A stretch of DNA of 64,000 nucleotides, from the NCBI RefSeq assembly GCF_005222785.1, contig NZ_STGH01000002.1, forward strand, positions 930,001 to 994,000. The letters run 5' to 3'. The stretch's first letter is position 1; each line of letters begins with the position of its first letter. Below the pieces are notes generated by a model. The model worked only from the letters and a program-made list of their open reading frames with translations. It did not search any database and was not told where the DNA came from. A program made the position numbers and the translations under genes. Below are positions 1 to 64,000 of this stretch, piece by piece. Source of the stretch: Rhodobacter sp. SY28-1. Lineage in GTDB: Bacteria > Pseudomonadota > Alphaproteobacteria > Rhodobacterales > Rhodobacteraceae.

Positions 1-1
1 G

Positions 2-730
2 GCCGTCAGCCTGTTCTTCCTGATGCTGACAGGGCTGCAGATCTTCAACGCCTTTCCCAGCCTGCATATCGGCAAGGAGGCGGGGTTCGACTATGACAAC
101 GCGATCCTGGAAATCGGCGCAGTCGAGGCGGACGGAGAATTGCGCGGGGTGACGCGGGTCTTCGAGGCGGAGTTCGACACGACCGGCGTGCTTGGCGTGT
201 CGGGTGGCGAGGCGCGAGCCTTCCCGGCGGCACTGACCATCCCGTCGAAGACAAGCCTGGCCACGGGTCGGGTGATCCATTTCTTCTTTGCCTGGGTGCT
301 GGTGGGGACGCTGGCGCTGTGGCTGGTCGCTTCGGCCTTGAACGGGCATCTGCGCCAGCTTGTCCCGACTTGGGCCGACCTGCGCGCCCTGCCCCGGGAC
401 ATTGTCGACCATGCCCGGCTGCGCTTTCACCACAGGGGGGAGTATTCGGTGCTACAGAAGCTGGCTTATGCCTCGGTCCTGTTTGTGGCGCTGCCGCTGA
501 TGATCCTGTCCGGCCTTTCCATGTCGCCAGGGTTCAACGCCGCCGCGCCGTGGTTGCTGGAGGTATTTGGCGGCCGCCAGACCGCCCGGACGATCCACTT
601 CCTGACCATGGTCGCGCTGTTGGGCTTCTTTGCCGTGCATATGGCGATGATCCTGCTGGCGGGACCCCTGAACGAGATGCGGTCGATCCTGACCGGCTGG
701 TATCGCACGGAGGAAGAGCGTGATGTTTGA
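2..730 (+). CDS. Cytochrome b/b561-type membrane subunit (5' end outside window)
   Basis: The frame is already open at base 2, so the true start lies to the left; the first ATG at 23 is probably internal. The protein has hydrophobic helices at the start, near residues 85-105, 150-165 and 190-215, with histidines in RVIHFFFAW, RTIHFLTM and FFAVHMAM that suit haem b ligands of the Ni-hydrogenase/b561 family. It ends 8 bases inside the following molybdopterin oxidoreductase gene. The pair looks like a membrane electron-transfer partner with an exported molybdoenzyme. The physiological substrate cannot be told from the sequence. Confidence 0.8.
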   Translation, partial: AVSLFFLMLTGLQIFNAFPSLHIGKEAGFDYDNAILEIGAVEADGELRGVTRVFEAEFDTTGVLGVSGGEARAFPAALTIPSKTSLATGRVIHFFFAWVLVGTLALWLVASALNGHLRQLVPTWADLRALPRDIVDHARLRFHHRGEYSVLQKLAYASVLFVALPLMILSGLSMSPGFNAAAPWLLEVFGGRQTARTIHFLTMVALLGFFAVHMAMILLAGPLNEMRSILTGWYRTEEERDV

Positions 731-1487
731 TCGTCGCAAGTTCCTCCTGGGCGGGGCGGCCCTTGCGCTGTCGGGATGCAAGGTTTTTGACAGTGCGACC
801 GAGGGGGACAGCGCGCTGCGGAAGCTCTTCGCCAGCCATGAGAGCCTGACCCAGGCGGCCCAGCGCGCGCTAATTGGCGAGAAGCTCGCGCCCGAGTTTT
901 CCGAGGCGGATATCCGGCAGGGCCAGCGGCCGAATGGGTCGGTCAATCCCGATGGGGCCGACTATCGCCGGATGGCCGAGGCGGGCTTCCGCGACTATCG
1001 GTTGACGGTGGCCGGGCTGGTCGATGCCCCACAAAGTCTATCGCTGGCCGAGCTGACCGCGCTGCCGTCGCGCACCCAGATCACCCGGCACGACTGCGTC
1101 GAGGGGTGGAGTTGTATCGCCAAATGGCAGGGCGTGCCGCTGGGGACGGTCCTCAAGATGGCGCAGCCCAAGGTGACCGCGCGCTATGCCGTGTTCCACT
1201 GCTTCGACGCCATCGAGCGGAGCCTGTCGGGAGAGGTCTTCTACTATGAATCGATCGACCTGATCGACGCCTTCCATCCGCAGACAATCCTCGCCTATGC
1301 AATGAACGGCGCGCCTTTACCGGTCGCGAACGGAGCACCCCTTCGGCTGCGGGTGGAGCGGCAGCTGGGCTACAAGATGGCGAAGTATGTCCACACCATC
1401 GAGCTGACCGACAGTCTGGCCTCGCTGGGCTTTGGCAAGGGCAGCTACTGGGCCGACCGCGGGTATGAGTGGTACGCGGGGATTTGA
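723..1487 (+). CDS. Molybdopterin-dependent oxidoreductase, sulfite-oxidase/YedY-like, exported
   Basis: About 254 residues. The N-terminus DRRKFLLGGAALALSGC combines a twin-arginine motif with a lipobox-like cysteine, so the protein is probably Tat-exported and perhaps lipid-anchored. The motif TRHDCVEGWSCIAKW contains the cysteine expected to bind molybdenum in the sulfite oxidase/YedY fold. GTG at 720 and ATG at 723 are both possible; ATG 723 is placed well behind GGAGGAAGAG. It overlaps the upstream cytochrome b gene, so the two form an operon and probably a complex. It lacks the dimerisation domain of true sulfite oxidases, judging by length. Substrate unknown. Confidence 0.85.
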   Translation: MFDRRKFLLGGAALALSGCKVFDSATEGDSALRKLFASHESLTQAAQRALIGEKLAPEFSEADIRQGQRPNGSVNPDGADYRRMAEAGFRDYRLTVAGLVDAPQSLSLAELTALPSRTQITRHDCVEGWSCIAKWQGVPLGTVLKMAQPKVTARYAVFHCFDAIERSLSGEVFYYESIDLIDAFHPQTILAYAMNGAPLPVANGAPLRLRVERQLGYKMAKYVHTIELTDSLASLGFGKGSYWADRGYEWYAGI

Positions 1488-1495
1488 GGGCCCAA

Positions 1496-1537
1496 ATTTC
1501 TTCGAAGAAATCTGCAGAATCCTTGCTTAAGGATTTT
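1496..1537. terminator. Two adjacent hairpins between convergent genes
   Basis: A perfect 16-bp palindrome ATTTCTTCGAAGAAAT (1496-1511) is followed by AATCCTT-GCTT-AAGGATT (1518-1535) and TTTT. They lie between the convergent molybdoenzyme and map genes and probably stop transcription from both sides. Confidence 0.65.
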
Positions 1538-1543
1538 AGCCCC

Positions 1544-2353
1544 TCAACCCCAGGTCGGGTGGAACTTGCCAGCGGGCGACAGGGTGAAGATCTCGCAGCC
1601 CGTGGCCGTGACGCCGACCGAATGCTCGAACTGCGCCGAGAGCGACTTGTCCCGCGTGACCGCCGTCCAGTCGTCAGCCAGAACCTTGGTCTCGGGGCGG
1701 CCGAGGTTCACCATCGGCTCGATGGTGAAGAACATGCCTTCCTCCAGCACAGGACCGGACCCTGCACGACCGTAGTGCAGGACGTTCGGCGGGGCGTGGA
1801 AAACCCGACCCAGACCGTGGCCGCAGAAATCGCGGACGACGGACATCCGCTGCGCCTCGACGTAGGACTGGATCGCGTAACCGATGTCGCCGAAGGTGTT
1901 CCCCGGCTTCACCGCCGCGATCCCGCGCATCAGGCCTTCGTGGGTGACCTCGATCAGCCGCTCCGCCTTGCGCGCCAGTTGGCCCGCGACATACATCCGG
2001 CTGGTGTCGCCATACCAGCCGTCGACGATCACGGTCACGTCGACGTTCAGGATATCGCCGTCCATCAGCACCTTCGGCCCCGGAATCCCGTGGCAGACCA
2101 CATGGTTCACGCTGATGCACGAGGCGTGCTTGTAGCCCTTGTAGCCGATGGTGGCCGAGGTGACGCCGCGGCGCTTGATCTCGTCGGTGATGAAGTCGTC
2201 GATCACCCCGGTCGTCGTTCCCGGCACCACCAGCGGGGCGACCGCATCGAGGATCTCGGCCGCGATCCGACCCGCCGTGCGCATGCCTGCGAAATCCGCA
2301 TCCTCGTAGATGCGGATGCCATCCTTGGTGATGCGGGCGCGAACGTCGTCCAT
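1544..2353 (-). CDS. map: Methionine aminopeptidase, type I
   Basis: 269 residues. Removes the initiator methionine from nascent proteins in the cytoplasm. The sequence follows type I MetAP throughout: SCISVNHVVCHGIPG, the metal-binding stretch DGDILNVDVTVIVDGWYGDTSRM (two aspartates) around residues 95-115, FCGHGLGRVFH with the histidine ligand, and TIEPMVN plus the final glutamate region VTRDKSLSAQFEHSV. The start at 2353 has AAGGAG 7 bases upstream. It runs convergently with the molybdoenzyme gene and divergently from the CinA-like gene. Length is a little above the usual 255-265. Confidence 0.97.
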   Translation of the reverse strand: MDDVRARITKDGIRIYEDADFAGMRTAGRIAAEILDAVAPLVVPGTTTGVIDDFITDEIKRRGVTSATIGYKGYKHASCISVNHVVCHGIPGPKVLMDGDILNVDVTVIVDGWYGDTSRMYVAGQLARKAERLIEVTHEGLMRGIAAVKPGNTFGDIGYAIQSYVEAQRMSVVRDFCGHGLGRVFHAPPNVLHYGRAGSGPVLEEGMFFTIEPMVNLGRPETKVLADDWTAVTRDKSLSAQFEHSVGVTATGCEIFTLSPAGKFHPTWG

Positions 2354-2447
2354 CTCTGTCTCCTTGGCCCCTACATAATTATCTTGCGTGGAAATGGCCA
2401 GAGGCCGGGGCTATACCCGACCCACAGGTGCAAGACGGAGGCCCCCG

Positions 2448-3167
2448 ATGACCAACCCCACAGCGGCAATCCTGGTGATCGGCGACGAAATCCTGTCCGG
2501 CCGGACGCGCGATTCGAACATGCACTTCCTGGCAGGCGAGCTGACCCGCATCGGCATCACGCTGCGCGAGGCCCGCGTCGTGGCGGACATCCACCCCGAG
2601 ATCGTGGCGGCCGTCCAGGCCCTGTCGGCCAAGTATACCCATGTCTTCACCAGCGGCGGCATCGGCCCGACCCATGACGACATCACCGCCGATGCCGTGG
2701 CCGAGGCGATGGGGGCGAAGATCGGGCACCGCGAAGATGCGATGGCGCTCTTGCAGGCGCATTACGACCGCTCTGGCCTGCCCTTCAACGAAGCGCGGCA
2801 GCGGATGGCGCGGATCCCGGAGGGGGCCACACTGATCGACAATCCGGTCTCGACTGCTCCCGGCTTCACCATCGGCAATGTCCACGTCATGGCGGGCGTG
2901 CCGAAGATCTTCGAGGCGATGGTCGCCTCGGTCCTGCCCAAGCTGACGGGCGGTCCCCCGCTTCTGTCGCAGTCGCTGCGCGTCGAGCGGGGCGAGGGCG
3001 AGATCGCGGGGCCGTTCGGCGCGCTGGCAGCCGAGTTTCCGGACCTGTCCATGGGGTCCTACCCCTTCATCCAAAACGGCGCGCATGGCACGAATCTGGT
3101 GGTTCGTGGCACCGATCCGGCACGTCTGGACGAGGCCATGGTCAAGCTGACCCGGTTGTTCGGATGA
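2448..3167 (+). CDS. CinA-like molybdopterin-binding domain protein
   Basis: 239 residues from ATG 2448, which follows GGAGG and fits the family N-terminus TAAILVIGDEILSGRTRDSN; a longer frame reaches back to 2388 but is unlike the family. The motif TSGGIGPTHDDIT is the molybdopterin-binding loop of the MoaB/Mog/CinA fold. It is the short type with the N-terminal CinA domain only, without the C-terminal nicotinamide-nucleotide amidase domain. The family is linked to pyridine nucleotide or molybdopterin metabolism. The next gene starts inside its stop codon (ATGA), so the two are co-translated. Confidence 0.88.
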   Translation: MTNPTAAILVIGDEILSGRTRDSNMHFLAGELTRIGITLREARVVADIHPEIVAAVQALSAKYTHVFTSGGIGPTHDDITADAVAEAMGAKIGHREDAMALLQAHYDRSGLPFNEARQRMARIPEGATLIDNPVSTAPGFTIGNVHVMAGVPKIFEAMVASVLPKLTGGPPLLSQSLRVERGEGEIAGPFGALAAEFPDLSMGSYPFIQNGAHGTNLVVRGTDPARLDEAMVKLTRLFG

Positions 3168-3874
3168 CGCCCGAAACGCTGGCCCCCGATCTTCTGGCCG
3201 AGGTGATGGAGGCGACCTGGCCTCCGGCCGGCCGCCGCAGCCTTGGTCCCTTCACCCTGCGCGACGGGGCTGGGGGCGGCAAGCGGGTGTCGGCGGCAAG
3301 CGTCGATGGTGCATTCTCGGACGCCGATCTGGACGCGGTCGAGGCGGCCATGGCGGAACCGCTGATGCTGATCCGCGAAGCGGACACGACCCTCGACAGC
3401 GCCCTTGACCGCCGCGGCTGGCGCGTGATCGATCCGGTGGTCGCCTATGCCGCCCGGGTCGAGATGCTGACTGCCGATCTCCCGCCCCTGGCCGCCTTCC
3501 CGCATTGGCCGCCCCTGGAAATCGCCCGCGCCCTTTGGGCCGACGGCGGCATCGGTCCGGCCCGCCTTGCGGTGATGGATCGGGTGCAGGGGCCGAAAAC
3601 GGCGCTTCTGGCGCGGACGGATGACCGGCCCGCCGGGGTGGCCTTCGTGGCCTGCCACGGGCGAGAGGCCATGCTGCACGCGCTGGAGGTCCGCCCGGAG
3701 CAACGCCGCAAGGGCGCGGCGCAGGCGCTTTTGCATGCCGCCGCGAACTGGGCTGCAGCGGAAGGGGCGTCCCGCTTGTCGCTGGTCGTCACCCGGCAGA
3801 ACGCCGCCGCCCGCGCGCTCTACGCTCGCCTTGGCATGAGCGTTGTGGGACAGTATCACTATAGAATGAAATGA
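3164..3874 (+). CDS. GNAT family N-acetyltransferase
   Basis: 236 residues. The C-terminal half carries the GNAT acetyl-CoA-binding signature: the V-motif LEVRPEQRRKGAAQALL (the R/Q-x-x-G/A loop) followed by a helix and the typical end NAAARALYARLGMSVVGQYHY. The N-terminal half has an extra region of about 110 residues that resembles a degenerate second GNAT lobe. ATG 3164 overlaps the stop of the CinA-like gene. Substrate unknown; the family acetylates small amines or protein N-termini. Confidence 0.85.
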   Translation: MTPETLAPDLLAEVMEATWPPAGRRSLGPFTLRDGAGGGKRVSAASVDGAFSDADLDAVEAAMAEPLMLIREADTTLDSALDRRGWRVIDPVVAYAARVEMLTADLPPLAAFPHWPPLEIARALWADGGIGPARLAVMDRVQGPKTALLARTDDRPAGVAFVACHGREAMLHALEVRPEQRRKGAAQALLHAAANWAAAEGASRLSLVVTRQNAAARALYARLGMSVVGQYHYRMK

Positions 3875-3893
3875 TCGCGGAAAGCGACGGGCA

Positions 3894-4838
3894 GTGCCGA
3901 AGGCCATCCTATCAGTTCTGATCCTGTCGCTGGCAACCCCTGCCGCCGCGTTGACGCTGGAGCTTCCGGCCAGGGTTCTGGCCGAGGAGAGCCGGAGCGA
4001 AGTGCCGGGAAGCTATGACCTGCCCATCGCCGCCTTCGACGGGTCGACCGTGCCCTCGCGCGTGGTGGAAGGCGCACTGGACCAACGCGCGTTTCGACTT
4101 GAGGCAGGCGGGATCACGACGCTTGCCGTTCTGGCCCCGCTGCGCGATCAGGTGACGGCCGCCGGCTACGAGATCATCTTCGAATGCGAGGCGCGCAGCT
4201 GCGGCGGATTTGATTTCCGCTTTGGCACCGACGTGATGCCCGAGCCGGACATGCATGTCGACCTGTCCGACTACCGGTTCCTGTCCGCGGTTTCGGGCGA
4301 GGAGGCGGTGTCGATCCTGGTCAGCCGCAGTGCCAGCGCGGGATATGTCCAGATCACCCGGGTGTCAAAGGCACCCTTGACCGCCCCCGTGACCCAGACC
4401 GTGGTCGACCTGCCCGACGAAGTCACAGCCCCCGCGCCCGTCGTGACCCCGTCCGACGACAGCGGCCTTGCCCAGGCGCTGGACCAGACGGGTGTCGCGG
4501 TGCTGGACGATCTGGTCTTTGCCAGCGGCGCTGCAACGCTGACCGAGGGCGACTACCCGTCTCTGGCCGCGGTAGCCGCCTGGCTGGAGGCCAACCCCGA
4601 GGGGACGGTGGCGCTGGTCGGGCATACCGATGCCTCTGGCAGCCTGGCGGGCAACATCGCCTTGTCGGAACGCCGCGCCGAGGCGGTGGCCGAGGTGCTG
4701 ATCGACACCTACGGCGCCGACCGCGCCCGGGTGATCGCGAAGGGCGTGGGCTTCCTCGCCCCGCGCGCGACGAATCAGACCGAAGAGGGGCGGCAGAAAA
4801 ACAGACGGGTCGAAGTGATTGTCACTTCGACCCGTTGA
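3894..4838 (+). CDS. OmpA-family outer membrane/peptidoglycan-associated protein
   Basis: 314 residues from a GTG start with only a weak ribosome site. A signal peptide (AILSVLILSLATPAAAL) is followed by a lineage-specific N-terminal domain and a C-terminal OmpA domain from about residue 205: LDDLVFASGAATLT, LVGHTDASGSLAGN, LSERRAEAVAEVL and NRRVEVIV. These bind meso-diaminopimelate in peptidoglycan. It follows the GNAT gene by 19 bases on the same strand. The last codons form a strong hairpin (see 4805-4835). Not a beta-barrel OmpA; more like the Rhodobacteraceae two-domain periplasmic type. Confidence 0.85.
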   Translation: MPKAILSVLILSLATPAAALTLELPARVLAEESRSEVPGSYDLPIAAFDGSTVPSRVVEGALDQRAFRLEAGGITTLAVLAPLRDQVTAAGYEIIFECEARSCGGFDFRFGTDVMPEPDMHVDLSDYRFLSAVSGEEAVSILVSRSASAGYVQITRVSKAPLTAPVTQTVVDLPDEVTAPAPVVTPSDDSGLAQALDQTGVAVLDDLVFASGAATLTEGDYPSLAAVAAWLEANPEGTVALVGHTDASGSLAGNIALSERRAEAVAEVLIDTYGADRARVIAKGVGFLAPRATNQTEEGRQKNRRVEVIVTSTR

Positions 4839-4865
4839 CGGCCGTGAGAGGGATAGGGGCCGTCA
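4805..4865. terminator. Hairpin formed by the last codons of the OmpA gene plus a second stem
   Basis: ACGGGTCGAAGTGA (4805-4818), a 3-base loop, and its exact complement (4822-4835) make a perfect 14-bp stem ending just before the TGA stop. A second stem TGACGGCC...GGCCGTCA spans 4836-4865. No T-run follows. The element separates convergent genes and is probably a bidirectional terminator or 3' stabiliser. Confidence 0.65.
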
Positions 4866-4891
4866 GCAGTTGCGGAAGGTGATGGCCCGGC

Positions 4892-5797
4892 TCACCAGTT
4901 GTCGGGTCCCTTGTCGGCATAGCGCCGCGCAAGGAAATCGATGAAGGCGCGCACCTTGGGCTGGGTGAACCGGCCCGGCGGGTAGACCGCATAGATGCCC
5001 AGCACTTCGGTCGGCAGACCTGGGATCGCCTCTTCCACCTGGCCCTGACGCATGGCGTCGGCGTAAAGGAAGGATGGCAGGTAGGCGATGCCCAGACCCG
5101 AGATCGCGGCGTTGAGCAGGCTTTGCCCGTCGTTCACGGTCAGCCAGCCGACAGACCGGACCTGCCGCTTTTCGCCCGAGGGCGCGGTGATCTTCCAGAC
5201 GTTGCCATTGGCCTGATTCGAATAGTGCAGCAGCTTGTGGTCGTTCAGATCGTCGATCTTCTGCGGACGGCCGAAACGCTGGAAATAGGACGGCGAGCCG
5301 ATCATCCGCTTGGTCGTCTCGGTCAGCTTGCGGGCGCGAAGCGAGCTGTCCTCCAGCTCTCCTACCCGGATCGCCATGTCGAACCCTTCGCTGATCAGTT
5401 CGACGTAGCGGTTGTTCAGGACCATGTTCACGGTGATGTCGGGGTATTCCAGCAGGAAATCCCCCAGGATCGGCGACAGGAGATTCACGCCGAAGTCGGT
5501 AGCGACGGACACGCGCAGAAGGCCGGAAGGGGCGGATTGCATGGATGTGACAAGGGCGTCCGCCTCGCCGGCGTCGTTCAGGACACGGCGGGCGCGGTCG
5601 TAATAGGCAAGGCCGATCTCGGTCGGGCTGACCCGCCGCGTGGTGCGATTCAGGAGGCGCGCGCCAAGTCTGGCTTCGAGGGCCGAAACGTGTTTCGAGA
5701 CGGCGGACTTCGAGATCCCCATCTTCTTGGCTGCATCGGTGAAGCCGCCCTGGTCCACAACCGTGGCAAAGGCCTCCATCTCCGTCAGTCGATCCAT
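4892..5797 (-). CDS. LysR-family transcriptional regulator
   Basis: 301 residues from ATG 5797 (the frame extends to 6025 without homology to the family). N-terminal winged helix-turn-helix MDRLTEMEAFATVVDQGGFTDAAKKMGISKSAVSKHVSALE is typical of the CrgA/DsdC-like branch, followed by RLLNRTTRRVSPTEIG and a periplasmic-binding-protein-like effector domain. The nearest divergent gene is the EF-hand protein 368 bases away, so its target is uncertain; the family usually represses or activates a divergent gene and its own promoter. A TTGTGACAATATGG stretch lies 30-40 bases upstream of the start. Confidence 0.92.
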   Translation of the reverse strand: MDRLTEMEAFATVVDQGGFTDAAKKMGISKSAVSKHVSALEARLGARLLNRTTRRVSPTEIGLAYYDRARRVLNDAGEADALVTSMQSAPSGLLRVSVATDFGVNLLSPILGDFLLEYPDITVNMVLNNRYVELISEGFDMAIRVGELEDSSLRARKLTETTKRMIGSPSYFQRFGRPQKIDDLNDHKLLHYSNQANGNVWKITAPSGEKRQVRSVGWLTVNDGQSLLNAAISGLGIAYLPSFLYADAMRQGQVEEAIPGLPTEVLGIYAVYPPGRFTQPKVRAFIDFLARRYADKGPDNW

Positions 5798-6165
5798 AGT
5801 GTCCTCTTGGGAACAATCACGCCGTTTGTGACAATATGGTTTCACAGGCAAATCGGGCAGGAAGGCGGCAATCGAGCGACCGATCCGGGGTATTGTGTGG
5901 GATCGTTGTGGCAGGGGAAACGACTCCGGCGCCGGGGCGTTCGGCAATCCTTCGCCTGAGAGGGGTATTTTGCTGCGCGGCAAAAGGGAGGGTGCGATCC
6001 GGTCGGCAGGAAAATGTTCGCACACTGACCCCGGAATGGCAACGATCCGTCGCCAATACGGCTGCCCGTCTTGGACCTATGGAACATCCTTCCGGGACCG
6101 CCTAGCTACGTCTCGGGGCGGGAAAACCCGCACCATGCAATCATGGGTAGAAAAAGGAGACTTCC
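5798..6165. other. Long divergent intergenic region
   Basis: 368 bases between the LysR and EF-hand genes. No convincing ORF. It contains a T-n11-A-like candidate LysR site near 5830, a small inverted repeat TTTTGC-TGCGCG-GCAAAA near 5968-5985 and presumably two promoters. Confidence 0.4.
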
Positions 6166-6426
6166 ATGAAACGCTTCGCAATCCTGCTTGCACCGCTGGC
6201 CCTGGCCTCGGCCGCTTTCGCCCAGGCGACTCTGCCTGAGGTGGCGGATACCGACGGCAACGGCACGTGGTCGCTGGCCGAGCTTCAGGCGGTCTGGACG
6301 GATCTCACCGAGGACGGCTTCAAGGGCATCGACGCGAACGCCGACGGAGCGGTCGACCAGACCGAGCTGCAGGCTGCGCTCGACAATGGCGTGATCACCG
6401 CGCCGGAAGCCTCGTCGGGCGGCTGA
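6166..6426 (+). CDS. Small secreted EF-hand calcium-binding protein
   Basis: 86 residues with an obvious signal peptide (MKRFAILLAPLALASAAFAQA) and AAAGGAG just upstream. The mature part is little more than two EF-hand loops: DTDGNGTWSLAE (about residues 28-39) and DANADGAVDQTE (about 63-74), each with acidic residues at positions 1, 3, 5 and 12. It is therefore a periplasmic or extracellular Ca2+-binding pair. Partner unknown. It stands alone between LysR (divergent) and fadH (convergent). Confidence 0.88.
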   Translation: MKRFAILLAPLALASAAFAQATLPEVADTDGNGTWSLAELQAVWTDLTEDGFKGIDANADGAVDQTELQAALDNGVITAPEASSGG

Positions 6427-6435
6427 GGCAGGCCC

Positions 6436-6456
6436 GGGGGCGCAGACAGCGCCCCC
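6436..6456. terminator. GC-rich hairpin between convergent genes
   Basis: GGGGGCGC-AGACA-GCGCCCCC (6436-6456) is a perfect 8-bp stem immediately downstream of the EF-hand gene and touching the stop of fadH. There is no T-run; AAA follows on the plus strand. Confidence 0.6.
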
Positions 6457-8480
6457 TAAAGCCGGGCTGCCAGGCGCGCGGCCTGATCTATCGCGCGCTT
6501 GGCGTCCAGCTCGGCAGCAACGTCCGCCCCGCCAACCCGATGGTGGGGGATGCCACGCCGGTCCAGCTCGGTGCTGAGCCCCCGTTCCGGCTCTTGCCCC
6601 GCACAGAGCACCACGGCATCGACCGCGAGCAGTTCCGGTTGCTCGCGGTTCGGCCCGTGGCTGATCCACAAGCCCTCGGGCGTTATGCGGTCGTAGTTCA
6701 CCCCGCCCTGCATCTTGACCCGTTTCATCGCCAGGCTTGCCCGGTGGATCCAGCCGGTGGTCTTGCCGAGATGCCGCCCGGGCTTTTCGGCCTTGCGCTG
6801 CAACAGATACACGTCCCGCGCTGGCGGATGCGGCTTCGGTCCCTCGGGGTCCAGACCGCCACGGTCCTGCCAAGGCGTTGATACGCCCCACTCCTCGCGC
6901 CAGAGATCCGCGTCGAGGGTCGGGCTTGTCCCCTCGTGCACCAGCGTCTCGGCCACGTCGAACCCGATTCCGCCCGCCCCGACAACGGCCACACGGCGGC
7001 CCACGTCTGCGCCGCGGAGCACGTCGATGTAGGAGAGAACCTTCGCCCCCTCTTCGACCGGAATCCCCGGATCGCGCGGGGTGACTCCGGTGGCGATGAC
7101 CACTTCGTCAAAGCCTGCAAGGTCATCGGCGCTGGCTGAATGGCCCAGCCGCAGGGTGATGCCGGGGGCAGTAAGCATGGTCGCAAACCAGTCCACCAGA
7201 CCGTGGAACTCTTCCTTGCCGGGGACCTGCTTGGCCAGGTTCAGCTGGCCGCCGACCTGCGTCGCCTTGTCGAACAGCGTCACCTGATGCCCCCGCCCGG
7301 CGGCGACGATGGCCGTCATCATCCCGGCGGGACCGGCCCCGACAATGGCCACCCGTTTCGGGCTGTCGGTCGGCGTATAGACAAGCTCTGTCTCATGGCA
7401 GGCGCGCGGGTTCACCAGGCACGAGGTCAGCTTGCCGCTGAACGTATGGTCCAGGCAGGCTTGGTTGCAGGCGATGCAGGGCGCGATCTCTTTCGCCCGC
7501 CCGCTTGCAGCCTTGGCGATGAAGTCGGCATCCGCCAGCCAGGGTCGCGCCATCGACACCATGTCCGCCGCACCCGTCGCCAGCAGCGTCTCTGCCACCT
7601 CGGGCGCGTTGATCCGGTTCGAGGTGATGACGGGAATCGAAACCTCGGGCCGCAACCGCGCTGTCAGATGGGCGAACCCGGCGCGGGGGACGGATGTGGC
7701 AATCGTCGGTACCCGCGCTTCGTGCCAGCCGATCCCGGTGTTGAGGACCGAGGCACCCACCGCCTCGATAGCCTTGGCAAGCTGCACGACCTCCTCCCAG
7801 GTCGACCCATCGGGCACGAGGTCGATTAGCGAGATGCGGTAGACCAGCACCGCCGCCGGCCCCATCGCAGCGCGCACCCGGCGGACCACTTCGACCGGCA
7901 GGCGCATCCGGTTGGCATAATCGCCACCCCAGCGGTCGGTACGGCGGTTGGTGTGGGTCACCAGAAACTGGTTCAGGAAGTAGCCTTCCGACCCCATCAC
8001 CTCGACGCCGTCATAGCCTGCCTCGACCGCCCGGGCCGCCGCTGTGGCGATATCGGCGATCTGCTTTTCGATCCCGTCCTCATCCAGCTCACGCGGCGGG
8101 AAGGGAGAGATCGGGGACTTGATGGCCGAGGGCGCGACGCACTCCTTGCCATAGGCATAGCGCCCGGCATGCAGGATCTGCATTGCGATGTGGCCGCCCT
8201 CGGCATGGACGGCGTCCGTCACCCGGCGGTGGTTGGCGATGTCCTTGTCACTGAACAGCCCCGCCGCCCCGGGAAAGACCCCGCCTTCGCGGTTCGGGGC
8301 CATGCCGCCGGTGACGATCAGTCCCGCACCCCCGCGCGCCCGAGCGGCATAGAAGGCCGCGACCCGACCCCAATCCCCCGTCTCCTCCAGCCCGGTGTGC
8401 ATCGAGCCCATCAGGCTGCGGTTGCGCAGGGTCACCCCGGCCAGAGTGATCGGCGACAGAAGATGCGGATAGTCGGTCAT
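6456..8480 (-). CDS. fadH: NADPH-dependent 2,4-dienoyl-CoA reductase
   Basis: 674 residues, the family size. An N-terminal old-yellow-enzyme TIM barrel (HLLSPITLAGVTLRNRSLMGSMHTGLEE) is followed by the 4Fe-4S site with cysteines spaced CX2CX3CX11C (CIACNQAC and onward, about residues 335-355), exactly as in E. coli FadH, then an FAD-binding domain (VAIVGAGPAGMMTAIVAAGRG) and an NADP-binding domain (VAVVGAGGIGFDVAETL). It reduces 2,4-dienoyl-CoA during beta-oxidation of unsaturated fatty acids. A clear GGGAGACCAC site precedes the start. Other two-domain OYE-like enzymes (e.g. trimethylamine dehydrogenase type) share the layout, but the N-terminus fits FadH best. Confidence 0.93.
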   Translation of the reverse strand: MTDYPHLLSPITLAGVTLRNRSLMGSMHTGLEETGDWGRVAAFYAARARGGAGLIVTGGMAPNREGGVFPGAAGLFSDKDIANHRRVTDAVHAEGGHIAMQILHAGRYAYGKECVAPSAIKSPISPFPPRELDEDGIEKQIADIATAAARAVEAGYDGVEVMGSEGYFLNQFLVTHTNRRTDRWGGDYANRMRLPVEVVRRVRAAMGPAAVLVYRISLIDLVPDGSTWEEVVQLAKAIEAVGASVLNTGIGWHEARVPTIATSVPRAGFAHLTARLRPEVSIPVITSNRINAPEVAETLLATGAADMVSMARPWLADADFIAKAASGRAKEIAPCIACNQACLDHTFSGKLTSCLVNPRACHETELVYTPTDSPKRVAIVGAGPAGMMTAIVAAGRGHQVTLFDKATQVGGQLNLAKQVPGKEEFHGLVDWFATMLTAPGITLRLGHSASADDLAGFDEVVIATGVTPRDPGIPVEEGAKVLSYIDVLRGADVGRRVAVVGAGGIGFDVAETLVHEGTSPTLDADLWREEWGVSTPWQDRGGLDPEGPKPHPPARDVYLLQRKAEKPGRHLGKTTGWIHRASLAMKRVKMQGGVNYDRITPEGLWISHGPNREQPELLAVDAVVLCAGQEPERGLSTELDRRGIPHHRVGGADVAAELDAKRAIDQAARLAARL

Positions 8481-8582
8481 TGTGGTCTCCCTTGGCGCCG
8501 GAGAATGGCGAAGCGCGGCCCGCGCGTCACCCGAAACGCGGCGTCATATCATGCGCCTCCCTTCCCCATGTGGGGGCCTTGG

Positions 8583-9956
8583 TCAAAGGACGACCACCTG
8601 CGCGGGATCCAGAAGCCAGGGCGCGATGATGCCGCAGGTGTCAGCGAGGGGGAGGAGGCTGTCGGGCACCTCCATCCCGATCACGCTTGCCATGAACTTG
8701 GCCCGCAGGGCGCAGCGCCGGGCCACATTCGGATGCTTCCGCGCCAGGTCGTCCCGCAGGGCCTCATCCGCGATGACATAGCCGTCCTCCATCCGGGTGG
8801 AGCCCCAATCGGGATGCGCCGGGATCACGTCCATCTGCATCGCCATCCCCGAGGCGAGCGGAATGTCCGACCCCGGCATGATGGGTGAGGACATCCATTC
8901 GTCCAGCCCGATCAGGTGGCCGGGGTTCAGGGTGATGCCGAACTCGGGCGGCAGCCGGTCGTGGATCATCGCCCAGACCTCCCCGCCGGCCACCCCGGGC
9001 CGCATCATCGCGCACCAGTCCGACATCGCGCGGGTGTAGGGAAAGACGAAGTCCTCCAGATATCCTGCCGCGCTGGCAGGCAGGTCCCCCGCCCCCCGCG
9101 CCATCCAGCCGGCGCGGCAGATGTTCGAGCCCCAATGCGCGATGTTGAAGCTGGCAGGGACCCCGCGCCGGATACGGTCGCCGATGGGGCCAGAGAGGCC
9201 AGGGGTATCGCCCATGGCGAAGGTGATGTGGCAGCCCAGGGGCAAGCCGCCGATCCGCGCCGCCTCGACCGCCGCGAAGTCGGTCATGCCCTCTTGCAGC
9301 GCAAAGACCATCCGTTTCAGACCCGCGGCGGCCATGTGGTTCGAAAACTCCAACCGAGCGATATCATCGGCGCCGACTTTCGCCCGCAGGCCATGGCCGG
9401 GATGCATGAAAAGTGCAGTCGCATTCTCGACCCGCCCAGCGCGGTCGCGCAGCGGGTCGGCCAGGAAGGCCGGGACATCCAGCGCCAGCGCCGGATCCGT
9501 TCCGGGCGGCAGCTCGTCTGCTTCGTACCACTTCCACCCCACCGCGCCCATGGTTGCGCCCGCCGGGATGACTTCGTCCAGCCACTCCCAAAGCCGCCTG
9601 GTCCCCCTCGGCTGGCTGGGCAGCGACAGCGAGGCGCAGAGCCCGGTGCGAACTCGCCCCGCCGCGACAAGCGGCGAGATCGCCGTGTAGGCAAGGCATT
9701 CGTTCCCCGCGACCAGCAGCGCATCACCCGCCGTCACGACCATCACCGCCTCTTCAAAACGCGGATCGAAGCCGGTCAGCCAATGCAGGTTCGCCGCATG
9801 CTCGCGGTCGCCGTAGATCGCCAGCGCCGCGTATCCGGCCCTGGCCATCGCCGCCCGCACGGACTGAAGCCGCCCTTCGGCCTCGGCCAGCGAGAAGGCG
9901 GGTGGCAGGTCCGGAGTCCCGCTGTCCGGCCAGTCCAGACGCTGCAGTCGTGTCAT
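8583..9956 (-). CDS. M24-like (creatinase/prolidase fold) protein, possibly without metal
   Basis: 457 residues with GAGGGGAAACC before the ATG. The N-terminal third has a creatinase-N-type domain (ALAIYGDREHAANLHWLTGFDPRFEEA), the C-terminal part a pita-bread domain (TLNPGHLIGLDEW; MEDGYVIADEAL). The two aspartates expected in the motif where M24 metallopeptidases have D-x-G and D-x-T appear absent: the matching stretch reads PASFNIAHWGSNICRAGW. It may therefore work without metal, as creatinase does, or on a non-peptide substrate. It lies 102 bases downstream of fadH on the same strand order but reads towards it from the ffs side. Confidence 0.75.
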   Translation of the reverse strand: MTRLQRLDWPDSGTPDLPPAFSLAEAEGRLQSVRAAMARAGYAALAIYGDREHAANLHWLTGFDPRFEEAVMVVTAGDALLVAGNECLAYTAISPLVAAGRVRTGLCASLSLPSQPRGTRRLWEWLDEVIPAGATMGAVGWKWYEADELPPGTDPALALDVPAFLADPLRDRAGRVENATALFMHPGHGLRAKVGADDIARLEFSNHMAAAGLKRMVFALQEGMTDFAAVEAARIGGLPLGCHITFAMGDTPGLSGPIGDRIRRGVPASFNIAHWGSNICRAGWMARGAGDLPASAAGYLEDFVFPYTRAMSDWCAMMRPGVAGGEVWAMIHDRLPPEFGITLNPGHLIGLDEWMSSPIMPGSDIPLASGMAMQMDVIPAHPDWGSTRMEDGYVIADEALRDDLARKHPNVARRCALRAKFMASVIGMEVPDSLLPLADTCGIIAPWLLDPAQVVVL

Positions 9957-9979
9957 GGTTTCCCCTCGGCTTCGCCCCG

Positions 9980-10043
9980 CTCGTCGTGCACTTCGTGCCT
10001 CCTAGCATTCATCTCCCGAGGAGGACACGAAGTGAACGACGAG
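9980..10043. repeat. Intergenic palindromic repeat, copy A
   Basis: CTCGTCGTGCACTTCGTG...CCTCCT pairs with AGGAGG-ACACGAAGTG-AACGACGAG across a 15-base loop. It is the best-preserved of six related copies, and the only one not between convergent genes: it lies between the starts of the M24-like gene and ffs. Confidence 0.75.
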
Positions 10044-10104
10044 GCAAGCGTCCCGACATGACCGAGTTCCTTGCGAATCCCGTCGCCCCAGCCTATATGA
10101 CCCG

Positions 10105-10202
10105 TCGAGAGGTTGGCGCGGGCAGGCGCCTCGCCAACCCGGTCAGGTCCGGAAGGAAGCAGCCGTAACGAGCCCCGCTTGGGTCGTTGTCCAGCCTCTC
10201 AC
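10105..10202 (+). ncRNA. ffs: Signal recognition particle RNA (4.5S, bacterial small type)
   Basis: About 95 bases. The apical loop carries the invariant SRP motif GTCAGGTCCGGAAGGAAGCAG followed by the family continuation, and the ends pair (GAGAGGTTGG at 10107-10116 with CCAGCCTCTC at 10191-10200). This is the RNA scaffold for Ffh that targets inner-membrane proteins. The exact ends are estimated from the pairing. Confidence 0.95.
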
Positions 10203-10329
10203 CCAATCACCCCTTAAGGTCGTGATGTGCAATAACCTCCTTGAACTCAAGGGGTTGGCGACTTTTTTTGCCAGGATGGGGTCGGGCATTGCGGGGCAGG
10301 AAAGTTGAGCAGGTCCAACCGAAAATGGC
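10203..10329. other. Junction region downstream of ffs
   Basis: No gene. It holds the inverted repeat CCTTGA-AC-TCAAGG near 10232-10245 followed 9 bases on by a run of seven Ts, which may end ffs transcription. After this point sequence character changes (lower GC, broken genes), so the left boundary of the mosaic segment probably lies here. Confidence 0.45.
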
Positions 10330-11097
10330 TTGGTGATCTATCCTGAGCGCGACTTGGGCAAGCCGGTCTTGATGCCTTTACGACGAATGACTGCGTTCAC
10401 GGGCCATGAAAGCCTGGACAAATATCGAAAGCCGCACATGGCGGCTTGGGCTGGCCTGCAATACGCGCTGTTTCGCACGGGGCCAGTGGCAAGCAATGTC
10501 GTCGAGGGCGGCCTTTTCTGGTATTCGGGCGACGATCGGTCAATACCGGACCTGCAATTTCACTTCCTTGCCGGAGCGTCGGCCGAGGACTGCGTGGCGG
10601 GCGTAACGCCGGGTCGATCGGGCATCACCCTTAACTGCTACGGCCTGCGCCCGAAGGCGCGCGGGACGGTCCGGCTCTCGTCAGCAGACCCCGATCATCC
10701 GTCGCTTATTGACCCCAACTTCATGGGCCATCCCGATGACCTGGAAATGACAGTTCAGGGCCTCAAGACGAGCCTTGAAATCTTCGCGCAGCCTGCCCTC
10801 TCCAAATACGTCCGCAAGGTGGTCCTGCCCGACGACTCGCTCCGCAGCGACGACGATCTGCGCAGCTTCGTGCGCAATCACTGTCGCACATCGTATCATC
10901 CGGTCGGGACCTGCCGGATGGGATCCGACGACAAGAGCGTGGTCGACACGCATCTGGTGCTGCGCGGGTTCGAGGGGTTGCGGGTCTGCGACAGCAGCGT
11001 TTTCCTAAGCCTGATCGGATCGAACACCAACGCCCCGACGGCCATGCTTGCCGAGAAGGCTAGTGATCTGATTTCCGGCAACGTACGGACTCGCTGA
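10330..11097 (+). pseudogene. GMC-family alcohol/choline dehydrogenase, C-terminal half only
   Basis: 255 codons from a TTG. From about residue 27 (HESLDKYRKPHMAAWAGLQY) onward it matches the substrate-binding and C-terminal part of GMC flavoprotein oxidoreductases, including SYHPVGTCRMG with the catalytic histidine and SNTNAPTAMLAEKA at the end. The whole N-terminal FAD-binding half (about 280 residues, with the GxGxxG motif) is missing, and a stop (10306-10308) lies upstream in frame. The first 25 residues do not resemble the family. It cannot bind FAD and is judged a remnant. It is followed 12 bases later by a glycerate kinase gene. Confidence 0.85.
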
Positions 11098-11109
11098 GGG
11101 ATCGCAACG

Positions 11110-12555
11110 ATGCCTCTACCAAGTGATCCTCGTGCCTTCCTCACCCACCTCTTCCAGGTGGCGGTTGCAACGGCTGATCCGATGCGGGTGGTCGCCCCAC
11201 ATTTGCCCGAACGACCGAAAGGACGCGTCCTCGTCATCGGTGCTGGCAAAGCCAGCGCCCGAATGGCCGAAGCGGCTGAGGCTGCTTGGGGACCATGCGA
11301 AGGGTTGGTCATTGCGCGCTACGGCTATGGCCGTCCCTGCCAGGGGATCGAGATTGTCGAAGCCGCCCACCCTGTTCCCGACGCATCTGGCGAGGCGGCC
11401 ACCCGACGCCTGCTGGCCCTAGTCAAGGACCTTGGGCCGGAAGATCTTGTGCTGGCGTTGATCTCTGGCGGAGGGTCCTCCCTTCTCTGCGCCCCGGCCG
11501 ACGGGCGCACCCTCGCGGACAAAGTTGCGGTCAACCGCGCGCTCCTCGCCTCGGGCGCACCCATTGCCGAGATGAACGTGGTCCGAAAGCACCTCAGCCG
11601 GGTCAAGGGCGGGCAACTTGCCGCTGCGTGCCACCCAGCGCAGCTATTGACCTTACTTATCTCAGACGTGCCGGGCGACGATGCAAGCCAGATTGCGTCA
11701 GGGCCGACGCTAGGCGAACCCAGTCTGCCGTCCGAAGCGTTGGCAATCATCGACCGTCACCGCATCGAAGTCCCGACGTCGGTGCGCAGTCTCTTGCAGC
11801 AGCCGTGCCGCGTGGTGGCACCCGAGGATGCCCGTCTAGCCCGCGCGGAGGCGAGGATCATCGCCGCGCCCTCCCAGTCACTCTCCGCCGCCGCCAGCGC
11901 TGCCGGGACCGCAGGGTGCCGGGTTCGCAGTCTGGGCGACGCTCTGGAAGGCGAGGCGCGCGACCTCGGCGCGGCGCAAGCTCGGCTGGCCTTTTCTCTC
12001 CGGTCGGAAGTCAGGGCCAGCGGCCAGCCCCTCGTTCTCCTCTCAGGCGGCGAATGCACGGTCACTCGGCGCGACAATGGCATCGGCGGACCGAATTCAG
12101 AGTTCGCCCTGGCCGCCGCCCTGACCCTGAACGGCGCAGAAAGTATCCATGTCCTCTTCTGCGATACAAATGGTGTGGACGGCGCTGCAGAGATTGCAGG
12201 CGCATGCGTCAGCCCTGGCACACTAGCCGCAGCAAGGCGGGCCGGCGTGGATCCTGCATCCGCGCTTGCCGGCAACGACGCACACACACTCCTAGCTGCA
12301 GTTTCCGGGCAAATCGTTACTGGGCCTACCCTCACCAACGTGAACGATTTCCGCGCGATCCTGATAACTCCATCAGCTGAGTTGAGGCTGTTGCCTTGGC
12401 AACACCTCGATGCGGATAGGCGACGACGGTGCCAGAAACGACTGGTGGCGTGGACCGGTATCGCCAAACCAAAATCCATGGGAAGTTCGGGGGCGGGGAA
12501 ATTTGCTGCATCACGGCAGTGGAGGATTCGGGCATCCCCGATTGAGTGGGGCTGA
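11110..12555 (+). CDS. Glycerate 2-kinase (MOFRL family) with an abnormal C-terminal tail
   Basis: 481 residues; the family is about 420. DUF4147/MOFRL signatures are all there: VIGAGKASARMAEAAEA, ALISGGGSSLLCAPADG, NVVRKHLSRVKGGQL, LLISDVPGDDASQIASGPT, LLSGGECTVT and the normal last strand LTNVNDFRAILI. Phosphorylates D-glycerate to 2-phosphoglycerate. After FRAILI (about base 12366) a further 62 codons, rich in Arg and Trp, have no counterpart in the family. The natural stop has evidently been replaced by a junction with other DNA. The enzyme core may still be functional. A truncated GMC dehydrogenase precedes it. Confidence 0.85.
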   Translation: MPLPSDPRAFLTHLFQVAVATADPMRVVAPHLPERPKGRVLVIGAGKASARMAEAAEAAWGPCEGLVIARYGYGRPCQGIEIVEAAHPVPDASGEAATRRLLALVKDLGPEDLVLALISGGGSSLLCAPADGRTLADKVAVNRALLASGAPIAEMNVVRKHLSRVKGGQLAAACHPAQLLTLLISDVPGDDASQIASGPTLGEPSLPSEALAIIDRHRIEVPTSVRSLLQQPCRVVAPEDARLARAEARIIAAPSQSLSAAASAAGTAGCRVRSLGDALEGEARDLGAAQARLAFSLRSEVRASGQPLVLLSGGECTVTRRDNGIGGPNSEFALAAALTLNGAESIHVLFCDTNGVDGAAEIAGACVSPGTLAAARRAGVDPASALAGNDAHTLLAAVSGQIVTGPTLTNVNDFRAILITPSAELRLLPWQHLDADRRRRCQKRLVAWTGIAKPKSMGSSGAGKFAASRQWRIRASPIEWG

Positions 12556-12695
12556 ACGCATACCCATCTTGGTCGTCACATTTCTCTAAGACTTCGTGCT
12601 CGCACAAAGTCCCAAGATTCATCATGCACTCCGCACCCGACCACCTGGAGCCAGGAAGGTAAGTATCTCACGGGACCAACTTCATAAGAGACGAT
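12556..12695. other. Unassigned mosaic DNA
   Basis: No supported gene. Together with 12366-12555 this stretch matches neither the kinase nor the neighbouring HTH fragment. Frames on both strands are short or broken, as in a decayed mobile element, but no transposase motif was recognised. Confidence 0.35.
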
Positions 12696-12778
12696 ATGAC
12701 TAACCCATATCGGAACACTGCCACCTCACGCTTTTTCGCCGACCGCATCCACGACCTTGCTCACACGAAGTCGCAGGC
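12696..12778 (+). pseudogene. Start of a small HTH-type regulator gene, cut after about 27 codons
   Basis: ATG 12696 follows AGAGACGAT and encodes MTNPYRNTATSRFFADRI and then [10 protein letters not shown]. This strongly recalls, from memory, the N-terminus of small XRE-like proteins of alphaproteobacterial accessory regions, whose next residues form the helix-turn-helix. Here the frame passes directly into antisense cysA sequence at about 12778, so the rest of the gene is gone. Identification of the family is tentative; the abrupt change of content is what the sequence shows. Confidence 0.45.
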
Positions 12779-13504
12779 GCTGATGAACTCCTTGACGAAC
12801 GGAGTTGCGGGTTTGGCGCGGATGTCCTGGGGTTTGCCGATCTGTTCGATCTTGCCGCCTGTGGTCGAGCCGGACATGACGACGACAAGGTCGGCAAGTT
12901 CCATTGCCTCGTCCTGGTCGTGGGTGACGAAGACCGTGGTGAGGCCGGTGGTGTCGTGGATGTCGCGCAGGCCCTGACGGAGTTCCTTGCGCACCTTCGC
13001 ATCCAGCGCGCCGAAGGGTTCATCGAGGAGGAGCATGCGGGGCTCGATCGCCAGCGCGCGGGCTAGCGCCACACGCTGCCGCTGGCCGCCGGAGAGCTGC
13101 GAAGGATAACGCGCGCCGATATCGGGCAACTGGATCAGCTCCAGAAGCTTGGTCACCCGACGGGAAATCTCGGCCCTGGTCGGGCGACTGGCACGGGGAC
13201 GAGCGTTCAGGCCGTAGGCGATGTTGTCGAAGACGGTCATATGGCGGAAGAGCGCGTAGGACTGGAACACGAAGCCCGCGCGGCGGTCCTGCACGCTCAG
13301 TCCTGTCGCATCGACACCGTCGAAAATGACCCTACCCGAAGTCGGGAACTCCAGCCCGCCGAGGATGCGCAGAAGCGTCGTCTTGCCCGAGCCGGAGGGG
13401 CCGAGGAGCGCCACCAATGCGCCCGAGGGGATCGCCAGCGACACCGGGGTCAGCGCAGCGGTGGTGCCGAAGCTTTTCGAGATTTCGTCGATTTCGATAT
13501 GCAT
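12761..13504 (-). CDS. cysA: Sulfate/thiosulfate ABC transporter ATPase, C-terminally truncated
   Basis: 247 residues from ATG 13504 (AGGGGGAC upstream). The nucleotide-binding domain is complete: Walker [15 protein letters not shown]-loop FVFQSYALF, signature [15 protein letters not shown], Walker [14 protein letters not shown], and H-loop [10 protein letters not shown]. Family members continue for about 90-110 residues with a TOBE-like regulatory domain; this one ends [12 protein letters not shown] and stop. The last residues appear to come from the foreign segment that joins at about 12778. It may still hydrolyse ATP, but the regulatory C-terminus is lost. Last gene of the sulfate operon. 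Confidence 0.85.
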
Positions 13505-13514
13505 TGTGTCCCCC

Positions 13515-14378
13515 TTAATGGCGGCGGCTGGCGGCAAGCGCGTCGGCGTGCCGGATTTCAAGGAAGGTCTTCAGGCCAAGCGTCAGGAAGGCAAGGAAGG
13601 CAAGGACCGCCGCCAGCGCGAAGGCCGCGACCGACATGTATTCGTTGTACAGCATCTCGATGGTGATCGGCATCGTGGCAGTCTGGCCCCGGATCTTGCC
13701 GGACACGACGGCCACTGCCCCGAACTCACCCATCGCGCGGGCATTGCAGAGAAGGACGCCATACAGCAGCGCCCAGCGTATGTTCGGCAGGGTCACAGTC
13801 AGGAAAGTGCGCCAACCGCTTGCGCCCAGGGTCAGGGCCGCCTCTTCCTCGGCCCGGCCCTGTTCGATCATCACCGGGATCAGCTCTCGCGCGACGAAGG
13901 GGAAGGTCACGATCATCGTGGCCAGCACGATGCCCGGCAAGGCGAAGACGATGGGATAGCCTGCCTCGACGAGGCTGGCGCCGATCCAGGTGTTCGCGCC
14001 GAAGGTCAGGACGACGCAGAGGCCGACGGCGACGGGCGAGACGCTGAACGGCAGGTCGATCAGGGTGATCAGGAAGGCCTTGCCGCGAAAGTCGTACTTG
14101 GTGATGAACCAGGCCGCCGCTACCCCGAAGATCGCGTTCAGGGGCACCGCTATGGCCGCGACGGTCAGGGTCAGGCGGATGGCCGCCAGCGCTTCGGGCT
14201 CAGCCAAGGAGGTGACTGCTTCGACCCAGCCCTTGCGCAGCGCCTCGTAGAACACGGCGATAAGCGGCGCGAACAGGAGGAGCACCAGCACCGCCAGCAC
14301 CGTGACGGTCAACGCGATGCGGAACGCCGGGCTATCCTCGCTGGCCGGGCGGAAGGTTGTCGGGGTGATTTCAGACAT
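13515..14378 (-). CDS. cysW: Sulfate ABC transporter permease CysW
   Basis: 287 residues from ATG 14378, which overlaps the end of cysT by 8 bases and follows GGAGGATC. Six transmembrane segments (first at [19 protein letters not shown]) and the permease EAA loop [28 protein letters not shown] region. The stretch [14 protein letters not shown] is typical of CysW. Works as a heterodimer with CysT in the inner membrane. The cysA start is 10 bases downstream. Confidence 0.93.
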
Positions 14379-15207
14379 ATCCGATCCTCCGGCGGCTCCA
14401 GACCTGAACACCGTTGATGACGAAGAGCATGACGAACGAGATCACCAGCATCGCGATGCCGATTGCCGTGGCGCCCTCGTAGTTGAACTCTTCCAGTTTG
14501 ATTACGATGAGAAGCGGTGCGATCTCGGTCTGCATCGGCAGGTTGCCCGCGATGAAAATCACGCTGCCGTATTCCCCGACCGCCCGCGCCAGTGCCAGCG
14601 CAAAGCCGGTCAGCGCGGCGGGGGCCAGCATTGGCAGGATAACATGGCGGATCGTGTGCAACCGGGTTGCACCAAGGGTGGCGCTCGCTTCCTCGACCTC
14701 ACGTTCGATCTCGTCGATGACCGGTTGGACGGTGCGAACGACAAAGGGCAGGCCCACGAAGATCAGCGCGATGAAGATGCCGGTTTGCGTGTAGGCGATC
14801 TTGAAACCGAGGTCGCGAGCCAAGGCCCCGAAGGCCCCGTTCGGTGCGTAAAGCGCAGTCAGGGCGATGCCCGCGACAGCGGTTGGCAGGGCAAAGGGCA
14901 GGTCGACAGCCGCGTCGATCAACCGGCGGCCGGGAAAGCGGTAGCGTCCCAGCACCCAGGCCAGTGCCACGCCGAAGACCAGGTTGAAGGCGGCCGCCAG
15001 GAAGGAGAGCCGGAACGAGAGCCAAAGCGAGGCCCAGATCCGCGGGGTGTTGACCTCGGTCCAGAGCCGATCGGGTCCGGCCAAGGCACCATTCAACAGA
15101 AGCGCCCCGATTGGCAAGAGGACCACCAGGGACAGAAGCGTGAGGGTGATCCCCGCACTGATCCCGAGGCCCGGGATCGGGGAGCGATGGATAAGGGGGC
15201 GGCGCAT
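14371..15207 (-). CDS. cysT: Sulfate ABC transporter permease CysT (CysU)
   Basis: 278 residues, the family size. Six membrane segments; DLPFALPTAVAGIAL and LGRYRFPGRRLIDAAV are typical of CysT, and the EAA loop reads EREVEEASATLGATRLHT. Pairs with CysW to form the sulfate channel. The gene lies 54 bases downstream of the binding-protein gene, with a strong hairpin in the gap that may lower permease expression relative to the binding protein. Confidence 0.94.
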   Translation of the reverse strand: MRRPLIHRSPIPGLGISAGITLTLLSLVVLLPIGALLLNGALAGPDRLWTEVNTPRIWASLWLSFRLSFLAAAFNLVFGVALAWVLGRYRFPGRRLIDAAVDLPFALPTAVAGIALTALYAPNGAFGALARDLGFKIAYTQTGIFIALIFVGLPFVVRTVQPVIDEIEREVEEASATLGATRLHTIRHVILPMLAPAALTGFALALARAVGEYGSVIFIAGNLPMQTEIAPLLIVIKLEEFNYEGATAIGIAMLVISFVMLFVINGVQVWSRRRIGYV

Positions 15208-15225
15208 CGGTTGTCCTTTGCAGGG

Positions 15226-15249
15226 CGGGCCGGCTGGGATGCCGGCCCG
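15226..15249 (-). terminator. Hairpin between sbp and cysT
   Basis: CGGGCCGGC-TGGGAT-GCCGGCCCG is a perfect 9-bp stem. Placed after a binding-protein gene and before its permease genes, it most likely stabilises the upstream mRNA or partly ends transcription. Confidence 0.6.
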
Positions 15250-15261
15250 AAGGGGTTGCGC

Positions 15262-16377
15262 TTACTGCGTAAGGTAGATCTGGTCGAAGACCCCGCCGTC
15301 GGCGAAGTGCTTGGCCTGAACCTCCGACCATCCGCCGAACGAGGCGATGTCGACGAGGTCAAGCTCCGGGAAGCGGGCGACATCTTCCGGAGCGGCTTTT
15401 GACGTATCCCAGCCGCGATAGTAGTTCGCGAAGATGATCGCCTGTGCCTCGGGGGTGTAGAGGAAGTTCAGGTAGGCCTCGGCCAGCTTGCGCTGATCTT
15501 CGGTCTTGATGTTGCCCTCCACCAGCGCGACCGGCGGTTCGGCAAGGACCGAAACCGAAGGCACGACGATGTCGAACTGATCCTCGCCCAATTCGTTCAG
15601 CGCAAGGTAGGCCTCGTTTTCCCACGCCAGCAGCACATCACCGATGCCCCGCTGGGCGAAGGTGGTGGTCGAATCCCGCGCGCCCTTGTCCAGGACGGGC
15701 ACATGTTCGAACAGCGCCTTGACGAAGGCCTGCGGGTCCTGGCCGTTCTTTTCCGCCCAGGCCCAGGCGGCCAGGTAGTTCCAGCGCGCCCCGCCCGAGG
15801 TCTTCGGGTTCGGCGTGATCACCTCGACGCCCTCGGCGGTCAGATCGCCCCAGTCGTTCAGTCCCTTGGGGTTCCCCTCCCGCACCAGGAACACGATGGT
15901 CGAGGTATAGGGCGAGGAGTTGTGCGGCAGCTTCGACTGCCAGTCGGCGGGCAGCTTGCCCTCGGCGGCGATCTTGTCGATGTCGCCCGACAGGGCCAGC
16001 GTGACGACCTGCGCTTCCAGCCCCTCGATCACTGCACGGGCCTGGCTTCCCGATCCCCCATGCGATTGCTCGATGGTCGGCGCTTCATTGCCCTGCGCCG
16101 TCCACCACGCAGTGAAGGCCTCGTTGATGTCCTTGTAAAGTTCCCGCGTCGGGTCGTAGCTGACGTTCAGCAGGCTCTCCGCCGCAACCGGGGCCGGTGC
16201 CGCACCGAGGCCCAGCACCGCAAGCGCCGCCGCTGTGGCAAAGCCCTTCAGGCGGGTGACGGGCCAGCCGGTCAGTCGGCGCAGACCGTCGGCGATAGTA
16301 ACGCGACCGTCGTCGTGGTGCCCGGTTACCGGGCCCTGAGCCGTGACGGTTCCGGCGACTGTGATGGTGGCAAGCAC
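15262..16377 (-). CDS. sbp: Sulfate-binding periplasmic protein with an unusual N-terminal extension
   Basis: 371 residues from GTG 16377, which has AAGGAG 6 bases upstream; an alternative ATG at 16470 (402 residues) overlaps the preceding gene. The mature protein starts near [18 protein letters not shown], the classical sulfate/thiosulfate-binding N-terminus, and contains [14 protein letters not shown] and FPELDLVDI near the end. The signal peptide ([22 protein letters not shown]) is preceded by about 50 residues that are not expected in Sbp, and no good start codon lies closer. The extension could be a fused remnant of a small upstream gene. Delivers sulfate to CysTW. Confidence 0.88.
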
Positions 16378-16466
16378 GGCATTCTCCTTAAGATCCTGCG
16401 GCGCACGCAGGGGAATGGGGCGGTAGGGCACCAGCCCCAGGATGGATTGCGGCAGATGCAGCGCGG

Positions 16467-16709
16467 TCATGCGGCACCCCCAATCGGCTCGACCCGGGCT
16501 TCCCAGACGCCGGCGTCACGGCCGGACAGAAGCTCGGCGATGGCCTCGACGGGATTGCGGGTGAACAGCACCAGCGGGCTTCCGTTGACCCGGTGGGTCA
16601 GCCCGGTACGCCGGTCGACAAGGCGAACGGCACAGGCTTGACGAAGGGGCTGGGTCACGGCGGTCGGCGCCTGGTCCGACGCAATGCGGGGGAACGCGGC
16701 TGCGGTCAT
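16467..16709 (-). CDS. Small protein of unknown function at the head of the sulfate operon
   Basis: 80 residues, GGAG 8 bases before the ATG. I do not recognise the family. The sequence has a compact beta-like core ([22 protein letters not shown]) followed by a helix ([15 protein letters not shown]) and ends [11 protein letters not shown]; no signal peptide or membrane helix. Its stop overlaps the ATG at 16470 of the sbp frame (ATGA), so it is translationally coupled to whatever the sbp extension encodes. A role in sulfate transport regulation is a guess from position only. Confidence 0.6.
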
Positions 16710-16902
16710 CGGTCATCTCCTTCGCTTGGCGGCAAGGCCCAGTGCCCGGCCGATGCCCAAATAACGACAGAGGCAGTCGAGTATTGCAAAGGAATATTCA
16801 CGCTAAATTCAGTCGTGATTATAGAAGATTATTCTCCGTCCGCCCGCGCCTGATGCGGCGGACTAATCGATGGGATTCATAAGGAAATCAGCGCCTTCCG
16901 GC
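16710..16902 (-). promoter_or_regulatory. Probable promoter region of the sulfate operon
   Basis: 193 bases between the Rrf2 gene and the operon. The centre (16780-16835) is AT-rich for this genome, with GGAATATTCACGCTAAATTC and GATTATAGAAGATTATTC, which suits promoter and regulator-binding DNA. No exact box is assigned. Confidence 0.4.
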
Positions 16903-17361
16903 CTACTGCGCCGCGCCCATCACCTGATCCGCCACCGCGCCGGACTTAAGCATGTCCTCCAGCGTCAGCGAGTCGATGATGACCAGGTAAGACCAGAACA
17001 CCTCGGCAAAGACCTTGCGGATGCGGCAGGTGGCCTCGTCGGTGCAATCCTCGCAGCGCTGGTAGGCCCGCCGCGACAGGCAGGGCAGTGGCGCGATGGG
17101 GCCGTCGATTGTGCGCAGAAGTTCCGAGATCGAAATCTCGGCCGGGCGCTTCAAGAGGCTATAGCCGCCCGACCGACCCCGGGTCGAAGCGATCACGCCC
17201 GCATTGCGCACTTCCAGCAGGATATGCTCCAGAAACCGCTTCGGCGTTCCGGACCGCTTGGCGATTTCCTCGATGGTCAACGCCAGCGGCCGGTCCTTGG
17301 CGGCCTCGTCGCCCAGAACCAGAAGTGCCTTAAGCGCATATTTCATCTTCTGCGTGATCAT
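16903..17361 (-). CDS. Rrf2-family regulator with a four-cysteine loop
   Basis: 152 residues. N-terminal winged helix (MITQKMKYALKALLVLGDEA... with TIEEIAKRSGTPKRFLEHIL and the wing RGRSGGYSLLKRP). The loop after residue 95 contains cysteines spaced CX8CX2CX5C (CLSRRAYQRCEDCTDEATC), different from the IscR CX5CX5C spacing but suited to an Fe-S cluster or thiol sensing. It lies immediately upstream of the sulfate transporter operon on the same strand. Family members such as CymR and IscR sense cysteine or Fe-S status, so control of sulfate uptake is a reasonable inference. Not proven. Confidence 0.88.
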   Translation of the reverse strand: MITQKMKYALKALLVLGDEAAKDRPLALTIEEIAKRSGTPKRFLEHILLEVRNAGVIASTRGRSGGYSLLKRPAEISISELLRTIDGPIAPLPCLSRRAYQRCEDCTDEATCRIRKVFAEVFWSYLVIIDSLTLEDMLKSGAVADQVMGAAQ

Positions 17362-17556
17362 GCCCGAAGGCTACGCCCGCGAATGTCGAGAATCAATGTC
17401 GCGATTCCCGTACCGGGTACGAAGGCGAGGTAGTGTTTCCCGAAAATCGCAGCAAAATCCGAAGAAAAACAATGCGCATCAAATACACGATAAACACTGT
17501 AGACATTTTAGTGATTTCCGTCATGCTTCTGGCTGACTTGGCCGAAAGGACGCGAC

Positions 17557-18030
17557 ATGACCGACCTCGACCTGATCGACCGCAAGATCGTCGCCGAGCT
17601 GATGCGCGACGCGACGCTGCCCATTGCGCAGATCGCCGACAAGGCCGGGCTGTCGCAGACCCCGGCCTGGAAGCGGATCCAGAAGCTGGAGGCCGCTGGC
17701 GTGCTGACCGGTCGGGTGGCCCTTGCCAACCCGGCCAAGCTTGGCTTTGGCTTGACCGTCTTCGTCGGCATCGAGGCGCCAGACCATTCCTCGACCTGGC
17801 GCGAAACTTTTGCCACCGTGGTCGAATCGACCCCCGAGATCATGGAAGTCTACCGGATGGCGGGAGAGCTCGACTACCTCCTCCGCGTCTCGGTGCCCGA
17901 CATGGCGGCCTATGATGCTCTGTACAAGCGGCTGACCGACGCGGTGCCGATCAAGAACGTAACCAGCCATTTCGCGATGGAGCGGATGAAGTTCACCACC
18001 GCCTATCCAGTCGACACCCGATCACGCTGA
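17557..18030 (+). CDS. Lrp/AsnC-family transcriptional regulator
   Basis: 157 residues, AAAGGACGCGAC before the ATG. N-terminal AsnC-type helix-turn-helix (LDLIDRKIVAELMRDATLPIAQIADKAGLSQTPAWKRIQKLE) and a C-terminal RAM/ligand domain (MEVYRMAGELDYLLRVSVPDMAAYDALYKRL). It is divergent from the Rrf2 gene across 195 bases. Such single regulators commonly control amino-acid transport or catabolism; no obvious target is adjacent. Confidence 0.93.
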   Translation: MTDLDLIDRKIVAELMRDATLPIAQIADKAGLSQTPAWKRIQKLEAAGVLTGRVALANPAKLGFGLTVFVGIEAPDHSSTWRETFATVVESTPEIMEVYRMAGELDYLLRVSVPDMAAYDALYKRLTDAVPIKNVTSHFAMERMKFTTAYPVDTRSR

Positions 18031-18141
18031 CGGGCAGGCAGAGAATAATCTTCCCTTTCTGCGCCCATCTTTGGAACCCGAATACACGACAATTCCGCTA
18101 GATTTTTTGCAAGCCCGAGTCGCAGTCTAAGGAGGCACAAG

Positions 18142-18711
18142 ATGACCAAGACCCTGATCGTTCCTGGCCTTGACGGCTCGCCCGACCCGCACTGGCAGCA
18201 TTGGTGGGCCGCGACCGATCCGATGGCGCTGATGGTCGACCTGTCCGACGCCTCGCGCCCCGTTCCCGCCGTGTGGGAGACGGAACTCGCCTCAACGATC
18301 CTGCATCATCCCGATTGCATCCTTGTCGGCCACTCGCTGGGCGCAGTGCTGGTCGCGCGCATCCTTACCAAATGGCCCCAACTGCGGGTCCGTGCCGCCC
18401 TGCTGGTCGCCCCGGCTGAAACGGCGGGCAGTGACCGCATCGGTCACTTCGGCCCGATTCCCGAACGATCGCTGGATATCCCCGCCATGGTCGTGGCCAG
18501 CCGAAACGACCCTTGGATGCGCTTCACCCGCGCAAGGGGGCTGGCGCTGGAATGGGAGGCGGATCTGATTGATCTCGGCTTCGCAGGCCACATCAACGTC
18601 GCCTCGGGCTTCGGACCCTGGCCCGAAGGCAAGGTCCTGCGCGACCGCCTCATGCTCGCATCTTCCGTGCATCCTCAGCGCGCAGCGGCTGGCCGGAGGG
18701 TCGCGCTGTGA
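18142..18711 (+). CDS. RBBP9/YdeN-family alpha/beta hydrolase
   Basis: 189 residues with AAGGAGGCACAAG before the ATG. The N-terminus IVPGLDGSPDPHWQHWW is diagnostic for the RBBP9/YdeN serine hydrolases, and the nucleophile elbow is VGHSLGAVLVAR. The acid and base are expected in VVASRNDPWM and FAGHINVASGFGPWPEG. Cytoplasmic; substrate unknown. Its stop overlaps the GTG of a tiny membrane ORF, so these probably form one transcript. Confidence 0.9.
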   Translation: MTKTLIVPGLDGSPDPHWQHWWAATDPMALMVDLSDASRPVPAVWETELASTILHHPDCILVGHSLGAVLVARILTKWPQLRVRAALLVAPAETAGSDRIGHFGPIPERSLDIPAMVVASRNDPWMRFTRARGLALEWEADLIDLGFAGHINVASGFGPWPEGKVLRDRLMLASSVHPQRAAAGRRVAL

Positions 18712-18863
18712 AGGCCCTTCTCCGCCAGCCGCATCAGGGACCTTCCGGCTACCTTGCCCTGACCCTGTTCCTTTTGGCCTATGCCGCGACTTTGGCTTTG
18801 GTGATCGCCCCGGACGAGGTCACCTCGGCGCTTTCCGCGCCCATCTCAGCAACGACTGATTGA
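18708..18863 (+). CDS. Tiny single-span membrane protein
   Basis: 51 residues from GTG 18708, overlapping the hydrolase stop (GTGA). One transmembrane helix, YLALTLFLLAYAATLALVIA, is flanked by a basic N-terminus (MKALLRQPHQ) and an acidic C-terminus. GGCCGGAGGG lies 7-15 bases upstream. It is followed 9 bases later by a second tiny membrane ORF. No family recognised. The overlap, the ribosome site and the clean membrane helix make translation likely. Confidence 0.55.
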   Translation: MKALLRQPHQGPSGYLALTLFLLAYAATLALVIAPDEVTSALSAPISATTD

Positions 18864-18872
18864 AGGGAAAGC

Positions 18873-19031
18873 ATGATGATCGACGGACGCTTCGACCAAC
18901 ACTTTGCCGAAGTTTTTGCGGCCAGCAATGCCGAAGATGACCCTCAATTCGCGCGGGTGCTGCGGAGGATTGTGCTTGTAGCCAGTCTTCTCGGGTTCGT
19001 CGCCGCGGCTGGGGCTGGTTTTCTGGGCTGA
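18873..19031 (+). CDS. Second tiny membrane protein
   Basis: 52 residues from ATG 18873 (or 18876), AAGGGAAAGC upstream. The N-terminal half is soluble and acidic (MMIDGRFDQHFAEVFAASNA); the C-terminal half is one membrane helix, IVLVASLLGFVAAAGAGF. Together with the preceding 51-residue ORF it suggests a small two-component membrane unit behind the hydrolase. No family recognised. Confidence 0.55.
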   Translation: MMIDGRFDQHFAEVFAASNAEDDPQFARVLRRIVLVASLLGFVAAAGAGFLG

Positions 19032-19149
19032 CCATTTAATGACAATGTCGCCCCGGGCGCCGGCCTTGCCGATACTGCCGAAAATCGAGGTGTCCGAAGC
19101 GACTGCAAAAGTCTAAGGTCAACCCGCGCCCTGTCGTCCGGCCCTTCCA

Positions 19150-19725
19150 TTGTCCAGCGTTTCCGAATTGACCGACCCTTGCCGCACCTTCCGCAAACTT
19201 GCCCAGGCCAACCGACTGGCCAATGCCCGCCTGCACCTCGCTTGCGCGCACCTCGATCCCGCCGAACTGACTGCGCCGCGCCCGGCCTTCTTCGGGTCGA
19301 TCCAGAAGACGCTGAACCACATCCTGATGGTCGACCGCTTCTACCTGAACGCGCTCCTCGGCCGCGCTCTGAACCGCGCCGATCTGGATGAAGCGACCTT
19401 CTGCCCCGACCTTGCAACCCTTTCCGCCTGGCAAGCGGCTTCGGACGAAGCGCTTCTCGCCCATGTCGAAAGTCTGACCCCTGATAGTCTGGTCCAGATC
19501 GTCGCCATCGACCGCGGCGCCCGCATCCAGCATGACCGCCGTGACGACGTGCTGTCGCATCTGTTCCAGCACCAGACCCACCACCGCGGGCAGGTTCATG
19601 GCCTCCTCTCCGCCACGTCGGTGAAGCCGCCGCAACTGGACGAGTTCATCGTCGGCGACGACGCCGCCGCCCGGGCCGAGGACATGGGCCGCCTCGGCTG
19701 GTCCGAAGCCGACCTGATGCGCTAG
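19150..19725 (+). CDS. DinB-family putative metal-dependent hydrolase/transferase
   Basis: 191 residues from a TTG; another TTG at 19168 is equally possible, and no ATG fits. The four-helix DinB fold has its histidine triad in TLNHILMVDRF (about residue 57) and HLFQHQTHHRGQVHG (about residues 138-147), binding Ni2+ or Zn2+. Family members include bacillithiol and maleylpyruvate-type thiol transferases, but the substrate here is open. Ends just before a palindromic repeat, convergent with the next gene. Confidence 0.85.
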   Translation: MSSVSELTDPCRTFRKLAQANRLANARLHLACAHLDPAELTAPRPAFFGSIQKTLNHILMVDRFYLNALLGRALNRADLDEATFCPDLATLSAWQAASDEALLAHVESLTPDSLVQIVAIDRGARIQHDRRDDVLSHLFQHQTHHRGQVHGLLSATSVKPPQLDEFIVGDDAAARAEDMGRLGWSEADLMR

Positions 19726-19732
19726 AGCCCTC

Positions 19733-19793
19733 CTCGTTCGACGTCGTCTCCTCGTCGGTCGCCCCAGCGAGGAGGAACGAAGTCCCCGACAAG
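19733..19793. repeat. Intergenic palindromic repeat, copy B
   Basis: Left arm CTCGTTCGACGTCGTCTCC..., right arm CGAGGAGGAACGAAG and CCGACAAG, imperfectly complementary. Lies between the convergent DinB and hydrolase genes. Confidence 0.65.
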
Positions 19794-19800
19794 CCGTCCC

Positions 19801-20667
19801 TCAATCCAGGATCGCGGGCCACAGCACCGCGTTACGACGGCTGAAGGGCGGGATATGCCCGATGCTTGCCAGCCCGAAATCCGCTGGCCGCAGCACCTTC
19901 TGTTCCTTCATCGCCTCGGGATACAGCGCCCGCGCGCGCCACACCGCTTGCGGCGGCACCAAGTCGTCATCCGCCACCGCAATCATCCGCAGCCGCGCCG
20001 TCACCCGGGCCGGATCGGGCAAGGGCAAAGTCCGCCCCACGTCCGACAGATGCCAGCCGCGCGTGATGCACCAGCGCCGCCAGTCCTCATAAACCCCGAG
20101 TGGCAGGTCGGCACCAAGGCCAACCATCCGGCCCGGCAGATAGCCCGCCGTCGCCGCCAGGGCCCGGACCGGAGGTGACCAGAACACCCGCGCCTTCCAC
20201 TGATAGCGCCAGGGATGGTCGCTGACATGGGTCAGCCCCGCACCAATGGTGATCGCACGGGCGACCCGCCCCATCGCGGCGTGCCAACCCATCCAGAGGC
20301 CTCCGACGGAATGGCCCAGCACCCACAGCGGCGTGTCGGGATACATCCGCGCCAGCGCGGCCAGCGCCGCCGCCTGATCCAGCCGACCCCAGTCCGCCAG
20401 GGTCGCCTTCGACCCGCGCATCGGCCGTCGCAACGAACAGCCGAAATCCCGGTAGTCATAGGTCAGGACCGCCAGGTCCCTTTCACGCGCGGCCCAGTCG
20501 GCGAAGCCCCGGTAGAACCCGGCGGGGGCGCCCGTCGCCCCGTGCAGGACCAGCGCGGCGCGTGGCGTCCCCTTCGGCCGCACGATCCGGCCGCGCAGGA
20601 CCGCCCCGTCACTGGGAATATCCAGGTCTTCGGCATCCTGCCCCACCTGCAGCGTCGCATCCAGCAT
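19801..20667 (-). CDS. Alpha/beta hydrolase under TetR control
   Basis: 288 residues, GGAG 6 bases before the ATG. Motifs: LVLHGATGAPAGFYRGFADW (oxyanion region), the elbow VLGHSVGGLWMGWHAAM with the nucleophile serine, VADDDLVPPQAV with the acid, and FGLASIGHIPPF with the histidine. It resembles the YheT/PHB-related cytoplasmic hydrolases. It is divergent from a TetR gene across 96 bases holding two strong operators, so its product probably handles a compound that is also the TetR ligand (fatty or aromatic ester is a guess). Confidence 0.85.
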   Translation of the reverse strand: MLDATLQVGQDAEDLDIPSDGAVLRGRIVRPKGTPRAALVLHGATGAPAGFYRGFADWAARERDLAVLTYDYRDFGCSLRRPMRGSKATLADWGRLDQAAALAALARMYPDTPLWVLGHSVGGLWMGWHAAMGRVARAITIGAGLTHVSDHPWRYQWKARVFWSPPVRALAATAGYLPGRMVGLGADLPLGVYEDWRRWCITRGWHLSDVGRTLPLPDPARVTARLRMIAVADDDLVPPQAVWRARALYPEAMKEQKVLRPADFGLASIGHIPPFSRRNAVLWPAILD

Positions 20668-20683
20668 CGCCAGCTCCGTCGAT

Positions 20684-20725
20684 TAGACCGATTGGTCTAG
20701 TAGCATGACTGGACCGATCGGTCTA
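20684..20725. promoter_or_regulatory. Tandem TetR operators
   Basis: TAGACCGATTGGTCTA (20684-20699) and TGGACCGATCGGTCTA (20710-20725) are two palindromes of consensus TAGACCGATCGGTCTA, centres 26 bp apart, in the middle of the divergent promoter region. They are almost certainly bound by the adjacent TetR protein. Confidence 0.85.
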
Positions 20726-20763
20726 GACTTTTCCGCAGCCGCGTCACCGCCTATGTTCGGACC

Positions 20764-21324
20764 ATGACCGACGAACCCTCCACCCGCGACCGCCTGGTTC
20801 AGGCCGCCACGCGCCTGTTCCGCCAGCGCGGCTATGACGGCACCGGCCTGACCGAGATCCTGACCGAGGCCGGGGTTCCCAAGGGCTCGCTCTATCACCA
20901 CTTCCCCGACGGCAAGGCAGACCTCGCCTGCGCCGCCGCCGACTGGACCGCGTCCGAAATCATCCGGGTGATCGACGACAGCTTCCGCGCAGCCCCCGAC
21001 TGGCGGCACGGGGTGACGACCTTCTGCTACAAGATGGCCAAGCTGTTCGACATCCTGAACAGCGCCGACGCCTGCCCGATCTTCGGCCTGTTGTTCGAAG
21101 GCCCCGACCACGACCGTTTTCGTGCTCAGGCCGAACAGTCCTTCGACCGCATCATCGCCGCCGCCGCCCGCTATGGTCAGGCTTTGGGCATGTCGCCCGA
21201 CACCGCGCATGACGCGGCCGAGACCTTCATCATCGGCTTCCAGGGCAGCTGGACCCTTGCCCGCACCCGCCGCAAGTCCGACGTGCTGCGTGGCCTGCCT
21301 GCACGGCTTTACGGCCCCGCCTGA
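20764..21324 (+). CDS. TetR-family repressor
   Basis: 186 residues. N-terminal helix-turn-helix RDRLVQAATRLFRQRGYDGTGLTEILTEAGVPKGSLYHHF is of the LmrA/YxaF/AcuR type, and the ligand domain contains ADACPIFGLLFEG and ETFIIGFQGSWTLAR. Likely represses itself and the divergent alpha/beta hydrolase through the two palindromes between them. Followed 64 bases later by dnaX. Confidence 0.93.
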   Translation: MTDEPSTRDRLVQAATRLFRQRGYDGTGLTEILTEAGVPKGSLYHHFPDGKADLACAAADWTASEIIRVIDDSFRAAPDWRHGVTTFCYKMAKLFDILNSADACPIFGLLFEGPDHDRFRAQAEQSFDRIIAAAARYGQALGMSPDTAHDAAETFIIGFQGSWTLARTRRKSDVLRGLPARLYGPA

Positions 21325-21388
21325 CCGCCTTCCCGGTGGACCTTCCGCCCCCCGCACCCTAGTCTGTCGCCCGAGTCACGAGGGTTCC

Positions 21389-23137
21389 ATGTCCGACGAG
21401 AAAGCCTACCAGGTCCTTGCCCGCAAGTACCGCCCGCAGACCTTTGCCGACCTCATCGGTCAAGAGGCGATGGTCCGCACCCTGAAGAACGCTTTCGCCG
21501 CCGACCGGATCGCGCATGCCTTCGTGATGACCGGCGTGCGCGGGGTCGGCAAGACGACCACGGCCCGGATCATCGCCAAAGGGCTGAACTGCATCGGCCC
21601 TGACGGCACTGGCGGACCCACGACCGAACCCTGCGGTGTGTGCGAGCCCTGCCGGGCGATCACCGAAGGCCGCCACGTTGACGTGATGGAGATGGACGCG
21701 GCCTCGCGCACTGGGGTGGGCGACATCCGCGAGATCATCGACTCGGTCCACTACCGGGCGGCATCCGCGCGGTTCAAGGTCTACATCATCGACGAAGTGC
21801 ACATGCTGTCGACGGCGGCCTTCAACGCACTTCTCAAGACGTTGGAAGAACCCCCCGCCCACGTCAAATTCATCTTCGCCACCACCGAAATCCGCAAGGT
21901 CCCGGTCACCGTCCTGTCGCGCTGCCAGCGGTTCGACCTGAAACGGATCGAACCCGAGGTGATGATGGCCCACCTCGCCCGCGTGGCCGATCTGGAAAGC
22001 GCCAAGCTTGCGCCAGAGGCCTTCGCCCTCATCACCCGCGCCGCCGAAGGGTCGGTCCGCGACGCGATGAGCCTGATGGACCAGGCCATTGCGCATGGTG
22101 CGGGGGAAACCTCGGGCGACCAGGTCCGCGCGATGCTTGGACTGGCCGACCGGGGCCGGACGCTGGACCTGTTCGACATGATCATGCGGGGCGACGCGGC
22201 AACTGCCTTGTCCGAACTGTCGTCGCAATATGCCGACGGCGCCGACCCGATGGCGGTGCTGCGCGATCTGGCAGAAATCACCCACTGGATATCCGTCATC
22301 AAGATCAACCCGGCTTCGGCCGAGGACCCGACCACGCCGCCCGACGAACAGACCCGTGGCCAGGACATGGCCGCCCGCCTGCCGATGCGGGCGCTGACCC
22401 GGATGTGGCAGATGCTGCTGAAGGCCATCGAAGAGGTCGCGCTGGCCCCGAACGCGATGATGGCAGCCGAGATGGCGGTGATCCGCCTGACCCATGTCGC
22501 TGACCTGCCCGACCCGGAAACGCTGGTGAAGAAGCTGCAAGACAGCCCGCGTCCCCCGCCGATGCCAGGCGGCGCGCCCGCCGGTGGCGGTGGTGGCACC
22601 GTGCACAGCCCGCGCCTTGCCCCCGTCCACTCTGCGCCGACCCGCGGCCCGACAATGACCGCCGCTGCCCCGGCGGTTGCCGAAAGCCAGCTGCAGGTCT
22701 TTGCCACCTTCCCGCAGGTGGTCGAGCTTATCCGGTCCAAGCGCGACATCCTTTTGTTGAACGAGGTCGAGATGGGTCTCCGCCTCGTCCGCTACTCTCC
22801 CGGCCGGATCGAGTTCGAACCCGCGCCCGGCGCGAAACCGGACCTTGCCGCCCGGCTTGGCCAACGCCTGCAAGGCTGGACCGGCGCGCGCTGGGGTGTG
22901 TCGGTCGTCTCCTCCGGTGGTGCCCCGACGATTGCCGAACAGCGCGATCGCGAACTGGCCGAGGTCCGGTCTGAAGCCGAAGGCAACCCCCTGGTGCAGG
23001 CGGTCTTCTCTGCCTTCCCCGGCGCCCGGATTGCCGAGGTCCGCTCTCCCGAAACCATCACCGCCGCCGCTGCCGAGGCCGCCCTGCCCACCGCCGAACC
23101 CGAGGTGGACGAAGGCTGGGACCCGTTCGAGGAATGA
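21389..23137 (+). CDS. dnaX: DNA polymerase III gamma/tau subunit
   Basis: 582 residues from ATG 21389 (the frame runs further upstream into the TetR gene). The N-terminus AYQVLARKYRPQTFADLIGQ is standard; Walker A GVRGVGKTTTARI; a zinc module with cysteines in CIGPDGTG... and EPCGVCEPC; Walker B YIIDEVHMLSTAAFNALLKTLEEPP; and SRC sensor VLSRCQRFDLKRI. The C-terminal tau part (after about residue 370) is divergent and ends WDPFEE. Clamp-loader ATPase of the replisome. The next GNAT gene starts inside its stop codon. No obvious A-rich slippery frameshift site was seen. Confidence 0.96.
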   Translation: MSDEKAYQVLARKYRPQTFADLIGQEAMVRTLKNAFAADRIAHAFVMTGVRGVGKTTTARIIAKGLNCIGPDGTGGPTTEPCGVCEPCRAITEGRHVDVMEMDAASRTGVGDIREIIDSVHYRAASARFKVYIIDEVHMLSTAAFNALLKTLEEPPAHVKFIFATTEIRKVPVTVLSRCQRFDLKRIEPEVMMAHLARVADLESAKLAPEAFALITRAAEGSVRDAMSLMDQAIAHGAGETSGDQVRAMLGLADRGRTLDLFDMIMRGDAATALSELSSQYADGADPMAVLRDLAEITHWISVIKINPASAEDPTTPPDEQTRGQDMAARLPMRALTRMWQMLLKAIEEVALAPNAMMAAEMAVIRLTHVADLPDPETLVKKLQDSPRPPPMPGGAPAGGGGGTVHSPRLAPVHSAPTRGPTMTAAAPAVAESQLQVFATFPQVVELIRSKRDILLLNEVEMGLRLVRYSPGRIEFEPAPGAKPDLAARLGQRLQGWTGARWGVSVVSSGGAPTIAEQRDRELAEVRSEAEGNPLVQAVFSAFPGARIAEVRSPETITAAAAEAALPTAEPEVDEGWDPFEE

Positions 23138-23595
23138 TCCGCCGCGCCACAGCGGATGACGCGGCAACCCTTGCGCGGCTGAACGCTCATGTGCAGGGCT
23201 GGCACGCCGCGCATTACCCCGAGGCGTTCCACCCCCATCCCGACCCTCAGGCCCTGACCGCCTGGTTCGCCGAACGCCTTGCCGACCCCTCCTGCACCGC
23301 CTTCTTGTCGGGCGATCCGGCCACGGCCTACGCGCTCTGCCAGCTTCACACCCGCGACCCGTCGATCTTTTCGCCCGGCTACCGCCGCCTGATGGTCGAC
23401 CACATCTCCGTCGCCCCCGAAGCCCGCCGCCAGGGCCAGGGCCGCGCCCTCCTTGCCGCTGCCCGCGCGCTCGCCCGCGACCTCAAGGCCGGCGAGATCA
23501 TGCTCGACACCTGGGAAGCGAACACCGAGGCCCATGCCTTCTTCCGCGCCAACGGGTTCCAACCCCGCCGAATGCTGTTCCGCGCCACGCCCTGA
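23134..23595 (+). CDS. GNAT family N-acetyltransferase
   Basis: 153 residues, ATG overlapping the dnaX stop (ATGA). GNAT core: [25 protein letters not shown] is the acetyl-CoA-binding loop, and [15 protein letters not shown] is the usual C-terminal strand. The insertion between dnaX and ybaB is unusual for this normally tight replication/repair cluster. Substrate unknown. Confidence 0.88.
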
Positions 23596-23649
23596 GCTTG
23601 CGCCACTGCCACGCAACCCGTATCTCTGACGAAACGGATGGAGAACGAC

Positions 23650-24003
23650 ATGCTGAAAGGTCTCGGGAACCTGGGCGGCCTTGGCGACATGGCCAAGATG
23701 ATGAAGGCAGCTCAGGAAATGCAGGGCAAGCTGGCCGAACTGAACGAGGAACTGGCCCGCACCGTCGTCATGGGCGAAGCCGGGGCGGGTCTGGTCAAGG
23801 TCCGCGCCACTGCCAAGGGCGACATCACCGGGCTCGACATCGACCCGATCATCCTGGTCGCCTCGGAAAAGGAAGTGGCCGAGGACCTGATCCTCGCCGC
23901 CGTGCGCGACGCCCTGCAGCAGGGCAAGCTGCGCACCGAACAGGAGATGGGCAGGCTTGCCACCGAACTCGGCATCCCGCCCGGAATGAAGCTTCCCACC
24001 TGA
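23650..24003 (+). CDS. YbaB/EbfC nucleoid-associated protein
   Basis: 117 residues. ATG 23650 is preferred over ATG 23638 because GGAG lies 7 bases before it and the family begins [18 protein letters not shown]. Mostly helical with the conserved ends; the C-terminus is [18 protein letters not shown]. Binds DNA non-specifically as a dimer. Sits between dnaX and recR as in most bacteria; the recR start overlaps its stop (TGATG). Confidence 0.95.
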
Positions 24004-24611
24004 TGCCCTCGGGACCTGCTGACGAAACCGGGATTGAGGCGCTGATCGACCTGATGGCGCGTCTGCCGGGCCTTGGTCCGCGCTCGGCCCGCCGGGCTGT
24101 CCTGACCCTTCTGAAGAAGCGCGCGCAGCTGATGGCCCCGCTGGCCCAGTCGCTGGCCGAGGTCGCGCTGGCCGCCAAGGACTGCCGGATCTGCGGCAAC
24201 ATCTCCACCAGCGACATCTGCGGCATCTGCGCAGATCCGGCCCGCGCGACCGGGGAAATCTGCGTCGTCGAGGATGTGGCCGACCTCTGGGCAATGGAAC
24301 GCGGCAAGGTGTTCCGTGGCCGCTACCACGTTCTGGGCGGCACGTTGTCTGCGCTGGATGCCATCGGCCCGGACGAGCTTGGCATCCCCCGCCTTGCCGC
24401 CCGTGTGACGGATGAAGGCATCCGTGAGGTGATCCTGGCGCTGAACGCCACCGTCGACGGCCAGACCACCGCGCATTACATCGCCGATGCGCTGGCCGGG
24501 ACCGACGCGCAGATCACCACGCTGGCCCAGGGCGTGCCCATCGGGGGTGAGCTTGACTACCTCGACGACGGCACCATCGGCGCGGCCCTCCGCGCCCGCC
24601 GCAGGATTTGA
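24003..24611 (+). CDS. recR: Recombination mediator protein
   Basis: 202 residues from ATG 24003, coupled to ybaB. Helix-hairpin-helix [22 protein letters not shown], Cys4 zinc finger [16 protein letters not shown], Toprim domain ([39 protein letters not shown]) and the C-terminal [18 protein letters not shown]. Loads RecA at gaps together with RecF/RecO. Normal family length. Confidence 0.97.
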
Positions 24612-24619
24612 CGCCACCG

Positions 24620-24665
24620 CTCGCCGCTGACCTCCCGACGAGACGCCGAAGGCGCACGAGGAGGC
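24620..24665. repeat. Intergenic palindromic repeat, copy C (degenerate)
   Basis: Shares GCCGAAGGCGCACGA and CGCTGACC with copies D and E but is shorter, as after an internal deletion. Between the convergent recR and HAD genes. Confidence 0.5.
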
Positions 24666-24669
24666 GGCT

Positions 24670-25326
24670 CTAAACCCCAAGCAGCCCCGGCAAGTCCGCC
24701 ATCCGGTGAAACAGCGGCACGCCCAGCGCGGTCAGAGCCCGCGCGCTTGGCGTCTCGGCCCCATGCTCGGCATAGCCCAGCACCCGCATCCCCGCCGCCA
24801 GCCCGGCCCGCGCGCCAGAGGCGCTGTCCTCGATCACGACACAGCCCGCCGGGTCCGCCCCGCAGGCCGCCGCCGCTTGCAGATAGACATCCGGAAAGGG
24901 CTTTGGCGCGCCGATGGCCTGACCCGACAGCACGACGCGAAACCGGTCCATCAGCCCGTGCTGCCCCATCGTGATCTGCATCTTCTGCATCGAGCCGTTG
25001 GACCCCATCGCATAGGGCACACCCGCCGCATCCAGCCGGTCCAGCACCTCGGTCACCCCCGCGACCAGCGGCACCCCTGCGGCCAGCATCGCATACATCC
25101 GGTCATAGAACCGGGCCACCCAGTCCTCCGGCAACCGCGCCCCCGCCTCCCGCGCACGGGCCGCAACCATCTCGACCGTCCCGCCGACAAAGCGGGTCTC
25201 GAACTCTTCCAGCGACAACGGCAGGCCATGCGCGGCCAGCTCTTCGACGAACAGAAGAAAGCTTGGCTTCTCGCTGTCGACGATCACCCCGTCACAGTCG
25301 AACAGGACAGCTTGCGGATGAGTCAT
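24670..25326 (-). CDS. HAD-superfamily hydrolase (phosphoglycolate phosphatase/beta-phosphoglucomutase type)
   Basis: 218 residues. Motif I AVLFDCDGVIVDSE with the nucleophile and acid aspartates, motif II YAMGSNGS, motif III around GAPKPFPDVYLQAA and motif IV CVVIEDSASGARAGLAAGM. A small helical cap follows motif I, as in subclass I HADs. Likely a cytoplasmic sugar-phosphate phosphatase. Its ATG overlaps the stop of rsmD (upstream gene on the same strand). Confidence 0.9.
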   Translation of the reverse strand: MTHPQAVLFDCDGVIVDSEKPSFLLFVEELAAHGLPLSLEEFETRFVGGTVEMVAARAREAGARLPEDWVARFYDRMYAMLAAGVPLVAGVTEVLDRLDAAGVPYAMGSNGSMQKMQITMGQHGLMDRFRVVLSGQAIGAPKPFPDVYLQAAAACGADPAGCVVIEDSASGARAGLAAGMRVLGYAEHGAETPSARALTALGVPLFHRMADLPGLLGV

Positions 25327-25883
25327 GCGGGCGCTTTCAACAGGGTTACGACAGTGTCGCCATACTTTCTATGGTCCACCATCGCAAACCCCTGCGGCAC
25401 CGCCAGAGCCGCGCCTTCTTCCCAGACCACCATCGCCCCCGGGGTCAGCCAGCCGCCCCGCAGCGCCGCCGCCAGCGCCACCTCGCCCAACCCCTTGCCA
25501 TAGGGCGGGTCGAGGAACACCAGCCCGAACGGCGCACCTGCATTCGCCCCAAGCTTCCGCGCATCCTGCCGGATCACCCGCGTCTCGCCCTCGGCCTGCA
25601 GCTTCGCGATGTTCGCCCGGACCAGCGCCAGCGCCTTCGCGCCATCATCGACGAAAGTCACCGCCGACGCTCCCCGGCTCAACGCCTCAAGGCCCAAGGC
25701 CCCGGTCCCCGCGAACAGATCCAGCACCCGCGCGCCCGTGACCGGGTTGCCATGCGCGTTGATGAGAAGGTTGAAGATCGCCTCGCGCACCCGGTCCGAG
25801 GTTGGCCGCAGATGGGCAGCCTGATCCCCCTCGCCAACCTCGGCCAGCTTCAACCCACGACGGCTGCCACCAATGATCCGCAT
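25323..25883 (-). CDS. rsmD: 16S rRNA (guanine-966 N2)-methyltransferase
   Basis: 186 residues. N-terminus MRIIGGSRRGLKL is diagnostic for RsmD; SAM motif RVLDLFAGTGALGLEALSRGA; catalytic LVFLDPPYGKG. It modifies G966 in the small-subunit rRNA. Co-transcribed with the HAD gene by a 4-base overlap. A strong hairpin lies 20-45 bases before its start. Confidence 0.95.
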   Translation of the reverse strand: MRIIGGSRRGLKLAEVGEGDQAAHLRPTSDRVREAIFNLLINAHGNPVTGARVLDLFAGTGALGLEALSRGASAVTFVDDGAKALALVRANIAKLQAEGETRVIRQDARKLGANAGAPFGLVFLDPPYGKGLGEVALAAALRGGWLTPGAMVVWEEGAALAVPQGFAMVDHRKYGDTVVTLLKAPA

Positions 25884-25902
25884 GTCCGCTCCGCGCGTGT
25901 CT

Positions 25903-25927
25903 CCCCTCTCCCATTTGGGGAGAGGGG
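25903..25927. repeat. Hairpin repeat CCCCTCTCCC-n5-GGGAGAGGGG
   Basis: A perfect 10-bp stem followed by GTCGGGGGTGAGGGG. This sequence type ([19 protein letters not shown] plus a G-rich tail) is scattered between genes in many proteobacteria. It lies between the FAD-oxidoreductase stop and the rsmD start. Confidence 0.6.
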
Positions 25928-25943
25928 TCGGGGGTGAGGGGGG

Positions 25944-27146
25944 TCAGCCCTTCAGAAGCGCCTTCAGGTCGGGGGTCGAGACGATGACCTCGGCCGCCGG
26001 GGACTTGCCCATCTCGATCAGCCGCTTGCCGACCATATAGGCCCGGCTGTCGTTCATCGCATCCACCGCCAGCAGGTCCTCGCCCCGGTAGTACCAGAAG
26101 CTGACCGCCTCTCCCTCGCCCTTCCGGGTGACGACCCGGTCATAGCCGATGTTGAGGCCCGCAATCTGTAGCTTCAGGTCGTACTGATCCGACCAGAACC
26201 ACGGCTTCGCCCGATAGGGCTGGCCCGCCCCCAGGATGTTCCCCGCCACTGCCTCGGCCTGGTCGATGGCATTGCCCACCGATTCCAGCCGGATGCGGCC
26301 ACCTTTCCACGGAAAGGACGCGCAATCCCCTGCCGACCAGATCGACGGGTCCGAGGTGCAGCCCATCTCGTCGGTGGCGATCCCGTTGTCGATCACCAGC
26401 CCGGCCGCCTCGGCCAGTTGGGCGTTCGGCGTGATGCCGACCCCCACGATCACGAAGTCCGCCGGCAGCGTCCGCCCGTCCTTCAGAAGCGCGCCCTCGA
26501 CCCGGTCATCGCCGACCAGCCGGTCCAGACCCGTGGACTCCAGCACCTTCACCCCATGCGCCTGATGCATCGACCGCACGAAATCCGAAGTTTCCGGCGC
26601 CGCCACCCGTTGCAGGATTCGCGGCGCCATCTCCAGCACCGTGACGTCGAGGCCCAGCTTCGAAGCCACCGCCGCCGCCTCAAGCCCGATATAGCCGCCA
26701 CCGACGATGATGACCTTGCGACCCGGCTGGAACTCGCCCCGCATCGCATCGACATCGGCCAGAGTACGGACGGTGTAGACCCCCTCCAGCCCGCCACCGA
26801 TGGCTGCGGGCAGGCGGCGCGGCGTCGAGCCCGTGGTCAGTGCCAGATGGTCATAGCTGAGGGCCTCGCCCCCGACCGTCACCGTCTTGGCCACCGGGTC
26901 GATCCCGGTCACCGGCTGACCCAACCGCAGCTCGACTCCCTGCTCCGCCCAGAACTCGGGCGCACGCAGCCACAGCCGGTCTTCCTCCATCTCGCCCAGC
27001 AGATAGGCTTTGGACAGTGGTGGCCGCTGGTAGGGCGGGGCCGGCTCGTCGCCCAGAACGATGATCTCGCCCGCATGTCCCAGCGCCCGCAGCTTTGCCG
27101 ACAGTGCCGCGCCCGCCTGCCCCGCCCCCACGATCACCACGCGCAT
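25944..27146 (-). CDS. FAD/NAD-dependent ferredoxin (rubredoxin) reductase-like protein
   Basis: 400 residues from ATG 27146 (frame open to 27218). FAD motif MRVVIVGAGQAGAALSAKLR, then PPYQRPPLSKAYLLG typical of the BphA4/putidaredoxin reductase group, NADH motif VIIVGGGYIGLEAAAVASKLG, and the second FAD motif IWSAGDCASFPW. C-terminal reductase domain ends TPDLKALLKG. Transfers electrons from NADH to a small ferredoxin or rubredoxin, often for a dioxygenase or P450; no such partner lies nearby. Divergent from a peroxiredoxin across 89 bases. Confidence 0.92.
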   Translation of the reverse strand: MRVVIVGAGQAGAALSAKLRALGHAGEIIVLGDEPAPPYQRPPLSKAYLLGEMEEDRLWLRAPEFWAEQGVELRLGQPVTGIDPVAKTVTVGGEALSYDHLALTTGSTPRRLPAAIGGGLEGVYTVRTLADVDAMRGEFQPGRKVIIVGGGYIGLEAAAVASKLGLDVTVLEMAPRILQRVAAPETSDFVRSMHQAHGVKVLESTGLDRLVGDDRVEGALLKDGRTLPADFVIVGVGITPNAQLAEAAGLVIDNGIATDEMGCTSDPSIWSAGDCASFPWKGGRIRLESVGNAIDQAEAVAGNILGAGQPYRAKPWFWSDQYDLKLQIAGLNIGYDRVVTRKGEGEAVSFWYYRGEDLLAVDAMNDSRAYMVGKRLIEMGKSPAAEVIVSTPDLKALLKG

Positions 27147-27235
27147 CGCCGTCCCCCTCTGGCATGTTCCGCGCCGGACCCTATAACCCAAGGCATCACA
27201 GGTGCAACGCGCCAACACAGAAAGGACTGCCGAAA

Positions 27236-27721
27236 ATGACGATTGCCGAAGGCTCGAAACTTCCCGACGCCACCCTTCTCCGGATGGGCGAAAACGGGGC
27301 CGAGACGGTCAGCCTTGCCGACAGGCTCAAGGGCCGCAAAGTGGTGATCTTCGGCCTGCCCGGTGCCTATACCGGCACCTGTTCCACCGCGCATGTCCCC
27401 AGCTTCATCCGCACCGCCAAGAAGTTCGCCGAAAAGGGCGTGGACGAGATCATCTGCGTCGCCGTCAACGACCCCTTCGTGATGAAGGCCTGGGGCGAGG
27501 CGACCGGGGCCACCGCCGCCGGGATCACCATGCTGGGCGACGCGGATGCCAGCTTCACCAAGGCCATCGGCCAGCCGTTCGACGTGCCGCACCTCGGCTT
27601 CTTCAACCGGTCCAAGCGCTATTCGCTTCTGGCCGAGGACGGGGTGGTGACGAAGTTCAACCCGGAAACTGGCACCGGCTGCGAGATTTCGGCAGGCGAG
27701 CACCTCTTGTCGCAACTCTGA
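27236..27721 (+). CDS. Peroxiredoxin, Prx5 type
   Basis: 161 residues, AAAGGACTGCCGAAA before ATG 27236. The active-site motif PGAYTGTCSTAHVP contains the peroxidatic cysteine (about residue 47), and a second cysteine occurs in GTGCEIS near the end, a position fitting intramolecular resolution. RVVIFGLP-type Prx5 core (KVVIFGLPGAYTGTCST) and LGDADASFTKAIG. Reduces hydroperoxides with thioredoxin or glutaredoxin. Ends at a palindromic repeat. Confidence 0.95.
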   Translation: MTIAEGSKLPDATLLRMGENGAETVSLADRLKGRKVVIFGLPGAYTGTCSTAHVPSFIRTAKKFAEKGVDEIICVAVNDPFVMKAWGEATGATAAGITMLGDADASFTKAIGQPFDVPHLGFFNRSKRYSLLAEDGVVTKFNPETGTGCEISAGEHLLSQL

Positions 27722-27728
27722 CGGATCG

Positions 27729-27797
27729 CTCGTCGTCGACTTCGTCGCTCCTCGCTGGCGTCAGCCCTCCGAGGAGTAGACGAAGGCGCACGACGAG
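27729..27797. repeat. Intergenic palindromic repeat, copy D
   Basis: Left arm CTCGTCGTCGACTTCGTC and CTCCTCGCTGG; right arm CCGAGGAGTAGACGAAGGCGCACGACGAG in two parts, closely complementary. Between the convergent peroxiredoxin and 124-residue protein genes. Confidence 0.7.
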
Positions 27798-27814
27798 GCC
27801 GTCGCCGGGGGGCG

Positions 27815-28189
27815 TCACCCCTCGCGGACGTGCCGCTGGAAGGCACGTTTCAGAAGGTCCAGCTCGGCCCTCAGCAGGCTGACTTCGGCCCGGATGTCTT
27901 CCTCCAGCGGCTGCCCCGCGACCAGGGTGAACTGCGCCAGCGTCTGGCCCCCGGACTGCAGGACAAAGGTCTGCACCCCCTCGTTCAGGGCCCAGGCCGG
28001 GATCGGCACCCGCACGGCGAACTGCCCGGCCTTCCCCGGCACCGGCGTCACCTCGACCCCTTCGACCGCCCGGCCCGCATGCAGTGCCGCTACCGCAGGC
28101 GCATCTGTGTCCGCACCGCTCAGCAGGCCTTCCCAGACCCCGTCGGCAATCCGGACCTGGACCAGCATCATCTTGGTCGCCTCGGTCAT
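27815..28189 (-). CDS. Conserved hypothetical cytoplasmic protein with C-terminal coiled coil
   Basis: 124 residues. No family is recognised with certainty. The first 90 residues look like a small beta-sandwich (VQVRIADGVWEGLLSG; GQFAVRVPIPAWALNEGVQTFVLQSGGQTLAQFTLVAG), followed by a charged amphipathic helix (EDIRAEVSLLRAELDLLKRAFQRHV) with leucines at heptad spacing that probably oligomerises. It lies directly downstream of the 257-residue gene and ilvD, all on the minus strand. Confidence 0.7.
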   Translation of the reverse strand: MTEATKMMLVQVRIADGVWEGLLSGADTDAPAVAALHAGRAVEGVEVTPVPGKAGQFAVRVPIPAWALNEGVQTFVLQSGGQTLAQFTLVAGQPLEEDIRAEVSLLRAELDLLKRAFQRHVREG

Positions 28190-28198
28190 CCTGTCCCC

Positions 28199-28972
28199 TT
28201 ACAACTCGGCCCGAGGCCGGCGGCTGATCAGCAGGTCCCGGATCACGATGCGCGTCATCGCGACGTCGTTCAGGATCAGGTCGACCCAGGCGCGTTCCAC
28301 CCGCTTTTCGTTCATGTCGGCATAGGCAAGGTCGAATTCAGCCAGCTTGTCGCGACCCTCCTGCGGCAGGCTGCTGACTGGCTGCGACAGGTTCGGCCCG
28401 TGCTTGATGTTCAGCCTCGCATAGCCGCGCAATGGGGTTTCCGTGTCGATCACCATCTCGACCCGCACTAGATGCCGCGCCTTCAGGCCCTCGACCGCCG
28501 CTTCGGGCAGGTTCATCGCCAGCGACAGGAAGGTGCCCTTGAAGCCGAAGATGTCGATGGCCAGCCCATAGGGCGCCCGGTCCTCGGCCTTGTCGTTGCG
28601 GACCTGCCGCACCACGACCTCGCCCAGGGCGCAGTCGTGATACAGCGCCAGGTTCTCGCCGATCGCGGTCCGGTCCGACTGGGCGACCGCCCCCGGCTCG
28701 GCCAGCGCCCCGCGCCACAGGTCGGGACGCCAGGCCCAGTCGGTGCCCAGAGGCATCTGGGGCAGGCCCGATTGCAAGGCCGGAACCGCCATCCGGGCGT
28801 CCGCCGCCTGCATGACCCGGTCGAGATGGCGCCGCAAGCCGCGCGCTTCGGCCCGCAAGGCGCGGACCTCGAAGCTTTCCAGATCGCCAACGGCCCCCGC
28901 CAGCCGCGCCCAGCGCTGTTCGGCCCGGCGCTGATGCCAGCCTTCCAGAAACTGCCCGACGCGACCGGCCAT
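28199..28972 (-). CDS. Conserved hypothetical protein (possibly DUF6478)
   Basis: 257 residues, no signal peptide. N-terminal basic helical region (FLEGWHQRRAEQRWARL) and a well-structured central part (GENLALYHDCALGEVVVRQVRNDKAEDRAPYGLAIDIFGFKGTFLSLAMNLP) ending with a helical tail rich in Arg. It looks like a Rhodobacteraceae-specific protein commonly found behind ilvD; the DUF assignment is from memory and uncertain. Six bases separate it from ilvD, so it belongs to that transcript. Confidence 0.7.
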   Translation of the reverse strand: MAGRVGQFLEGWHQRRAEQRWARLAGAVGDLESFEVRALRAEARGLRRHLDRVMQAADARMAVPALQSGLPQMPLGTDWAWRPDLWRGALAEPGAVAQSDRTAIGENLALYHDCALGEVVVRQVRNDKAEDRAPYGLAIDIFGFKGTFLSLAMNLPEAAVEGLKARHLVRVEMVIDTETPLRGYARLNIKHGPNLSQPVSSLPQEGRDKLAEFDLAYADMNEKRVERAWVDLILNDVAMTRIVIRDLLISRRPRAEL

Positions 28973-28978
28973 GACGCC

Positions 28979-30712
28979 TTACTGGTCCATGTAGACGTGG
29001 CTTTCGCCCTTGCCGCCCGGATGCGTCACCGCCCCCCAGCGCGCACCGCCGCAGAGCTTGGCGAACTTGTGCACCGCACCAGAGGTATAGGCCGTCTTGC
29101 GCGGTCCCTTCCACTCGGCCTTGCGCTTGGCCAGTTCCTCATCCGACAGCGCCACCGACAGTTCGCCCGTGACCGCGTTCAGCGTGATGATGTCGCCTGT
29201 TTTCAGCAGGGCAATCGGCCCGCCATGCGCCGCTTCCGGCCCGACGTGACCCACGCAGAAGCCCCGCGTCGCGCCAGAGAACCGGCCATCGGTGATCAGC
29301 GCCACTTTCTTGCCCATGCCCTGACCCGACAGCGCCGCCGTGGTCGCCAGCATCTCCCGCATCCCCGGGCCGCCTGCCGGGCCTTCGTTGCGGATAACGA
29401 TGACCTCGCCTTCCTTGTATTCCCGCGCCTTGACGGCGGCGAAGGCGTCTTCCTCACACTCGAACACCCGCGCCGGGCCGGTGAACTTCTGCTCGGCCTC
29501 GGTCATGCCTGCGACCTTCACGATGGCCCCGTCGGGCGCAAGGTTGCCCTTCAGGCTGACCACGCCGCCCGTCTTGGTGATGGGCGAGCCGATGTCATAG
29601 ATCACGCGACCGTCCGCCTCGCCGCGGATCTCGTCCAGGCTTTCGCCCAGCGTCTTGCCGGATGCGGTGATGCAGTCGAGGTGCAGAAGCCCCGCTTTCG
29701 CCAGCTCCTTCATCACCACGGCCACACCGCCCACTTCGTGCAGGTCCTTGGCGACATACTTCCCGCCCGGACGCAGGTCGACGAAGTAAGGCGTGTCTTT
29801 CATGCAAGCCGCCACGTCGAACAGGTCAAAGTCGATCCCCGCCTCATGCGCAATTGCGGGCAGGTGCAGCGCCGCGTTGGTGGAACCACCCGTGCAGCCG
29901 ACGACGCGGGCCGCGTTCTCCAGCGACTTCCGCGTCACGATGTCCCGCGCGCGGATGTTCTTCTCGATCAAGTTCATGACAGCCACGCCCGAAGCCTCGC
30001 AGAACTGGTCGCGGGACTCATATGGCGCCGGGGCGGACGACGAGTTGAGCAGCGCCAGCCCGATCGCTTCCGACACGCAGGCCATCGTGTTCGCGGTATA
30101 CTGCGCGCCGCAGGCACCGCTGGACGGGCAGGCCACTCGCTCCATGATTTCCAGTTCCGCGTCCGACAGGTTCCCGGCCTGGTGCTTGCCCACGGCCTCG
30201 AACATGTCCTGCACGGTGATGTCCTGGCCATTGTAGCGGCCGGGCAGGATCGACCCGCCATAGATGAACACACTGGGGACATTCAGGCGAACCATCGCCA
30301 TCATCATCCCCGGCAGGGACTTGTCGCAACCCGCAAGCCCCACGATCGCGTCATAGCAATGCCCGCGCATCGTCAGTTCCACAGTGTCCGCAATCGCATC
30401 GCGCGAGGCCAGCGAGGACCGCATCCCCTCATGCCCCATGGCGATCCCGTCGGTCACGGTGATCGTCGTGAACTCGCGCGGGGTGCCGCCGCCCTTCTTC
30501 ACGCCATGCTTCACGACCTGAGCCTGCCGGTTCAGCGCGATGTTGCAGGGGGCTGCTTCGTTCCAGCAGGTGGCGACGCCGACCCAGGGCTGGTGGATTT
30601 CCTCTTCCGTGATGCCCATCGCGTAGAAATAGCTGCGGTGCGGCGCACGGGCTGGGCCCTCGGTCACATGGCGGCTGGGAAGCTTCGACTTGTCGAAACG
30701 CTGATTGGTCAT
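28979..30712 (-). CDS. ilvD: Dihydroxy-acid dehydratase
   Basis: 577 residues from ATG 30712 with AAGGAG upstream (GCAAGGAGCCGTC). Iron-sulfur and substrate motifs: [66 protein letters not shown] and the C-terminal [23 protein letters not shown]. Converts dihydroxy-isovalerate and -methylvalerate to the 2-keto acids in valine and isoleucine synthesis. It heads a minus-strand group with two conserved hypothetical genes. Confidence 0.97.
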
Positions 30713-30797
30713 GACGGCTCCTTGCGGGCAATGGGCATGCGTTGGCTCGCCGCAAGGGATAAAGGCCCGCCCCGCCCGGGGCAAGCCGATTTGGGCC

Positions 30798-31877
30798 TCA
30801 GGGACCGCTGCCGTTGATCGCGACGGTCGCACTTTGCATCAGACCGTCAAGTTGCAGACGCAACCCGTCGACGAGGCCGACATAGGCTTTCAGCACGCCA
30901 GCCAGCGCCGGCACCGCCTCTGCCAGGGCATCGGCGCTGATGTAAAGCGCGGCCCCGACAATCGCGAGCGTCATCACCAGAAGGAAACCGCTGCGGAAGC
31001 TGCTGCGCCCTTCCGTCGCGACGTCACCCGGCTCGTCAGCTGCCGTGTCGATCAGTTGCTCGCTGGGCCGCAGCGTCGAGTTGATCTCTTCAACATCCGG
31101 CAGTCGGGTCCGGCGTCCGGCAAGCTTGTCATCCGCATCCTCGGCTGGCGCCACGGTGTCCGCATCGGTGCTGATGACCTCGACCGGCTTTTTCTTCACC
31201 GCCGGGGCGGACTCGATCCCCAGGTCGGCCTGCACTTCTAGTGGCTTCCCGACATCGGACTTCCGCGCCAAAGCCTCGCGCTCGGCCTCCTCGCGCAGGA
31301 TCGCCAGCACTGACTCGTCCACCGCATAGGCGGCCGGTGCCGCCGCCGCAGCCGCCGGAGGATCACCCGTCAGGTCCTCATCCGCATCCGTCTCGACCGG
31401 CTGCACCACAACCGGATCGGCGGCAACGGATGCTGCCATCGGTGCCGGGTCTGCACTCGCCGCGACAATCTCGACCTTGGGCTCTTCAACCGGGTCCGGC
31501 TCGGCCTGCACCTCGACAACCGGCTCGACCGTCGGCTCCACGACTGGCTCCACGACCGGCTCGATGGCCGCCGCAGGGGCATCCGGCTCCACGGCCTCGG
31601 CCCTTACCTCAGGCTCCGGCTCGACGGGTTCGACCACAGGGGCAGTGTCCGCCACAGGTGTCGGTTCCGGCACTGGCGCAGGCTCTGGCTCAGGGACCTT
31701 GGCACTTGGCGGCGCAACCACCGGGGCCGCCGCCACCGTCTCTGCAACCGCCGCGCGTGAGCGCATCTGATACCACGCATGTCCGCAATTCGCGCACTGC
31801 ACGTCGCGCCCCGTTTCCGGAATCGCGTCCTCGGGTACCTCGTACTTGGCCTCGCAATTCGGGCAAACCAACCGCAT
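30798..31877 (-). CDS. MJ0042-type zinc-ribbon membrane protein with Pro/Glu-rich linker
   Basis: 359 residues. N-terminal zinc ribbon [19 protein letters not shown] with a second pair in [13 protein letters not shown] (two CxxC), a long low-complexity linker rich in Pro, Glu, Val and Ala (about residues 50-200), a cytoplasmic acidic stretch, and a single membrane helix [21 protein letters not shown] near residue 300. This architecture is common just beside ftsE/ftsX in Rhodobacteraceae. It is divergent from ftsE across 178 bases. Function unknown; the ribbon suggests protein or nucleic-acid binding. Confidence 0.85.
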
Positions 31878-32055
31878 TATTGTCCCTCAAAGCCTGTTTT
31901 TCCGGTCGCCTCGCAAAGGTGTAAACCTTAATTCCTGTCGTTCCAAGGCCTTGTCGCGCGCTCTTGTGCAATCGTTTCCCCCTGTGCGATGGAAAGCGCA
32001 GTGACAGGGGCGCTGCACAAGACCGACGCCCTGGGGACTGCGGCAGGGGAACGGC

Positions 32056-32727
32056 GTGATCACATTCGAGAACGTGGCCTACAGCTATGGCGGAGGCGAG
32101 CTTCTGTCCGATGTGTCGCTGAAGCTGGCACCCGGGTCCTTCCATTTCCTGACCGGCCCGTCGGGCGCGGGGAAATCCACCTTCCTGAAACTCGCCTATG
32201 CCGAGCTTCGCCCGACCTCGGGCCGCGTCACCCTGTTCGACAACGACGTGACCAAGCTGTCGCGTGACGATGTTGCCCGCACCCGCCGCCGCATCGGCAT
32301 CGTGCACCAGGACTGCAAGTTCCTCGACCACATGACCCTTGCCGCCAACATGGCACTCCCCTTCACCGTCTCGGACCGCGAAAGCAGCCCCCAGGACCTG
32401 GATGATCTTCTGTCTTGGGTCGGCCTCAAGCACCTCGCCGACGCGCTGCCCCCGCAACTGTCCGGCGGCGAACGCCAGCGCGCGGCCCTCGCCCGCGCCG
32501 TCATCGTCGACCCCGACGTGATCCTGGCGGACGAACCGACCGGCAACGTCGACTGGGAGATGTCCCTGCGCATCCTCACGCTGCTGGTGGAACTGAACAA
32601 GATGGGCAAGACCATCCTCGTCGCCACCCACGACCTGAACCTGATCCGCCAGGCCAAGGCGCAGATCCAGGCCCGCGTGCTGCGCATTGCGAAACATCGC
32701 GTCCAGCTTGCGGGGGCCGACCTGTGA
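32056..32727 (+). CDS. ftsE: Cell-division ABC ATPase FtsE
   Basis: 223 residues from GTG 32056 behind GGGGAACGGC. MITFENVAYSYGGGELLSDVSL, Walker A LTGPSGAGKSTFLKL, Q-loop GIVHQDCKFLDHM, signature LSGGERQRAALARAV, Walker B VILADEPTGNVDWEM, and the H-loop THDLNLI. Partners FtsX at the septum and regulates peptidoglycan hydrolases. Overlaps ftsX by 4 bases. Confidence 0.95.
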   Translation: MITFENVAYSYGGGELLSDVSLKLAPGSFHFLTGPSGAGKSTFLKLAYAELRPTSGRVTLFDNDVTKLSRDDVARTRRRIGIVHQDCKFLDHMTLAANMALPFTVSDRESSPQDLDDLLSWVGLKHLADALPPQLSGGERQRAALARAVIVDPDVILADEPTGNVDWEMSLRILTLLVELNKMGKTILVATHDLNLIRQAKAQIQARVLRIAKHRVQLAGADL

Positions 32728-33620
32728 GACCCCCCGCCGCCAAACCCGCCTCGCCCGCCACCCGCGCGCTGGAGGTCGTTCCGCCTTCCGGCCCGACCGC
32801 CTGGCTGACCACCTTCACCGCCGGCGCGATGACCTTTCTCTGCGTCTTCGCCCTCGCCCTTTCCCTCGCTTCGGGTCGCCTTGCCAACCGCTGGTCCGAG
32901 GCGCTCGCCAAGACCTCGACCATCCGCCTCTCCGCCCCGGCCGAACAGGTGCAGATCCAGACCGACGCGATCCTTGCCGCCCTCGCCACCACCCCCGGCA
33001 TCGCCAGCTACCGCGCGCTGGACGATGCCGAGACGCGCGCCCTTCTGGAACCCTGGTTCGGTCCCGGTCTGCCCGTCGAGGCCCTGCCGATCCCCCGCCT
33101 GATCGAGGTGGTCGAGGCCGATCCGCCCTACGACTCCGAAGGGCTGAAACAGCGCCTCGCCGCCGAGGCCCCCGGCGCGCTCCTCGACGATCACACCCGC
33201 TGGCGCCGCCCCCTGGCTGAGGCCGCCAGCCGTATCCGCCTGCTCGGTGGCCTCTCCATCGCGCTGATCGGCGCCGCGATGGCCGCGATGATCACCCTCG
33301 CCGCCCGCGCGGCACTGGCAACGAATGCCGAGGTGATCCGCGTCCTCCGCCTCGTTGGCGCCAAGGACAGCTACATCGCCCGTGCCTTCGTCCGCCGCTT
33401 CACGCTCCGCACCCTGGCCGGGGCCGCCGTGGGCGCCGCTGCGGGCCTGATCGGCGTCGCCGCCCTTCCCGCTGCCGATGCCGCCGGTGGCTTCCTGACC
33501 GGCCTCGGCTTCACCGGACTGGGCTGGCTCTGGCCCTTTGCCCTGCCCCCTCTTGCGGCTATCGTGGCGTTCCTCGCCACCCGCCGCGCGGCCTTCCAGA
33601 AACTGCGAGAGCTGACATGA
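32724..33620 (+). CDS. ftsX: Cell-division membrane protein FtsX
   Basis: 298 residues from GTG 32724, which overlaps the ftsE stop (GTGA). Four membrane helices: one after the cytoplasmic N-terminus (AWLTTFTAGAMTFLCVFALALSLA), then a periplasmic domain, and three at the C-terminus (LGGLSIALIGAAMAAMITLA; AGAAVGAAAGLIGVAALP; WLWPFALPPLAAIVAFLA). LRLVGAKDSYIARAFVRRF is the conserved FtsX motif. Coupled onward to plsC by ATGA. Confidence 0.94.
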   Translation: MRPPAAKPASPATRALEVVPPSGPTAWLTTFTAGAMTFLCVFALALSLASGRLANRWSEALAKTSTIRLSAPAEQVQIQTDAILAALATTPGIASYRALDDAETRALLEPWFGPGLPVEALPIPRLIEVVEADPPYDSEGLKQRLAAEAPGALLDDHTRWRRPLAEAASRIRLLGGLSIALIGAAMAAMITLAARAALATNAEVIRVLRLVGAKDSYIARAFVRRFTLRTLAGAAVGAAAGLIGVAALPAADAAGGFLTGLGFTGLGWLWPFALPPLAAIVAFLATRRAAFQKLRELT

Positions 33621-34345
33621 CCCCGATCCGCTGGCTGCTCTCTCTCGTCTTCATCATCCAGATGTATCTGGCGATGGCCGTGATCGCCGTCCTCTTCGCC
33701 CCCTGGGCGCTCTTCTCCCGCCACGGTGCGCGGGTCGCCTGCAAGACCTTCTGCCGCTGGGTGATCTTCACCCTGCGCGCCCTGTGCGGCACCCGGTCCG
33801 AAGTGCGCGGCACACCCCCCACCGGCGAATGCATCATTGCGGCCAAGCACCAAAGCTTTCTCGACATCATCCTGATCTTCAACGCGGTCCCTGCGGGCAA
33901 GTTCATCATGAAGCGGGAACTGCTCTATACGCCCTTCCTCGGCCAATACGCCCTGCGCATCGGCTGCGTGCCGGTGAACCGCGGCAAGCGCGGCGCGGCC
34001 ATCGCCAAGATGAAGGCCGATGTGGCGAAGGGCACCGCCGAGCCCGGCCAGCTGATCATCTACCCGCAGGGCACCCGCGTCGCGCCCGGTGCCACCAAGC
34101 CCTACAAGGTCGGCACCGGCCTGCTTTACGAACAGCTCGGCCAGCCCTGCCATCCGGTCGCGGCGAATGTCGGGGTCTTCTGGCCAAAACACGGCATCCT
34201 GCGCAAACCCGGCCTCGCCGTCGTCGAATTCCTGGACCCCATCGCCCCGGGCCTTGCGATCCCCGACTTCATGGCACGACTTGAGGCAGAGGTCGAAACC
34301 TACTCCAACCGCCTGATGGCCGAAGCCGGGTTCAGCGCCCGATAA
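33617..34345 (+). CDS. plsC: 1-acyl-sn-glycerol-3-phosphate acyltransferase
   Basis: 242 residues, ATG overlapping the ftsX stop. Acyltransferase motifs: KHQSFLDIILIF (the H-x4-D catalytic pair), PVNRGKRGAAIAKM, IYPQGTRVAPG and PCHPVAANVGVFW. One N-terminal membrane anchor. Makes phosphatidic acid from lysophosphatidic acid. The ftsE-ftsX-plsC arrangement couples division and phospholipid genes in one operon. Confidence 0.93.
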   Translation: MTPIRWLLSLVFIIQMYLAMAVIAVLFAPWALFSRHGARVACKTFCRWVIFTLRALCGTRSEVRGTPPTGECIIAAKHQSFLDIILIFNAVPAGKFIMKRELLYTPFLGQYALRIGCVPVNRGKRGAAIAKMKADVAKGTAEPGQLIIYPQGTRVAPGATKPYKVGTGLLYEQLGQPCHPVAANVGVFWPKHGILRKPGLAVVEFLDPIAPGLAIPDFMARLEAEVETYSNRLMAEAGFSAR

Positions 34346-34430
34346 TCACCGAAAGCGACGAGTCCAGGTGCTCGGAAACCTTCGGTCATTGTGCATCTTG
34401 CCCATGTCGGAAATACTCCACGGGTAGGAA

Positions 34431-34461
34431 GCCGGTTTCGCCACCGGTTCAAGAAACCGGC
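34431..34461 (+). other. Stem-loop in the leader of the PPOX gene
   Basis: GCCGGTTTC (34431-34439) pairs exactly with GAAACCGGC (34453-34461) around a 13-base loop. It lies 50 bases before the ATG in a 165-base gap otherwise without genes. It could end the plsC transcript or be a leader structure; no riboswitch class was recognised. Confidence 0.4.
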
Positions 34462-34510
34462 GGACAGCGGAGCGTGTGAAACCCTCCGGGGCCAGACAGA
34501 GGCGCCACGC

Positions 34511-35116
34511 ATGACCTGGATCACCACCCTCGACGACCTCCACACCCACTACGGCCAGCCTGCCGAAGCCGCGACCGTCAAAGTCACGCCGCACCTGACC
34601 CCGGCCTACCGCGCCTGGATCGACCGCTCCCGCTTCTGCATCCTGACGACCGTCGGCCCGGAAGGCACCGACGGCAGCCCCCGCGGCGACGAAGGCCCGG
34701 TGGTCAGCGTCCTCGACCCGCAGACGCTCGCGCTGCCCGACTGGTACGGCAACAACCGCATCGACAGCCTGCGCAACATCGTCCGCGATGGCCGCGTCAG
34801 CCTGATGTTCCTCATCCCCGGCGCGAATAACGCGCTGCGGGTCAACGGCACCGCCAAACTCACCTCCGACCCGGCCCTCCGCGCCCGCTTCGACCGCGAC
34901 GGCAGGCAGCCCCGCACCGTCATCGTGATCCGCATCAGTGAGGTCTATTCGCAATGCGCCCGCGCCCTGATCCGCGCAGGCCTATGGACTTCCGGCGACC
35001 AATCGCAGGGCCTTCCCACGGTGGGCGACATGCTGCGCGAGATCACAGAAGGCCGGATCGACGGCCAGGCCTATGACGCCAACTGGCCGGGCCGGGCCGC
35101 GCAGACCATGTGGTGA
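34511..35116 (+). CDS. Pyridoxamine 5'-phosphate oxidase-family FMN-binding protein
   Basis: 201 residues from ATG 34511. Split-barrel flavin fold: RSRFCILTTVGPEGTDGSPRGDEGPVVSVLDPQTLALPDWYGNNR followed by SLRNIVRDGRVSLMFLIPG and the dimer strand VIVIRISEVYSQCARALIRAGLW. This matches the MSMEG_1061-type PPOX family (about 200 residues), which binds FMN or F420 and has unknown substrate. It stands alone between plsC and a palindromic repeat. Confidence 0.88.
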   Translation: MTWITTLDDLHTHYGQPAEAATVKVTPHLTPAYRAWIDRSRFCILTTVGPEGTDGSPRGDEGPVVSVLDPQTLALPDWYGNNRIDSLRNIVRDGRVSLMFLIPGANNALRVNGTAKLTSDPALRARFDRDGRQPRTVIVIRISEVYSQCARALIRAGLWTSGDQSQGLPTVGDMLREITEGRIDGQAYDANWPGRAAQTMW

Positions 35117-35120
35117 ACCG

Positions 35121-35186
35121 CTCTTCGGTGACTTCGTCCCTCATCGCTGACCGCCTCGCGAGGAGAAGCCGAAGGCGCACGACAAG
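35121..35186. repeat. Intergenic palindromic repeat, copy E
   Basis: Left arm CTCTTCGGTGACTTCGTC, right arm GCCGAAGGCGCACGACAAG, with TCATCGCTGA / TCGCGAGGAG towards the centre. Between the convergent PPOX and 161-residue protein genes. Confidence 0.65.
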
Positions 35187-35196
35187 CCGGACAGTC

Positions 35197-35682
35197 TCAA
35201 CTGAGTGGGCAGTCCGCGACCTCAAGGTCCAGCGCCAAGGTAGAGGTCGGCCCATAGCCCAGACCCGAGACATTGATATACAGTGCCCCGGTCTCGGCCC
35301 AGACTTCGCTGACCTTCATCGTGGTCCCCGCCGGGTCGATAGCCACCTTCTCGAACAGCGCGCAGTCCGTCTCGAAGCGCAGCACATAGCCGTTGAACTT
35401 GGCCTCGTAGAACCGCCCGATCCCGCGCGGATAGCTCAGCTCGATCCGCGTCGGCCCGATCTCTACCGCGACCGGAACCACGTCCAGCCCCCCGGTGAAC
35501 CCCTCGGGGCCCAGCCCGAACTCGGTGCCCTGGCCCACCACCACCGTCCGGCCGCGCGCGACCAGAAGCGGCGCCGCCCTGTCTTCCCAGGTTTCCACTG
35601 TGAAGGTCACCAGCCGCCCGTCCAGCGTGCCCGCGACTGTTGGCGTCGCCAGCAGGGCCGCAAGGACCAACCCCCGGATCAT
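35197..35682 (-). CDS. Hypothetical secreted protein
   Basis: 161 residues with a signal peptide ([22 protein letters not shown]). The mature part is beta-rich, has two cysteines (FETDCALF and VADCPLS) that may form a disulfide, and a conserved-looking segment VVVGQGTEFGLGPEGF. Family not recognised. It is the last gene of accA-gdx-this ORF, coupled by an ATGA overlap to gdx. Confidence 0.7.
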   Translation of the reverse strand: MIRGLVLAALLATPTVAGTLDGRLVTFTVETWEDRAAPLLVARGRTVVVGQGTEFGLGPEGFTGGLDVVPVAVEIGPTRIELSYPRGIGRFYEAKFNGYVLRFETDCALFEKVAIDPAGTTMKVSEVWAETGALYINVSGLGYGPTSTLALDLEVADCPLS

Positions 35683-35993
35683 GCGAACTTCAGCGCGACG
35701 ATCCCCGCGAGGATCAATAGCACGCCCGTCACCCGCATCAGGTTGACCGGCTCCTGGAACAGGAACACCGCCGCAATGGCCGTCCCGATGGCCCCGATGC
35801 CCACCCAGACCGCATAGGCCGTGCCCACCGGCAGCGACTTCATCGCGACGGACAAAAGGTAGAACGACCCCAGCGCCAGCACGATGGTCACGACCGAGGG
35901 CCAGAGCCGCGTGAAGCCTTCGGAATACTTCAAGCCCAGCGCCCAGCCCGTTTCCATCAACCCGGCAATCGCGACGATGATCCAGGGGTTCAA
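35679..35993 (-). CDS. gdx: SMR-family guanidinium exporter (Gdx/SugE type)
   Basis: 104 residues from TTG 35993, which overlaps the accA stop by 3 bases; no ATG fits. Four membrane helices. The Gdx-type signatures are [22 protein letters not shown] (essential Glu in helix 1) and [21 protein letters not shown]. Drug-exporting EmrE-type proteins differ at these sites, so guanidinium/H+ antiport is likely. No guanidine riboswitch is seen, as it is embedded behind accA. Confidence 0.88.
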
Positions 35994-36949
35994 GCCGCCA
36001 GCCCCTTCGACCCCATGTCCAGGAACTTCTGCCGCCGGTCCTTGATCAGCGCCTCGGGCTTCTTGCCCGACAACTCGCCCAGCATCGCCTCGATGGCCTT
36101 GCCGACCGCGTCGATCGCCTCTTTCGGCGCGCGCTGCGCCCCGCCCAAAGGCTCCTTCACGATCCGGTCGATGATCCCCAGCTTCTGCAGATCCTGCGCC
36201 GTCAGCCGCAAGGCTTCGGCCGCCTCGCGCATTTTCTCGGCGTCCTTCCACAGGATTGACGCGCAGCCTTCGGGCGAGATGACCGAATAGATCGAATGTT
36301 CCAGCATCGCGACCCGGTTTGCCGTCGCAAAGGCCACCGCCCCCCCCGATCCGCCCTCGCCGATCACCACCGATATCAGCGGCACCCCGATGGCCAGGCA
36401 CTTTTCGGTCGACCGCGCGATGGCCTCGGCCTGCCCCCGCTCCTCCGCCCCCTTGCCTGGATATGCCCCGGCCGTGTCGATCAGCGTGATGACCGGGATG
36501 CGGAACCGGTCCGCCAGGTCCATCAGACGGATCGCCTTGCGATAGCCCTCGGGCCGCGCCATGCCAAAGTTCCGCTGGATGCGGGATTTGGTGTCGTTGC
36601 CCTTCTCGTGTCCGATCACCACCACCGGCTGGTCGTTGAACCGTGCAAGGCCGCCGATTACCGCATGGTCGTCGGCAAATGCCCGGTCGCCCGCCAGCGA
36701 AGTGAACTCGGTGAACAGCTGCCCGACATAGTCCAGGCAATGCGGCCGTTCCGGATGCCGCGCCACCTGACATTTCTGCCAGGGCGTCAGCGTCTTGTAG
36801 AGATCGCGCAGCGCCTGGTCCGCCTTGCGGTCCAGTGCCTCGGCCTCTTTCGTCATGTCCACGCCGCCGCCCGTCTTCGCCATCGCGCGAAGCTCTTCGG
36901 CCTTGCCTTCGATATCAGCGAGCGGCTTTTCGAATTCGAGGTATTGCAT
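35990..36949 (-). CDS. accA: Acetyl-CoA carboxylase carboxyltransferase subunit alpha
   Basis: 319 residues, exactly the family size. [20 protein letters not shown] at the N-terminus, [19 protein letters not shown]-like [61 protein letters not shown] and [16 protein letters not shown]. Transfers carboxyl from biotin to acetyl-CoA to make malonyl-CoA. Divergent from the AraC regulator across 110 bases. Confidence 0.97.
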
Positions 36950-37059
36950 CGCACTTCCTTTTCGGGACCGCCTCTATATGCCCGCGGGGCAAGCCTGATG
37001 CAACTCGGCAAGATTTGTGCGGCGGGGACATGCAAGTCTGCCCTTGCGAAAGGAATGAC

Positions 37060-37899
37060 ATGACCAATGCGAACGAAAAGCGGCTGTTGCGGGTCCTCGA
37101 CCACATCCACGACAATCCCGCCGGGGACCTGTCGCTCGACGCCCTGTCCGACGTCGCCGCGATGAGCCGGTTCCACTGGCACCGCGTCTTCCGCGCGATG
37201 ACCGGCGAGACCCTGGCCCAGGCCGTGCGCCGCGTCCGGATGCAGCGGGCGTCGTATCTTCTGGTGATGACCGACCAGCCGATCGCAGCGCTTGCCGCCT
37301 CGGTCGGGATGGACAACCTCGCCAGCTTCAACCGCTGCTTCACGGACGCCTTCCTGATGTCGCCCGCCACCTTTCGCAAACGGGGAGAGTTGCGTCCCTT
37401 CGTCCGAACCCCACAGCCCAGGAGAGCCCCGATGCACCCCGTCATCATCCGAACCGAACCCCCGATCCGCCTGGCCGCCCTGCCGCACAAGGGCGCCTAC
37501 CACGAGATCTCCCGCGCCTTCCAGAAGCTCAGCGCCGTGATGGCCAGCCGCGACCTGTTCCGCAACTCCGGCCGGATGATCGCCGTCTTCTACGATGACC
37601 CGCAGTCCGTCGCAGAATCGGCCTTGCGCAGCCATGCCGGGTTCGAACTGACCGGCCCGGCCGACCTTGCAGCGCCGCTGGAAGCGGTGGCCCTTGCGGG
37701 CGGTCGCCACGCGGTGCTGACCTACACCGGCCCCTACGCCGGACTTCCCACCGCCTATGACGAACTCTTCGGGGTCTGGCTGCCCAACTCGGGCGAGGAA
37801 CCCGCCGACACGCCTTCGTTCGAGGTCTATCTGAACACCCCGATGGACACGGCCCCCGAGGACCTGGTGACCGAGTTGCACCTTCCGCTGAGGGGCTAG
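37060..37899 (+). CDS. AraC-type regulator with GyrI-like effector domain
   Basis: 279 residues. ATG 37060 has GAAAGGAATGAC upstream. N-terminal AraC double helix-turn-helix (LLRVLDHIHDNPAGDLSLDALSDVAAMSRFHWHRVFRAMTGE; ASVGMDNLASFNRCFTDAF) in place of the usual C-terminal position, followed from about residue 130 by a GyrI-like ligand domain (PPIRLAALPHKGAYHEI; VLTYTGPYAGLPTAYDELFGVWLPNSG). This is the Rob/BmrR-like class that senses amphipathic drugs. Stops within the convergent GntR gene's last codons. Confidence 0.9.
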   Translation: MTNANEKRLLRVLDHIHDNPAGDLSLDALSDVAAMSRFHWHRVFRAMTGETLAQAVRRVRMQRASYLLVMTDQPIAALAASVGMDNLASFNRCFTDAFLMSPATFRKRGELRPFVRTPQPRRAPMHPVIIRTEPPIRLAALPHKGAYHEISRAFQKLSAVMASRDLFRNSGRMIAVFYDDPQSVAESALRSHAGFELTGPADLAAPLEAVALAGGRHAVLTYTGPYAGLPTAYDELFGVWLPNSGEEPADTPSFEVYLNTPMDTAPEDLVTELHLPLRG

Positions 37900-38663
37900 C
37901 GGTTGGCTTCGTGCTCCAGTCTTTGCCGGGCAATCGATTCATGCTTTTCGGCGCGCATCTGGTCGAGAAAGGCCTGCTCGACATAGGCCAGATGCGCCGC
38001 CACGGCAGCGCGCGCGGCCTGCGCGTCGCGCGCCTGGATCGCGGCGTTGATCGCCCGGTGCTGGTCCAGAAGCTGGTCCCGCGTCATCCGGTTCCGGAAC
38101 ATGACCTGGCGGTTGTAGAACACCCCCTGACGCAGAAGGTCGAACATCGACCGCAGCATGTGCAACATGATGACGTTGTGGCTCGCCTCGATGATCGCCA
38201 TGTGGAATTCCGCATCCAGCTGCGCCTCGTCCGACGGGTCGCGCTTCTGGTGCGCCGCCTCCATCTTGGCAAGGATCGTCGCGATCACCTTCAGGTCCGT
38301 CTCCGACCCCAGGGTCGCCGCCCGTTCTGCCGCCAGCCCCTCGATGTCGCGCCGAAAGGCGATGTAGTCGAAGACCGCCTCGTCATGCGACGCGAACAGC
38401 TCGATCAGCGCAGGCGAGAAGGCAGAACCCAGCACATCCGCGACGAAGATCCCCGACCCGGCCCGGCTGACCAACAGGCCCCGGTCGGCCAGATCGGCAA
38501 TGGCATCGCGCAATGAGGGGCGCGAGACGCCCAGCTTTTCGGCGAGGTCCCGTTCGGACGGCAGCCGTTCCCCGGGCCGCAGGATGCCGCGCAGGATCAG
38601 CTGCTCGATCTGCCGCACCACCGCACTCGACAGCTTTTCCGAAGTGACCTTCAGGAATGGCAT
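37896..38663 (-). CDS. GntR/FadR-family regulator (FCD domain)
   Basis: 255 residues. Winged helix LSSAVVRQIEQLILRGILRPGERLPSERDLAEKLGVSRPSLRDAIADLADRGLL, then an FCD helical effector domain with metal-binding residues (DAEFHMAIIEASHN; QHRAINAAIQARD). It is close to the PdhR/LldR/GlcC group that responds to carboxylates. No target gene lies directly beside it; self-control through the inverted repeat at 38692-38715 is possible. Overlaps the AraC gene end by 4 bases, convergently. Confidence 0.92.
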   Translation of the reverse strand: MPFLKVTSEKLSSAVVRQIEQLILRGILRPGERLPSERDLAEKLGVSRPSLRDAIADLADRGLLVSRAGSGIFVADVLGSAFSPALIELFASHDEAVFDYIAFRRDIEGLAAERAATLGSETDLKVIATILAKMEAAHQKRDPSDEAQLDAEFHMAIIEASHNVIMLHMLRSMFDLLRQGVFYNRQVMFRNRMTRDQLLDQHRAINAAIQARDAQAARAAVAAHLAYVEQAFLDQMRAEKHESIARQRLEHEANR

Positions 38664-38691
38664 GGCACCGTCGGCCTCATTGACCCTGCTG

Positions 38692-38715
38692 ATTGGTCCA
38701 GAAATATGACCGATT
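38692..38715. promoter_or_regulatory. Candidate GntR-type operator
   Basis: ATTGGTC-n9-GACCGAT lies about 30-50 bases upstream of the GntR gene. The half-sites resemble the TGGT/ACCA core of FadR/PdhR sites, but the spacing is wider than usual. Confidence 0.35.
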
Positions 38716-38731
38716 GCCGCAAATCACAATG

Positions 38732-38764
38732 AAAAAGGGGCCGGGTGATCCCGGCCCCTTTTCC
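38732..38764 (-). terminator. Rho-independent terminator of the OmpA-lipoprotein gene
   Basis: GGGGCCGGG-TGAT-CCCGGCCCC flanked by AAAAA on one side and TTTT on the other. Read on the minus strand, it follows the lipoprotein stop by 17 bases and ends in a T-run. Confidence 0.85.
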
Positions 38765-38780
38765 GAATTGTCCAAGCCTA

Positions 38781-39437
38781 TCAGCGGGTCGGGCGGATGA
38801 TGATCTCCACCCGGCGGTTCTGCGCGCGGCCTTCCGGCGTCAGGTTCGAGGCCACCGGCTGGTCCTCGCCACGGCCATAGGCCGCAAGGCGACCACCCGG
38901 GACGCCCGCATCGCGCAGGACGCCTGCAACGGCCACGGCACGGCGCTGCGACAGGTCCTGGTTGTAGGCGGCCGAGCCGGTGTTGTCGGTGTGGCCGATC
39001 ACTTCGATCCGGCTGTTGGGATAGCGCAGCAGGCTAGAGGCCACCGTGTTCAGGTCGCGGCGCAGGTCCGACCGGACCGACGCGCTGTCGGTGGCAAACA
39101 ACAGGTCCTGCGGCATGTTGACGATCAGGTATTCGCCCGTGTTCGTCACCGAGATGTTGGAGTTCAGCGAACCGCGCAGTTCGGCGGCCTGACGGTCAAG
39201 GTCGGCGCCGACAATCGCGCCCGCACCGGCACCCAACGCACCACCCAGAACGGCACCCTTGAACTCGTCACCGTCACGCGCCGTCGCAGCACCGGCCGCA
39301 GCGCCCAGCAGGCCGCCGATCACGGCACCGTTCTTGGTGCGGGCATTCGGGTCATCGGGATAGGCATTGGGATCGACGCAGGCGGTCAGCGCCAGCATAC
39401 CGGCCGTTGCCAGGATCAGGGGGGTCTTCATCATCAT
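38781..39437 (-). CDS. OmpA-family lipoprotein with glycine-zipper region
   Basis: 218 residues. Lipoprotein signal peptide ending LALTAC (Cys about residue 20), a Gly/Ala-rich glycine zipper (GAVIGGLLGAAAGAATARDG; GAVLGGALGAGAGAIVG), and a C-terminal OmpA domain (VNMPQDLLFATDSASV; RIEVIGHTDNTGSAAYNQDLSQRRA; NRRVEIIIRP). It is anchored in the outer membrane and binds peptidoglycan, like YiaD. Three consecutive ATGs at the start leave the exact first residue open. Confidence 0.92.
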   Translation of the reverse strand: MMMKTPLILATAGMLALTACVDPNAYPDDPNARTKNGAVIGGLLGAAAGAATARDGDEFKGAVLGGALGAGAGAIVGADLDRQAAELRGSLNSNISVTNTGEYLIVNMPQDLLFATDSASVRSDLRRDLNTVASSLLRYPNSRIEVIGHTDNTGSAAYNQDLSQRRAVAVAGVLRDAGVPGGRLAAYGRGEDQPVASNLTPEGRAQNRRVEIIIRPTR

Positions 39438-39554
39438 GTTTGCTCTCGCCTCGAAAAATCGCCCATTGGCGGGCCTGTGCTAGACCCCTGCCACAATACA
39501 TCAACGTCGTCGAGAGGCTTCGGGTTCCCTTCAGTTTAGGCAGGGTTCCGCGCA

Positions 39555-40385
39555 TCACATCTCTGTGCGCGCAGCCTCCCAGGCCAGCATGGCACGCTTT
39601 CGGGGCAGGCCCCAGTGATAGCCGCCAAGGCCTCCGTCGCGGCGCAGCGCACGGTGGCAGGGGATCAGGAAACTGATCGGATTGCGCCCCACAGCCGTCC
39701 CGACCGCCCTATGCGCCTGTGGGTGGCCGATGGCCCCGGCGATGTCGGCATAGGTGGTGACATGGCCCGAGGGGATCGCCAGCAGCGCCTCCCAGACCTT
39801 GATCTGGAACGGCGCACCGATCAGGTGCAGGCTGGTGGCCTGCCCGCCAAAGGCCGCGTCGACCAGCGGGCGGATCGTCGTCGGATCCTCGACATACCTC
39901 GCCTTCGGCCAGCGGCTGACCAGGTCCTCCAGCGCGGCCTCGGCTCCGACCTCGTCGGCGAACCCCATGCCGCAGATGCCCTTGGCCGTGGCCATCACCA
40001 ACGCCGGGCCGAAGGGGCTTTCGAACCAGCCCCACTTGATTTCCAGCCCCTGCCCGCCCCGCGCATAGTCGCCCGGGGACATCGCCTCCCATGTCAGGAA
40101 CAGGTCATGCAGCCGCCCTGTCCCCGACAGCCCCGTCTCCAGCGCCGTGCCCAGCATCGTGTGCCGTTCCGCCAGCAGCCGCCGCGCATGGCCCAGCGTC
40201 AGGTATTGCTGATAGCGCTTGGGGCTGACGCCGACCCACTGGCTGAACACCCGCTGGAAATGCGCCGGGCTCATGTTCATCTTCGCCGCAAGGTCCTCCA
40301 GCGTCAGCGCCGGGCCCTCGGTGTCGATCACCTGCAAGGCGCGGCCGATCACCTGGTAATGGTAGGACGGGGATTGGTCAGTCAT
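39555..40385 (-). CDS. Ada-like protein: AraC HTH fused to methylated-DNA-cysteine methyltransferase
   Basis: 276 residues from ATG 40385 (AAGGAGACCC upstream; ATG 40403 also in frame). N-terminal AraC helix-turn-helix (TLEDLAAKMNMSPAHFQRVFSQWVGVSPKRYQQYL) and C-terminal Ogt domain with the acceptor cysteine in ISFLIPCHRALRRDGG and GHVTTYADIAGAIG. It lacks the N-terminal zinc/phosphotriester domain of E. coli Ada. It repairs O6-methylguanine and may act as a methyl-dependent activator. The next gene, nth, is also DNA repair but on the other strand. Confidence 0.92.
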   Translation of the reverse strand: MTDQSPSYHYQVIGRALQVIDTEGPALTLEDLAAKMNMSPAHFQRVFSQWVGVSPKRYQQYLTLGHARRLLAERHTMLGTALETGLSGTGRLHDLFLTWEAMSPGDYARGGQGLEIKWGWFESPFGPALVMATAKGICGMGFADEVGAEAALEDLVSRWPKARYVEDPTTIRPLVDAAFGGQATSLHLIGAPFQIKVWEALLAIPSGHVTTYADIAGAIGHPQAHRAVGTAVGRNPISFLIPCHRALRRDGGLGGYHWGLPRKRAMLAWEAARTEM

Positions 40386-40484
40386 CTTGGGTCTCCTTGC
40401 CATCCAATCTATTGGCCCGCCCCCGCAACCGCGACCCGTTTCCTGCGGCTTGTCGCGATCCCGGTTTCATGCTGCAAAGGCCGC

Positions 40485-41129
40485 ATGACCCCGCAACTCC
40501 CCTACTCCGCCCTGAAACAGGTCTTCGCGCGCTTCGCCGAGATCGAGCCTGAACCGAAGGGCGAGCTTGAGCACGTCAACGCCTTCACCCTTCTGGTGGC
40601 CGTGGCCCTGTCGGCACAGGCGACCGACGTCGGCGTGAACAAGGCGACGCGCAAGCTGTTTCCGATCGCCGACACGCCGGAAAAGATGCTCGCGCTCGGC
40701 GAGGAAGGCCTGATCGAGCATATCAAGACCATCGGCCTCTTCCGCAACAAGGCGAAGAACGTCATCAAGCTGTCGCGCCTGTTGATCGACAACTTCGGTG
40801 GCGAGGTCCCTTCCTCCCGCGCCGCCCTGGTCACCCTGCCGGGCGTGGGTCGCAAGACCGCGAACGTGGTCCTGTCGATGTGGTTCCACCACCCGGCCCA
40901 GGCCGTCGACACCCATATCTTCCGCGTCGGCAACCGCACCGGCATCTGCCCCGGCAAGGACGAAGCGCAGGTCGAACGCGCGATCGAGGACAACGTCCCC
41001 GTCGAATACCAGCACCACGCCCACCACTGGCTTATCCTGCACGGCCGGTATATCTGCGTCGCGCGCAAACCCAAATGCGGCATCTGCCCGATCCGGGACT
41101 GGTGCCTTTACCCGGAGAAGACCGCATGA
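40485..41129 (+). CDS. nth: Endonuclease III
   Basis: 214 residues from ATG 40485. LLVAVALSAQATDVGVNKAT, helix-hairpin-helix LVTLPGVGRKTANVVLS with the catalytic lysine, the catalytic aspartate in QAVDTHIFRV, and a 4Fe-4S cluster with the CX6CX2CX5C pattern (CVARKPKCGICPIRDWC). Excises oxidised pyrimidines and nicks the abasic site. The PfkB kinase gene starts inside its stop codon. Confidence 0.97.
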   Translation: MTPQLPYSALKQVFARFAEIEPEPKGELEHVNAFTLLVAVALSAQATDVGVNKATRKLFPIADTPEKMLALGEEGLIEHIKTIGLFRNKAKNVIKLSRLLIDNFGGEVPSSRAALVTLPGVGRKTANVVLSMWFHHPAQAVDTHIFRVGNRTGICPGKDEAQVERAIEDNVPVEYQHHAHHWLILHGRYICVARKPKCGICPIRDWCLYPEKTA

Positions 41130-42109
41130 AATCCTACCAGGTCGTCGGCATCGGCAACGCCATTGTGGACGTGTTCTCCACTGCCGATGACAGCTTTCTC
41201 GACCTGATGGGCATCCAGAAGGGCATCATGCAACTGGTCGAACGCGAACGCGGAGAGCTTCTCTACAGCGCGATGACCAACCGCCAGCAGGCCCCCGGCG
41301 GGTCGGTCGCCAACACCCTCGCGGGCCTTGGCAACCTCGGCCTCACCACCGCCTTCATCGGCCGCGTCCACGACGACGCGCTGGGGAAATTCTACGCCCG
41401 CACCATGGCCGACGAGGGCACCGATTTCGTCAACCCGCCCGTCCCTGGCGGTGAACTCCCGACCTCGCGCAGCATGATCTTCGTCTCGCCCGACGGTGAG
41501 CGGTCGATGAACACCTACCTCGGCATCTCCTCGGAACTCGGCCCCGACGACGTTTCCGACACCGTCGCCGGCAGCGCCGAGATCCTGTTCCTCGAAGGCT
41601 ATCTCTACGACAAACCCAAGGGCAAACAGGCCTTCGAACGCGCCGTGGAACTTTGCCACCGCGCCGGAGGCAAAGCCGGGATCGCCCTCTCCGACCCGTT
41701 CTGCGTCGACCGCCACCGCGACGATTTCCGGCGGCTGGTCAAATCGCTCGACTACGTCATCGGCAACGAACACGAATGGTCCTCGCTCTACCAGACCGAT
41801 CTCTCCACCGCCCTCGAACAGGCCGCCGCCGACGCAGGCCTCGTCGTCTGCACCCGCTCCGGCCACGACGTGATCGTCCAGCGCGGCGAGGAACAGGCCA
41901 TCGTCCCGGTCAAACGCGTCGTCCCCGTGGACGCCACCGGCGCGGGCGACCAGTTCGCTGCGGGCTTCCTCTACGGCCTCGCCACCGGCCAGTCGCTTGC
42001 CACCTCCGGTCGCATGGGCTGCGTCGCCGCCGCCGAGGTGATCTCCCACTTCGGCGCCCGCCCCGAAGCCGACCTCAAGGCCCTCTTCCGCAAGGAAGGC
42101 CTGATCTAG
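41126..42109 (+). CDS. PfkB-family kinase (adenosine kinase-like)
   Basis: 327 residues, ATG overlapping the nth stop. Motifs: VGIGNAIVDVFSTADDSFL at the N-terminus, substrate loop QQAPGGSVANTLAGLGNLGL, the hinge TAFIGRVHDDALGKFY, and the catalytic VPVDATGAGDQFAAGFLYGL. The N-terminal pattern fits adenosine kinase/nucleoside kinases of alphaproteobacteria better than ribokinase. Phosphorylates a sugar or nucleoside with ATP. Followed by a strong terminator. Confidence 0.88.
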   Translation: MKSYQVVGIGNAIVDVFSTADDSFLDLMGIQKGIMQLVERERGELLYSAMTNRQQAPGGSVANTLAGLGNLGLTTAFIGRVHDDALGKFYARTMADEGTDFVNPPVPGGELPTSRSMIFVSPDGERSMNTYLGISSELGPDDVSDTVAGSAEILFLEGYLYDKPKGKQAFERAVELCHRAGGKAGIALSDPFCVDRHRDDFRRLVKSLDYVIGNEHEWSSLYQTDLSTALEQAAADAGLVVCTRSGHDVIVQRGEEQAIVPVKRVVPVDATGAGDQFAAGFLYGLATGQSLATSGRMGCVAAAEVISHFGARPEADLKALFRKEGLI

Positions 42110-42113
42110 GGCA

Positions 42114-42142
42114 CCCAAGAATTTTCGCCGAAAATTCTTGGG
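42114..42142 (+). terminator. Strong hairpin after the PfkB gene
   Basis: CCCAAGAATTTTC-GCC-GAAAATTCTTGGG is a perfect 13-bp stem 4 bases after the stop. It separates nth-pfkB from dnaE2 and shows that dnaE2 needs its own promoter. Confidence 0.8.
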
Positions 42143-42172
42143 CTGGCCCGACCGTCCCGATCATGGCAAAAT

Positions 42173-42187
42173 GTTCTTGTTATGTTC
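42173..42187 (+). promoter_or_regulatory. LexA (SOS) box upstream of dnaE2
   Basis: GTTCTTGTTATGTTC matches the alphaproteobacterial LexA site GTTC-N7-GTTC exactly. It lies 20 bases before the TTG proposed as the start of dnaE2 and would block the promoter when LexA is bound. Confidence 0.88.
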
Positions 42188-42206
42188 TGATTGCCCTGAG
42201 TCGCCC

Positions 42207-45059
42207 TTGCCCTTCGTCGAACTCTCCGCACTCACCAACTTCACCTTCCTCACCGGGGCCTCCCACCCCGAGGAGATGATCCTGCGCGCGACCGAGATGG
42301 ACATGCCCGCCCTCGCCGTCGCCGACGTGAACTCCGTCGCCGGCATCGTCCGCGCCCATACCAAGGCGCGTGAGCTTGCCCGCGACGGCGGCCCGAAGAT
42401 CCGCCTGATCCCCGCCGCCCGCATCATCCTCACCGACGGCTTCCAGGTCACAGTCCTCCCCCGCAACCGCGCTGCCTGGGGCCGCCTCTGCCGCCTCCTC
42501 AGCCTCGGCCGCCTCCGCGCCGCAAAGGGCGACTGCACGCTTCACCTCCCCGACCTTCTGCAATGGGGCGAGGGGATGGAGATGCTCCTCCTCCCCCATG
42601 GCCAGCGCCTCACCCTGGCCGACGTCGGCACGACCGCCGAGCCAAGGCTCTGGCAGTCCCACGCCCGGCAGCTGGCGAAGCGCTTCCCCGGCCAGGTCAG
42701 CCTTGCGATGGCCCCGCGCTATGACGGGCAGGACGCGACCCGCTTCGAAAGCCTCACCCGGCACGCCAAGGCGCTGAACATCCCCACCGTGGCCACCGGC
42801 CTCCCCTTCCTCCACCACGGCAAGCGCCGCCGCCTCGCCGATGTCCTGACCGCGATCCGCCTGGGCGTCCCCGTCGACAAACTTGGCCGCCGGGCGCTGC
42901 CGAACAACGAAGGCCGCCTGCGGTCCCACACCGAAATGCTCCGCATCTTCGCGGGCCACGAAGCGGCGGTCCACCGCGCCGGAGAGATCGCCGCCCGCGC
43001 CACCTTCTCCCTGGACGAACTCCAGTATGAATACCCCTCCGAAGTGACAGGAGGCGAAAGCGCCGCCCAGCGCCTCGCGCGCCTTGCCGAAGCGGGGCTG
43101 CACTGGCGCTATCCCGAAGGCCCCCCGGATCGCGTCCGCGCCCAGATGGCCCACGAACTCGCCCTCATCTCCAAGCTGCGGTATGAGCCCTACTTCCTCA
43201 CCGTCCACGACATCGTCGACTTCGCCCGCAAACGCGGCATCCTCTGCCAAGGCCGGGGGTCCGCCGCCAATTCCGTCGTCTGCTACGCGTTGGGCGTGAC
43301 CTCCGTCTCGCCGGAAATCGGCACCATGGTCTTCGAACGCTTCATCTCCGAGGCGCGCAATGAGCCCCCCGACATCGACGTCGACTTCGAACACGAACGC
43401 CGGGAAGAGGTGATCCAGCACATCTACGAAAAATACGGCCGCCACCGCGCGGGGCTTTGCGCGACCGTCATCCACTACCGCGGCAAGCGCGCGGTGCGGG
43501 AAGTGGGCCGCGCCATGGGCCTGTCAGAGGACACCCTCGCTGCCATGTCCAGCCAGATCTGGGGCTGGGGCGGCCCGGGCGGGGTGACCGAAACGCGGCT
43601 CAAGGAAATCGGCCTCGACCCGACCGACCGCCGCCTCCGCCAGACCATGGCGCTGATCGACGAAATCCAGGGCTTCCCTCGGCACCTGTCGCAGCACGTC
43701 GGCGGCTTCATCATCACCGAGGGCCGCCTTGATGAACTCTGCCCCGTCGAAAACGCCACGATGGAGGATCGCACGGTGATCCCCTGGGACAAGGACGACA
43801 TCGACACGCTGAAGATCCTGAAGGTCGACATCCTGGCGCTGGGGATGCTCAGTTGCATCCGCAAGGCCTTCGACCTTCTCGACAAGCACCACCACCAGCA
43901 CTTCACGCTGGCGACGCTCCCGCCCGAGGACCCGGAGACCTACCGCATGCTCTGCCGGGCGGATTCCCTGGGCGTCTTTCAGGTGGAAAGCCGCGCCCAG
44001 ATGAACTTCCTGCCCCGGATGAAGCCGAAATGCTTCTACGACCTCGTCATCCAGGTCGCGATCATACGGCCCGGACCAATCCAGGGCGACATGGTGCACC
44101 CGTTCCTGCGGAGGCGAAACGGGCAGGAAAAGGTCAGCTTCCCCTCGGACGAGCTTGGTCGCGTCCTTGGCAAGACCCTCGGCGTGCCCCTCTTCCAGGA
44201 ACAGGCGATGCAGATCGCCATCGTCGGCGCGGGCTTCACGCCCGACGAGGCCGACCGCCTGCGCCGATCATTGGCCACCTTCAAGAAACATGGGTCAGTC
44301 AGCGAATTCCACGACCGCTTCATCGGCGGGATGCTGGCCAAGGGCTATGACGCGGATTTCGCCCGCCGCTGCTTTGCCCAGATCGAAGGCTTCGGCAGCT
44401 ACGGCTTCCCCGAAAGCCATGCGGCGAGCTTCGCACTCCTCGTCTATGCCAGCGCCTGGATCAAACGCCACCACCCCGGCATCTTCGCCTGCGCTCTCCT
44501 CAACTCCCAACCCATGGGCTTCTACGCCCCCGCACAGATCGTCCGCGATGCGCGAGAACATGGCGTGACCGTCCTGCCGCCCTGCATCCAGACCAGCCAC
44601 TGGGACAACCGGATGGAATGGCTCGACCGGCCCGATCGCGACCCGGGCAAACCACCGGAACTCGCGCTCCGCCTCGGCTTCCGCCAGGTCCGCGGGATCG
44701 CCGAGGAGGAGGCGCGCTGGATCACCGGGGCGCGCGGCAACGGCTATCAGACGGTCGAGGACGTCTGGCGCCGTGCCGGTGTCGCCCCCGCCACGCTGAC
44801 CCGCCTCGCCGAAGCCGACGCCTTCGCGGCCCTGGGCCTCTCCCGCCGCGATGCGCTCTGGTCCGCCGAGGCGCTGGCTGCAGGCGCGCCCCTGCCACTT
44901 TTCGCCGGGGATATGGACGGGGAGGGGATCACCGAGCCCGCCATCGCCTTCCGCGAGATGACCATGGGCGAGGCCGTGGTCGAAGACTACGTCGCGATGC
45001 GCCTGACGCTGCGATCCCACCCGATGGCGCTGCTGCGCCCCGCGCTCGACGCTGCCTGA
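42207..45059 (+). CDS. dnaE2: Error-prone DNA polymerase DnaE2 (ImuC), C-terminally short
   Basis: 950 residues from TTG 42207. The upstream ATG at 42171 overlaps the LexA box, so the start must be later, and LPFVELSALTNFTFLTGASHPEEM then matches the family N-terminus. PHP domain first; polymerase palm with NEPPDIDVDFEHERREEVIQ and the region LKVDILALGMLSCI; then GFGSYGFPESHAASFALLVYAS. Family members run to about 1,050-1,150 residues with an OB-fold after HPMALLRPAL; here a stop follows four residues later, and no OB-fold sequence is visible in the other plus-strand frames. Translesion synthesis in the SOS response. imuA and imuB, its usual partners, are absent from the window. Confidence 0.92.
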   Translation: MPFVELSALTNFTFLTGASHPEEMILRATEMDMPALAVADVNSVAGIVRAHTKARELARDGGPKIRLIPAARIILTDGFQVTVLPRNRAAWGRLCRLLSLGRLRAAKGDCTLHLPDLLQWGEGMEMLLLPHGQRLTLADVGTTAEPRLWQSHARQLAKRFPGQVSLAMAPRYDGQDATRFESLTRHAKALNIPTVATGLPFLHHGKRRRLADVLTAIRLGVPVDKLGRRALPNNEGRLRSHTEMLRIFAGHEAAVHRAGEIAARATFSLDELQYEYPSEVTGGESAAQRLARLAEAGLHWRYPEGPPDRVRAQMAHELALISKLRYEPYFLTVHDIVDFARKRGILCQGRGSAANSVVCYALGVTSVSPEIGTMVFERFISEARNEPPDIDVDFEHERREEVIQHIYEKYGRHRAGLCATVIHYRGKRAVREVGRAMGLSEDTLAAMSSQIWGWGGPGGVTETRLKEIGLDPTDRRLRQTMALIDEIQGFPRHLSQHVGGFIITEGRLDELCPVENATMEDRTVIPWDKDDIDTLKILKVDILALGMLSCIRKAFDLLDKHHHQHFTLATLPPEDPETYRMLCRADSLGVFQVESRAQMNFLPRMKPKCFYDLVIQVAIIRPGPIQGDMVHPFLRRRNGQEKVSFPSDELGRVLGKTLGVPLFQEQAMQIAIVGAGFTPDEADRLRRSLATFKKHGSVSEFHDRFIGGMLAKGYDADFARRCFAQIEGFGSYGFPESHAASFALLVYASAWIKRHHPGIFACALLNSQPMGFYAPAQIVRDAREHGVTVLPPCIQTSHWDNRMEWLDRPDRDPGKPPELALRLGFRQVRGIAEEEARWITGARGNGYQTVEDVWRRAGVAPATLTRLAEADAFAALGLSRRDALWSAEALAAGAPLPLFAGDMDGEGITEPAIAFREMTMGEAVVEDYVAMRLTLRSHPMALLRPALDAA

Positions 45060-45148
45060 ACAGGGAAGCCACCTCGGGGCCCATCGAGGGCCCGCTCGGC
45101 GGCGCATCCGCGGGTCTGTCGGATACCACTGCGCCCGTGGCCAATGTC
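45060..45148. other. Spacer between truncated dnaE2 and the repeat block
   Basis: No gene seen. This is where the missing C-terminal codons of dnaE2 would be expected; the sequence here does not encode an OB-fold in any frame examined. Confidence 0.4.
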
Positions 45149-45395
45149 GATGCCTCCGGCGGGAGTATTTGGGAAAAGAGCAAATGCAAGCCCAGGCCTG
45201 CTTTCTCGGACAATGCACCCCGGCGGTCGGCACCTCTTACAGTGCGAAGGGAGAGCTTCCCACGCCGCCGGGGCGACTTGCCCTTTTGCGGTCATCGGGA
45301 CTCCTCCCTGTACCGCCGGGAAAGACAACCGCAAAAGGGTAAAGAAACCTTCTAGTCCCTTGCTCTTTTCGACAAATACTCCCGCCGGAGGCATC
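45149..45395. repeat. Nested inverted-repeat block (247 bp)
   Basis: Outer arms of about 35 bp (45149-45183 and 45360-45395) contain GATGCCTCCGGCGGGAGTAT and differ at about two positions. Inside are CCCTTTTGCGGT / ACCGCAAAAGGG (45281-45292 and 45328-45339) and CCCCGGCGG / CCGCCGGGG (45218-45226 and 45265-45273). The CCTCCGGCGGG-AGTATTTG unit is a common intergenic element in Rhodobacteraceae. The block resembles a small non-coding mobile element (MITE) or two inverted copies of such a unit. Confidence 0.6.
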
Positions 45396-45555
45396 CGCCC
45401 TCTCCACCCTCACTCCCCGCCCCATCATCTTCCGCGGCAGCGCTGTCCGAGGGGTTCGATGCCCCGAGGACAGCTGCCCCGCTCAGGCAATGGCCTTTCC
45501 GCCCCGCCTGCGCTATCCCCGACCCGAAACCCCCAACCCAAGACTCCAGCCGCCG

Positions 45556-47733
45556 ATGACCCCCGCCTATCCACAGATCAAGGACCTCGTGCTGATCGGC
45601 GGCGGTCACAGCCACGCGCTGGTCCTCAGGATGTGGGCGATGTCCCCCCTGCCCGGCACCCGCCTCACACTCATCAATCCCGACCCCGCCGCGCCCTATA
45701 CAGGCATGCTCCCCGGCGTCATCGCCGGGCACTACCGGCGCGAGGAGCTGATGATCGACCTTGTCCGCCTCACCCGGTTCGCCGGTGCCCGCCTGATCCT
45801 CGACCGCGCCACCGGCATCGACCGCGACGCCCGGCTTGTCCACCTCGCGGGCCGCCCGCCCCTCCCCTACGACCTCGCCGCCATCGACATCGGCATCACC
45901 TCTGATCTGCCCGGCGCGCCCGCCACCATCGCCGCCAAGCCGCTCGGCCCCTACGCCGCCGCGTGGGAGACTTTCCTTACCGGCCGCCTGCCCAACCCCC
46001 GCATCACCATCCTGGGCGCGGGCCTTGGCGGGGTGGAGCTGGCCCTCGCCTCTTCCCACCGGTTGCAGGCCCTTGGCGCAGACGCACAAGTCACCCTGAT
46101 CGACCGCGCCGACCAGTTCCTGCCCGCCCTGTCGCGCAACGCCCGCACCAGCCTCGGCCGCTACCTCGCGCAGGCCGGGGTCACCCTGCGCCTTGGCACC
46201 GCCGTCACGGCAACCGACGCCACCTCCGTCACTCTCGCCAGCGGCGAAACCCTGCCCTCCGACTTCACCCTCACCGCGACCGGAGCCCGCCCGCATCCCT
46301 GGCTCGCGAACACCGGCCTCGACCACCAGGACGGCTTCCTCCTGACCGACGTCACCCTGCGCACCTCCGACCCGCTGATCTTCGCGTCCGGCGACTGTGC
46401 CACGATGACCGACGCCCCGCGCCCCAAGGCCGGAGTCTTCGCCGTCCGTGCCGCTCCGGTCCTTCTCCACAACCTCCGCGCCGCCCTGACCGGGAAACCG
46501 CTGAAACCCTTCCGCCCGCAGTCCGACTACCTGAAGCTCATCGCCCTGGGCGCCCAAACCGCGCTCGCCGAGAAATGGGGGCTCACCGCCACCGGCCCCC
46601 GGCTCTGGCGCCTCAAGGACCGGATCGACCGCCGCTTCATGGACCGCTTCGGCGCCTATCCGCAGATGCCCCGGCCCAAGGCCCCGACGGACGCCACCAA
46701 GGGCCTCGCCGCCCACCTGAACCAGCGCCCCCTCTGCGGCGGCTGCGGCGCGAAACTGGGCCCGGACGTCCTCTCCCAGGCCCTCGTCACCCTGCCCGCC
46801 CCCGCGCGCCTCGAGGTCCGCTCTGGCCCCGGCGACGATGCCGCGATCCTTGCCACCCCAAACGGGGCGCAGGTCCTCACCACCGACCACCTCCGCGCCT
46901 TCAGCCACGATCCCCGCCTGATGGCCCGGATCGCCGCGCTCCATGCGATGGGAGACGTCTGGGCGATGGGCGCCGAACCGCAGGTGGCCCTCGCCCAGAT
47001 CACCCTTCCACCCCTCGGCCCCGACCTCCAGACCCGCATGCTGGCCGAGATCATGGATCAGGCCGCGCAGACCTTCCGCGACGCCGGGGCCGACATCGTG
47101 GGCGGCCATTCCACCGAAGGGGCGGAACTGACCATCGGCTTCACCGTGACCGGCACCGCCACGCGCCCCATCGGCAAAGGCGGCGCGCAAGCGGGCGACG
47201 CGCTGATCCTGACGAAACCCCTCGGCTCCGGCACCATCCTCGCGGCCGAGATGGCGATGGCGCAGGTCCCTGGCCTCCTGATGGGCGAAATCTGGACCGC
47301 CTGCATCGGGCAGATGACCCGCGCGCAAGGGTCTGCGGCCACGATCCTTGCGCCCCATGCCCATGCCATGACCGATGTCACCGGCTTCGGTCTGGCAGGG
47401 CACCTGCTGGAAATACTCGACGCCTCACAGGTCGCCGCGACGATCCGGCTGGGCGACATCCCCCTGATGCCCGGTGCGGTGGAGCTTGCTCAGGCAGGCC
47501 AAGGCTCCTCGCTGCATCCGGCGAACCTGGCCGCCGTCAGCTGGCGGATGAGCGCGCCGGCGGACCCCCGCAGCGATCTTCTGTCCGATCCCCAGACTGC
47601 GGGCGGACTGCTTGCCGCTGTTCCGGCGGACCGCGCCAAGGATCTGATCTCCGCTCTCGGGGCTGCTGGCCATGATGCCGCAATTGTCGGGACGATCACC
47701 GCAGGCATACCGCACTTGACGGTTGTCGCCTGA
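45556..47733 (+). CDS. selD: NADH-dehydrogenase-like domain fused to selenide, water dikinase
   Basis: 725 residues from ATG 45556 (frame open to 45490). Residues 1-370 form an FAD/NAD(P)H-binding module of the NDH-2 type (DLVLIGGGHSHALVLRMW; ITILGAGLGGVELALA; PLIFASGDCATM). From about residue 380 comes a complete SelD: RPLCGGCGAKLGPDVL (catalytic Cys and Lys; cysteine, not selenocysteine), SGPGDDAAIL, LTTDHLRAF, MGDVWAMGAEPQVALAQ, GGHSTEGAELTIGF and TDVTGFGLAGHLLE. It makes selenophosphate; the fused oxidoreductase may supply reduced selenium. Convergent with mnmH, 4 bases apart. Confidence 0.94.
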   Translation: MTPAYPQIKDLVLIGGGHSHALVLRMWAMSPLPGTRLTLINPDPAAPYTGMLPGVIAGHYRREELMIDLVRLTRFAGARLILDRATGIDRDARLVHLAGRPPLPYDLAAIDIGITSDLPGAPATIAAKPLGPYAAAWETFLTGRLPNPRITILGAGLGGVELALASSHRLQALGADAQVTLIDRADQFLPALSRNARTSLGRYLAQAGVTLRLGTAVTATDATSVTLASGETLPSDFTLTATGARPHPWLANTGLDHQDGFLLTDVTLRTSDPLIFASGDCATMTDAPRPKAGVFAVRAAPVLLHNLRAALTGKPLKPFRPQSDYLKLIALGAQTALAEKWGLTATGPRLWRLKDRIDRRFMDRFGAYPQMPRPKAPTDATKGLAAHLNQRPLCGGCGAKLGPDVLSQALVTLPAPARLEVRSGPGDDAAILATPNGAQVLTTDHLRAFSHDPRLMARIAALHAMGDVWAMGAEPQVALAQITLPPLGPDLQTRMLAEIMDQAAQTFRDAGADIVGGHSTEGAELTIGFTVTGTATRPIGKGGAQAGDALILTKPLGSGTILAAEMAMAQVPGLLMGEIWTACIGQMTRAQGSAATILAPHAHAMTDVTGFGLAGHLLEILDASQVAATIRLGDIPLMPGAVELAQAGQGSSLHPANLAAVSWRMSAPADPRSDLLSDPQTAGGLLAAVPADRAKDLISALGAAGHDAAIVGTITAGIPHLTVVA

Positions 47734-47737
47734 CGTT

Positions 47738-48796
47738 TCAGCCCTTGGCCAAGGTCCTGATCGCCGCCGCGACCCGCTCGGCCACGCCGGGAAGGTCTGC
47801 GGCGGCAAGACTGTCCACCGCCAGTTCCGCGACCGGCACCGCCATCCGCGCCCGGTGCTTGCCATAGCGCGGATCATAGTGCCGCTCCATCAGGCTGTCA
47901 GCCAGCTCCGCATGGTCGCCCGCCGCCGCCAGCGCCAGCCAACCCTCGATCACCTCAGCCGCATGCATGGGTCGCAGAAGGCCCACCGTCGCCGCCAGCC
48001 GATCCGTCTCTGCCGTCAGGTCGGCATAGGCCCGCGCCAGATACTCCGCCCGCACGGACCTCGGGGCCGCGATCGACACGCGGGGGGCCGCAACCATCGC
48101 CTTCCAGATCTCCGGCGGCAGGCGGCAGTTGCCGATCTTGGAGCTTTCCGCCTCGACCACCACGGGCCGCGTCGGGTCAAGCCCCGCGAGGGCCAGCGCC
48201 AGCGCCCCCTCGAAAGCCTTCTGCGACGGCTGAACCCCGACGTTGCCGAACAAGGACCCGCGATGCCGCGCCAGCCCCTCAAGGTCGATCACCTGCACCC
48301 CGAACTGCGGCAGCAGGTTCAAGACCTCGGTCTTGGCCGATCCGGTATTGCCGTCCAGCACCACCACCGGCGCGCGGACCGGCGTGTCATAGACCTCGCG
48401 CACCACGAGGCTCCTCCAGGTCTTGTAGCCGCCGACCAGCGTTTCAACCCGCCAGCCGATCTGCCCAAGGATCGTCGCAAACGACCCCGACCGCTGCCCG
48501 CCCCGCCAGCAATAGACCAGAGGCCGCCAGCCCCCGCCCTTCTCGGCCAAAGGACCCTGCAGATGGATCGAGGCATTCTTCGCCACCAGCGCCGCCCCGA
48601 TCTTGCGCGCCGAAAACGGGCTGACCTGCTTGTAGATCGTACCCACCCGCGCCCGCTCCTCGTCGTCCAGCACGGGAAGCGAGACAGCCCCGGGCAGGTG
48701 ATCCTCGGCGTACTCCGCAGGGGCACGGACGTCGATGATGTCATCGAAGCCATGCGTCGCCAGATCGGTCAGAGAGGTCAGGGTGATTGCCATCAC
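47738..48796 (-). CDS. mnmH: tRNA 2-selenouridine synthase (rhodanese domain)
   Basis: 352 residues. N-terminal rhodanese domain (DIIDVRAPAEYAEDHLPGAVSLP) with the active cysteine in RPLVYCWRGGQRSGSFATIL, and a C-terminal P-loop domain VVLDGNTGSAKTEVLNLL followed by DLEGLARHRGSLFGN. It replaces sulfur with selenium in the wobble 2-thiouridine of tRNAs, via a geranylated intermediate. Paired convergently with selD, its selenophosphate source. No selA, selB or tRNA-Sec is in the window, so tRNA modification may be the main selenium use. Confidence 0.95.
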   Translation of the reverse strand: MMAITLTSLTDLATHGFDDIIDVRAPAEYAEDHLPGAVSLPVLDDEERARVGTIYKQVSPFSARKIGAALVAKNASIHLQGPLAEKGGGWRPLVYCWRGGQRSGSFATILGQIGWRVETLVGGYKTWRSLVVREVYDTPVRAPVVVLDGNTGSAKTEVLNLLPQFGVQVIDLEGLARHRGSLFGNVGVQPSQKAFEGALALALAGLDPTRPVVVEAESSKIGNCRLPPEIWKAMVAAPRVSIAAPRSVRAEYLARAYADLTAETDRLAATVGLLRPMHAAEVIEGWLALAAAGDHAELADSLMERHYDPRYGKHRARMAVPVAELAVDSLAAADLPGVAERVAAAIRTLAKG

Positions 48797-48881
48797 GAAA
48801 CTCTTACCGAACCCGGCGGAAAGGTGCCAGAGCGCGTGAAGCGCCGGATTTCCCCACTCGCCTTACGCCCGGGAAAGGCGC

Positions 48882-49499
48882 ATGATTCCATCCATGCGCA
48901 GCCTTGCCCTGATCCTGTCGCTTTGCACTACCGGCCCGGTCCTTGCAGGGTCGGAACCCTCGCGCCTGACCGAAGCCGCGCGCGATCAGGTCGGTGTGAC
49001 CGTGACCTACGATCCGGCCTATGTCAGTCTCGACTTCCCCGGCGGCGACCTGCCGCGTGACCGGGGCGTCTGCACCGATGTGGTGATCCGCGCGCTGCGC
49101 GACGGCTGGGGGATTGACCTGCAACTGGCCGTGAACCGCGACATGAAGGCCAATTTCGCCGCCTACCCGCCGCTCTGGGGCCTCAGCCGGACCGACCGCA
49201 ACATCGACCACCGCCGCGTGCCGAACCTGCAGACGCTGTTCAGTCGCGTCGGGGCCGAACAGCCCCTGGATGAACTTCCCGCGCCGTTCCTGCCCGGCGA
49301 CATCGTGACCTGGAAGCTGCCCGGCAACCTTGACCACATCGGCATCGTCTCGGACCAGCGGTCTGCGGACGGCACGCCGCTGATCCTGCACAACATCGGC
49401 CGGGGCGCGCAGGAGGAAGACATCCTGTTCGCCTACCCGATGACCGGCCACTACCGGATCGGCGCGGATGAGGCCGAAAAGCTTCGCTCTCTGCAGTAG
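48882..49499 (+). CDS. DUF1287 exported protein
   Basis: 205 residues from ATG 48882 (another ATG at 48894). Signal peptide around MRSLALILSLCTTGPVLAG. The mature protein follows DUF1287: VTYDPAYVSLDFPGGDLPRDRGVCTDVVIRALR, VNRDMKANFAAYP, RRVPNLQTLF, LPGDIVTWKLPGNLDHIGIVSD and LHNIGRGAQEEDILF. The Cys-His arrangement (GVCTD...LDHIGI...LHNIG) resembles NlpC/P60-like cysteine peptidases, so cell-wall cleavage is possible. Followed by a strong hairpin. Confidence 0.9.
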   Translation: MIPSMRSLALILSLCTTGPVLAGSEPSRLTEAARDQVGVTVTYDPAYVSLDFPGGDLPRDRGVCTDVVIRALRDGWGIDLQLAVNRDMKANFAAYPPLWGLSRTDRNIDHRRVPNLQTLFSRVGAEQPLDELPAPFLPGDIVTWKLPGNLDHIGIVSDQRSADGTPLILHNIGRGAQEEDILFAYPMTGHYRIGADEAEKLRSLQ

Positions 49500-49535
49500 G
49501 TCGCACCCGGCAACGGAATGCCTTCGCATGAAAAC

Positions 49536-49555
49536 GGGGGGCCAACCGGCCCCCC
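49536..49555. terminator. GC hairpin between convergent genes
   Basis: GGGGGGCC-AACC-GGCCCCCC is a perfect 8-bp stem between the DUF1287 and fasciclin genes, preceded by AAAA, which gives a T-run for the minus-strand transcript. Confidence 0.75.
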
Positions 49556-49581
49556 TCACTCGCAACTCACCAGACCTAGGG

Positions 49582-49992
49582 TCAGGCTGGCATCATCACC
49601 GTGTCGATGACGTGGATCACGCCGTTCGACGCGCCAAGATCGGCCGAACTGACCTTGGCCTTGCCGACATGGACCGACCCGTCCTTGCCGGTCACGGTGA
49701 CTTTCTCGCCACCCAAAGTAGCGATCTCGGACGACTTGCCGGTGAACTCCGACGCCATGTGCTTGCCCGAGACGACATGCAGTTTCAGGATGGCCGTCAG
49801 CTTGGCCTTGTTCGCAGGCAGGACCAGATCATCGACGGTCCCGGCGGGCAGCTTGGCGAAGGCTTCGTTCGAGGGGGCGAAGACCGTGAAAGGTCCGGTG
49901 CCGCCCAAGGCAGAGGTCAGGTTGGCCGCAGAAAGCGCGGTCACAAGTGTCGAGAAGGCCGGGTTACCGGCGGCAGTTTCAACAATGTTCAT
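49582..49992 (-). CDS. Fasciclin (FAS1) domain protein without a visible signal peptide
   Basis: 136 residues from ATG 49992, which follows AAAAGGACTTTC. One complete FAS1 domain: GPFTVFAPSNEAFAKLPAGTVDDLV, LKLHVVSGKHMASEF and GVIHVIDTVMMP. FAS1 proteins are normally secreted adhesion proteins; here neither this start nor the next upstream ATG (50028) gives a hydrophobic signal. It may be cytoplasmic or leave by another route. About 250 bases of AT-rich DNA with no gene lie upstream. Confidence 0.88.
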   Translation of the reverse strand: MNIVETAAGNPAFSTLVTALSAANLTSALGGTGPFTVFAPSNEAFAKLPAGTVDDLVLPANKAKLTAILKLHVVSGKHMASEFTGKSSEIATLGGEKVTVTGKDGSVHVGKAKVSSADLGASNGVIHVIDTVMMPA

Positions 49993-50243
49993 GAAAGTCC
50001 TTTTGTGCGGACGGATGGCCCGCTTCATTAGATATGGCGCCTTGGTCGGGCAATTGTAAGTGACACGCCCGGGTTTATTCAAAGGCGCATCACTATCGCG
50101 CCAAGGTTGTTTCGGGCGCTTGAGGGCGGTCGGGCGGAACCCGTGCGCCATAGTGATAGCAAATCCTAAGATTTCCCTAACATCCAAGACCAAGGTGTTA
50201 ATATTGAAGGCTTATCCGATTCTGTCCACCGTGGACACTTCCC

Positions 50244-51395
50244 TCAGAACCCGGCCTCCAGCCGGTCCACCAGCGCCGCCAGCATCCCTCGACACCGCTC
50301 GATCTGCTCCACCGAGACAAACTCGTCCGGCTTGTGCCCCTGCGCCATTGACCCAGGCCCGCAGATCACCGTCGGCACGCCCAGCCGGGCATCGAACAGC
50401 CCGCCTTCCGTCCCGAAGGCCACCTTCATCGTCCCGTTCGCCCCGGTCAGCCCCTTCACGAACCGCACCACCTCGGCGTCTGACGGCGTCCCGAGGCCCG
50501 GGTAGTCCCACAGCCGCTCCACCGTGATAGCCGCCTCCGGAAACTCGCCCCGCAAGGGCGCGACGATCGCCTCGGCCTCCGCTTCCAGCCGCCCGATCAA
50601 GCCCGCCACGTCCTCACCAGCAAGGGACCGGATCTCGAAATCCAGCACGGCATGGTTCGGCACGATGTTGACCTGCACCCCGCCCGACATCTTGCCCACA
50701 TGCAGCGTCGTGTAGGGCACGTCATAGTCCCCGTCCCGAAGCCCCGTCGCCGCGACCTCGGCCTGCACACGGCGCACCGCGCCCAGGAAATCCCCCGACA
50801 GATGCAGAGCGTTCAGCGCCAGCGGGGCCAGAGCCGAATGCCCCTCGCGCCCCCGGCAGGTTGCCCGAAGCGCGACCTTTCCCTTGTGCCCGGTCGCGAC
50901 CTGCATTCCCGTCGGTTCCCCCACGATGCAGAACCGGGGTTTGACCGGGGCCGCCGCCAGAAGGTCGATCAGCGACCGCACACCCATGCAGCCGATCTCC
51001 TCGTCATAGGACAGCGCCAGGTGCAGCGGCACCTTCAGCGGACGGCGCGCGGCCAGCAGCATCGCCTCCACCGCACAGGCCACGAACCCCTTCATGTCCG
51101 CCGCACCCCGCCCGTAATAACGGCCTCGCGCCTCGGTCAGCGCGAAGGGGGGCACGGTCCAGTCCTGCCCCTCGACCGGCACGACATCGGTATGGCCCGA
51201 CAGCATGACCCCACCCACCGCGCCGGGCCCGGTCGAGGCGAAAAGGTTCGCCTTGCCGCCGCCCGCATCCGGTACCAGCGTGACAGTCAGTCTGGCCGCT
51301 TCCAGCAGATCGCGGACATAGCCCATCAAAGCCATGTTCGGCCGATGGCTGACCGTGTCGAACGCCACAAGCTGCCCCAGTATCTCGCGCATCAT
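50244..51395 (-). CDS. argE: Acetylornithine deacetylase (M20 family)
   Basis: 383 residues from ATG 51395 behind GGGAGACG. M20 motifs: GGVMLSGHTDVVPVEGQDW (metal His and Asp), YGRGAADMKGFVA (bridging Asp), ALSYDEEIGCMGVRSLI (catalytic Glu-Glu), IVGEPTGMQVATGHKGK and VAFGTEGGLF with the final ligands in GPGSMAQGHKPDEFV. This pattern is the ArgE type. Removes acetyl from N-acetylornithine, though many alphaproteobacteria use ArgJ instead, so a related amide could be the real substrate. Confidence 0.9.
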   Translation of the reverse strand: MMREILGQLVAFDTVSHRPNMALMGYVRDLLEAARLTVTLVPDAGGGKANLFASTGPGAVGGVMLSGHTDVVPVEGQDWTVPPFALTEARGRYYGRGAADMKGFVACAVEAMLLAARRPLKVPLHLALSYDEEIGCMGVRSLIDLLAAAPVKPRFCIVGEPTGMQVATGHKGKVALRATCRGREGHSALAPLALNALHLSGDFLGAVRRVQAEVAATGLRDGDYDVPYTTLHVGKMSGGVQVNIVPNHAVLDFEIRSLAGEDVAGLIGRLEAEAEAIVAPLRGEFPEAAITVERLWDYPGLGTPSDAEVVRFVKGLTGANGTMKVAFGTEGGLFDARLGVPTVICGPGSMAQGHKPDEFVSVEQIERCRGMLAALVDRLEAGF

Positions 51396-51519
51396 CGTCT
51401 CCCTTTCGTCCGTGCTAGCGCGAAATCCACCGCCCGGAAAGCACCCGATCCGTGCGTTCCGCCCTTGTCGCCATGCGCGGGCTTTGCGAGACTCGCCGCA
51501 TCTTTGCCGAAAGTGTCCG

Positions 51520-52200
51520 ATGCGCCCTGCCCTCCCGCTTCTTGCTGCCCTCCTCTGCGCGTCGAGCCCGGCCCTTGCCGATCCGGCGAACGTGGCCCTC
51601 GCCCGATCCGGAACCGACGGCGCCGCCGGGCGGCTGATCCTGGCGCAGCAATCGTACCTGGCCGCGATGGACGAGGGCGATCCCATCCTTCTTCTGGCGG
51701 CGATCCGGCTGGCTCGGTCGGTGACCGTGCGCCCGCCGACCGGCTGGACCCGAACCACTTCGGACGAAGGCGCGGCGGACCAGGACATCGGCCGGTCTGC
51801 AGCCCCCGACCCGGCCTCGCCCCAGGTGCTGGCCATTGCCCAGGCCTTGGCCGGAGAAGACATCACGCTGCAGGACCTTGCTTACGATCTGGATGCCCAG
51901 CGCCCCCATGGCAGGCAACCGACCGCAATCCGGGCCGAGGCGGCTCTGGCAGGCGGCCAGACCGACAGCTGGCGCATCGCGCTGTCGGGCGATGTCCCGG
52001 CCGAACTTGGCCTGATCGGGGACAGAGACGGCGCGCTTGGCCTTACCGTGACCGACGACTCCGGCAGCATCGTCTGCGCCCTTCCCCCCGGCCTCACCCC
52101 GGCGCTGTGCCGATTTACCCCGGCGCGCAACGGCTTTTTCACGGTCGAGATCCGCAACATCGGGCAGGTGCAGAACAGTTATCAGCTGGTCGGAAGCTGA
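51520..52200 (+). CDS. Secreted protein of unknown function, paralogue of the next gene
   Basis: 226 residues from ATG 51520; signal peptide MRPALPLLAALLCASSPALA. No known family was recognised. The C-terminal 60 residues (LGLTVTDDSGSIVCALPP... TPARNGFFTVEIRNIGQVQNSYQLVGS) look like a small beta-sandwich with one Cys pair, and match the end of the following gene. The N-terminal half contains helical repeats (QQSYLAAMDEGDPILLLAAIRLARSV). Probably periplasmic or surface. Divergent from argE across 124 bases. Confidence 0.72.
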   Translation: MRPALPLLAALLCASSPALADPANVALARSGTDGAAGRLILAQQSYLAAMDEGDPILLLAAIRLARSVTVRPPTGWTRTTSDEGAADQDIGRSAAPDPASPQVLAIAQALAGEDITLQDLAYDLDAQRPHGRQPTAIRAEAALAGGQTDSWRIALSGDVPAELGLIGDRDGALGLTVTDDSGSIVCALPPGLTPALCRFTPARNGFFTVEIRNIGQVQNSYQLVGS

Positions 52201-52305
52201 TGTGACGGCATTTGTCATGCCAAGACATCTTCTCAATCGATCAAAGGCCTGCAAGGATTGCGCCGTTCCGTGCCACTCCGGCGCGGTAAACCTTCAGGAT
52301 CCGCC

Positions 52306-53127
52306 ATGACTCCCAAGACATTTGTGCTTCTCCTCGCCTCCACCGCGATTGCCGCGACTGTCCTTCCCGCTCTCGCCCAGGACAATTCCGGGCCCAACGT
52401 GGGCGCCGCTGCCGCCGATGCGACCGCTGGCGCTGCGGCAACGATGGGGCTCGCGCAGGACCTCTACGCGCTGGGTGCGGCGCAGGGTGATGCCGTGACC
52501 GTGCTGGCCGCAGCCAAGCTGGCGGCATCGGTCGATATCAAATCGGCCGAACCCGCGGCGCTGGACCCCGCGAAGATCACGTTCGGCGAGGGCGACCAGG
52601 AAACCTTCCGCAAGAAGGCCGCCCCCGCAGCCCCGGCGGCCCCGGCGCCGATGATGAACGACGGCACCCCGCGCGCGGCGGCCAAGGCCACTTTCTTCAG
52701 CGCCACGTCCGAGGATGAAGGCGCGGCCGAGGCTCCGGTCACTGCGGACGCGATGTTTGCCAAGGCCAAGGAACTGGCCGCCGACGACGAGGCGGTGCTG
52801 GGCCTGATCGACGATGCGATGGCCGAGGGTTCGCGCGGGCGGATCGGCGGCGCGGTCGAGTGGCTCTCGCGCCTGCCGGCGGGTCAGACCGACGTCTGGG
52901 AAATCCCCTATTACGGCAATTCCTACGCCGAGGTCGCCATCGTCGGCGACGGTGATGCGAACCTCGACGTGGCGGTGACCGATGAAAACGGCAATGTCAT
53001 CTGCTATGACGTCAGCTGGTCGGACAAGCTCTACTGTGACTGGACCCCGGCCTGGGACGGCTATTTCTACGTCACCGTCCAGAACATGGGCGGGTCGCGG
53101 AACAGCTATTACCTGCTGACGAACTGA
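52306..53127 (+). CDS. Secreted protein of unknown function, longer paralogue
   Basis: 273 residues from ATG 52306 (frame open to 52258). Signal peptide ending LPALAQDN. Helical N-terminal domain (QDLYALGAAQGDAVTVLAAAKLAASV), an Ala/Pro/Glu-rich linker (about residues 100-150), and a C-terminal beta domain with YAEVAIVGDGDANLDVAVTDENGNVICYDV, two cysteines 16 residues apart, and WDGYFYVTVQNMGGSRNSYYLLTN. The end of the preceding gene aligns with it (DSGSIVC/ENGNVIC; NIGQVQNSY/NMGGSRNSY), so the two are tandem duplicates. The C-terminal domain resembles bacterial pre-peptidase or carbohydrate-binding sandwiches. Ends in a strong terminator. Confidence 0.75.
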   Translation: MTPKTFVLLLASTAIAATVLPALAQDNSGPNVGAAAADATAGAAATMGLAQDLYALGAAQGDAVTVLAAAKLAASVDIKSAEPAALDPAKITFGEGDQETFRKKAAPAAPAAPAPMMNDGTPRAAAKATFFSATSEDEGAAEAPVTADAMFAKAKELAADDEAVLGLIDDAMAEGSRGRIGGAVEWLSRLPAGQTDVWEIPYYGNSYAEVAIVGDGDANLDVAVTDENGNVICYDVSWSDKLYCDWTPAWDGYFYVTVQNMGGSRNSYYLLTN

Positions 53128-53147
53128 CCCAGCGCAACCAAATCAAG

Positions 53148-53177
53148 AAGGCCCCGGAGACTTGCCTCCGGGGCCTT
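53148..53177 (+). terminator. Rho-independent-like terminator after the paralogue pair
   Basis: AAGGCCCCGGAG-ACTTGC-CTCCGGGGCCTT is a perfect 12-bp stem 21 bases after the stop, followed by TGTGCTTT. It can also serve the convergent rbsK transcript. Confidence 0.8.
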
Positions 53178-53199
53178 GTGCTTTCCCTGTCCCAGCGGC

Positions 53200-54117
53200 T
53201 CATCGCGCCAGCAGCGCCTCGATCTCGGATCGCGCGGGCATCGACGGCGCAGTCCCCGGACGCGTCACGGAAATCCCGGCGGTGGCGCAGCCAAAGCGGA
53301 CCGCGTCGATCACGTCCATCCCCTCGGCCAACGCCACTGCAAATCCGCCGTTGAAGGCATCCCCTGCCCCGGTCGTTTCCACGACCGGACCGGCCGAGAT
53401 CACCGGCACATGCACCGTGCGCTGCGCATCGTGATAAAGGGCCCCCTTGTCGCCCAGCGTGATGACTACCGCCCCCACGCCCTTGGCCAACAGCGCCGAG
53501 GCCGCCGCCTTCGCCTGATCGACCGTCGTCACCGGCAGGCCGGTCAGCGCCTCGGCCTCGGATTCGTTCGGGGTCACATAGTCGCACAGCGCCAGCATCT
53601 CGTCCGACAAGGTCGCCGCAGGGGCGGGGTTCAGGATCGTGGTCACCCCCGCCTCGCGCGCGATCTGCAATGCGCGAAGGGCCGCAGGGATCGGCTGTTC
53701 CAGCTGCGTCACGAAGATCGCAGCCGACCGGATCAGATCGGCCTTTTCCTCGACATCCTGGGCCGACACCCGGCCCGCCGCGCCCGGCGAGACGATGATG
53801 GCGTTGTTGCCCGTAGAATTCTCGATGAAGATATAGGCCGCACCCGTATAGCTTTCGGCGTCCACCTTCACTTCGGGCACCACCCCCGCCTTGGCCCAGG
53901 TCGCGCGCGCAATGTCGGCAAAGGCGTCCGCGCCCAACCGCGTGATGAAATGCACCCGGCCCCCTGCCATCGCGGCGGCAACCGACTGGTTCGAGCCCTT
54001 GCCACCCGGCCCGAGGACGAAGGAGGTGCCAAGGATCGTCTCGCCCATCTTGGGCTGACGCTCGGCCCGATAGGCGGTGTCGGCAACGAAGATGCCAAGG
54101 ATAATGATCGGTTTCAT
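53200..54117 (-). CDS. rbsK: Ribokinase-like sugar kinase (PfkB family)
   Basis: 305 residues. LGPGGKGSNQSVAAAMAGG is the substrate signature of ribokinase, TRLGADAFADIA the hinge, VTPNESEAEALTG the nucleotide-side motif and VVETTGAGDAFNGGFAVAL the catalytic and anion-hole motif. Phosphorylates D-ribose or a similar pentose at C5. It is the last gene of a minus-strand operon: ABC ATPase, FucU-like protein, this kinase, with gaps of 17 and 3 bases. Confidence 0.93.
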   Translation of the reverse strand: MKPIIILGIFVADTAYRAERQPKMGETILGTSFVLGPGGKGSNQSVAAAMAGGRVHFITRLGADAFADIARATWAKAGVVPEVKVDAESYTGAAYIFIENSTGNNAIIVSPGAAGRVSAQDVEEKADLIRSAAIFVTQLEQPIPAALRALQIAREAGVTTILNPAPAATLSDEMLALCDYVTPNESEAEALTGLPVTTVDQAKAAASALLAKGVGAVVITLGDKGALYHDAQRTVHVPVISAGPVVETTGAGDAFNGGFAVALAEGMDVIDAVRFGCATAGISVTRPGTAPSMPARSEIEALLAR

Positions 54118-54120
54118 GCG

Positions 54121-54573
54121 TCAGGCCTCCGGCGGGATCACGCCCTTGCGGAACATGAAGCAGCCGTAGAAGCGACGCTCCCCGGTCTGGATCACCGCAT
54201 AGGACTGCCGCGCCATGTCGTAGAAGGCAAAGCGTTCGATGCTGACCATCTTGCGAGGGCGGCCTTCGGCGTGGTCGATCTCGGCCTGCACTTCCTGCTG
54301 CACCGGCGGGATCTCGTCAGGCTTGCCAACGACTTCCATCCGCCCGGCGAAATCATCGACGAAGGTGTCCAGCGGCAGGACCGACAGGATCGCGTTCACC
54401 GCCTCGGCACAGGTCAGGTTCTCCATCCGCAGAAGCTTGCCCGTCACCGTGGCCCGCGCCACGGAATCCGACGGGAAGTTGGTATCGGCCACGATCAGCA
54501 CGTCGCCATGTCCCATCGCGCGCAAGGTGGCAAGCACCTCCGCATTCAGGCGGTTGTCGATTCCCTTCAGCAT
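54121..54573 (-). CDS. RbsD/FucU-family sugar mutarotase, paralogue 1
   Basis: 150 residues. MLKGIDNRLNAEVLATLRAMGHGDVLIVADTNFP with the catalytic histidine in GHGD, LPLDTFVDDF, ERFAFYDMARQSYAVIQTGE and the terminal FYGCFMFRKG place it in the FucU branch (interconverts anomers of fucose or ribose-like sugars). A second copy, clearly paralogous (MLKGIDQRLSAE; YGCFILKKG), ends the permease operon at 60814. Two mutarotases in one locus suggest two sugar forms or a heteromer. Confidence 0.9.
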   Translation of the reverse strand: MLKGIDNRLNAEVLATLRAMGHGDVLIVADTNFPSDSVARATVTGKLLRMENLTCAEAVNAILSVLPLDTFVDDFAGRMEVVGKPDEIPPVQQEVQAEIDHAEGRPRKMVSIERFAFYDMARQSYAVIQTGERRFYGCFMFRKGVIPPEA

Positions 54574-54590
54574 GTCTCCCCCCGGTTGGC

Positions 54591-55640
54591 TTACAGGCGC
54601 TTGCCGGTCGCCTTGTCGAATAGATGCGCCACCGCGGCATCGGGCGCCAGAGTGATCGTGGCCCCCGGCCCGAACGCGACGCGATTGCGGAAGACCGCCG
54701 TCATCTCGCGCCCCTCCAGACGGATGACGACGTGGGTCTCCGATCCCGTGGGTTCCACGACCGCGACGGTGCCGGTCAGGCCCTGGTCAGCCAAGGCCAG
54801 ATGCTCGGGCCGGATGCCATAGACGACCTCTTGCCCTTCGGCCACCTGCGCACCAGGCGGCATGATCAGGGAAGCGCCCGCCACTTCGACCTTCCCGCCC
54901 GCAACGCGGCCCTCAAGCAGGTTCATCGACGGGCTGCCGATGAAGGCCGCGACGAAGGTGTTGGCGGGGCGGTCATAAAGGTCCAAGGGGGCGCCCACCT
55001 GTTCGATGCGCCCGCCCTGCATGACGACGATGCGGTCGGCCATCGTCATCGCCTCGATCTGGTCGTGGGTGACATAGACCGTGGTGGTCTTGAGCCGCTG
55101 GTGCAGCTCCTTGATCTCGGTCCGCATCTGGACCCGCAGCTTGGCGTCCAGATTCGACAGCGGTTCGTCGAACAGGAACACCTGCGGGTCGCGCACGATG
55201 GCCCGACCCATCGCCACCCGCTGCCGCTGGCCGCCCGACAGGGCGCGGGGATAGCGGTCGAGGTAGGGCGTCAGCCCCAGGATCGCGGCGGCATGTTCGA
55301 CCTTGGCCCGGACCGCGTCCTTTTCCATCCCGCGCATCTTCAGCGCAAAGCCCATGTTCGCGGCCACGGTCTTGTGCGGGTAAAGCGCGTAGTTCTGGAA
55401 CACCATCGCGATGTCGCGTTCCGACGGGGGCAGGTTGTTGACCCGCTTGTCGCCAATCATCAGGTCGCCATCGGTCACCTCCTCCAGCCCCGCGATCATC
55501 CGCAGTAGCGTGGACTTGCCGCAGCCCGACGGCCCGACCAGCACCACGAAGGCCCCGTCGGGAATATCCAGATCAAGGCCGTGAATGACCTGCAGACCGC
55601 CATAATTCTTGCGCAACGCGCGGATCGTCACTTCGGCCAA
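54591..55640 (-). CDS. CUT1 sugar ABC transporter ATPase (UgpC/MalK type)
   Basis: 349 residues from TTG 55640, placed 7 bases after GGAGGCG; the ATG at 55700 adds 20 unrelated residues. AEVTIRALRKNYGGLQVIHGLDLDI, Walker A LVGPSGCGKSTLLRMIAG, MVFQNYALYPHKTVAANMGF, signature [15 protein letters not shown], Walker B VFLFDEPLSNLDAKLRVQMR, and a C-terminal TOBE/OB regulatory domain (VVYGIRPEHLAL; SETHVVIRLEGREM). Energises the transporter whose other subunits lie on the opposite strand from 55930. Confidence 0.94.
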   Translation of the reverse strand: MAEVTIRALRKNYGGLQVIHGLDLDIPDGAFVVLVGPSGCGKSTLLRMIAGLEEVTDGDLMIGDKRVNNLPPSERDIAMVFQNYALYPHKTVAANMGFALKMRGMEKDAVRAKVEHAAAILGLTPYLDRYPRALSGGQRQRVAMGRAIVRDPQVFLFDEPLSNLDAKLRVQMRTEIKELHQRLKTTTVYVTHDQIEAMTMADRIVVMQGGRIEQVGAPLDLYDRPANTFVAAFIGSPSMNLLEGRVAGGKVEVAGASLIMPPGAQVAEGQEVVYGIRPEHLALADQGLTGTVAVVEPTGSETHVVIRLEGREMTAVFRNRVAFGPGATITLAPDAAVAHLFDKATGKRL

Positions 55641-55712
55641 GCGCCCGCCTCCCTGGAGCTTCTCATCGAGTGGTAACCCAGCCAAGCGGGGTCTGTCCAT
55701 CCGCTGACCATA

Positions 55713-55757
55713 CTAACATGTTAGAATCTTGACAGGCCCTTGCCGCCTTGCGAAGCT
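55713..55757. promoter_or_regulatory. Palindromic operator and promoter in the divergent sugar-transport region
   Basis: CTAACATGTTAG (55713-55724) is a perfect 12-bp palindrome, followed by TTGACA (55729-55734) as a possible -35 with a weak GAAGCT 17 bases on. A near copy, CTAACATGTCAG, lies at 58684 before the permease genes. Likely binds one regulator of the LacI/GntR/DeoR kind encoded elsewhere. Confidence 0.6.
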
Positions 55758-55929
55758 GACCAAGGCAAGCTGCCAAACAGGGGAAGAGGGAGACCCCATC
55801 CGTTCATCGGTCGCCGCGCGGAACGGGAGGAGCCGGGTCGCAGGCAGGCTGTTGCTGCACCAACGATAACCAGACACCAAGCCGCATCTGGACCCCAGAC
55901 GCGGGCATGTTCCAAAGGGAGGAGCTACC

Positions 55930-57558
55930 TTGAAGGTCGAACTTTACGAGATGATGTCCCGGTCACGGCTCAGCCGTCGCCGGATGCTGCAGGGCTCGGT
56001 TGCCCTTGGGGCGATGGCCGCGATGCCGAAGGTGATGAGCGGCCCGGCCATGGCGCAGGACAATATCCGCGCCCAGATCCTGGCAATTCCCGGAGTGGGC
56101 GCCGGCAGCCCGACCGACGCGCATTGGCAGCAGGTGGGCGAGCTCTGCCTTGGCGCCACCAAGGCCAACGTGGCCGAGGGTGAATTCGCCGGTGTGGAAC
56201 TGACCTTCCTGGGCCTCAACAACCAGAACCTGCACAATTTCCTGTTCCGTGGCTTCCTAAAGCCGTGGGAGGCCTACACCGGCGCCAAGATCAACTGGAT
56301 CGACCTCGCCCAGGCCGACTACAACCCGCGTCTCCAGCAGTCGATCGCCACGGGCACCGTCGATTTCGACATCGTCGAGATGGGCGCGCCGTTCGAGGGC
56401 GACACCGCGTCGAAGGGTCTTCTGGACGAGATGCCGGATTGGGTGAAGACCCAGATCGAGGCCGACGACCTCGTGGGCTATTTGCAGCCCCCCGTCGGCA
56501 CCTGGGACGGCAAGACCTACCGCATCAACATCGACGGCGACTGCCACACCTTCTCGTACCGGAAAGACTATTTCGGCGAGGGCGCGATCGGCGGGGCCGA
56601 GGTTCCGAAGACCTGGCAGGACGTCAACGCCGTGTCGAAGGCGCTTGTCGGCCAGACCGACCCGCTGACCGGCCTCCCGGCCTATGGCTACCTTGACCCG
56701 CTGAAGGGCTGGGGCGGCTTTGGCTTCTACTTCGTCGCCAACCGCGCGGCTGCCTATGTCAAGCACCCCGACGACCGCGCCTGGCTGTTCGATCCGGACA
56801 CGATGAAACCACGCGTCAACAACCCCGGCTGGGTCCAGGCCTTCCAGGACGTGATGGACCTGATCGCCGCAAATGCCTACCCGGCCGACCAGATCAACGC
56901 GGACCCCGGCACCACCGCCTTCAGCCAGTTCCTTGCCGGGACCGGTTCCATGCTGATGTGGTGGGGCGACGTGGGCTCGAACGCGCGCACCTCGGACACC
57001 TCGGTCGTGGGTGACGTTGTCGGCTTCGGGATCAACCCCGGCTCGACCCGCCGCTACAACTCGGCAGCGGGTGCGTGGGAGGAAACCGCGAACGAAGCGC
57101 CGCTGATGGCCTACATCGGCTGGGGCATCTACGTCACCTCGCGCGTGTCCGGCGACGAGAAGAAGCGCAAGGCCGCCTGGTCGGCTGCGGCGCATCTGGG
57201 CGGCAAGGACCTGTCCCTGTGGACAGCTGCCTACCCGTCGGGCTTCCAACCCTACCGCAACTCGCACTTCAACTACGACGAATGGGAAGCGGCGGGCTAC
57301 GACCGGGCGTTCATCGAGGACTACCTCGGGTCCAACGCCGACAGCTACAACCACCCGAACGCCGCGATCGAGCCGCGGATTCCGGGGATCTTCCAGTACT
57401 ATTCGGTGGCCGAGGACGAATTGGCCAAGGGCTTTGCCGGGCAGTACAAGTCGGCCCAGGAAACTGCGGACGCCATCGCCGCCGCCTGGGAAAAGATCAC
57501 CGACCAGATCGGCCGCGACAACCAGATCGCGCTCTACAAGGCATCGCTCGGGATGTGA
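55930..57558 (+). CDS. Tat-exported sugar-binding protein of a CUT1 ABC transporter
   Basis: 542 residues from TTG 55930, which follows GGGAGGAGC; ATGs at 55951/55954 are less well placed. Twin-arginine signal SRRRMLQGSVALGAMAAMP and cleavage near AMAQDN. The rest is a family 1 solute-binding protein (ELTFLGLNNQNLHNFLFRGFLKPWEAYTGAKINWIDL; WGGFGFYFVANRAAAYVK; GVNPGSTRRY-like GFGINPGSTRRYN). Larger than typical 420-residue CUT1 proteins, close to the 540-580-residue group. Sugar not determined. Confidence 0.92.
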   Translation: MKVELYEMMSRSRLSRRRMLQGSVALGAMAAMPKVMSGPAMAQDNIRAQILAIPGVGAGSPTDAHWQQVGELCLGATKANVAEGEFAGVELTFLGLNNQNLHNFLFRGFLKPWEAYTGAKINWIDLAQADYNPRLQQSIATGTVDFDIVEMGAPFEGDTASKGLLDEMPDWVKTQIEADDLVGYLQPPVGTWDGKTYRINIDGDCHTFSYRKDYFGEGAIGGAEVPKTWQDVNAVSKALVGQTDPLTGLPAYGYLDPLKGWGGFGFYFVANRAAAYVKHPDDRAWLFDPDTMKPRVNNPGWVQAFQDVMDLIAANAYPADQINADPGTTAFSQFLAGTGSMLMWWGDVGSNARTSDTSVVGDVVGFGINPGSTRRYNSAAGAWEETANEAPLMAYIGWGIYVTSRVSGDEKKRKAAWSAAAHLGGKDLSLWTAAYPSGFQPYRNSHFNYDEWEAAGYDRAFIEDYLGSNADSYNHPNAAIEPRIPGIFQYYSVAEDELAKGFAGQYKSAQETADAIAAAWEKITDQIGRDNQIALYKASLGM

Positions 57559-58529
57559 TCGCCTGACGCTGTGACACTGGCCCTGTCCGGGATAGCTCCG
57601 GGCAGGGTCGTTTCATTTCTGGTCGCCAGATGCCAGGCCCAGGTCTGGGCCAGCCCCTCCCGCAGCGCGACTTCCGGCATCCATCCGAACACGTCGCGGG
57701 CACGCGTGCAGTCCAGGATCGAGACTGGCACATCACAGGCCCTTGGGCTGCCATAGTCCACGACAAGCGACCGACCGGAAACCTCGGACACCAGGTCGAT
57801 CAGCGCGCGCACCGACACTCCCGTGCCGCTGCCCGCGTTGAAGGTCCCGGTAATCCCGCTTTCCGCTGCCAACACGGCCAGCCGGGCCAGATCGTTGACA
57901 TGCAGGTAGTCCCGCACGATCGACCCGTCGCCCCAGATGCTGACCGGCTGGCCCAATAGCGCGGACCGCAGCAACCGGCTCACCAGAAACTCGTGTCCCT
58001 CACGGCCAAGCCGGGTGCCATAGACATTCGCCGGGCGCAGGATCACCGGCATCAGGCCCTTGGTGCGTGCAGAAAGGTCAATGTAGGATTCGATGGCGAC
58101 CTTGACGATCCCGTAGGAATTGATCGGCCGCAACGGATGCGTCTCGGGGATCGGCAGTTCCTGCGGGGTCCCGTAGACCACTCCCCCCGATGAGACATAG
58201 ACCAGCCGACGGATGCCGGCCTGTTCCATCAGGTCCAGAAGACCGACCGTCGCCGCAAGGTTGCCCTCGATGTCCAGCATCGGGTTCTGGTCGCCCGACG
58301 CCGGGGTTGTCGCGCTGATCATGTGGAAGACAACGTCCGCCCCGGCAATAGTCGCCGCAAAGGATGCGCGATTGCCGTAGTCGAGGAAGCGGTACTCAAC
58401 TCCTTTAACCGGACCACGCAGGGCTTCCGGACGCCGCGAGACCACCCGCACGGAATGGCCAGCACCGACAAGCCGGTCCACCACATGCGAACCGATGAAC
58501 CCGCAACCACCCAGGACGACACATCGCAT
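57534..58529 (-). CDS. NAD-dependent epimerase/dehydratase (UDP-glucose 4-epimerase-like)
   Basis: 331 residues from ATG 58529. Rossmann motif CVVLGGCGFIGSHVVDRLV, VFHMISATTPASG, YVSSGGVVYGTP, catalytic SYGIVKVAIESYI (Tyr-x3-Lys), LRPANVYGTRLG and DYLHVNDLARL. It sits on the minus strand between the sugar-binding protein gene and the two permease genes, overlapping the end of the former by 25 bases, so it interrupts the transporter operon. Substrate probably a nucleotide sugar. Confidence 0.92.
   Translation of the reverse strand: MRCVVLGGCGFIGSHVVDRLVGAGHSVRVVSRRPEALRGPVKGVEYRFLDYGNRASFAATIAGADVVFHMISATTPASGDQNPMLDIEGNLAATVGLLDLMEQAGIRRLVYVSSGGVVYGTPQELPIPETHPLRPINSYGIVKVAIESYIDLSARTKGLMPVILRPANVYGTRLGREGHEFLVSRLLRSALLGQPVSIWGDGSIVRDYLHVNDLARLAVLAAESGITGTFNAGSGTGVSVRALIDLVSEVSGRSLVVDYGSPRACDVPVSILDCTRARDVFGWMPEVALREGLAQTWAWHLATRNETTLPGAIPDRASVTASGDHIPSDAL
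57581..57607 (+). terminator. Hairpin after the binding-protein gene
   Basis: CCCTGTCCGGG-ATAGC-TCCGGGCAGGG forms an 11-bp stem with two G-T pairs, then TCGTTTCATTT. It lies within the 3' coding part of the antisense epimerase and probably ends the binding-protein transcript. Confidence 0.55.
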
Positions 58530-58683
58530 CTGCGGTTCCCGACCCTTTACCACCGCGAATGGGGTGGCACGGTTTCACCACAGATTGCAACCCGGCGTTT
58601 GCGACCGACCCATGCTGGTGCCGTGCGTGCAGTTGGCGATGCCCGGGCGGTGAATTCCGCTTCCCAAGCGCCACGTCGCCCGG

Positions 58684-58695
58684 CTAACATGTCAG
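58684..58695. promoter_or_regulatory. Second copy of the CTAACATG operator
   Basis: CTAACATGTCAG matches the palindrome at 55713 in 10 of 12 positions. It lies immediately before, or overlapping, the first codons of permease 1 and may place the permease genes under the same regulator. Confidence 0.45.
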
Positions 58696-58697
58696 TT

Positions 58698-59801
58698 ATG
58701 AGCGGAAGCGATCAGTTGCACGTCGTCACCTCGGACGACATCACCCCCGGCAGGGTCCGGTTTGGCAAATCCCTCGTCTGGGGCGCGGCTGCAGTCCTTG
58801 CGCTGGTGGCGCTGGCCCAGTTCGCGCAGACCGCGGGCTGGTATGACTTCGGCTTCGACACCTGGCGCCCGACGCTGTACGCCTACTGCCTCTGGGCCAC
58901 CGCCCTGTGCTGGGCGCAGGTCATCACGCGCGGGGAACATGGCAAGCGAACCCTCTTCGTCCTGCCCGCCGCGCTGTTCGTGATCTCGCTGACCGTCTTC
59001 CCGCTCTTGTTCGGGCTGATCATCGCCTTCTCCAACTGGAACCTGTCCAGCCTGTCCGGTCGCCAGTTCAACGGCGTCGCGAACCTGGTCCAGATGTGGA
59101 ACGACCCGTTCTACTGGAATGCCCTTGGCAACATGGTGATCTACGTCCTGGCGATCCTGGTCGAATACGCCATCGCGTTCGGGCTTGCCCTGATCCTTGC
59201 CGGCCAGATCCGCGCGCGAAAGTTCTGGCGCGTGGCCTTCCTGATGCCGCTGATGCTGTCGCCCGTCGCGGTCAGCTGGATGATCGGCAAGTCGATGCTG
59301 GAACCCCGCTTCGGCCCACTCGCGCGTCTCGCCCGCAGCCTGGGGATCGAGAACCCGAGTTTCTTTGAATCCCCTTGGATGGCCAAGCTGACCATCATGG
59401 TGCTGGACGCCTGGACCTTCATTCCCTTCATGATGATCATGCTGCTGGCAGGTCTGCAGGCGATCCCGAAGGAACTGCAGGAGGCCAGCCGCGTCGATGG
59501 CGCGACGGGCTGGAAAAGCTTCTGGGAGATCACCTTCCCCCTGATGCTGCCGGTGTCGGTGACCGCGATCCTGATCCGCATCATCTTCAAGCTGAAGCTG
59601 GCCGACATCGTCATCACCGTCACCTCCGGCGGGCCGGGGGGGGCCACGGACACCGTCACCAGCTTCATCTTCCGCGAATACCGGGAAAGGTCCAACGTTG
59701 GTTACGGCACGATGCTGGCGATGGTCTACCTGGTGCTGATCGTCATCGCGATGACCGTCTTGATGAAGTTCGCCAACCGCCTGACGAAACCCCGGACCTG
59801 A
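58698..59801 (+). CDS. CUT1 sugar ABC transporter permease 1
   Basis: 367 residues from ATG 58698; ATG 58689 is in frame but overlaps the putative operator, and neither has a good ribosome site. Eight hydrophobic segments: two extra at the N-terminus (SLVWGAAAVLALVALAQFA; LYAYCLWATALCWAQVI) before the usual six. EAA loop: ELQEASRVDGATGWKSFWEITFPLMLP. MalF-like partner. Ten bases separate it from permease 2. Confidence 0.92.
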   Translation: MSGSDQLHVVTSDDITPGRVRFGKSLVWGAAAVLALVALAQFAQTAGWYDFGFDTWRPTLYAYCLWATALCWAQVITRGEHGKRTLFVLPAALFVISLTVFPLLFGLIIAFSNWNLSSLSGRQFNGVANLVQMWNDPFYWNALGNMVIYVLAILVEYAIAFGLALILAGQIRARKFWRVAFLMPLMLSPVAVSWMIGKSMLEPRFGPLARLARSLGIENPSFFESPWMAKLTIMVLDAWTFIPFMMIMLLAGLQAIPKELQEASRVDGATGWKSFWEITFPLMLPVSVTAILIRIIFKLKLADIVITVTSGGPGGATDTVTSFIFREYRERSNVGYGTMLAMVYLVLIVIAMTVLMKFANRLTKPRT

Positions 59802-59811
59802 CGAGGGAACC

Positions 59812-60777
59812 ATGACCGACACCCCCGTCCAGATCTTCCGCGACAGCGACACCGACCGCGGCTTCCGCATGAAATGGTGGGCCAGCCGGACCGCGATCTA
59901 CGGCGTCCTCGCCTTTTGGGCGGTGATCTGCCTGTTCCCGATCTACTGGACCGCGACGACCAGCTTGAAGATGGCCCCGAACGTGATGCAGGGCCAGATG
60001 GTTCCCTTCCCGCAATCCTGGACGCCCGAGGGCGACTGGGCGAAAAAGCTGTTCTACGCGCCGAAGTGGAAGGGCTGGGAATCCATCGGCTTGTCTCCCC
60101 AGACCCTGAGCCAGGAAAGCACCGTCCGGGCGGAGTTCCTGAAACGCTTCGGCAATTCCACTATCGTGGCGCTGGTGTCGTCGACGCTGGCGGTGGTTCT
60201 GGGCGCGATGGCCGCCTATGGCCTGTCGCGGTTCCGCTACAAATGGGCCTGGTTGAAGAACGACGACATCCTGTTCTTCTTCTTGTCGCAGCTGATCCTG
60301 CCGCCCGTCGTGCTCGCCCTGCCGTTCCTTGTCCTTTACAAGGAGCTGGCGCTTCTTGACACCCGGATCGGCCTGATCCTTCTCTACACGCTCTCGGTCC
60401 TGCCCATCGTCATCTGGATCATGAAGGACCAGTTCGAGACGATCCCGACCGAGTTGGAAGAGGCCGCCCTCGTCGACGGGCTGTCGATCTGGGGGGCGTT
60501 CCTGACGATCATCGTGCCCATCGCGCTGCCGGGGATGGTGGCGGCCTTCATCCTGAGCCTCGTCCTGACCTGGAACGAGTATTTCTTCGCCGCCCTCCTC
60601 ACCTCGACCCACGCGAACACGCTGCCGGTGATGGTGGCAAGCCAAACCGGCAGCCAGGGGATCAACTGGTGGTCGATGGCGGCCCTGTCCTTTGCCGCGA
60701 TCCTGCCCTTGATCGTGATCGGGGTGGTGCTGGAACGGTTCATCATCAAGGGCATGGCCGCGGGGGCGGTAAAGTAA
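59812..60777 (+). CDS. CUT1 sugar ABC transporter permease 2
   Basis: 321 residues, GAGGGAACC before the ATG. Six membrane segments (YGVLAFWAVICLFPIYWTATTSLK first), EAA loop ELEEAALVDGLSIWGAFLTIIVPIALPGM, and the MalG-type end VLERFIIKGMAAGAVK. An insertion of about 45 residues between helices 1 and 2 (SWTPEGDWAKKLFYAPKW) is periplasmic. Forms the channel with permease 1. Confidence 0.94.
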   Translation: MTDTPVQIFRDSDTDRGFRMKWWASRTAIYGVLAFWAVICLFPIYWTATTSLKMAPNVMQGQMVPFPQSWTPEGDWAKKLFYAPKWKGWESIGLSPQTLSQESTVRAEFLKRFGNSTIVALVSSTLAVVLGAMAAYGLSRFRYKWAWLKNDDILFFFLSQLILPPVVLALPFLVLYKELALLDTRIGLILLYTLSVLPIVIWIMKDQFETIPTELEEAALVDGLSIWGAFLTIIVPIALPGMVAAFILSLVLTWNEYFFAALLTSTHANTLPVMVASQTGSQGINWWSMAALSFAAILPLIVIGVVLERFIIKGMAAGAVK

Positions 60778-60797
60778 GGTGGGCAGGATTGCCCACC
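60778..60797. repeat. Hairpin GGTGGGCA-GGAT-TGCCCACC
   Basis: A perfect 8-bp stem between permease 2 and the FucU paralogue, followed by CTA. The sequence type (GTAGGGTGGGCA...TGCCCACC) is a widespread intergenic element in proteobacteria. It may protect the upstream mRNA. Confidence 0.6.
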
Positions 60798-60813
60798 CTA
60801 CGAAAGGGATCGC

Positions 60814-61269
60814 ATGCTGAAAGGGATCGACCAGAGGCTGAGCGCCGAGATCGTCCATGTCCTGATGCTGCTGGGGCATGGCGATGACTTGGTCATCTGT
60901 GATGTCAATCACCCGGCGGCGGCCATCGCGGCGGAGACGACCTATGGCCGGCTGATCGACATGGCGGGCTGCGACATCCCCACAGCCGCCCGCGCGATCC
61001 TGACGCTGATGCCGCTGGACACCTTCGTCCCCGCCCCGGTCTCTCGCATGCAGGTCGTGGGCAACCCTGACGGCCAAGTGCCGATCTTTGCCCGGATGCA
61101 GGCCGTAGTAGACAAGGCCGAGGGCCGGACCGTGTCAATCCAGGCGCTTGAACGCTTCGACTTCTACGCCGCCGCGAAACGCGCCTTTGCGATCATCCGG
61201 ACCAGCGACAGCGGCCCCTACGGCTGCTTCATCCTGAAGAAGGGCGTGGTGGACCTTCCCGAATTGTAG
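60814..61269 (+). CDS. RbsD/FucU-family sugar mutarotase, paralogue 2
   Basis: 151 residues, GAAAGGGATCGC before the ATG. Same family as the protein at 54121: MLKGIDQRLSAEIVHVLMLLGHGDDLVICDVNHP, LPLDTFVPAPV, ALERFDFYAAAKRAFAIIRT and YGCFILKKGV. About 40-45% of residues look shared by eye. Closes the plus-strand transporter operon and ends at palindromic repeat copy F. Confidence 0.9.
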   Translation: MLKGIDQRLSAEIVHVLMLLGHGDDLVICDVNHPAAAIAAETTYGRLIDMAGCDIPTAARAILTLMPLDTFVPAPVSRMQVVGNPDGQVPIFARMQAVVDKAEGRTVSIQALERFDFYAAAKRAFAIIRTSDSGPYGCFILKKGVVDLPEL

Positions 61270-61278
61270 AGTGGACGC

Positions 61279-61341
61279 CTCCTCGCGCGCCTTCGGCTTC
61301 TCGTCGGTGGGTCAGCGAGGAGTGACGAAGTCATCGACGAG
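61279..61341. repeat. Intergenic palindromic repeat, copy F
   Basis: Left arm CTCCTCGCGCGCCTTCGGCT..., right arm CAGCGAGGAGTGACGAAGTC and CGACGAG. Between the convergent FucU paralogue and creatininase-family genes. Confidence 0.65.
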
Positions 61342-61358
61342 CGGTTCCGGGTGGCGAG

Positions 61359-62093
61359 TCAGCCCAGTCCCAGCACCTGCCGCAGATGAGCCAGCGCGAT
61401 CTGCACTCCGACTTCCCCCATGGCGGGCGATGCCTCCCCAGCGTCCCCGGTATACCAGTGGTCCCCATCCCCGGCTCGGGCCATGTCCACGGTGTCCGGC
61501 GCAAGGGCCTGCATCAGCGCGGTTTCACCTTTCCCGGCATGGTCGAACGGGAAATCCGCGCCCTTGGGAAAGAGGGGATGGATCCGGATCCAGTTGAACG
61601 GGTCCGCGCCTTCGGCCTGCCGGGCGTAGTAGTCCTGCATCCCCCGTTCGCCCCACCACCCGGGGCCACGGGTCGCCTCCAGAAACCGCATGATCGCATT
61701 GCGGCCCGCAAGGCGGAAGGCAAGGTCGGTGGGCATGCCCTGGTCGAAGCCTTCGGTCTGGTGGTGGATCACGCCCCGGATGTTGCGGAAGCCTGCCTTC
61801 AGAAGTGCGCCGAATAGCCCCTCGGCTATCGGCAAGATCGCGCCCGCGTCGATGTGCAGCGTCCCCGTCCCCTCCGGCCCCGCCACGGCATGGCTGGCCG
61901 CGCCATAGGCGAAGGGGGGCAGGGTGATGATTGCGTCGCCCAGCCGTGCCAGAACCTCGGTCACCGCCAGCAGGTCCACACCTGCGGGCAGGTGCTGGCC
62001 GTGATACTCCATCACCCCGATCGGCAGGACCACGGGCGTGTTCGCCGCGATGGCCGCTTGCAGCTGGTGCGGGCGGAGGCGGGCGAAGTCCAT
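61359..62093 (-). CDS. Creatininase-family hydrolase
   Basis: 244 residues. The metal site is evident: VLPIGVMEYHGQHLPAGVDLLA (Glu, His, Asp), IRGVIHHQTEG (second-shell His and Glu), and the region GKGETALMQALAPDTVDM. The family includes creatininase, mycofactocin peptidase and IolN-type hydrolases of keto-inositols; beside a sugar kinase and isomerase a carbohydrate ring-opening role is more plausible than creatinine. Last gene of FGGY kinase-SIS-this, 3 bases after the SIS stop. Confidence 0.88.
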   Translation of the reverse strand: MDFARLRPHQLQAAIAANTPVVLPIGVMEYHGQHLPAGVDLLAVTEVLARLGDAIITLPPFAYGAASHAVAGPEGTGTLHIDAGAILPIAEGLFGALLKAGFRNIRGVIHHQTEGFDQGMPTDLAFRLAGRNAIMRFLEATRGPGWWGERGMQDYYARQAEGADPFNWIRIHPLFPKGADFPFDHAGKGETALMQALAPDTVDMARAGDGDHWYTGDAGEASPAMGEVGVQIALAHLRQVLGLG

Positions 62094-62096
62094 CGC

Positions 62097-62642
62097 CTAC
62101 TCCAAGTTCGTGTGGCGGGCGCGCATCGCCTCAGGCGTCTGGCCCAAAAGCGTAGCAAGGCGCAGGACCATGATTTCGAACACCAGGAACATCGCGCCTT
62201 CGAACAGCGAGCCCATCGGCAGGGTGGAAATGCCTCCAAGGTCACGAGCCATCGTCTGCGCCGGGATCACCAGCAGTTGGTCAGCGCGAGCCGGGCTGGG
62301 CTTGTCCGGCTCGGCCGTGACCATCAGCACCCTTGCGCCGTCGCGTTGGGCCACCCCCATCAGCGCCGTGACGGTGGACAGTTCGCCCGGTCCGGCCGAG
62401 CAGAGGAACAGATCGCCCGTCCCCAGCGGCGGGGCCGCCATGTCACCCTGCATGGTAACGTGCAGGCCAAGGTGGTGAAGCCGCATGGCAAGGGCGCGCA
62501 TCATCAGGCCTTCGCGGCCGCAGCCGTAAAGGACGATCTTCCCGGCGTTTGCGATGGTCTGGCAGGCGGCTTCCACCTGCGCATCGTCGAGGGTGAGGGC
62601 GACCGTTTCCAGCTCTCGCAGGGCGGAAAGCATGGGGTTCAT
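62097..62642 (-). CDS. SIS-domain sugar isomerase (6-phospho-3-hexuloisomerase-like)
   Basis: 181 residues, the size of HxlB/PHI proteins. One SIS domain: GKIVLYGCGREGLMMRALAMRLHHLGLHV, GDLFLCSAGPGELSTVTALM and the end LFEGAMFLVFEIMVLRLATLLGQTPEAMRARHTNLE, which is very typical of PHI. Isomerises a phosphosugar. Its ATG overlaps the stop of the FGGY kinase gene. No hexulose-phosphate synthase is in the window. Confidence 0.88.
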   Translation of the reverse strand: MNPMLSALRELETVALTLDDAQVEAACQTIANAGKIVLYGCGREGLMMRALAMRLHHLGLHVTMQGDMAAPPLGTGDLFLCSAGPGELSTVTALMGVAQRDGARVLMVTAEPDKPSPARADQLLVIPAQTMARDLGGISTLPMGSLFEGAMFLVFEIMVLRLATLLGQTPEAMRARHTNLE

Positions 62643-64000
62643 GGGAGAGCCTGCATGATGTCTTTCGTCTGCGAATAGAGCCGCTTCCAGAGCGGGTACT
62701 GCGTGGCGTAGGCGGGAACGGTTTCGGGCTGGACCGTCGTCGCGTTGGGGTTCCAGGCCAGGATGTCCTGCGGCTGGGCAGCCCCGATCGCGCAGGCGGC
62801 AAGGAAGGCGTCGCCATAGCTTGCGCCGATGGTCTTTTCGCAGACATGCTGCGCGACTCCGCCGAAGTCGGAGGTCGCCTGGAGCCAGAGCTGGTTCTTC
62901 GTGCCGCCGCCCACCGCCAGCACGCGGGCCGGGGAGGCTCCGGCCTCGGCATAGGTTTCCAGCACATGCGCGGTGCCTGCGGCGATGCCTTCGCAGACCG
63001 CGCGGAAGAGGTCGGCGCGGGTGTGGGTGAGGTTCAGGCCGAAGAAGCTGCCCCGAGCGTGGGGGTCGTGGATCGGGGTGCGTTCACCGGAGAAGTAGGG
63101 CAGGCACAGGAGGCCCTTCGCCCCTTTGGGGCTGTCCATCGCCTCGGTGACCAGGGCCGCGAAATCGGTGTCCCGGGCCAGCTGGTCGCGAAACCAGTGG
63201 GTGAGGGTGCCGGAGGTCGCAAGGCCCGCCATCGAGGCATGGGTGCCAGGGAAAAGCCAGGGGGCATACCAAAGCCGCGGGTCGCGGACCGGCTGGCCGG
63301 TCACCTGGATGATGAAGATGGTCGAGCCATACATCAGCATCATCTCGCCGGGATACTGGACGCCGACGCTGACCGCCTCGGCCGCCGCGTCGATGGTGCC
63401 GCAGGTGACGGGGGTGCCTTCTGCGAGGCCGGTCTCGGCGGCGGCTTCTGCGGTAACGTGCCCGGCAATCTCGGTGGACCACATCAGGCGCGGGAGTTTG
63501 TCCAGCGGGATGATGTCGGGGGCAAGGTCGGTGATCCAGTTCTGGGTCGTCACGTCGTAGAGCGGCGAGAAGTTCGCGGCGGTGTAGTGGTCGATCACAT
63601 ATTCCCCGGTCAGCTTCCAAGTGAGGTAGCTGGTGGAGGTCAGGACCTTGGCGGTCTGCGCATAGAGGTCGGGCTGGGTCTCCTTGAGCCACAGGATCTT
63701 TGGCCCGACCGATTGCGAGGTGAGGGCATTGCCGCAGCTCTGGTGGATGGTCGCCTCGCCGATCTGGGCGTTGAGGGCGGCGATCTGGTCCGTCGCGCGG
63801 GTGTCGACGCCATAAAGGACGCCGTTCATCAGGGGTTTGCCGATGGCATCGACGGGCAGCATGCAGGGGCCGATAGCGCTGGCTGCGACGGCTTTGATGT
63901 CCTTGGGGTCAAGGCCGGATTGGGCAAGCAGCGCCTTGGTGATGTGAACGAAGTCGCCCCACCAGTCCTCATCCGCGCGATGCTCGGCCCAACCGGCGCG
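62639..64000 (-). CDS. FGGY-family carbohydrate kinase (start outside window)
   Basis: At least 453 residues; the reading frame is still open at the right edge, so the N-terminus is missing. Family features: ALNAQIGEATIHQSCGNALTSQSVGPKILWLKETQPD, TSTSYLTWKLTGEYVIDHYTA, CGTIDAAAEAVSVGV, LPYFSGERTPIHDPHARGSF and the ATP-binding VLAVGGGTKNQLWLQATSDF. Closest in style to xylulokinase-like members. Heads the FGGY-SIS-creatininase operon. Confidence 0.93.
   Translation of the reverse strand, partial: RAGWAEHRADEDWWGDFVHITKALLAQSGLDPKDIKAVAASAIGPCMLPVDAIGKPLMNGVLYGVDTRATDQIAALNAQIGEATIHQSCGNALTSQSVGPKILWLKETQPDLYAQTAKVLTSTSYLTWKLTGEYVIDHYTAANFSPLYDVTTQNWITDLAPDIIPLDKLPRLMWSTEIAGHVTAEAAAETGLAEGTPVTCGTIDAAAEAVSVGVQYPGEMMLMYGSTIFIIQVTGQPVRDPRLWYAPWLFPGTHASMAGLATSGTLTHWFRDQLARDTDFAALVTEAMDSPKGAKGLLCLPYFSGERTPIHDPHARGSFFGLNLTHTRADLFRAVCEGIAAGTAHVLETYAEAGASPARVLAVGGGTKNQLWLQATSDFGGVAQHVCEKTIGASYGDAFLAACAIGAAQPQDILAWNPNATTVQPETVPAYATQYPLWKRLYSQTKDIMQALP

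Follow-up and report, generated by a model that had tools for sequence, protein, structure and literature searches.

A pair of tandem paralogues from an unnamed family of apparently exported proteins with ties to a caspase-clan protease locus

To our knowledge, relatives of the caspases are widespread in bacteria, and little has been established about their substrates and control. One concrete candidate for a partner of such enzymes is a small protein, to all appearance exported, whose gene is fixed beside those of caspase-clan peptidases in two proteobacterial classes. The two proteins described here, A and B, are a duplicated pair from the family of this protein, which has no name and is linked to a caspase-clan protease locus.

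Prokaryotic caspase operons that carry other proteolytic domains are on record in a survey of 2012. As far as its accessible text goes, the same survey describes a Rhizobium operon in which a protease is combined with protease inhibition, and operons with more than one metacaspase, Alphaproteobacteria among their carriers (PMC3501461). The words trypsin, Rhodobacter and pre-peptidase are absent from its main text. The EACC1/EAD and VMAP systems, as set out in the accessible parts of Kaur et al. (2020, 2021), are NTP-dependent conflict systems, in which caspase and trypsin-like peptidases are paired with hydrolases (PMC7159879, PMC8195603). In the literature surveyed, which consists mostly of papers available without subscription, no account was found of the family of A and B, or of its third member C, paired with caspase peptidases.

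A and B are encoded by adjacent open reading frames on the same strand of a 64,000-nucleotide stretch of the genome of Rhodobacter sp. SY28-1 (the window). Gene A (51520..52200, + strand) codes for a two-domain protein of 226 residues and is the faster-evolving copy of the tandem. Gene B (52306..53127, + strand) codes for a two-domain protein of 273 residues and is the conserved copy. Both frames are open between these positions. Judged by eye, both N-termini are signal-peptide-like, as the first-pass annotation of the window had proposed; the putative signal peptide of A (MRPALPLLAALLCASSPALA) spans 51520..51579 and the putative signal peptide region of B (MTPKTFVLLLASTAIAATVLPALAQ) spans 52306..52380, both on the + strand. 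The motifs quoted in that annotation are present, SGSIVCALP and VQNSYQLV in A and NGNVICYDV and SRNSYYLL in B, and its view of the two as tandem paralogues is borne out by BLASTP, which aligns them over 151 columns with 34% identity and a score of 86.3 bits. The E-value of 7e-25 rules out chance similarity. Only two cysteines follow the signal region in each protein, at positions 186 and 197 in A and 233 and 244 in B.

Compared with Tabrizicola thermarum (L128), the dN/dS ratios of A and B are 0.158 and 0.103, and that of the neighbouring M20 gene is 0.115. Such low ratios indicate purifying selection, and both A and B thus look like maintained genes; pseudogene status was rejected, as the ratios are well below 1. 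The neighbour itself, an M20-family peptidase gene (50244..51398, - strand; PF01546 and PF07687), often adjoins A/B in other genomes. It is treated as context and is not counted as part of the system. A promoter scan at the A/B locus found none, and the single terminator-like site at 53148-53177 is close to the expectation from shuffled sequence (one site against a mean of 0.9). Elsewhere in the window, two RbsD/FucU-like reading frames (54121-54573 on the - strand and 60814-61269 on the + strand) flank a sugar-transport-like gene region. The first of them matches PF05025 in Pfam; the second and the region between were judged by eye.

Family members are found in 31 of 61 related genomes; the window's genus, with 32 genomes, accounts for 30 of the 31. 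In a survey of the taxonomic family, 29 of 296 genomes match, or 27 after removal of G035 and G249, in which the matches are PPC-type domains of RTX metalloproteases. Across the phylum, 14 of 397 genomes match, and some of these matches are multi-copy or are single domains within other proteins. Among 80 of the 83 loci collected, the named relatives include Tabrizicola, which is the nearest, Fuscovulum, Cypionkella, Pseudorhodobacter, Shimia and Seohaeicola, and, outside Rhodobacterales, Polaromonas, Uliginosibacterium, other Burkholderiales-type records and two Bacteroidales. The suggestion of a lineage-specific pair in the earlier annotation consequently fails for B, which has relatives in many genera of Rhodobacterales, in Betaproteobacteria and in Bacteroidales; A is the only restricted copy. 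Record L171 bears the title Exiguobacterium profundum (MAG), apparently in error: its B and the M20 and selU-type genes near it share 57-75% identity with those of Tabrizicola.

A third paralogue, C, and a protease locus linked to the family lie elsewhere in the window's genome and had no place in the first-pass annotation. In a tree of 86 domains, with the B rows thinned, A is nested within B (support of the joint branch 98/95) and groups with its kin in L148 and L149 (100/99). The best reading of this nesting is that A arose from B by tandem duplication. The C copies of Rhodobacterales form a clade of their own (100/98), set apart from the A/B group (98/97), and C is best read as an older paralogue. 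The finer branching of the tree is unsure, since the alignment has few columns.

The main clue to the role of the family, which the first-pass suggestion of a possible surface or envelope pair does not take in, is its recurring gene link with C14 and CHAT peptidases. In the window's genome C is located on contig C1, and its stop codon overlaps the start codon of the C14 gene caspase-1 (casp1) by one base, in the sequence TGATG. Caspase-1 is present in 26 of the 32 genomes of the genus, a count that includes fragments in G003 and genes with in-frame stops in G025 and G026, and C adjoins it in all 26. The remaining six genomes, all without caspase-1, have no match to C. The Fisher p of this association is 1e-6, inflated by the relatedness of the genomes. 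In the survey of the taxonomic family, 17 of 19 C-type copies adjoin caspase-1, the exceptions being L121 and L125. Over the 296 genomes, 19 have both a member of the protein family and caspase-1, eight have a family member only, one (G294) has caspase-1 only, and 268 have neither. The corresponding Fisher p of 1e-22 overstates the evidence, because the genomes are related. This table presumes that the same 296 genomes entered both surveys, and the genome handles listed in them agree. The weaker caspases of G122, G242 and G254 (E 7e-57 to 7e-52) were not counted as caspase-1.

In named Betaproteobacteria, a C14 domain starts within 250 bp downstream of a family member in all five loci (L201-L204 and L206); the second family copy of L202 has no C14 domain downstream. 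In the genus g327, a CHAT domain is encoded directly downstream of a family member in three of four genomes (L231-L233, and not L235). Pfam confirmed the C14 domain in L203 and the CHAT domain in L231, and the other loci were assigned with HMMs built in this work and with tblastn. In the two Bacteroidales loci, neither a C14 nor a CHAT gene was found within the 20 kb examined. The window's genome (G000) has five C14 genes, and the three that lie outside the protease locus, at C4:142290, C1:1074105 and C1:1038007, score above casp1 and casp2.

The protease locus of G007 (L040) begins with casp1 and C, followed divergently by the genes for HtrA, a response regulator and a histidine kinase. Next come a patatin-like lipoprotein, a second caspase (casp2) and an S1 trypsin, then the convergent B and A, and then M20. 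Every enzyme and both regulators of L040 score above their Pfam cut-offs. For PF00656, with a cut-off of 21.4 bits, casp1 and casp2 reach 66.2 and 70.7 bits in L040 and 70.0 and 86.1 bits in the window's genome. Across 65 casp1 and 45 casp2 reading frames, the catalytic His and Cys columns show conservation of 90% or more. By pattern counts, the His is found in 61 and the Cys in 64 of the 65 casp1 frames, and the Cys in 43 of the 45 casp2 frames; the His pattern matches 20 of 45 in casp2, being too narrow for GHGA. The trypsin motifs TAAHC and GDSGG occur in 44 of 44 frames, and the serine motif of HtrA is NPGSSGG. From these residues, casp1, casp2 and the trypsin look active. Their N-termini are signal-peptide-like by eye, and that of the patatin is lipoprotein-like. 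The caspases, the trypsin, HtrA and the lipase of the Rhodobacterales locus seem to share a single compartment.

The strict link to the caspase locus runs through C, and A and B are tied to it more loosely. Of the 32 genomes of the genus, 14 have B next to the trypsin gene (G002, G003, G004, G007, G013, G016, G017, G019, G020, G023, G026, G027, G028 and G030). The whole locus together with A/B is found on one contig in eight of the 32 (G003, where it is broken, G004, G007, G013, G016, G020, G028 and G030); in G019, G023 and G026 the casp2-trypsin-B-A part is separate from the rest, and in G002, G017 and G027 the contigs end inside the locus. B lies away from the trypsin gene in ten genomes (G000, G005, G008, G009, G011, G012, G018, G021, G029 and G031). 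The window's genome is of this split kind, with A/B on C2 and casp1, C, HtrA, response regulator, histidine kinase, patatin, casp2 and S1 on C1 (L036 and L050). G014 and G022 keep A and B without the cluster, and G001 and G006 keep A alone, all four being without caspase-1. G010 and G025 have C without B, and G015 and G024 have no member of the family. The caspase cluster of G003 (L072) is broken into fragments, some of them interrupted by stops, and A and B are still open.

These exceptions allow for a different history, in which C is the partner of the caspase and A/B have left the system to take up another role in the envelope, at the M20 locus, so that their nearness to the cluster is leftover linkage. 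Persistence of A or A/B without caspase-1 in four genomes of the genus, presence of the family without caspase-1 in eight of the 27 genomes of the wider survey, and the ten genomes with B away from the trypsin gene, the window's own included, all speak for such a departure, as do the frequent M20 neighbour and the separation of the A/B group from C in the tree. The first three of these facts also count against a partner role of A/B. A departure is harder to reconcile with Seohaeicola, Shimia and Mesobacterium, where B lies by the cluster and M20 does not adjoin, and with the CHAT domain that is encoded less than 3 kb from B in nine of 69 scanned named Rhodobacterales loci (L181, L185, L187, L188, L189, L190, L193, L195 and L197). 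The HMM for that scan was built from four Pfam-confirmed CHAT domains, and four of 73 loci, those shorter than 8 kb (L154, L160, L161 and L163), were left out. A departure of A/B is on balance unlikely; it keeps the weight it has because A/B are retained in several genomes that lack caspase-1, and because they frequently lie at a distance from the locus. As a separate observation, a C14 gene adjoins an S1 trypsin gene in L246, L248 and L249, from other genomes of the taxonomic family, where no relative of A, B or C was detected nearby; the caspase-trypsin pairing thus recurs on its own.

AlphaFold2 was run on alignments of 81 and 51 rows, of which all but the first row came from L128-L207. The model of B has a pLDDT of 88.1 and a pTM of 0.84, and that of A a pLDDT of 95.1 and a pTM of 0.90. 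Structure prediction had been proposed in the first-pass annotation as a check on its claim of helical N-terminal halves and a common C-terminal beta domain, and both features are seen in the two models, which have one predicted fold and not the unrelated folds that would have refuted the claim. The elements follow in the same order: a helix pair, a second helix pair and an eight-strand beta-sandwich; two short additional strands separate the helix pairs. In A, the predicted first helical hairpin is encoded at 51622..51717 (residues 15-46 of the folded chain in the model), the second at 51820..51897 (residues 81-106) and the PPC/GOLD-like sandwich, which contains cysteines 186 and 197, at 51922..52194. 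In B, the first hairpin is encoded at 52432..52527 (residues 18-49 of the folded chain) and is followed by an Ala/Pro-rich linker at 52591..52740, the second hairpin at 52744..52827 (residues 122-149) and the PPC/GOLD-like sandwich with cysteines 233 and 244 at 52852..53121; all of these features are on the + strand. Confidence in the model of B is lowest at the start of the linker, with block means of pLDDT of 56 and 61 over model residues 71-90. The two cysteines of the sandwich are invariant in an A/B/C alignment of 14 rows. The divergence in length and linker noted earlier is also accounted for, as 38 of the 47 residues by which the proteins differ fall between the helix pairs, where A has 34 residues and B has 72.

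The variable linker bears on the possibility that A, B and C are substrates, in which the caspase or the trypsin would cut between the helical half and the sandwich and free an active or signalling piece. The coupling of the C gene to casp1 would suit a substrate. The B linker of Tabrizicola is of low confidence and Ala/Pro-rich, often with basic residues before it, and orthocaspases, according to the accessible part of one source, cleave after positively charged residues (PMC6426788). Such a basic Ala/Pro linker was not observed in A or in the B proteins of L156, L178 and L189, so that among these proteins no conserved cleavage site was found. A role as substrates is rather doubtful.

Curated libraries give the family no name, as the first-pass annotation had anticipated. 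Neither A nor B has a Pfam match, and in NCBIfam A has none and B a match at chance level (E 1.1, 9.3 bits against a cut-off of 65). Searches of the sequences of solved structures with phmmer and with profiles gave no believable relative, the best profile rows being designed chlorophyll-dimer proteins. PF04151, the PPC family, leaves A, B and C of the window's genome unmatched. It is the Pfam family that matches the largest number of members of the set A4, nine of 81 at E up to 0.1, the best at 6e-5. Its matches in four betaproteobacterial relatives, of which L201 is the best, reach 15.0-23.4 bits against the cut-off of 25.9. Conversely, the family profile A1 matches the PPC domains of the two RTX metalloproteases (E 4e-5 and 1e-4), one of which is above and one below the Pfam cut-off.

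Among structures compared with the predicted models, the GOLD domain 7rrm has the highest Z, 9.6 for B and 9.5 for A. The PPC domain of Tk-SP (3afg) gives 9.0 for B (93 residues, rmsd 2.0) and 9.5 for A (94 residues, rmsd 1.9), the collagen-binding domain of ColH (3jqw) gives 8.9 and 9.1, with ColG domains also matching, and 5sv5 gives 7.8 and 8.5. All these matches are at low sequence identity, and a Z under 8 may reflect a shared arrangement only. GOLD domains are known from eukaryotic trafficking proteins, and we know of none that serves as a peptidase accessory. The GOLD (p24/TMED) fold matches both models, but the identity to 7rrm is 14% for B and 9% for A, and neither Pfam nor the solved-structure sequence searches link A/B to GOLD. 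With PPC domains, A/B share the eight-strand sandwich of the predicted models; they differ in being short complete reading frames with a helical half of their own, whereas a PPC domain is the tail of a secreted peptidase, and neither of them reaches the curated cut-off. As the support from PF04151 is weak though specific, the domain is called PPC-like here and is not filed as PPC.

The periplasmic lysozyme inhibitor PliG (4dzg) is also among the structural matches, with Z 7.3 for B and 8.4 for A. This match and the operon logic of C and casp1 would agree with A, B and C being dedicated inhibitors that silence exported peptidases until a stress signal arrives. Sandwiches of this type commonly reach a Z near 8, however, and no inhibitory loop was identified; dedicated inhibition is very improbable.

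The gene link with caspase-clan peptidases recurs, C overlaps casp1 by one base, and the sandwich resembles domains found fused to other secreted proteases; together these findings suggest that A and B act in trans as exported partner subunits, which would hold, target or restrain exported caspase-clan cysteine peptidases. This is the explanation favoured here, tentatively and at slightly less than even likelihood. The sandwich would do in trans what fused PPC domains do for other secreted peptidases, and binding of the enzyme or of its substrate would fall to the helical hairpins. In agreement with such a role, the best structural matches include PPC domains of secreted subtilases and collagenases. 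Besides the persistence of A/B and of the family without caspase-1, it has to contend with the small share of genomes, eight of 32 in the genus, in which a single contig carries A/B and the complete locus, with the second family copy of L202 and the two Bacteroidales loci described above, with G294, which has caspase-1 and no family match, and with the GOLD domains, which fit the fold as well as PPC domains do. A partner of this kind would be exported to the periplasm and would bind one of the peptidases, and it might either promote or hold back the enzyme.

It is possible to go one step further and to picture the locus as an envelope protease cascade, in which a stress-sensing two-component system switches on the two caspases, the trypsin, HtrA and the patatin, while A, B and C set the time and place of caspase action. 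The two-component system may control the locus; the cascade as a whole is improbable at present. If it were true, execution would take place in the periplasm and not in the cytoplasm.

The A/B pair may thus belong to an undescribed bacterial protease system. Models of known defence systems in PADLOC do not match A or B of the window or C of L040; its general models match casp1, casp2, HtrA and the patatin. The EACC1/EAD and VMAP systems resemble the locus in that, as far as their accessible descriptions go, caspase or trypsin-like peptidases have hydrolase partners. The caspases of the locus score 37.2 and 30.4 bits with the caspase_w_EACC1 model NF047832, against a cut-off of 140, and a Pfam scan of ten L040 genes showed no NTPase hub. 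The prokaryotic C14 peptidases, that is the metacaspases and orthocaspases, are the nearer likeness, since casp1 and casp2 pass PF00656 and keep the His and Cys columns. Compared with the recorded C14 operons, casp1 and casp2 have signal-peptide-like N-termini and stand beside a PPC-like protein, and their locus also carries trypsin, HtrA, patatin and two-component genes.
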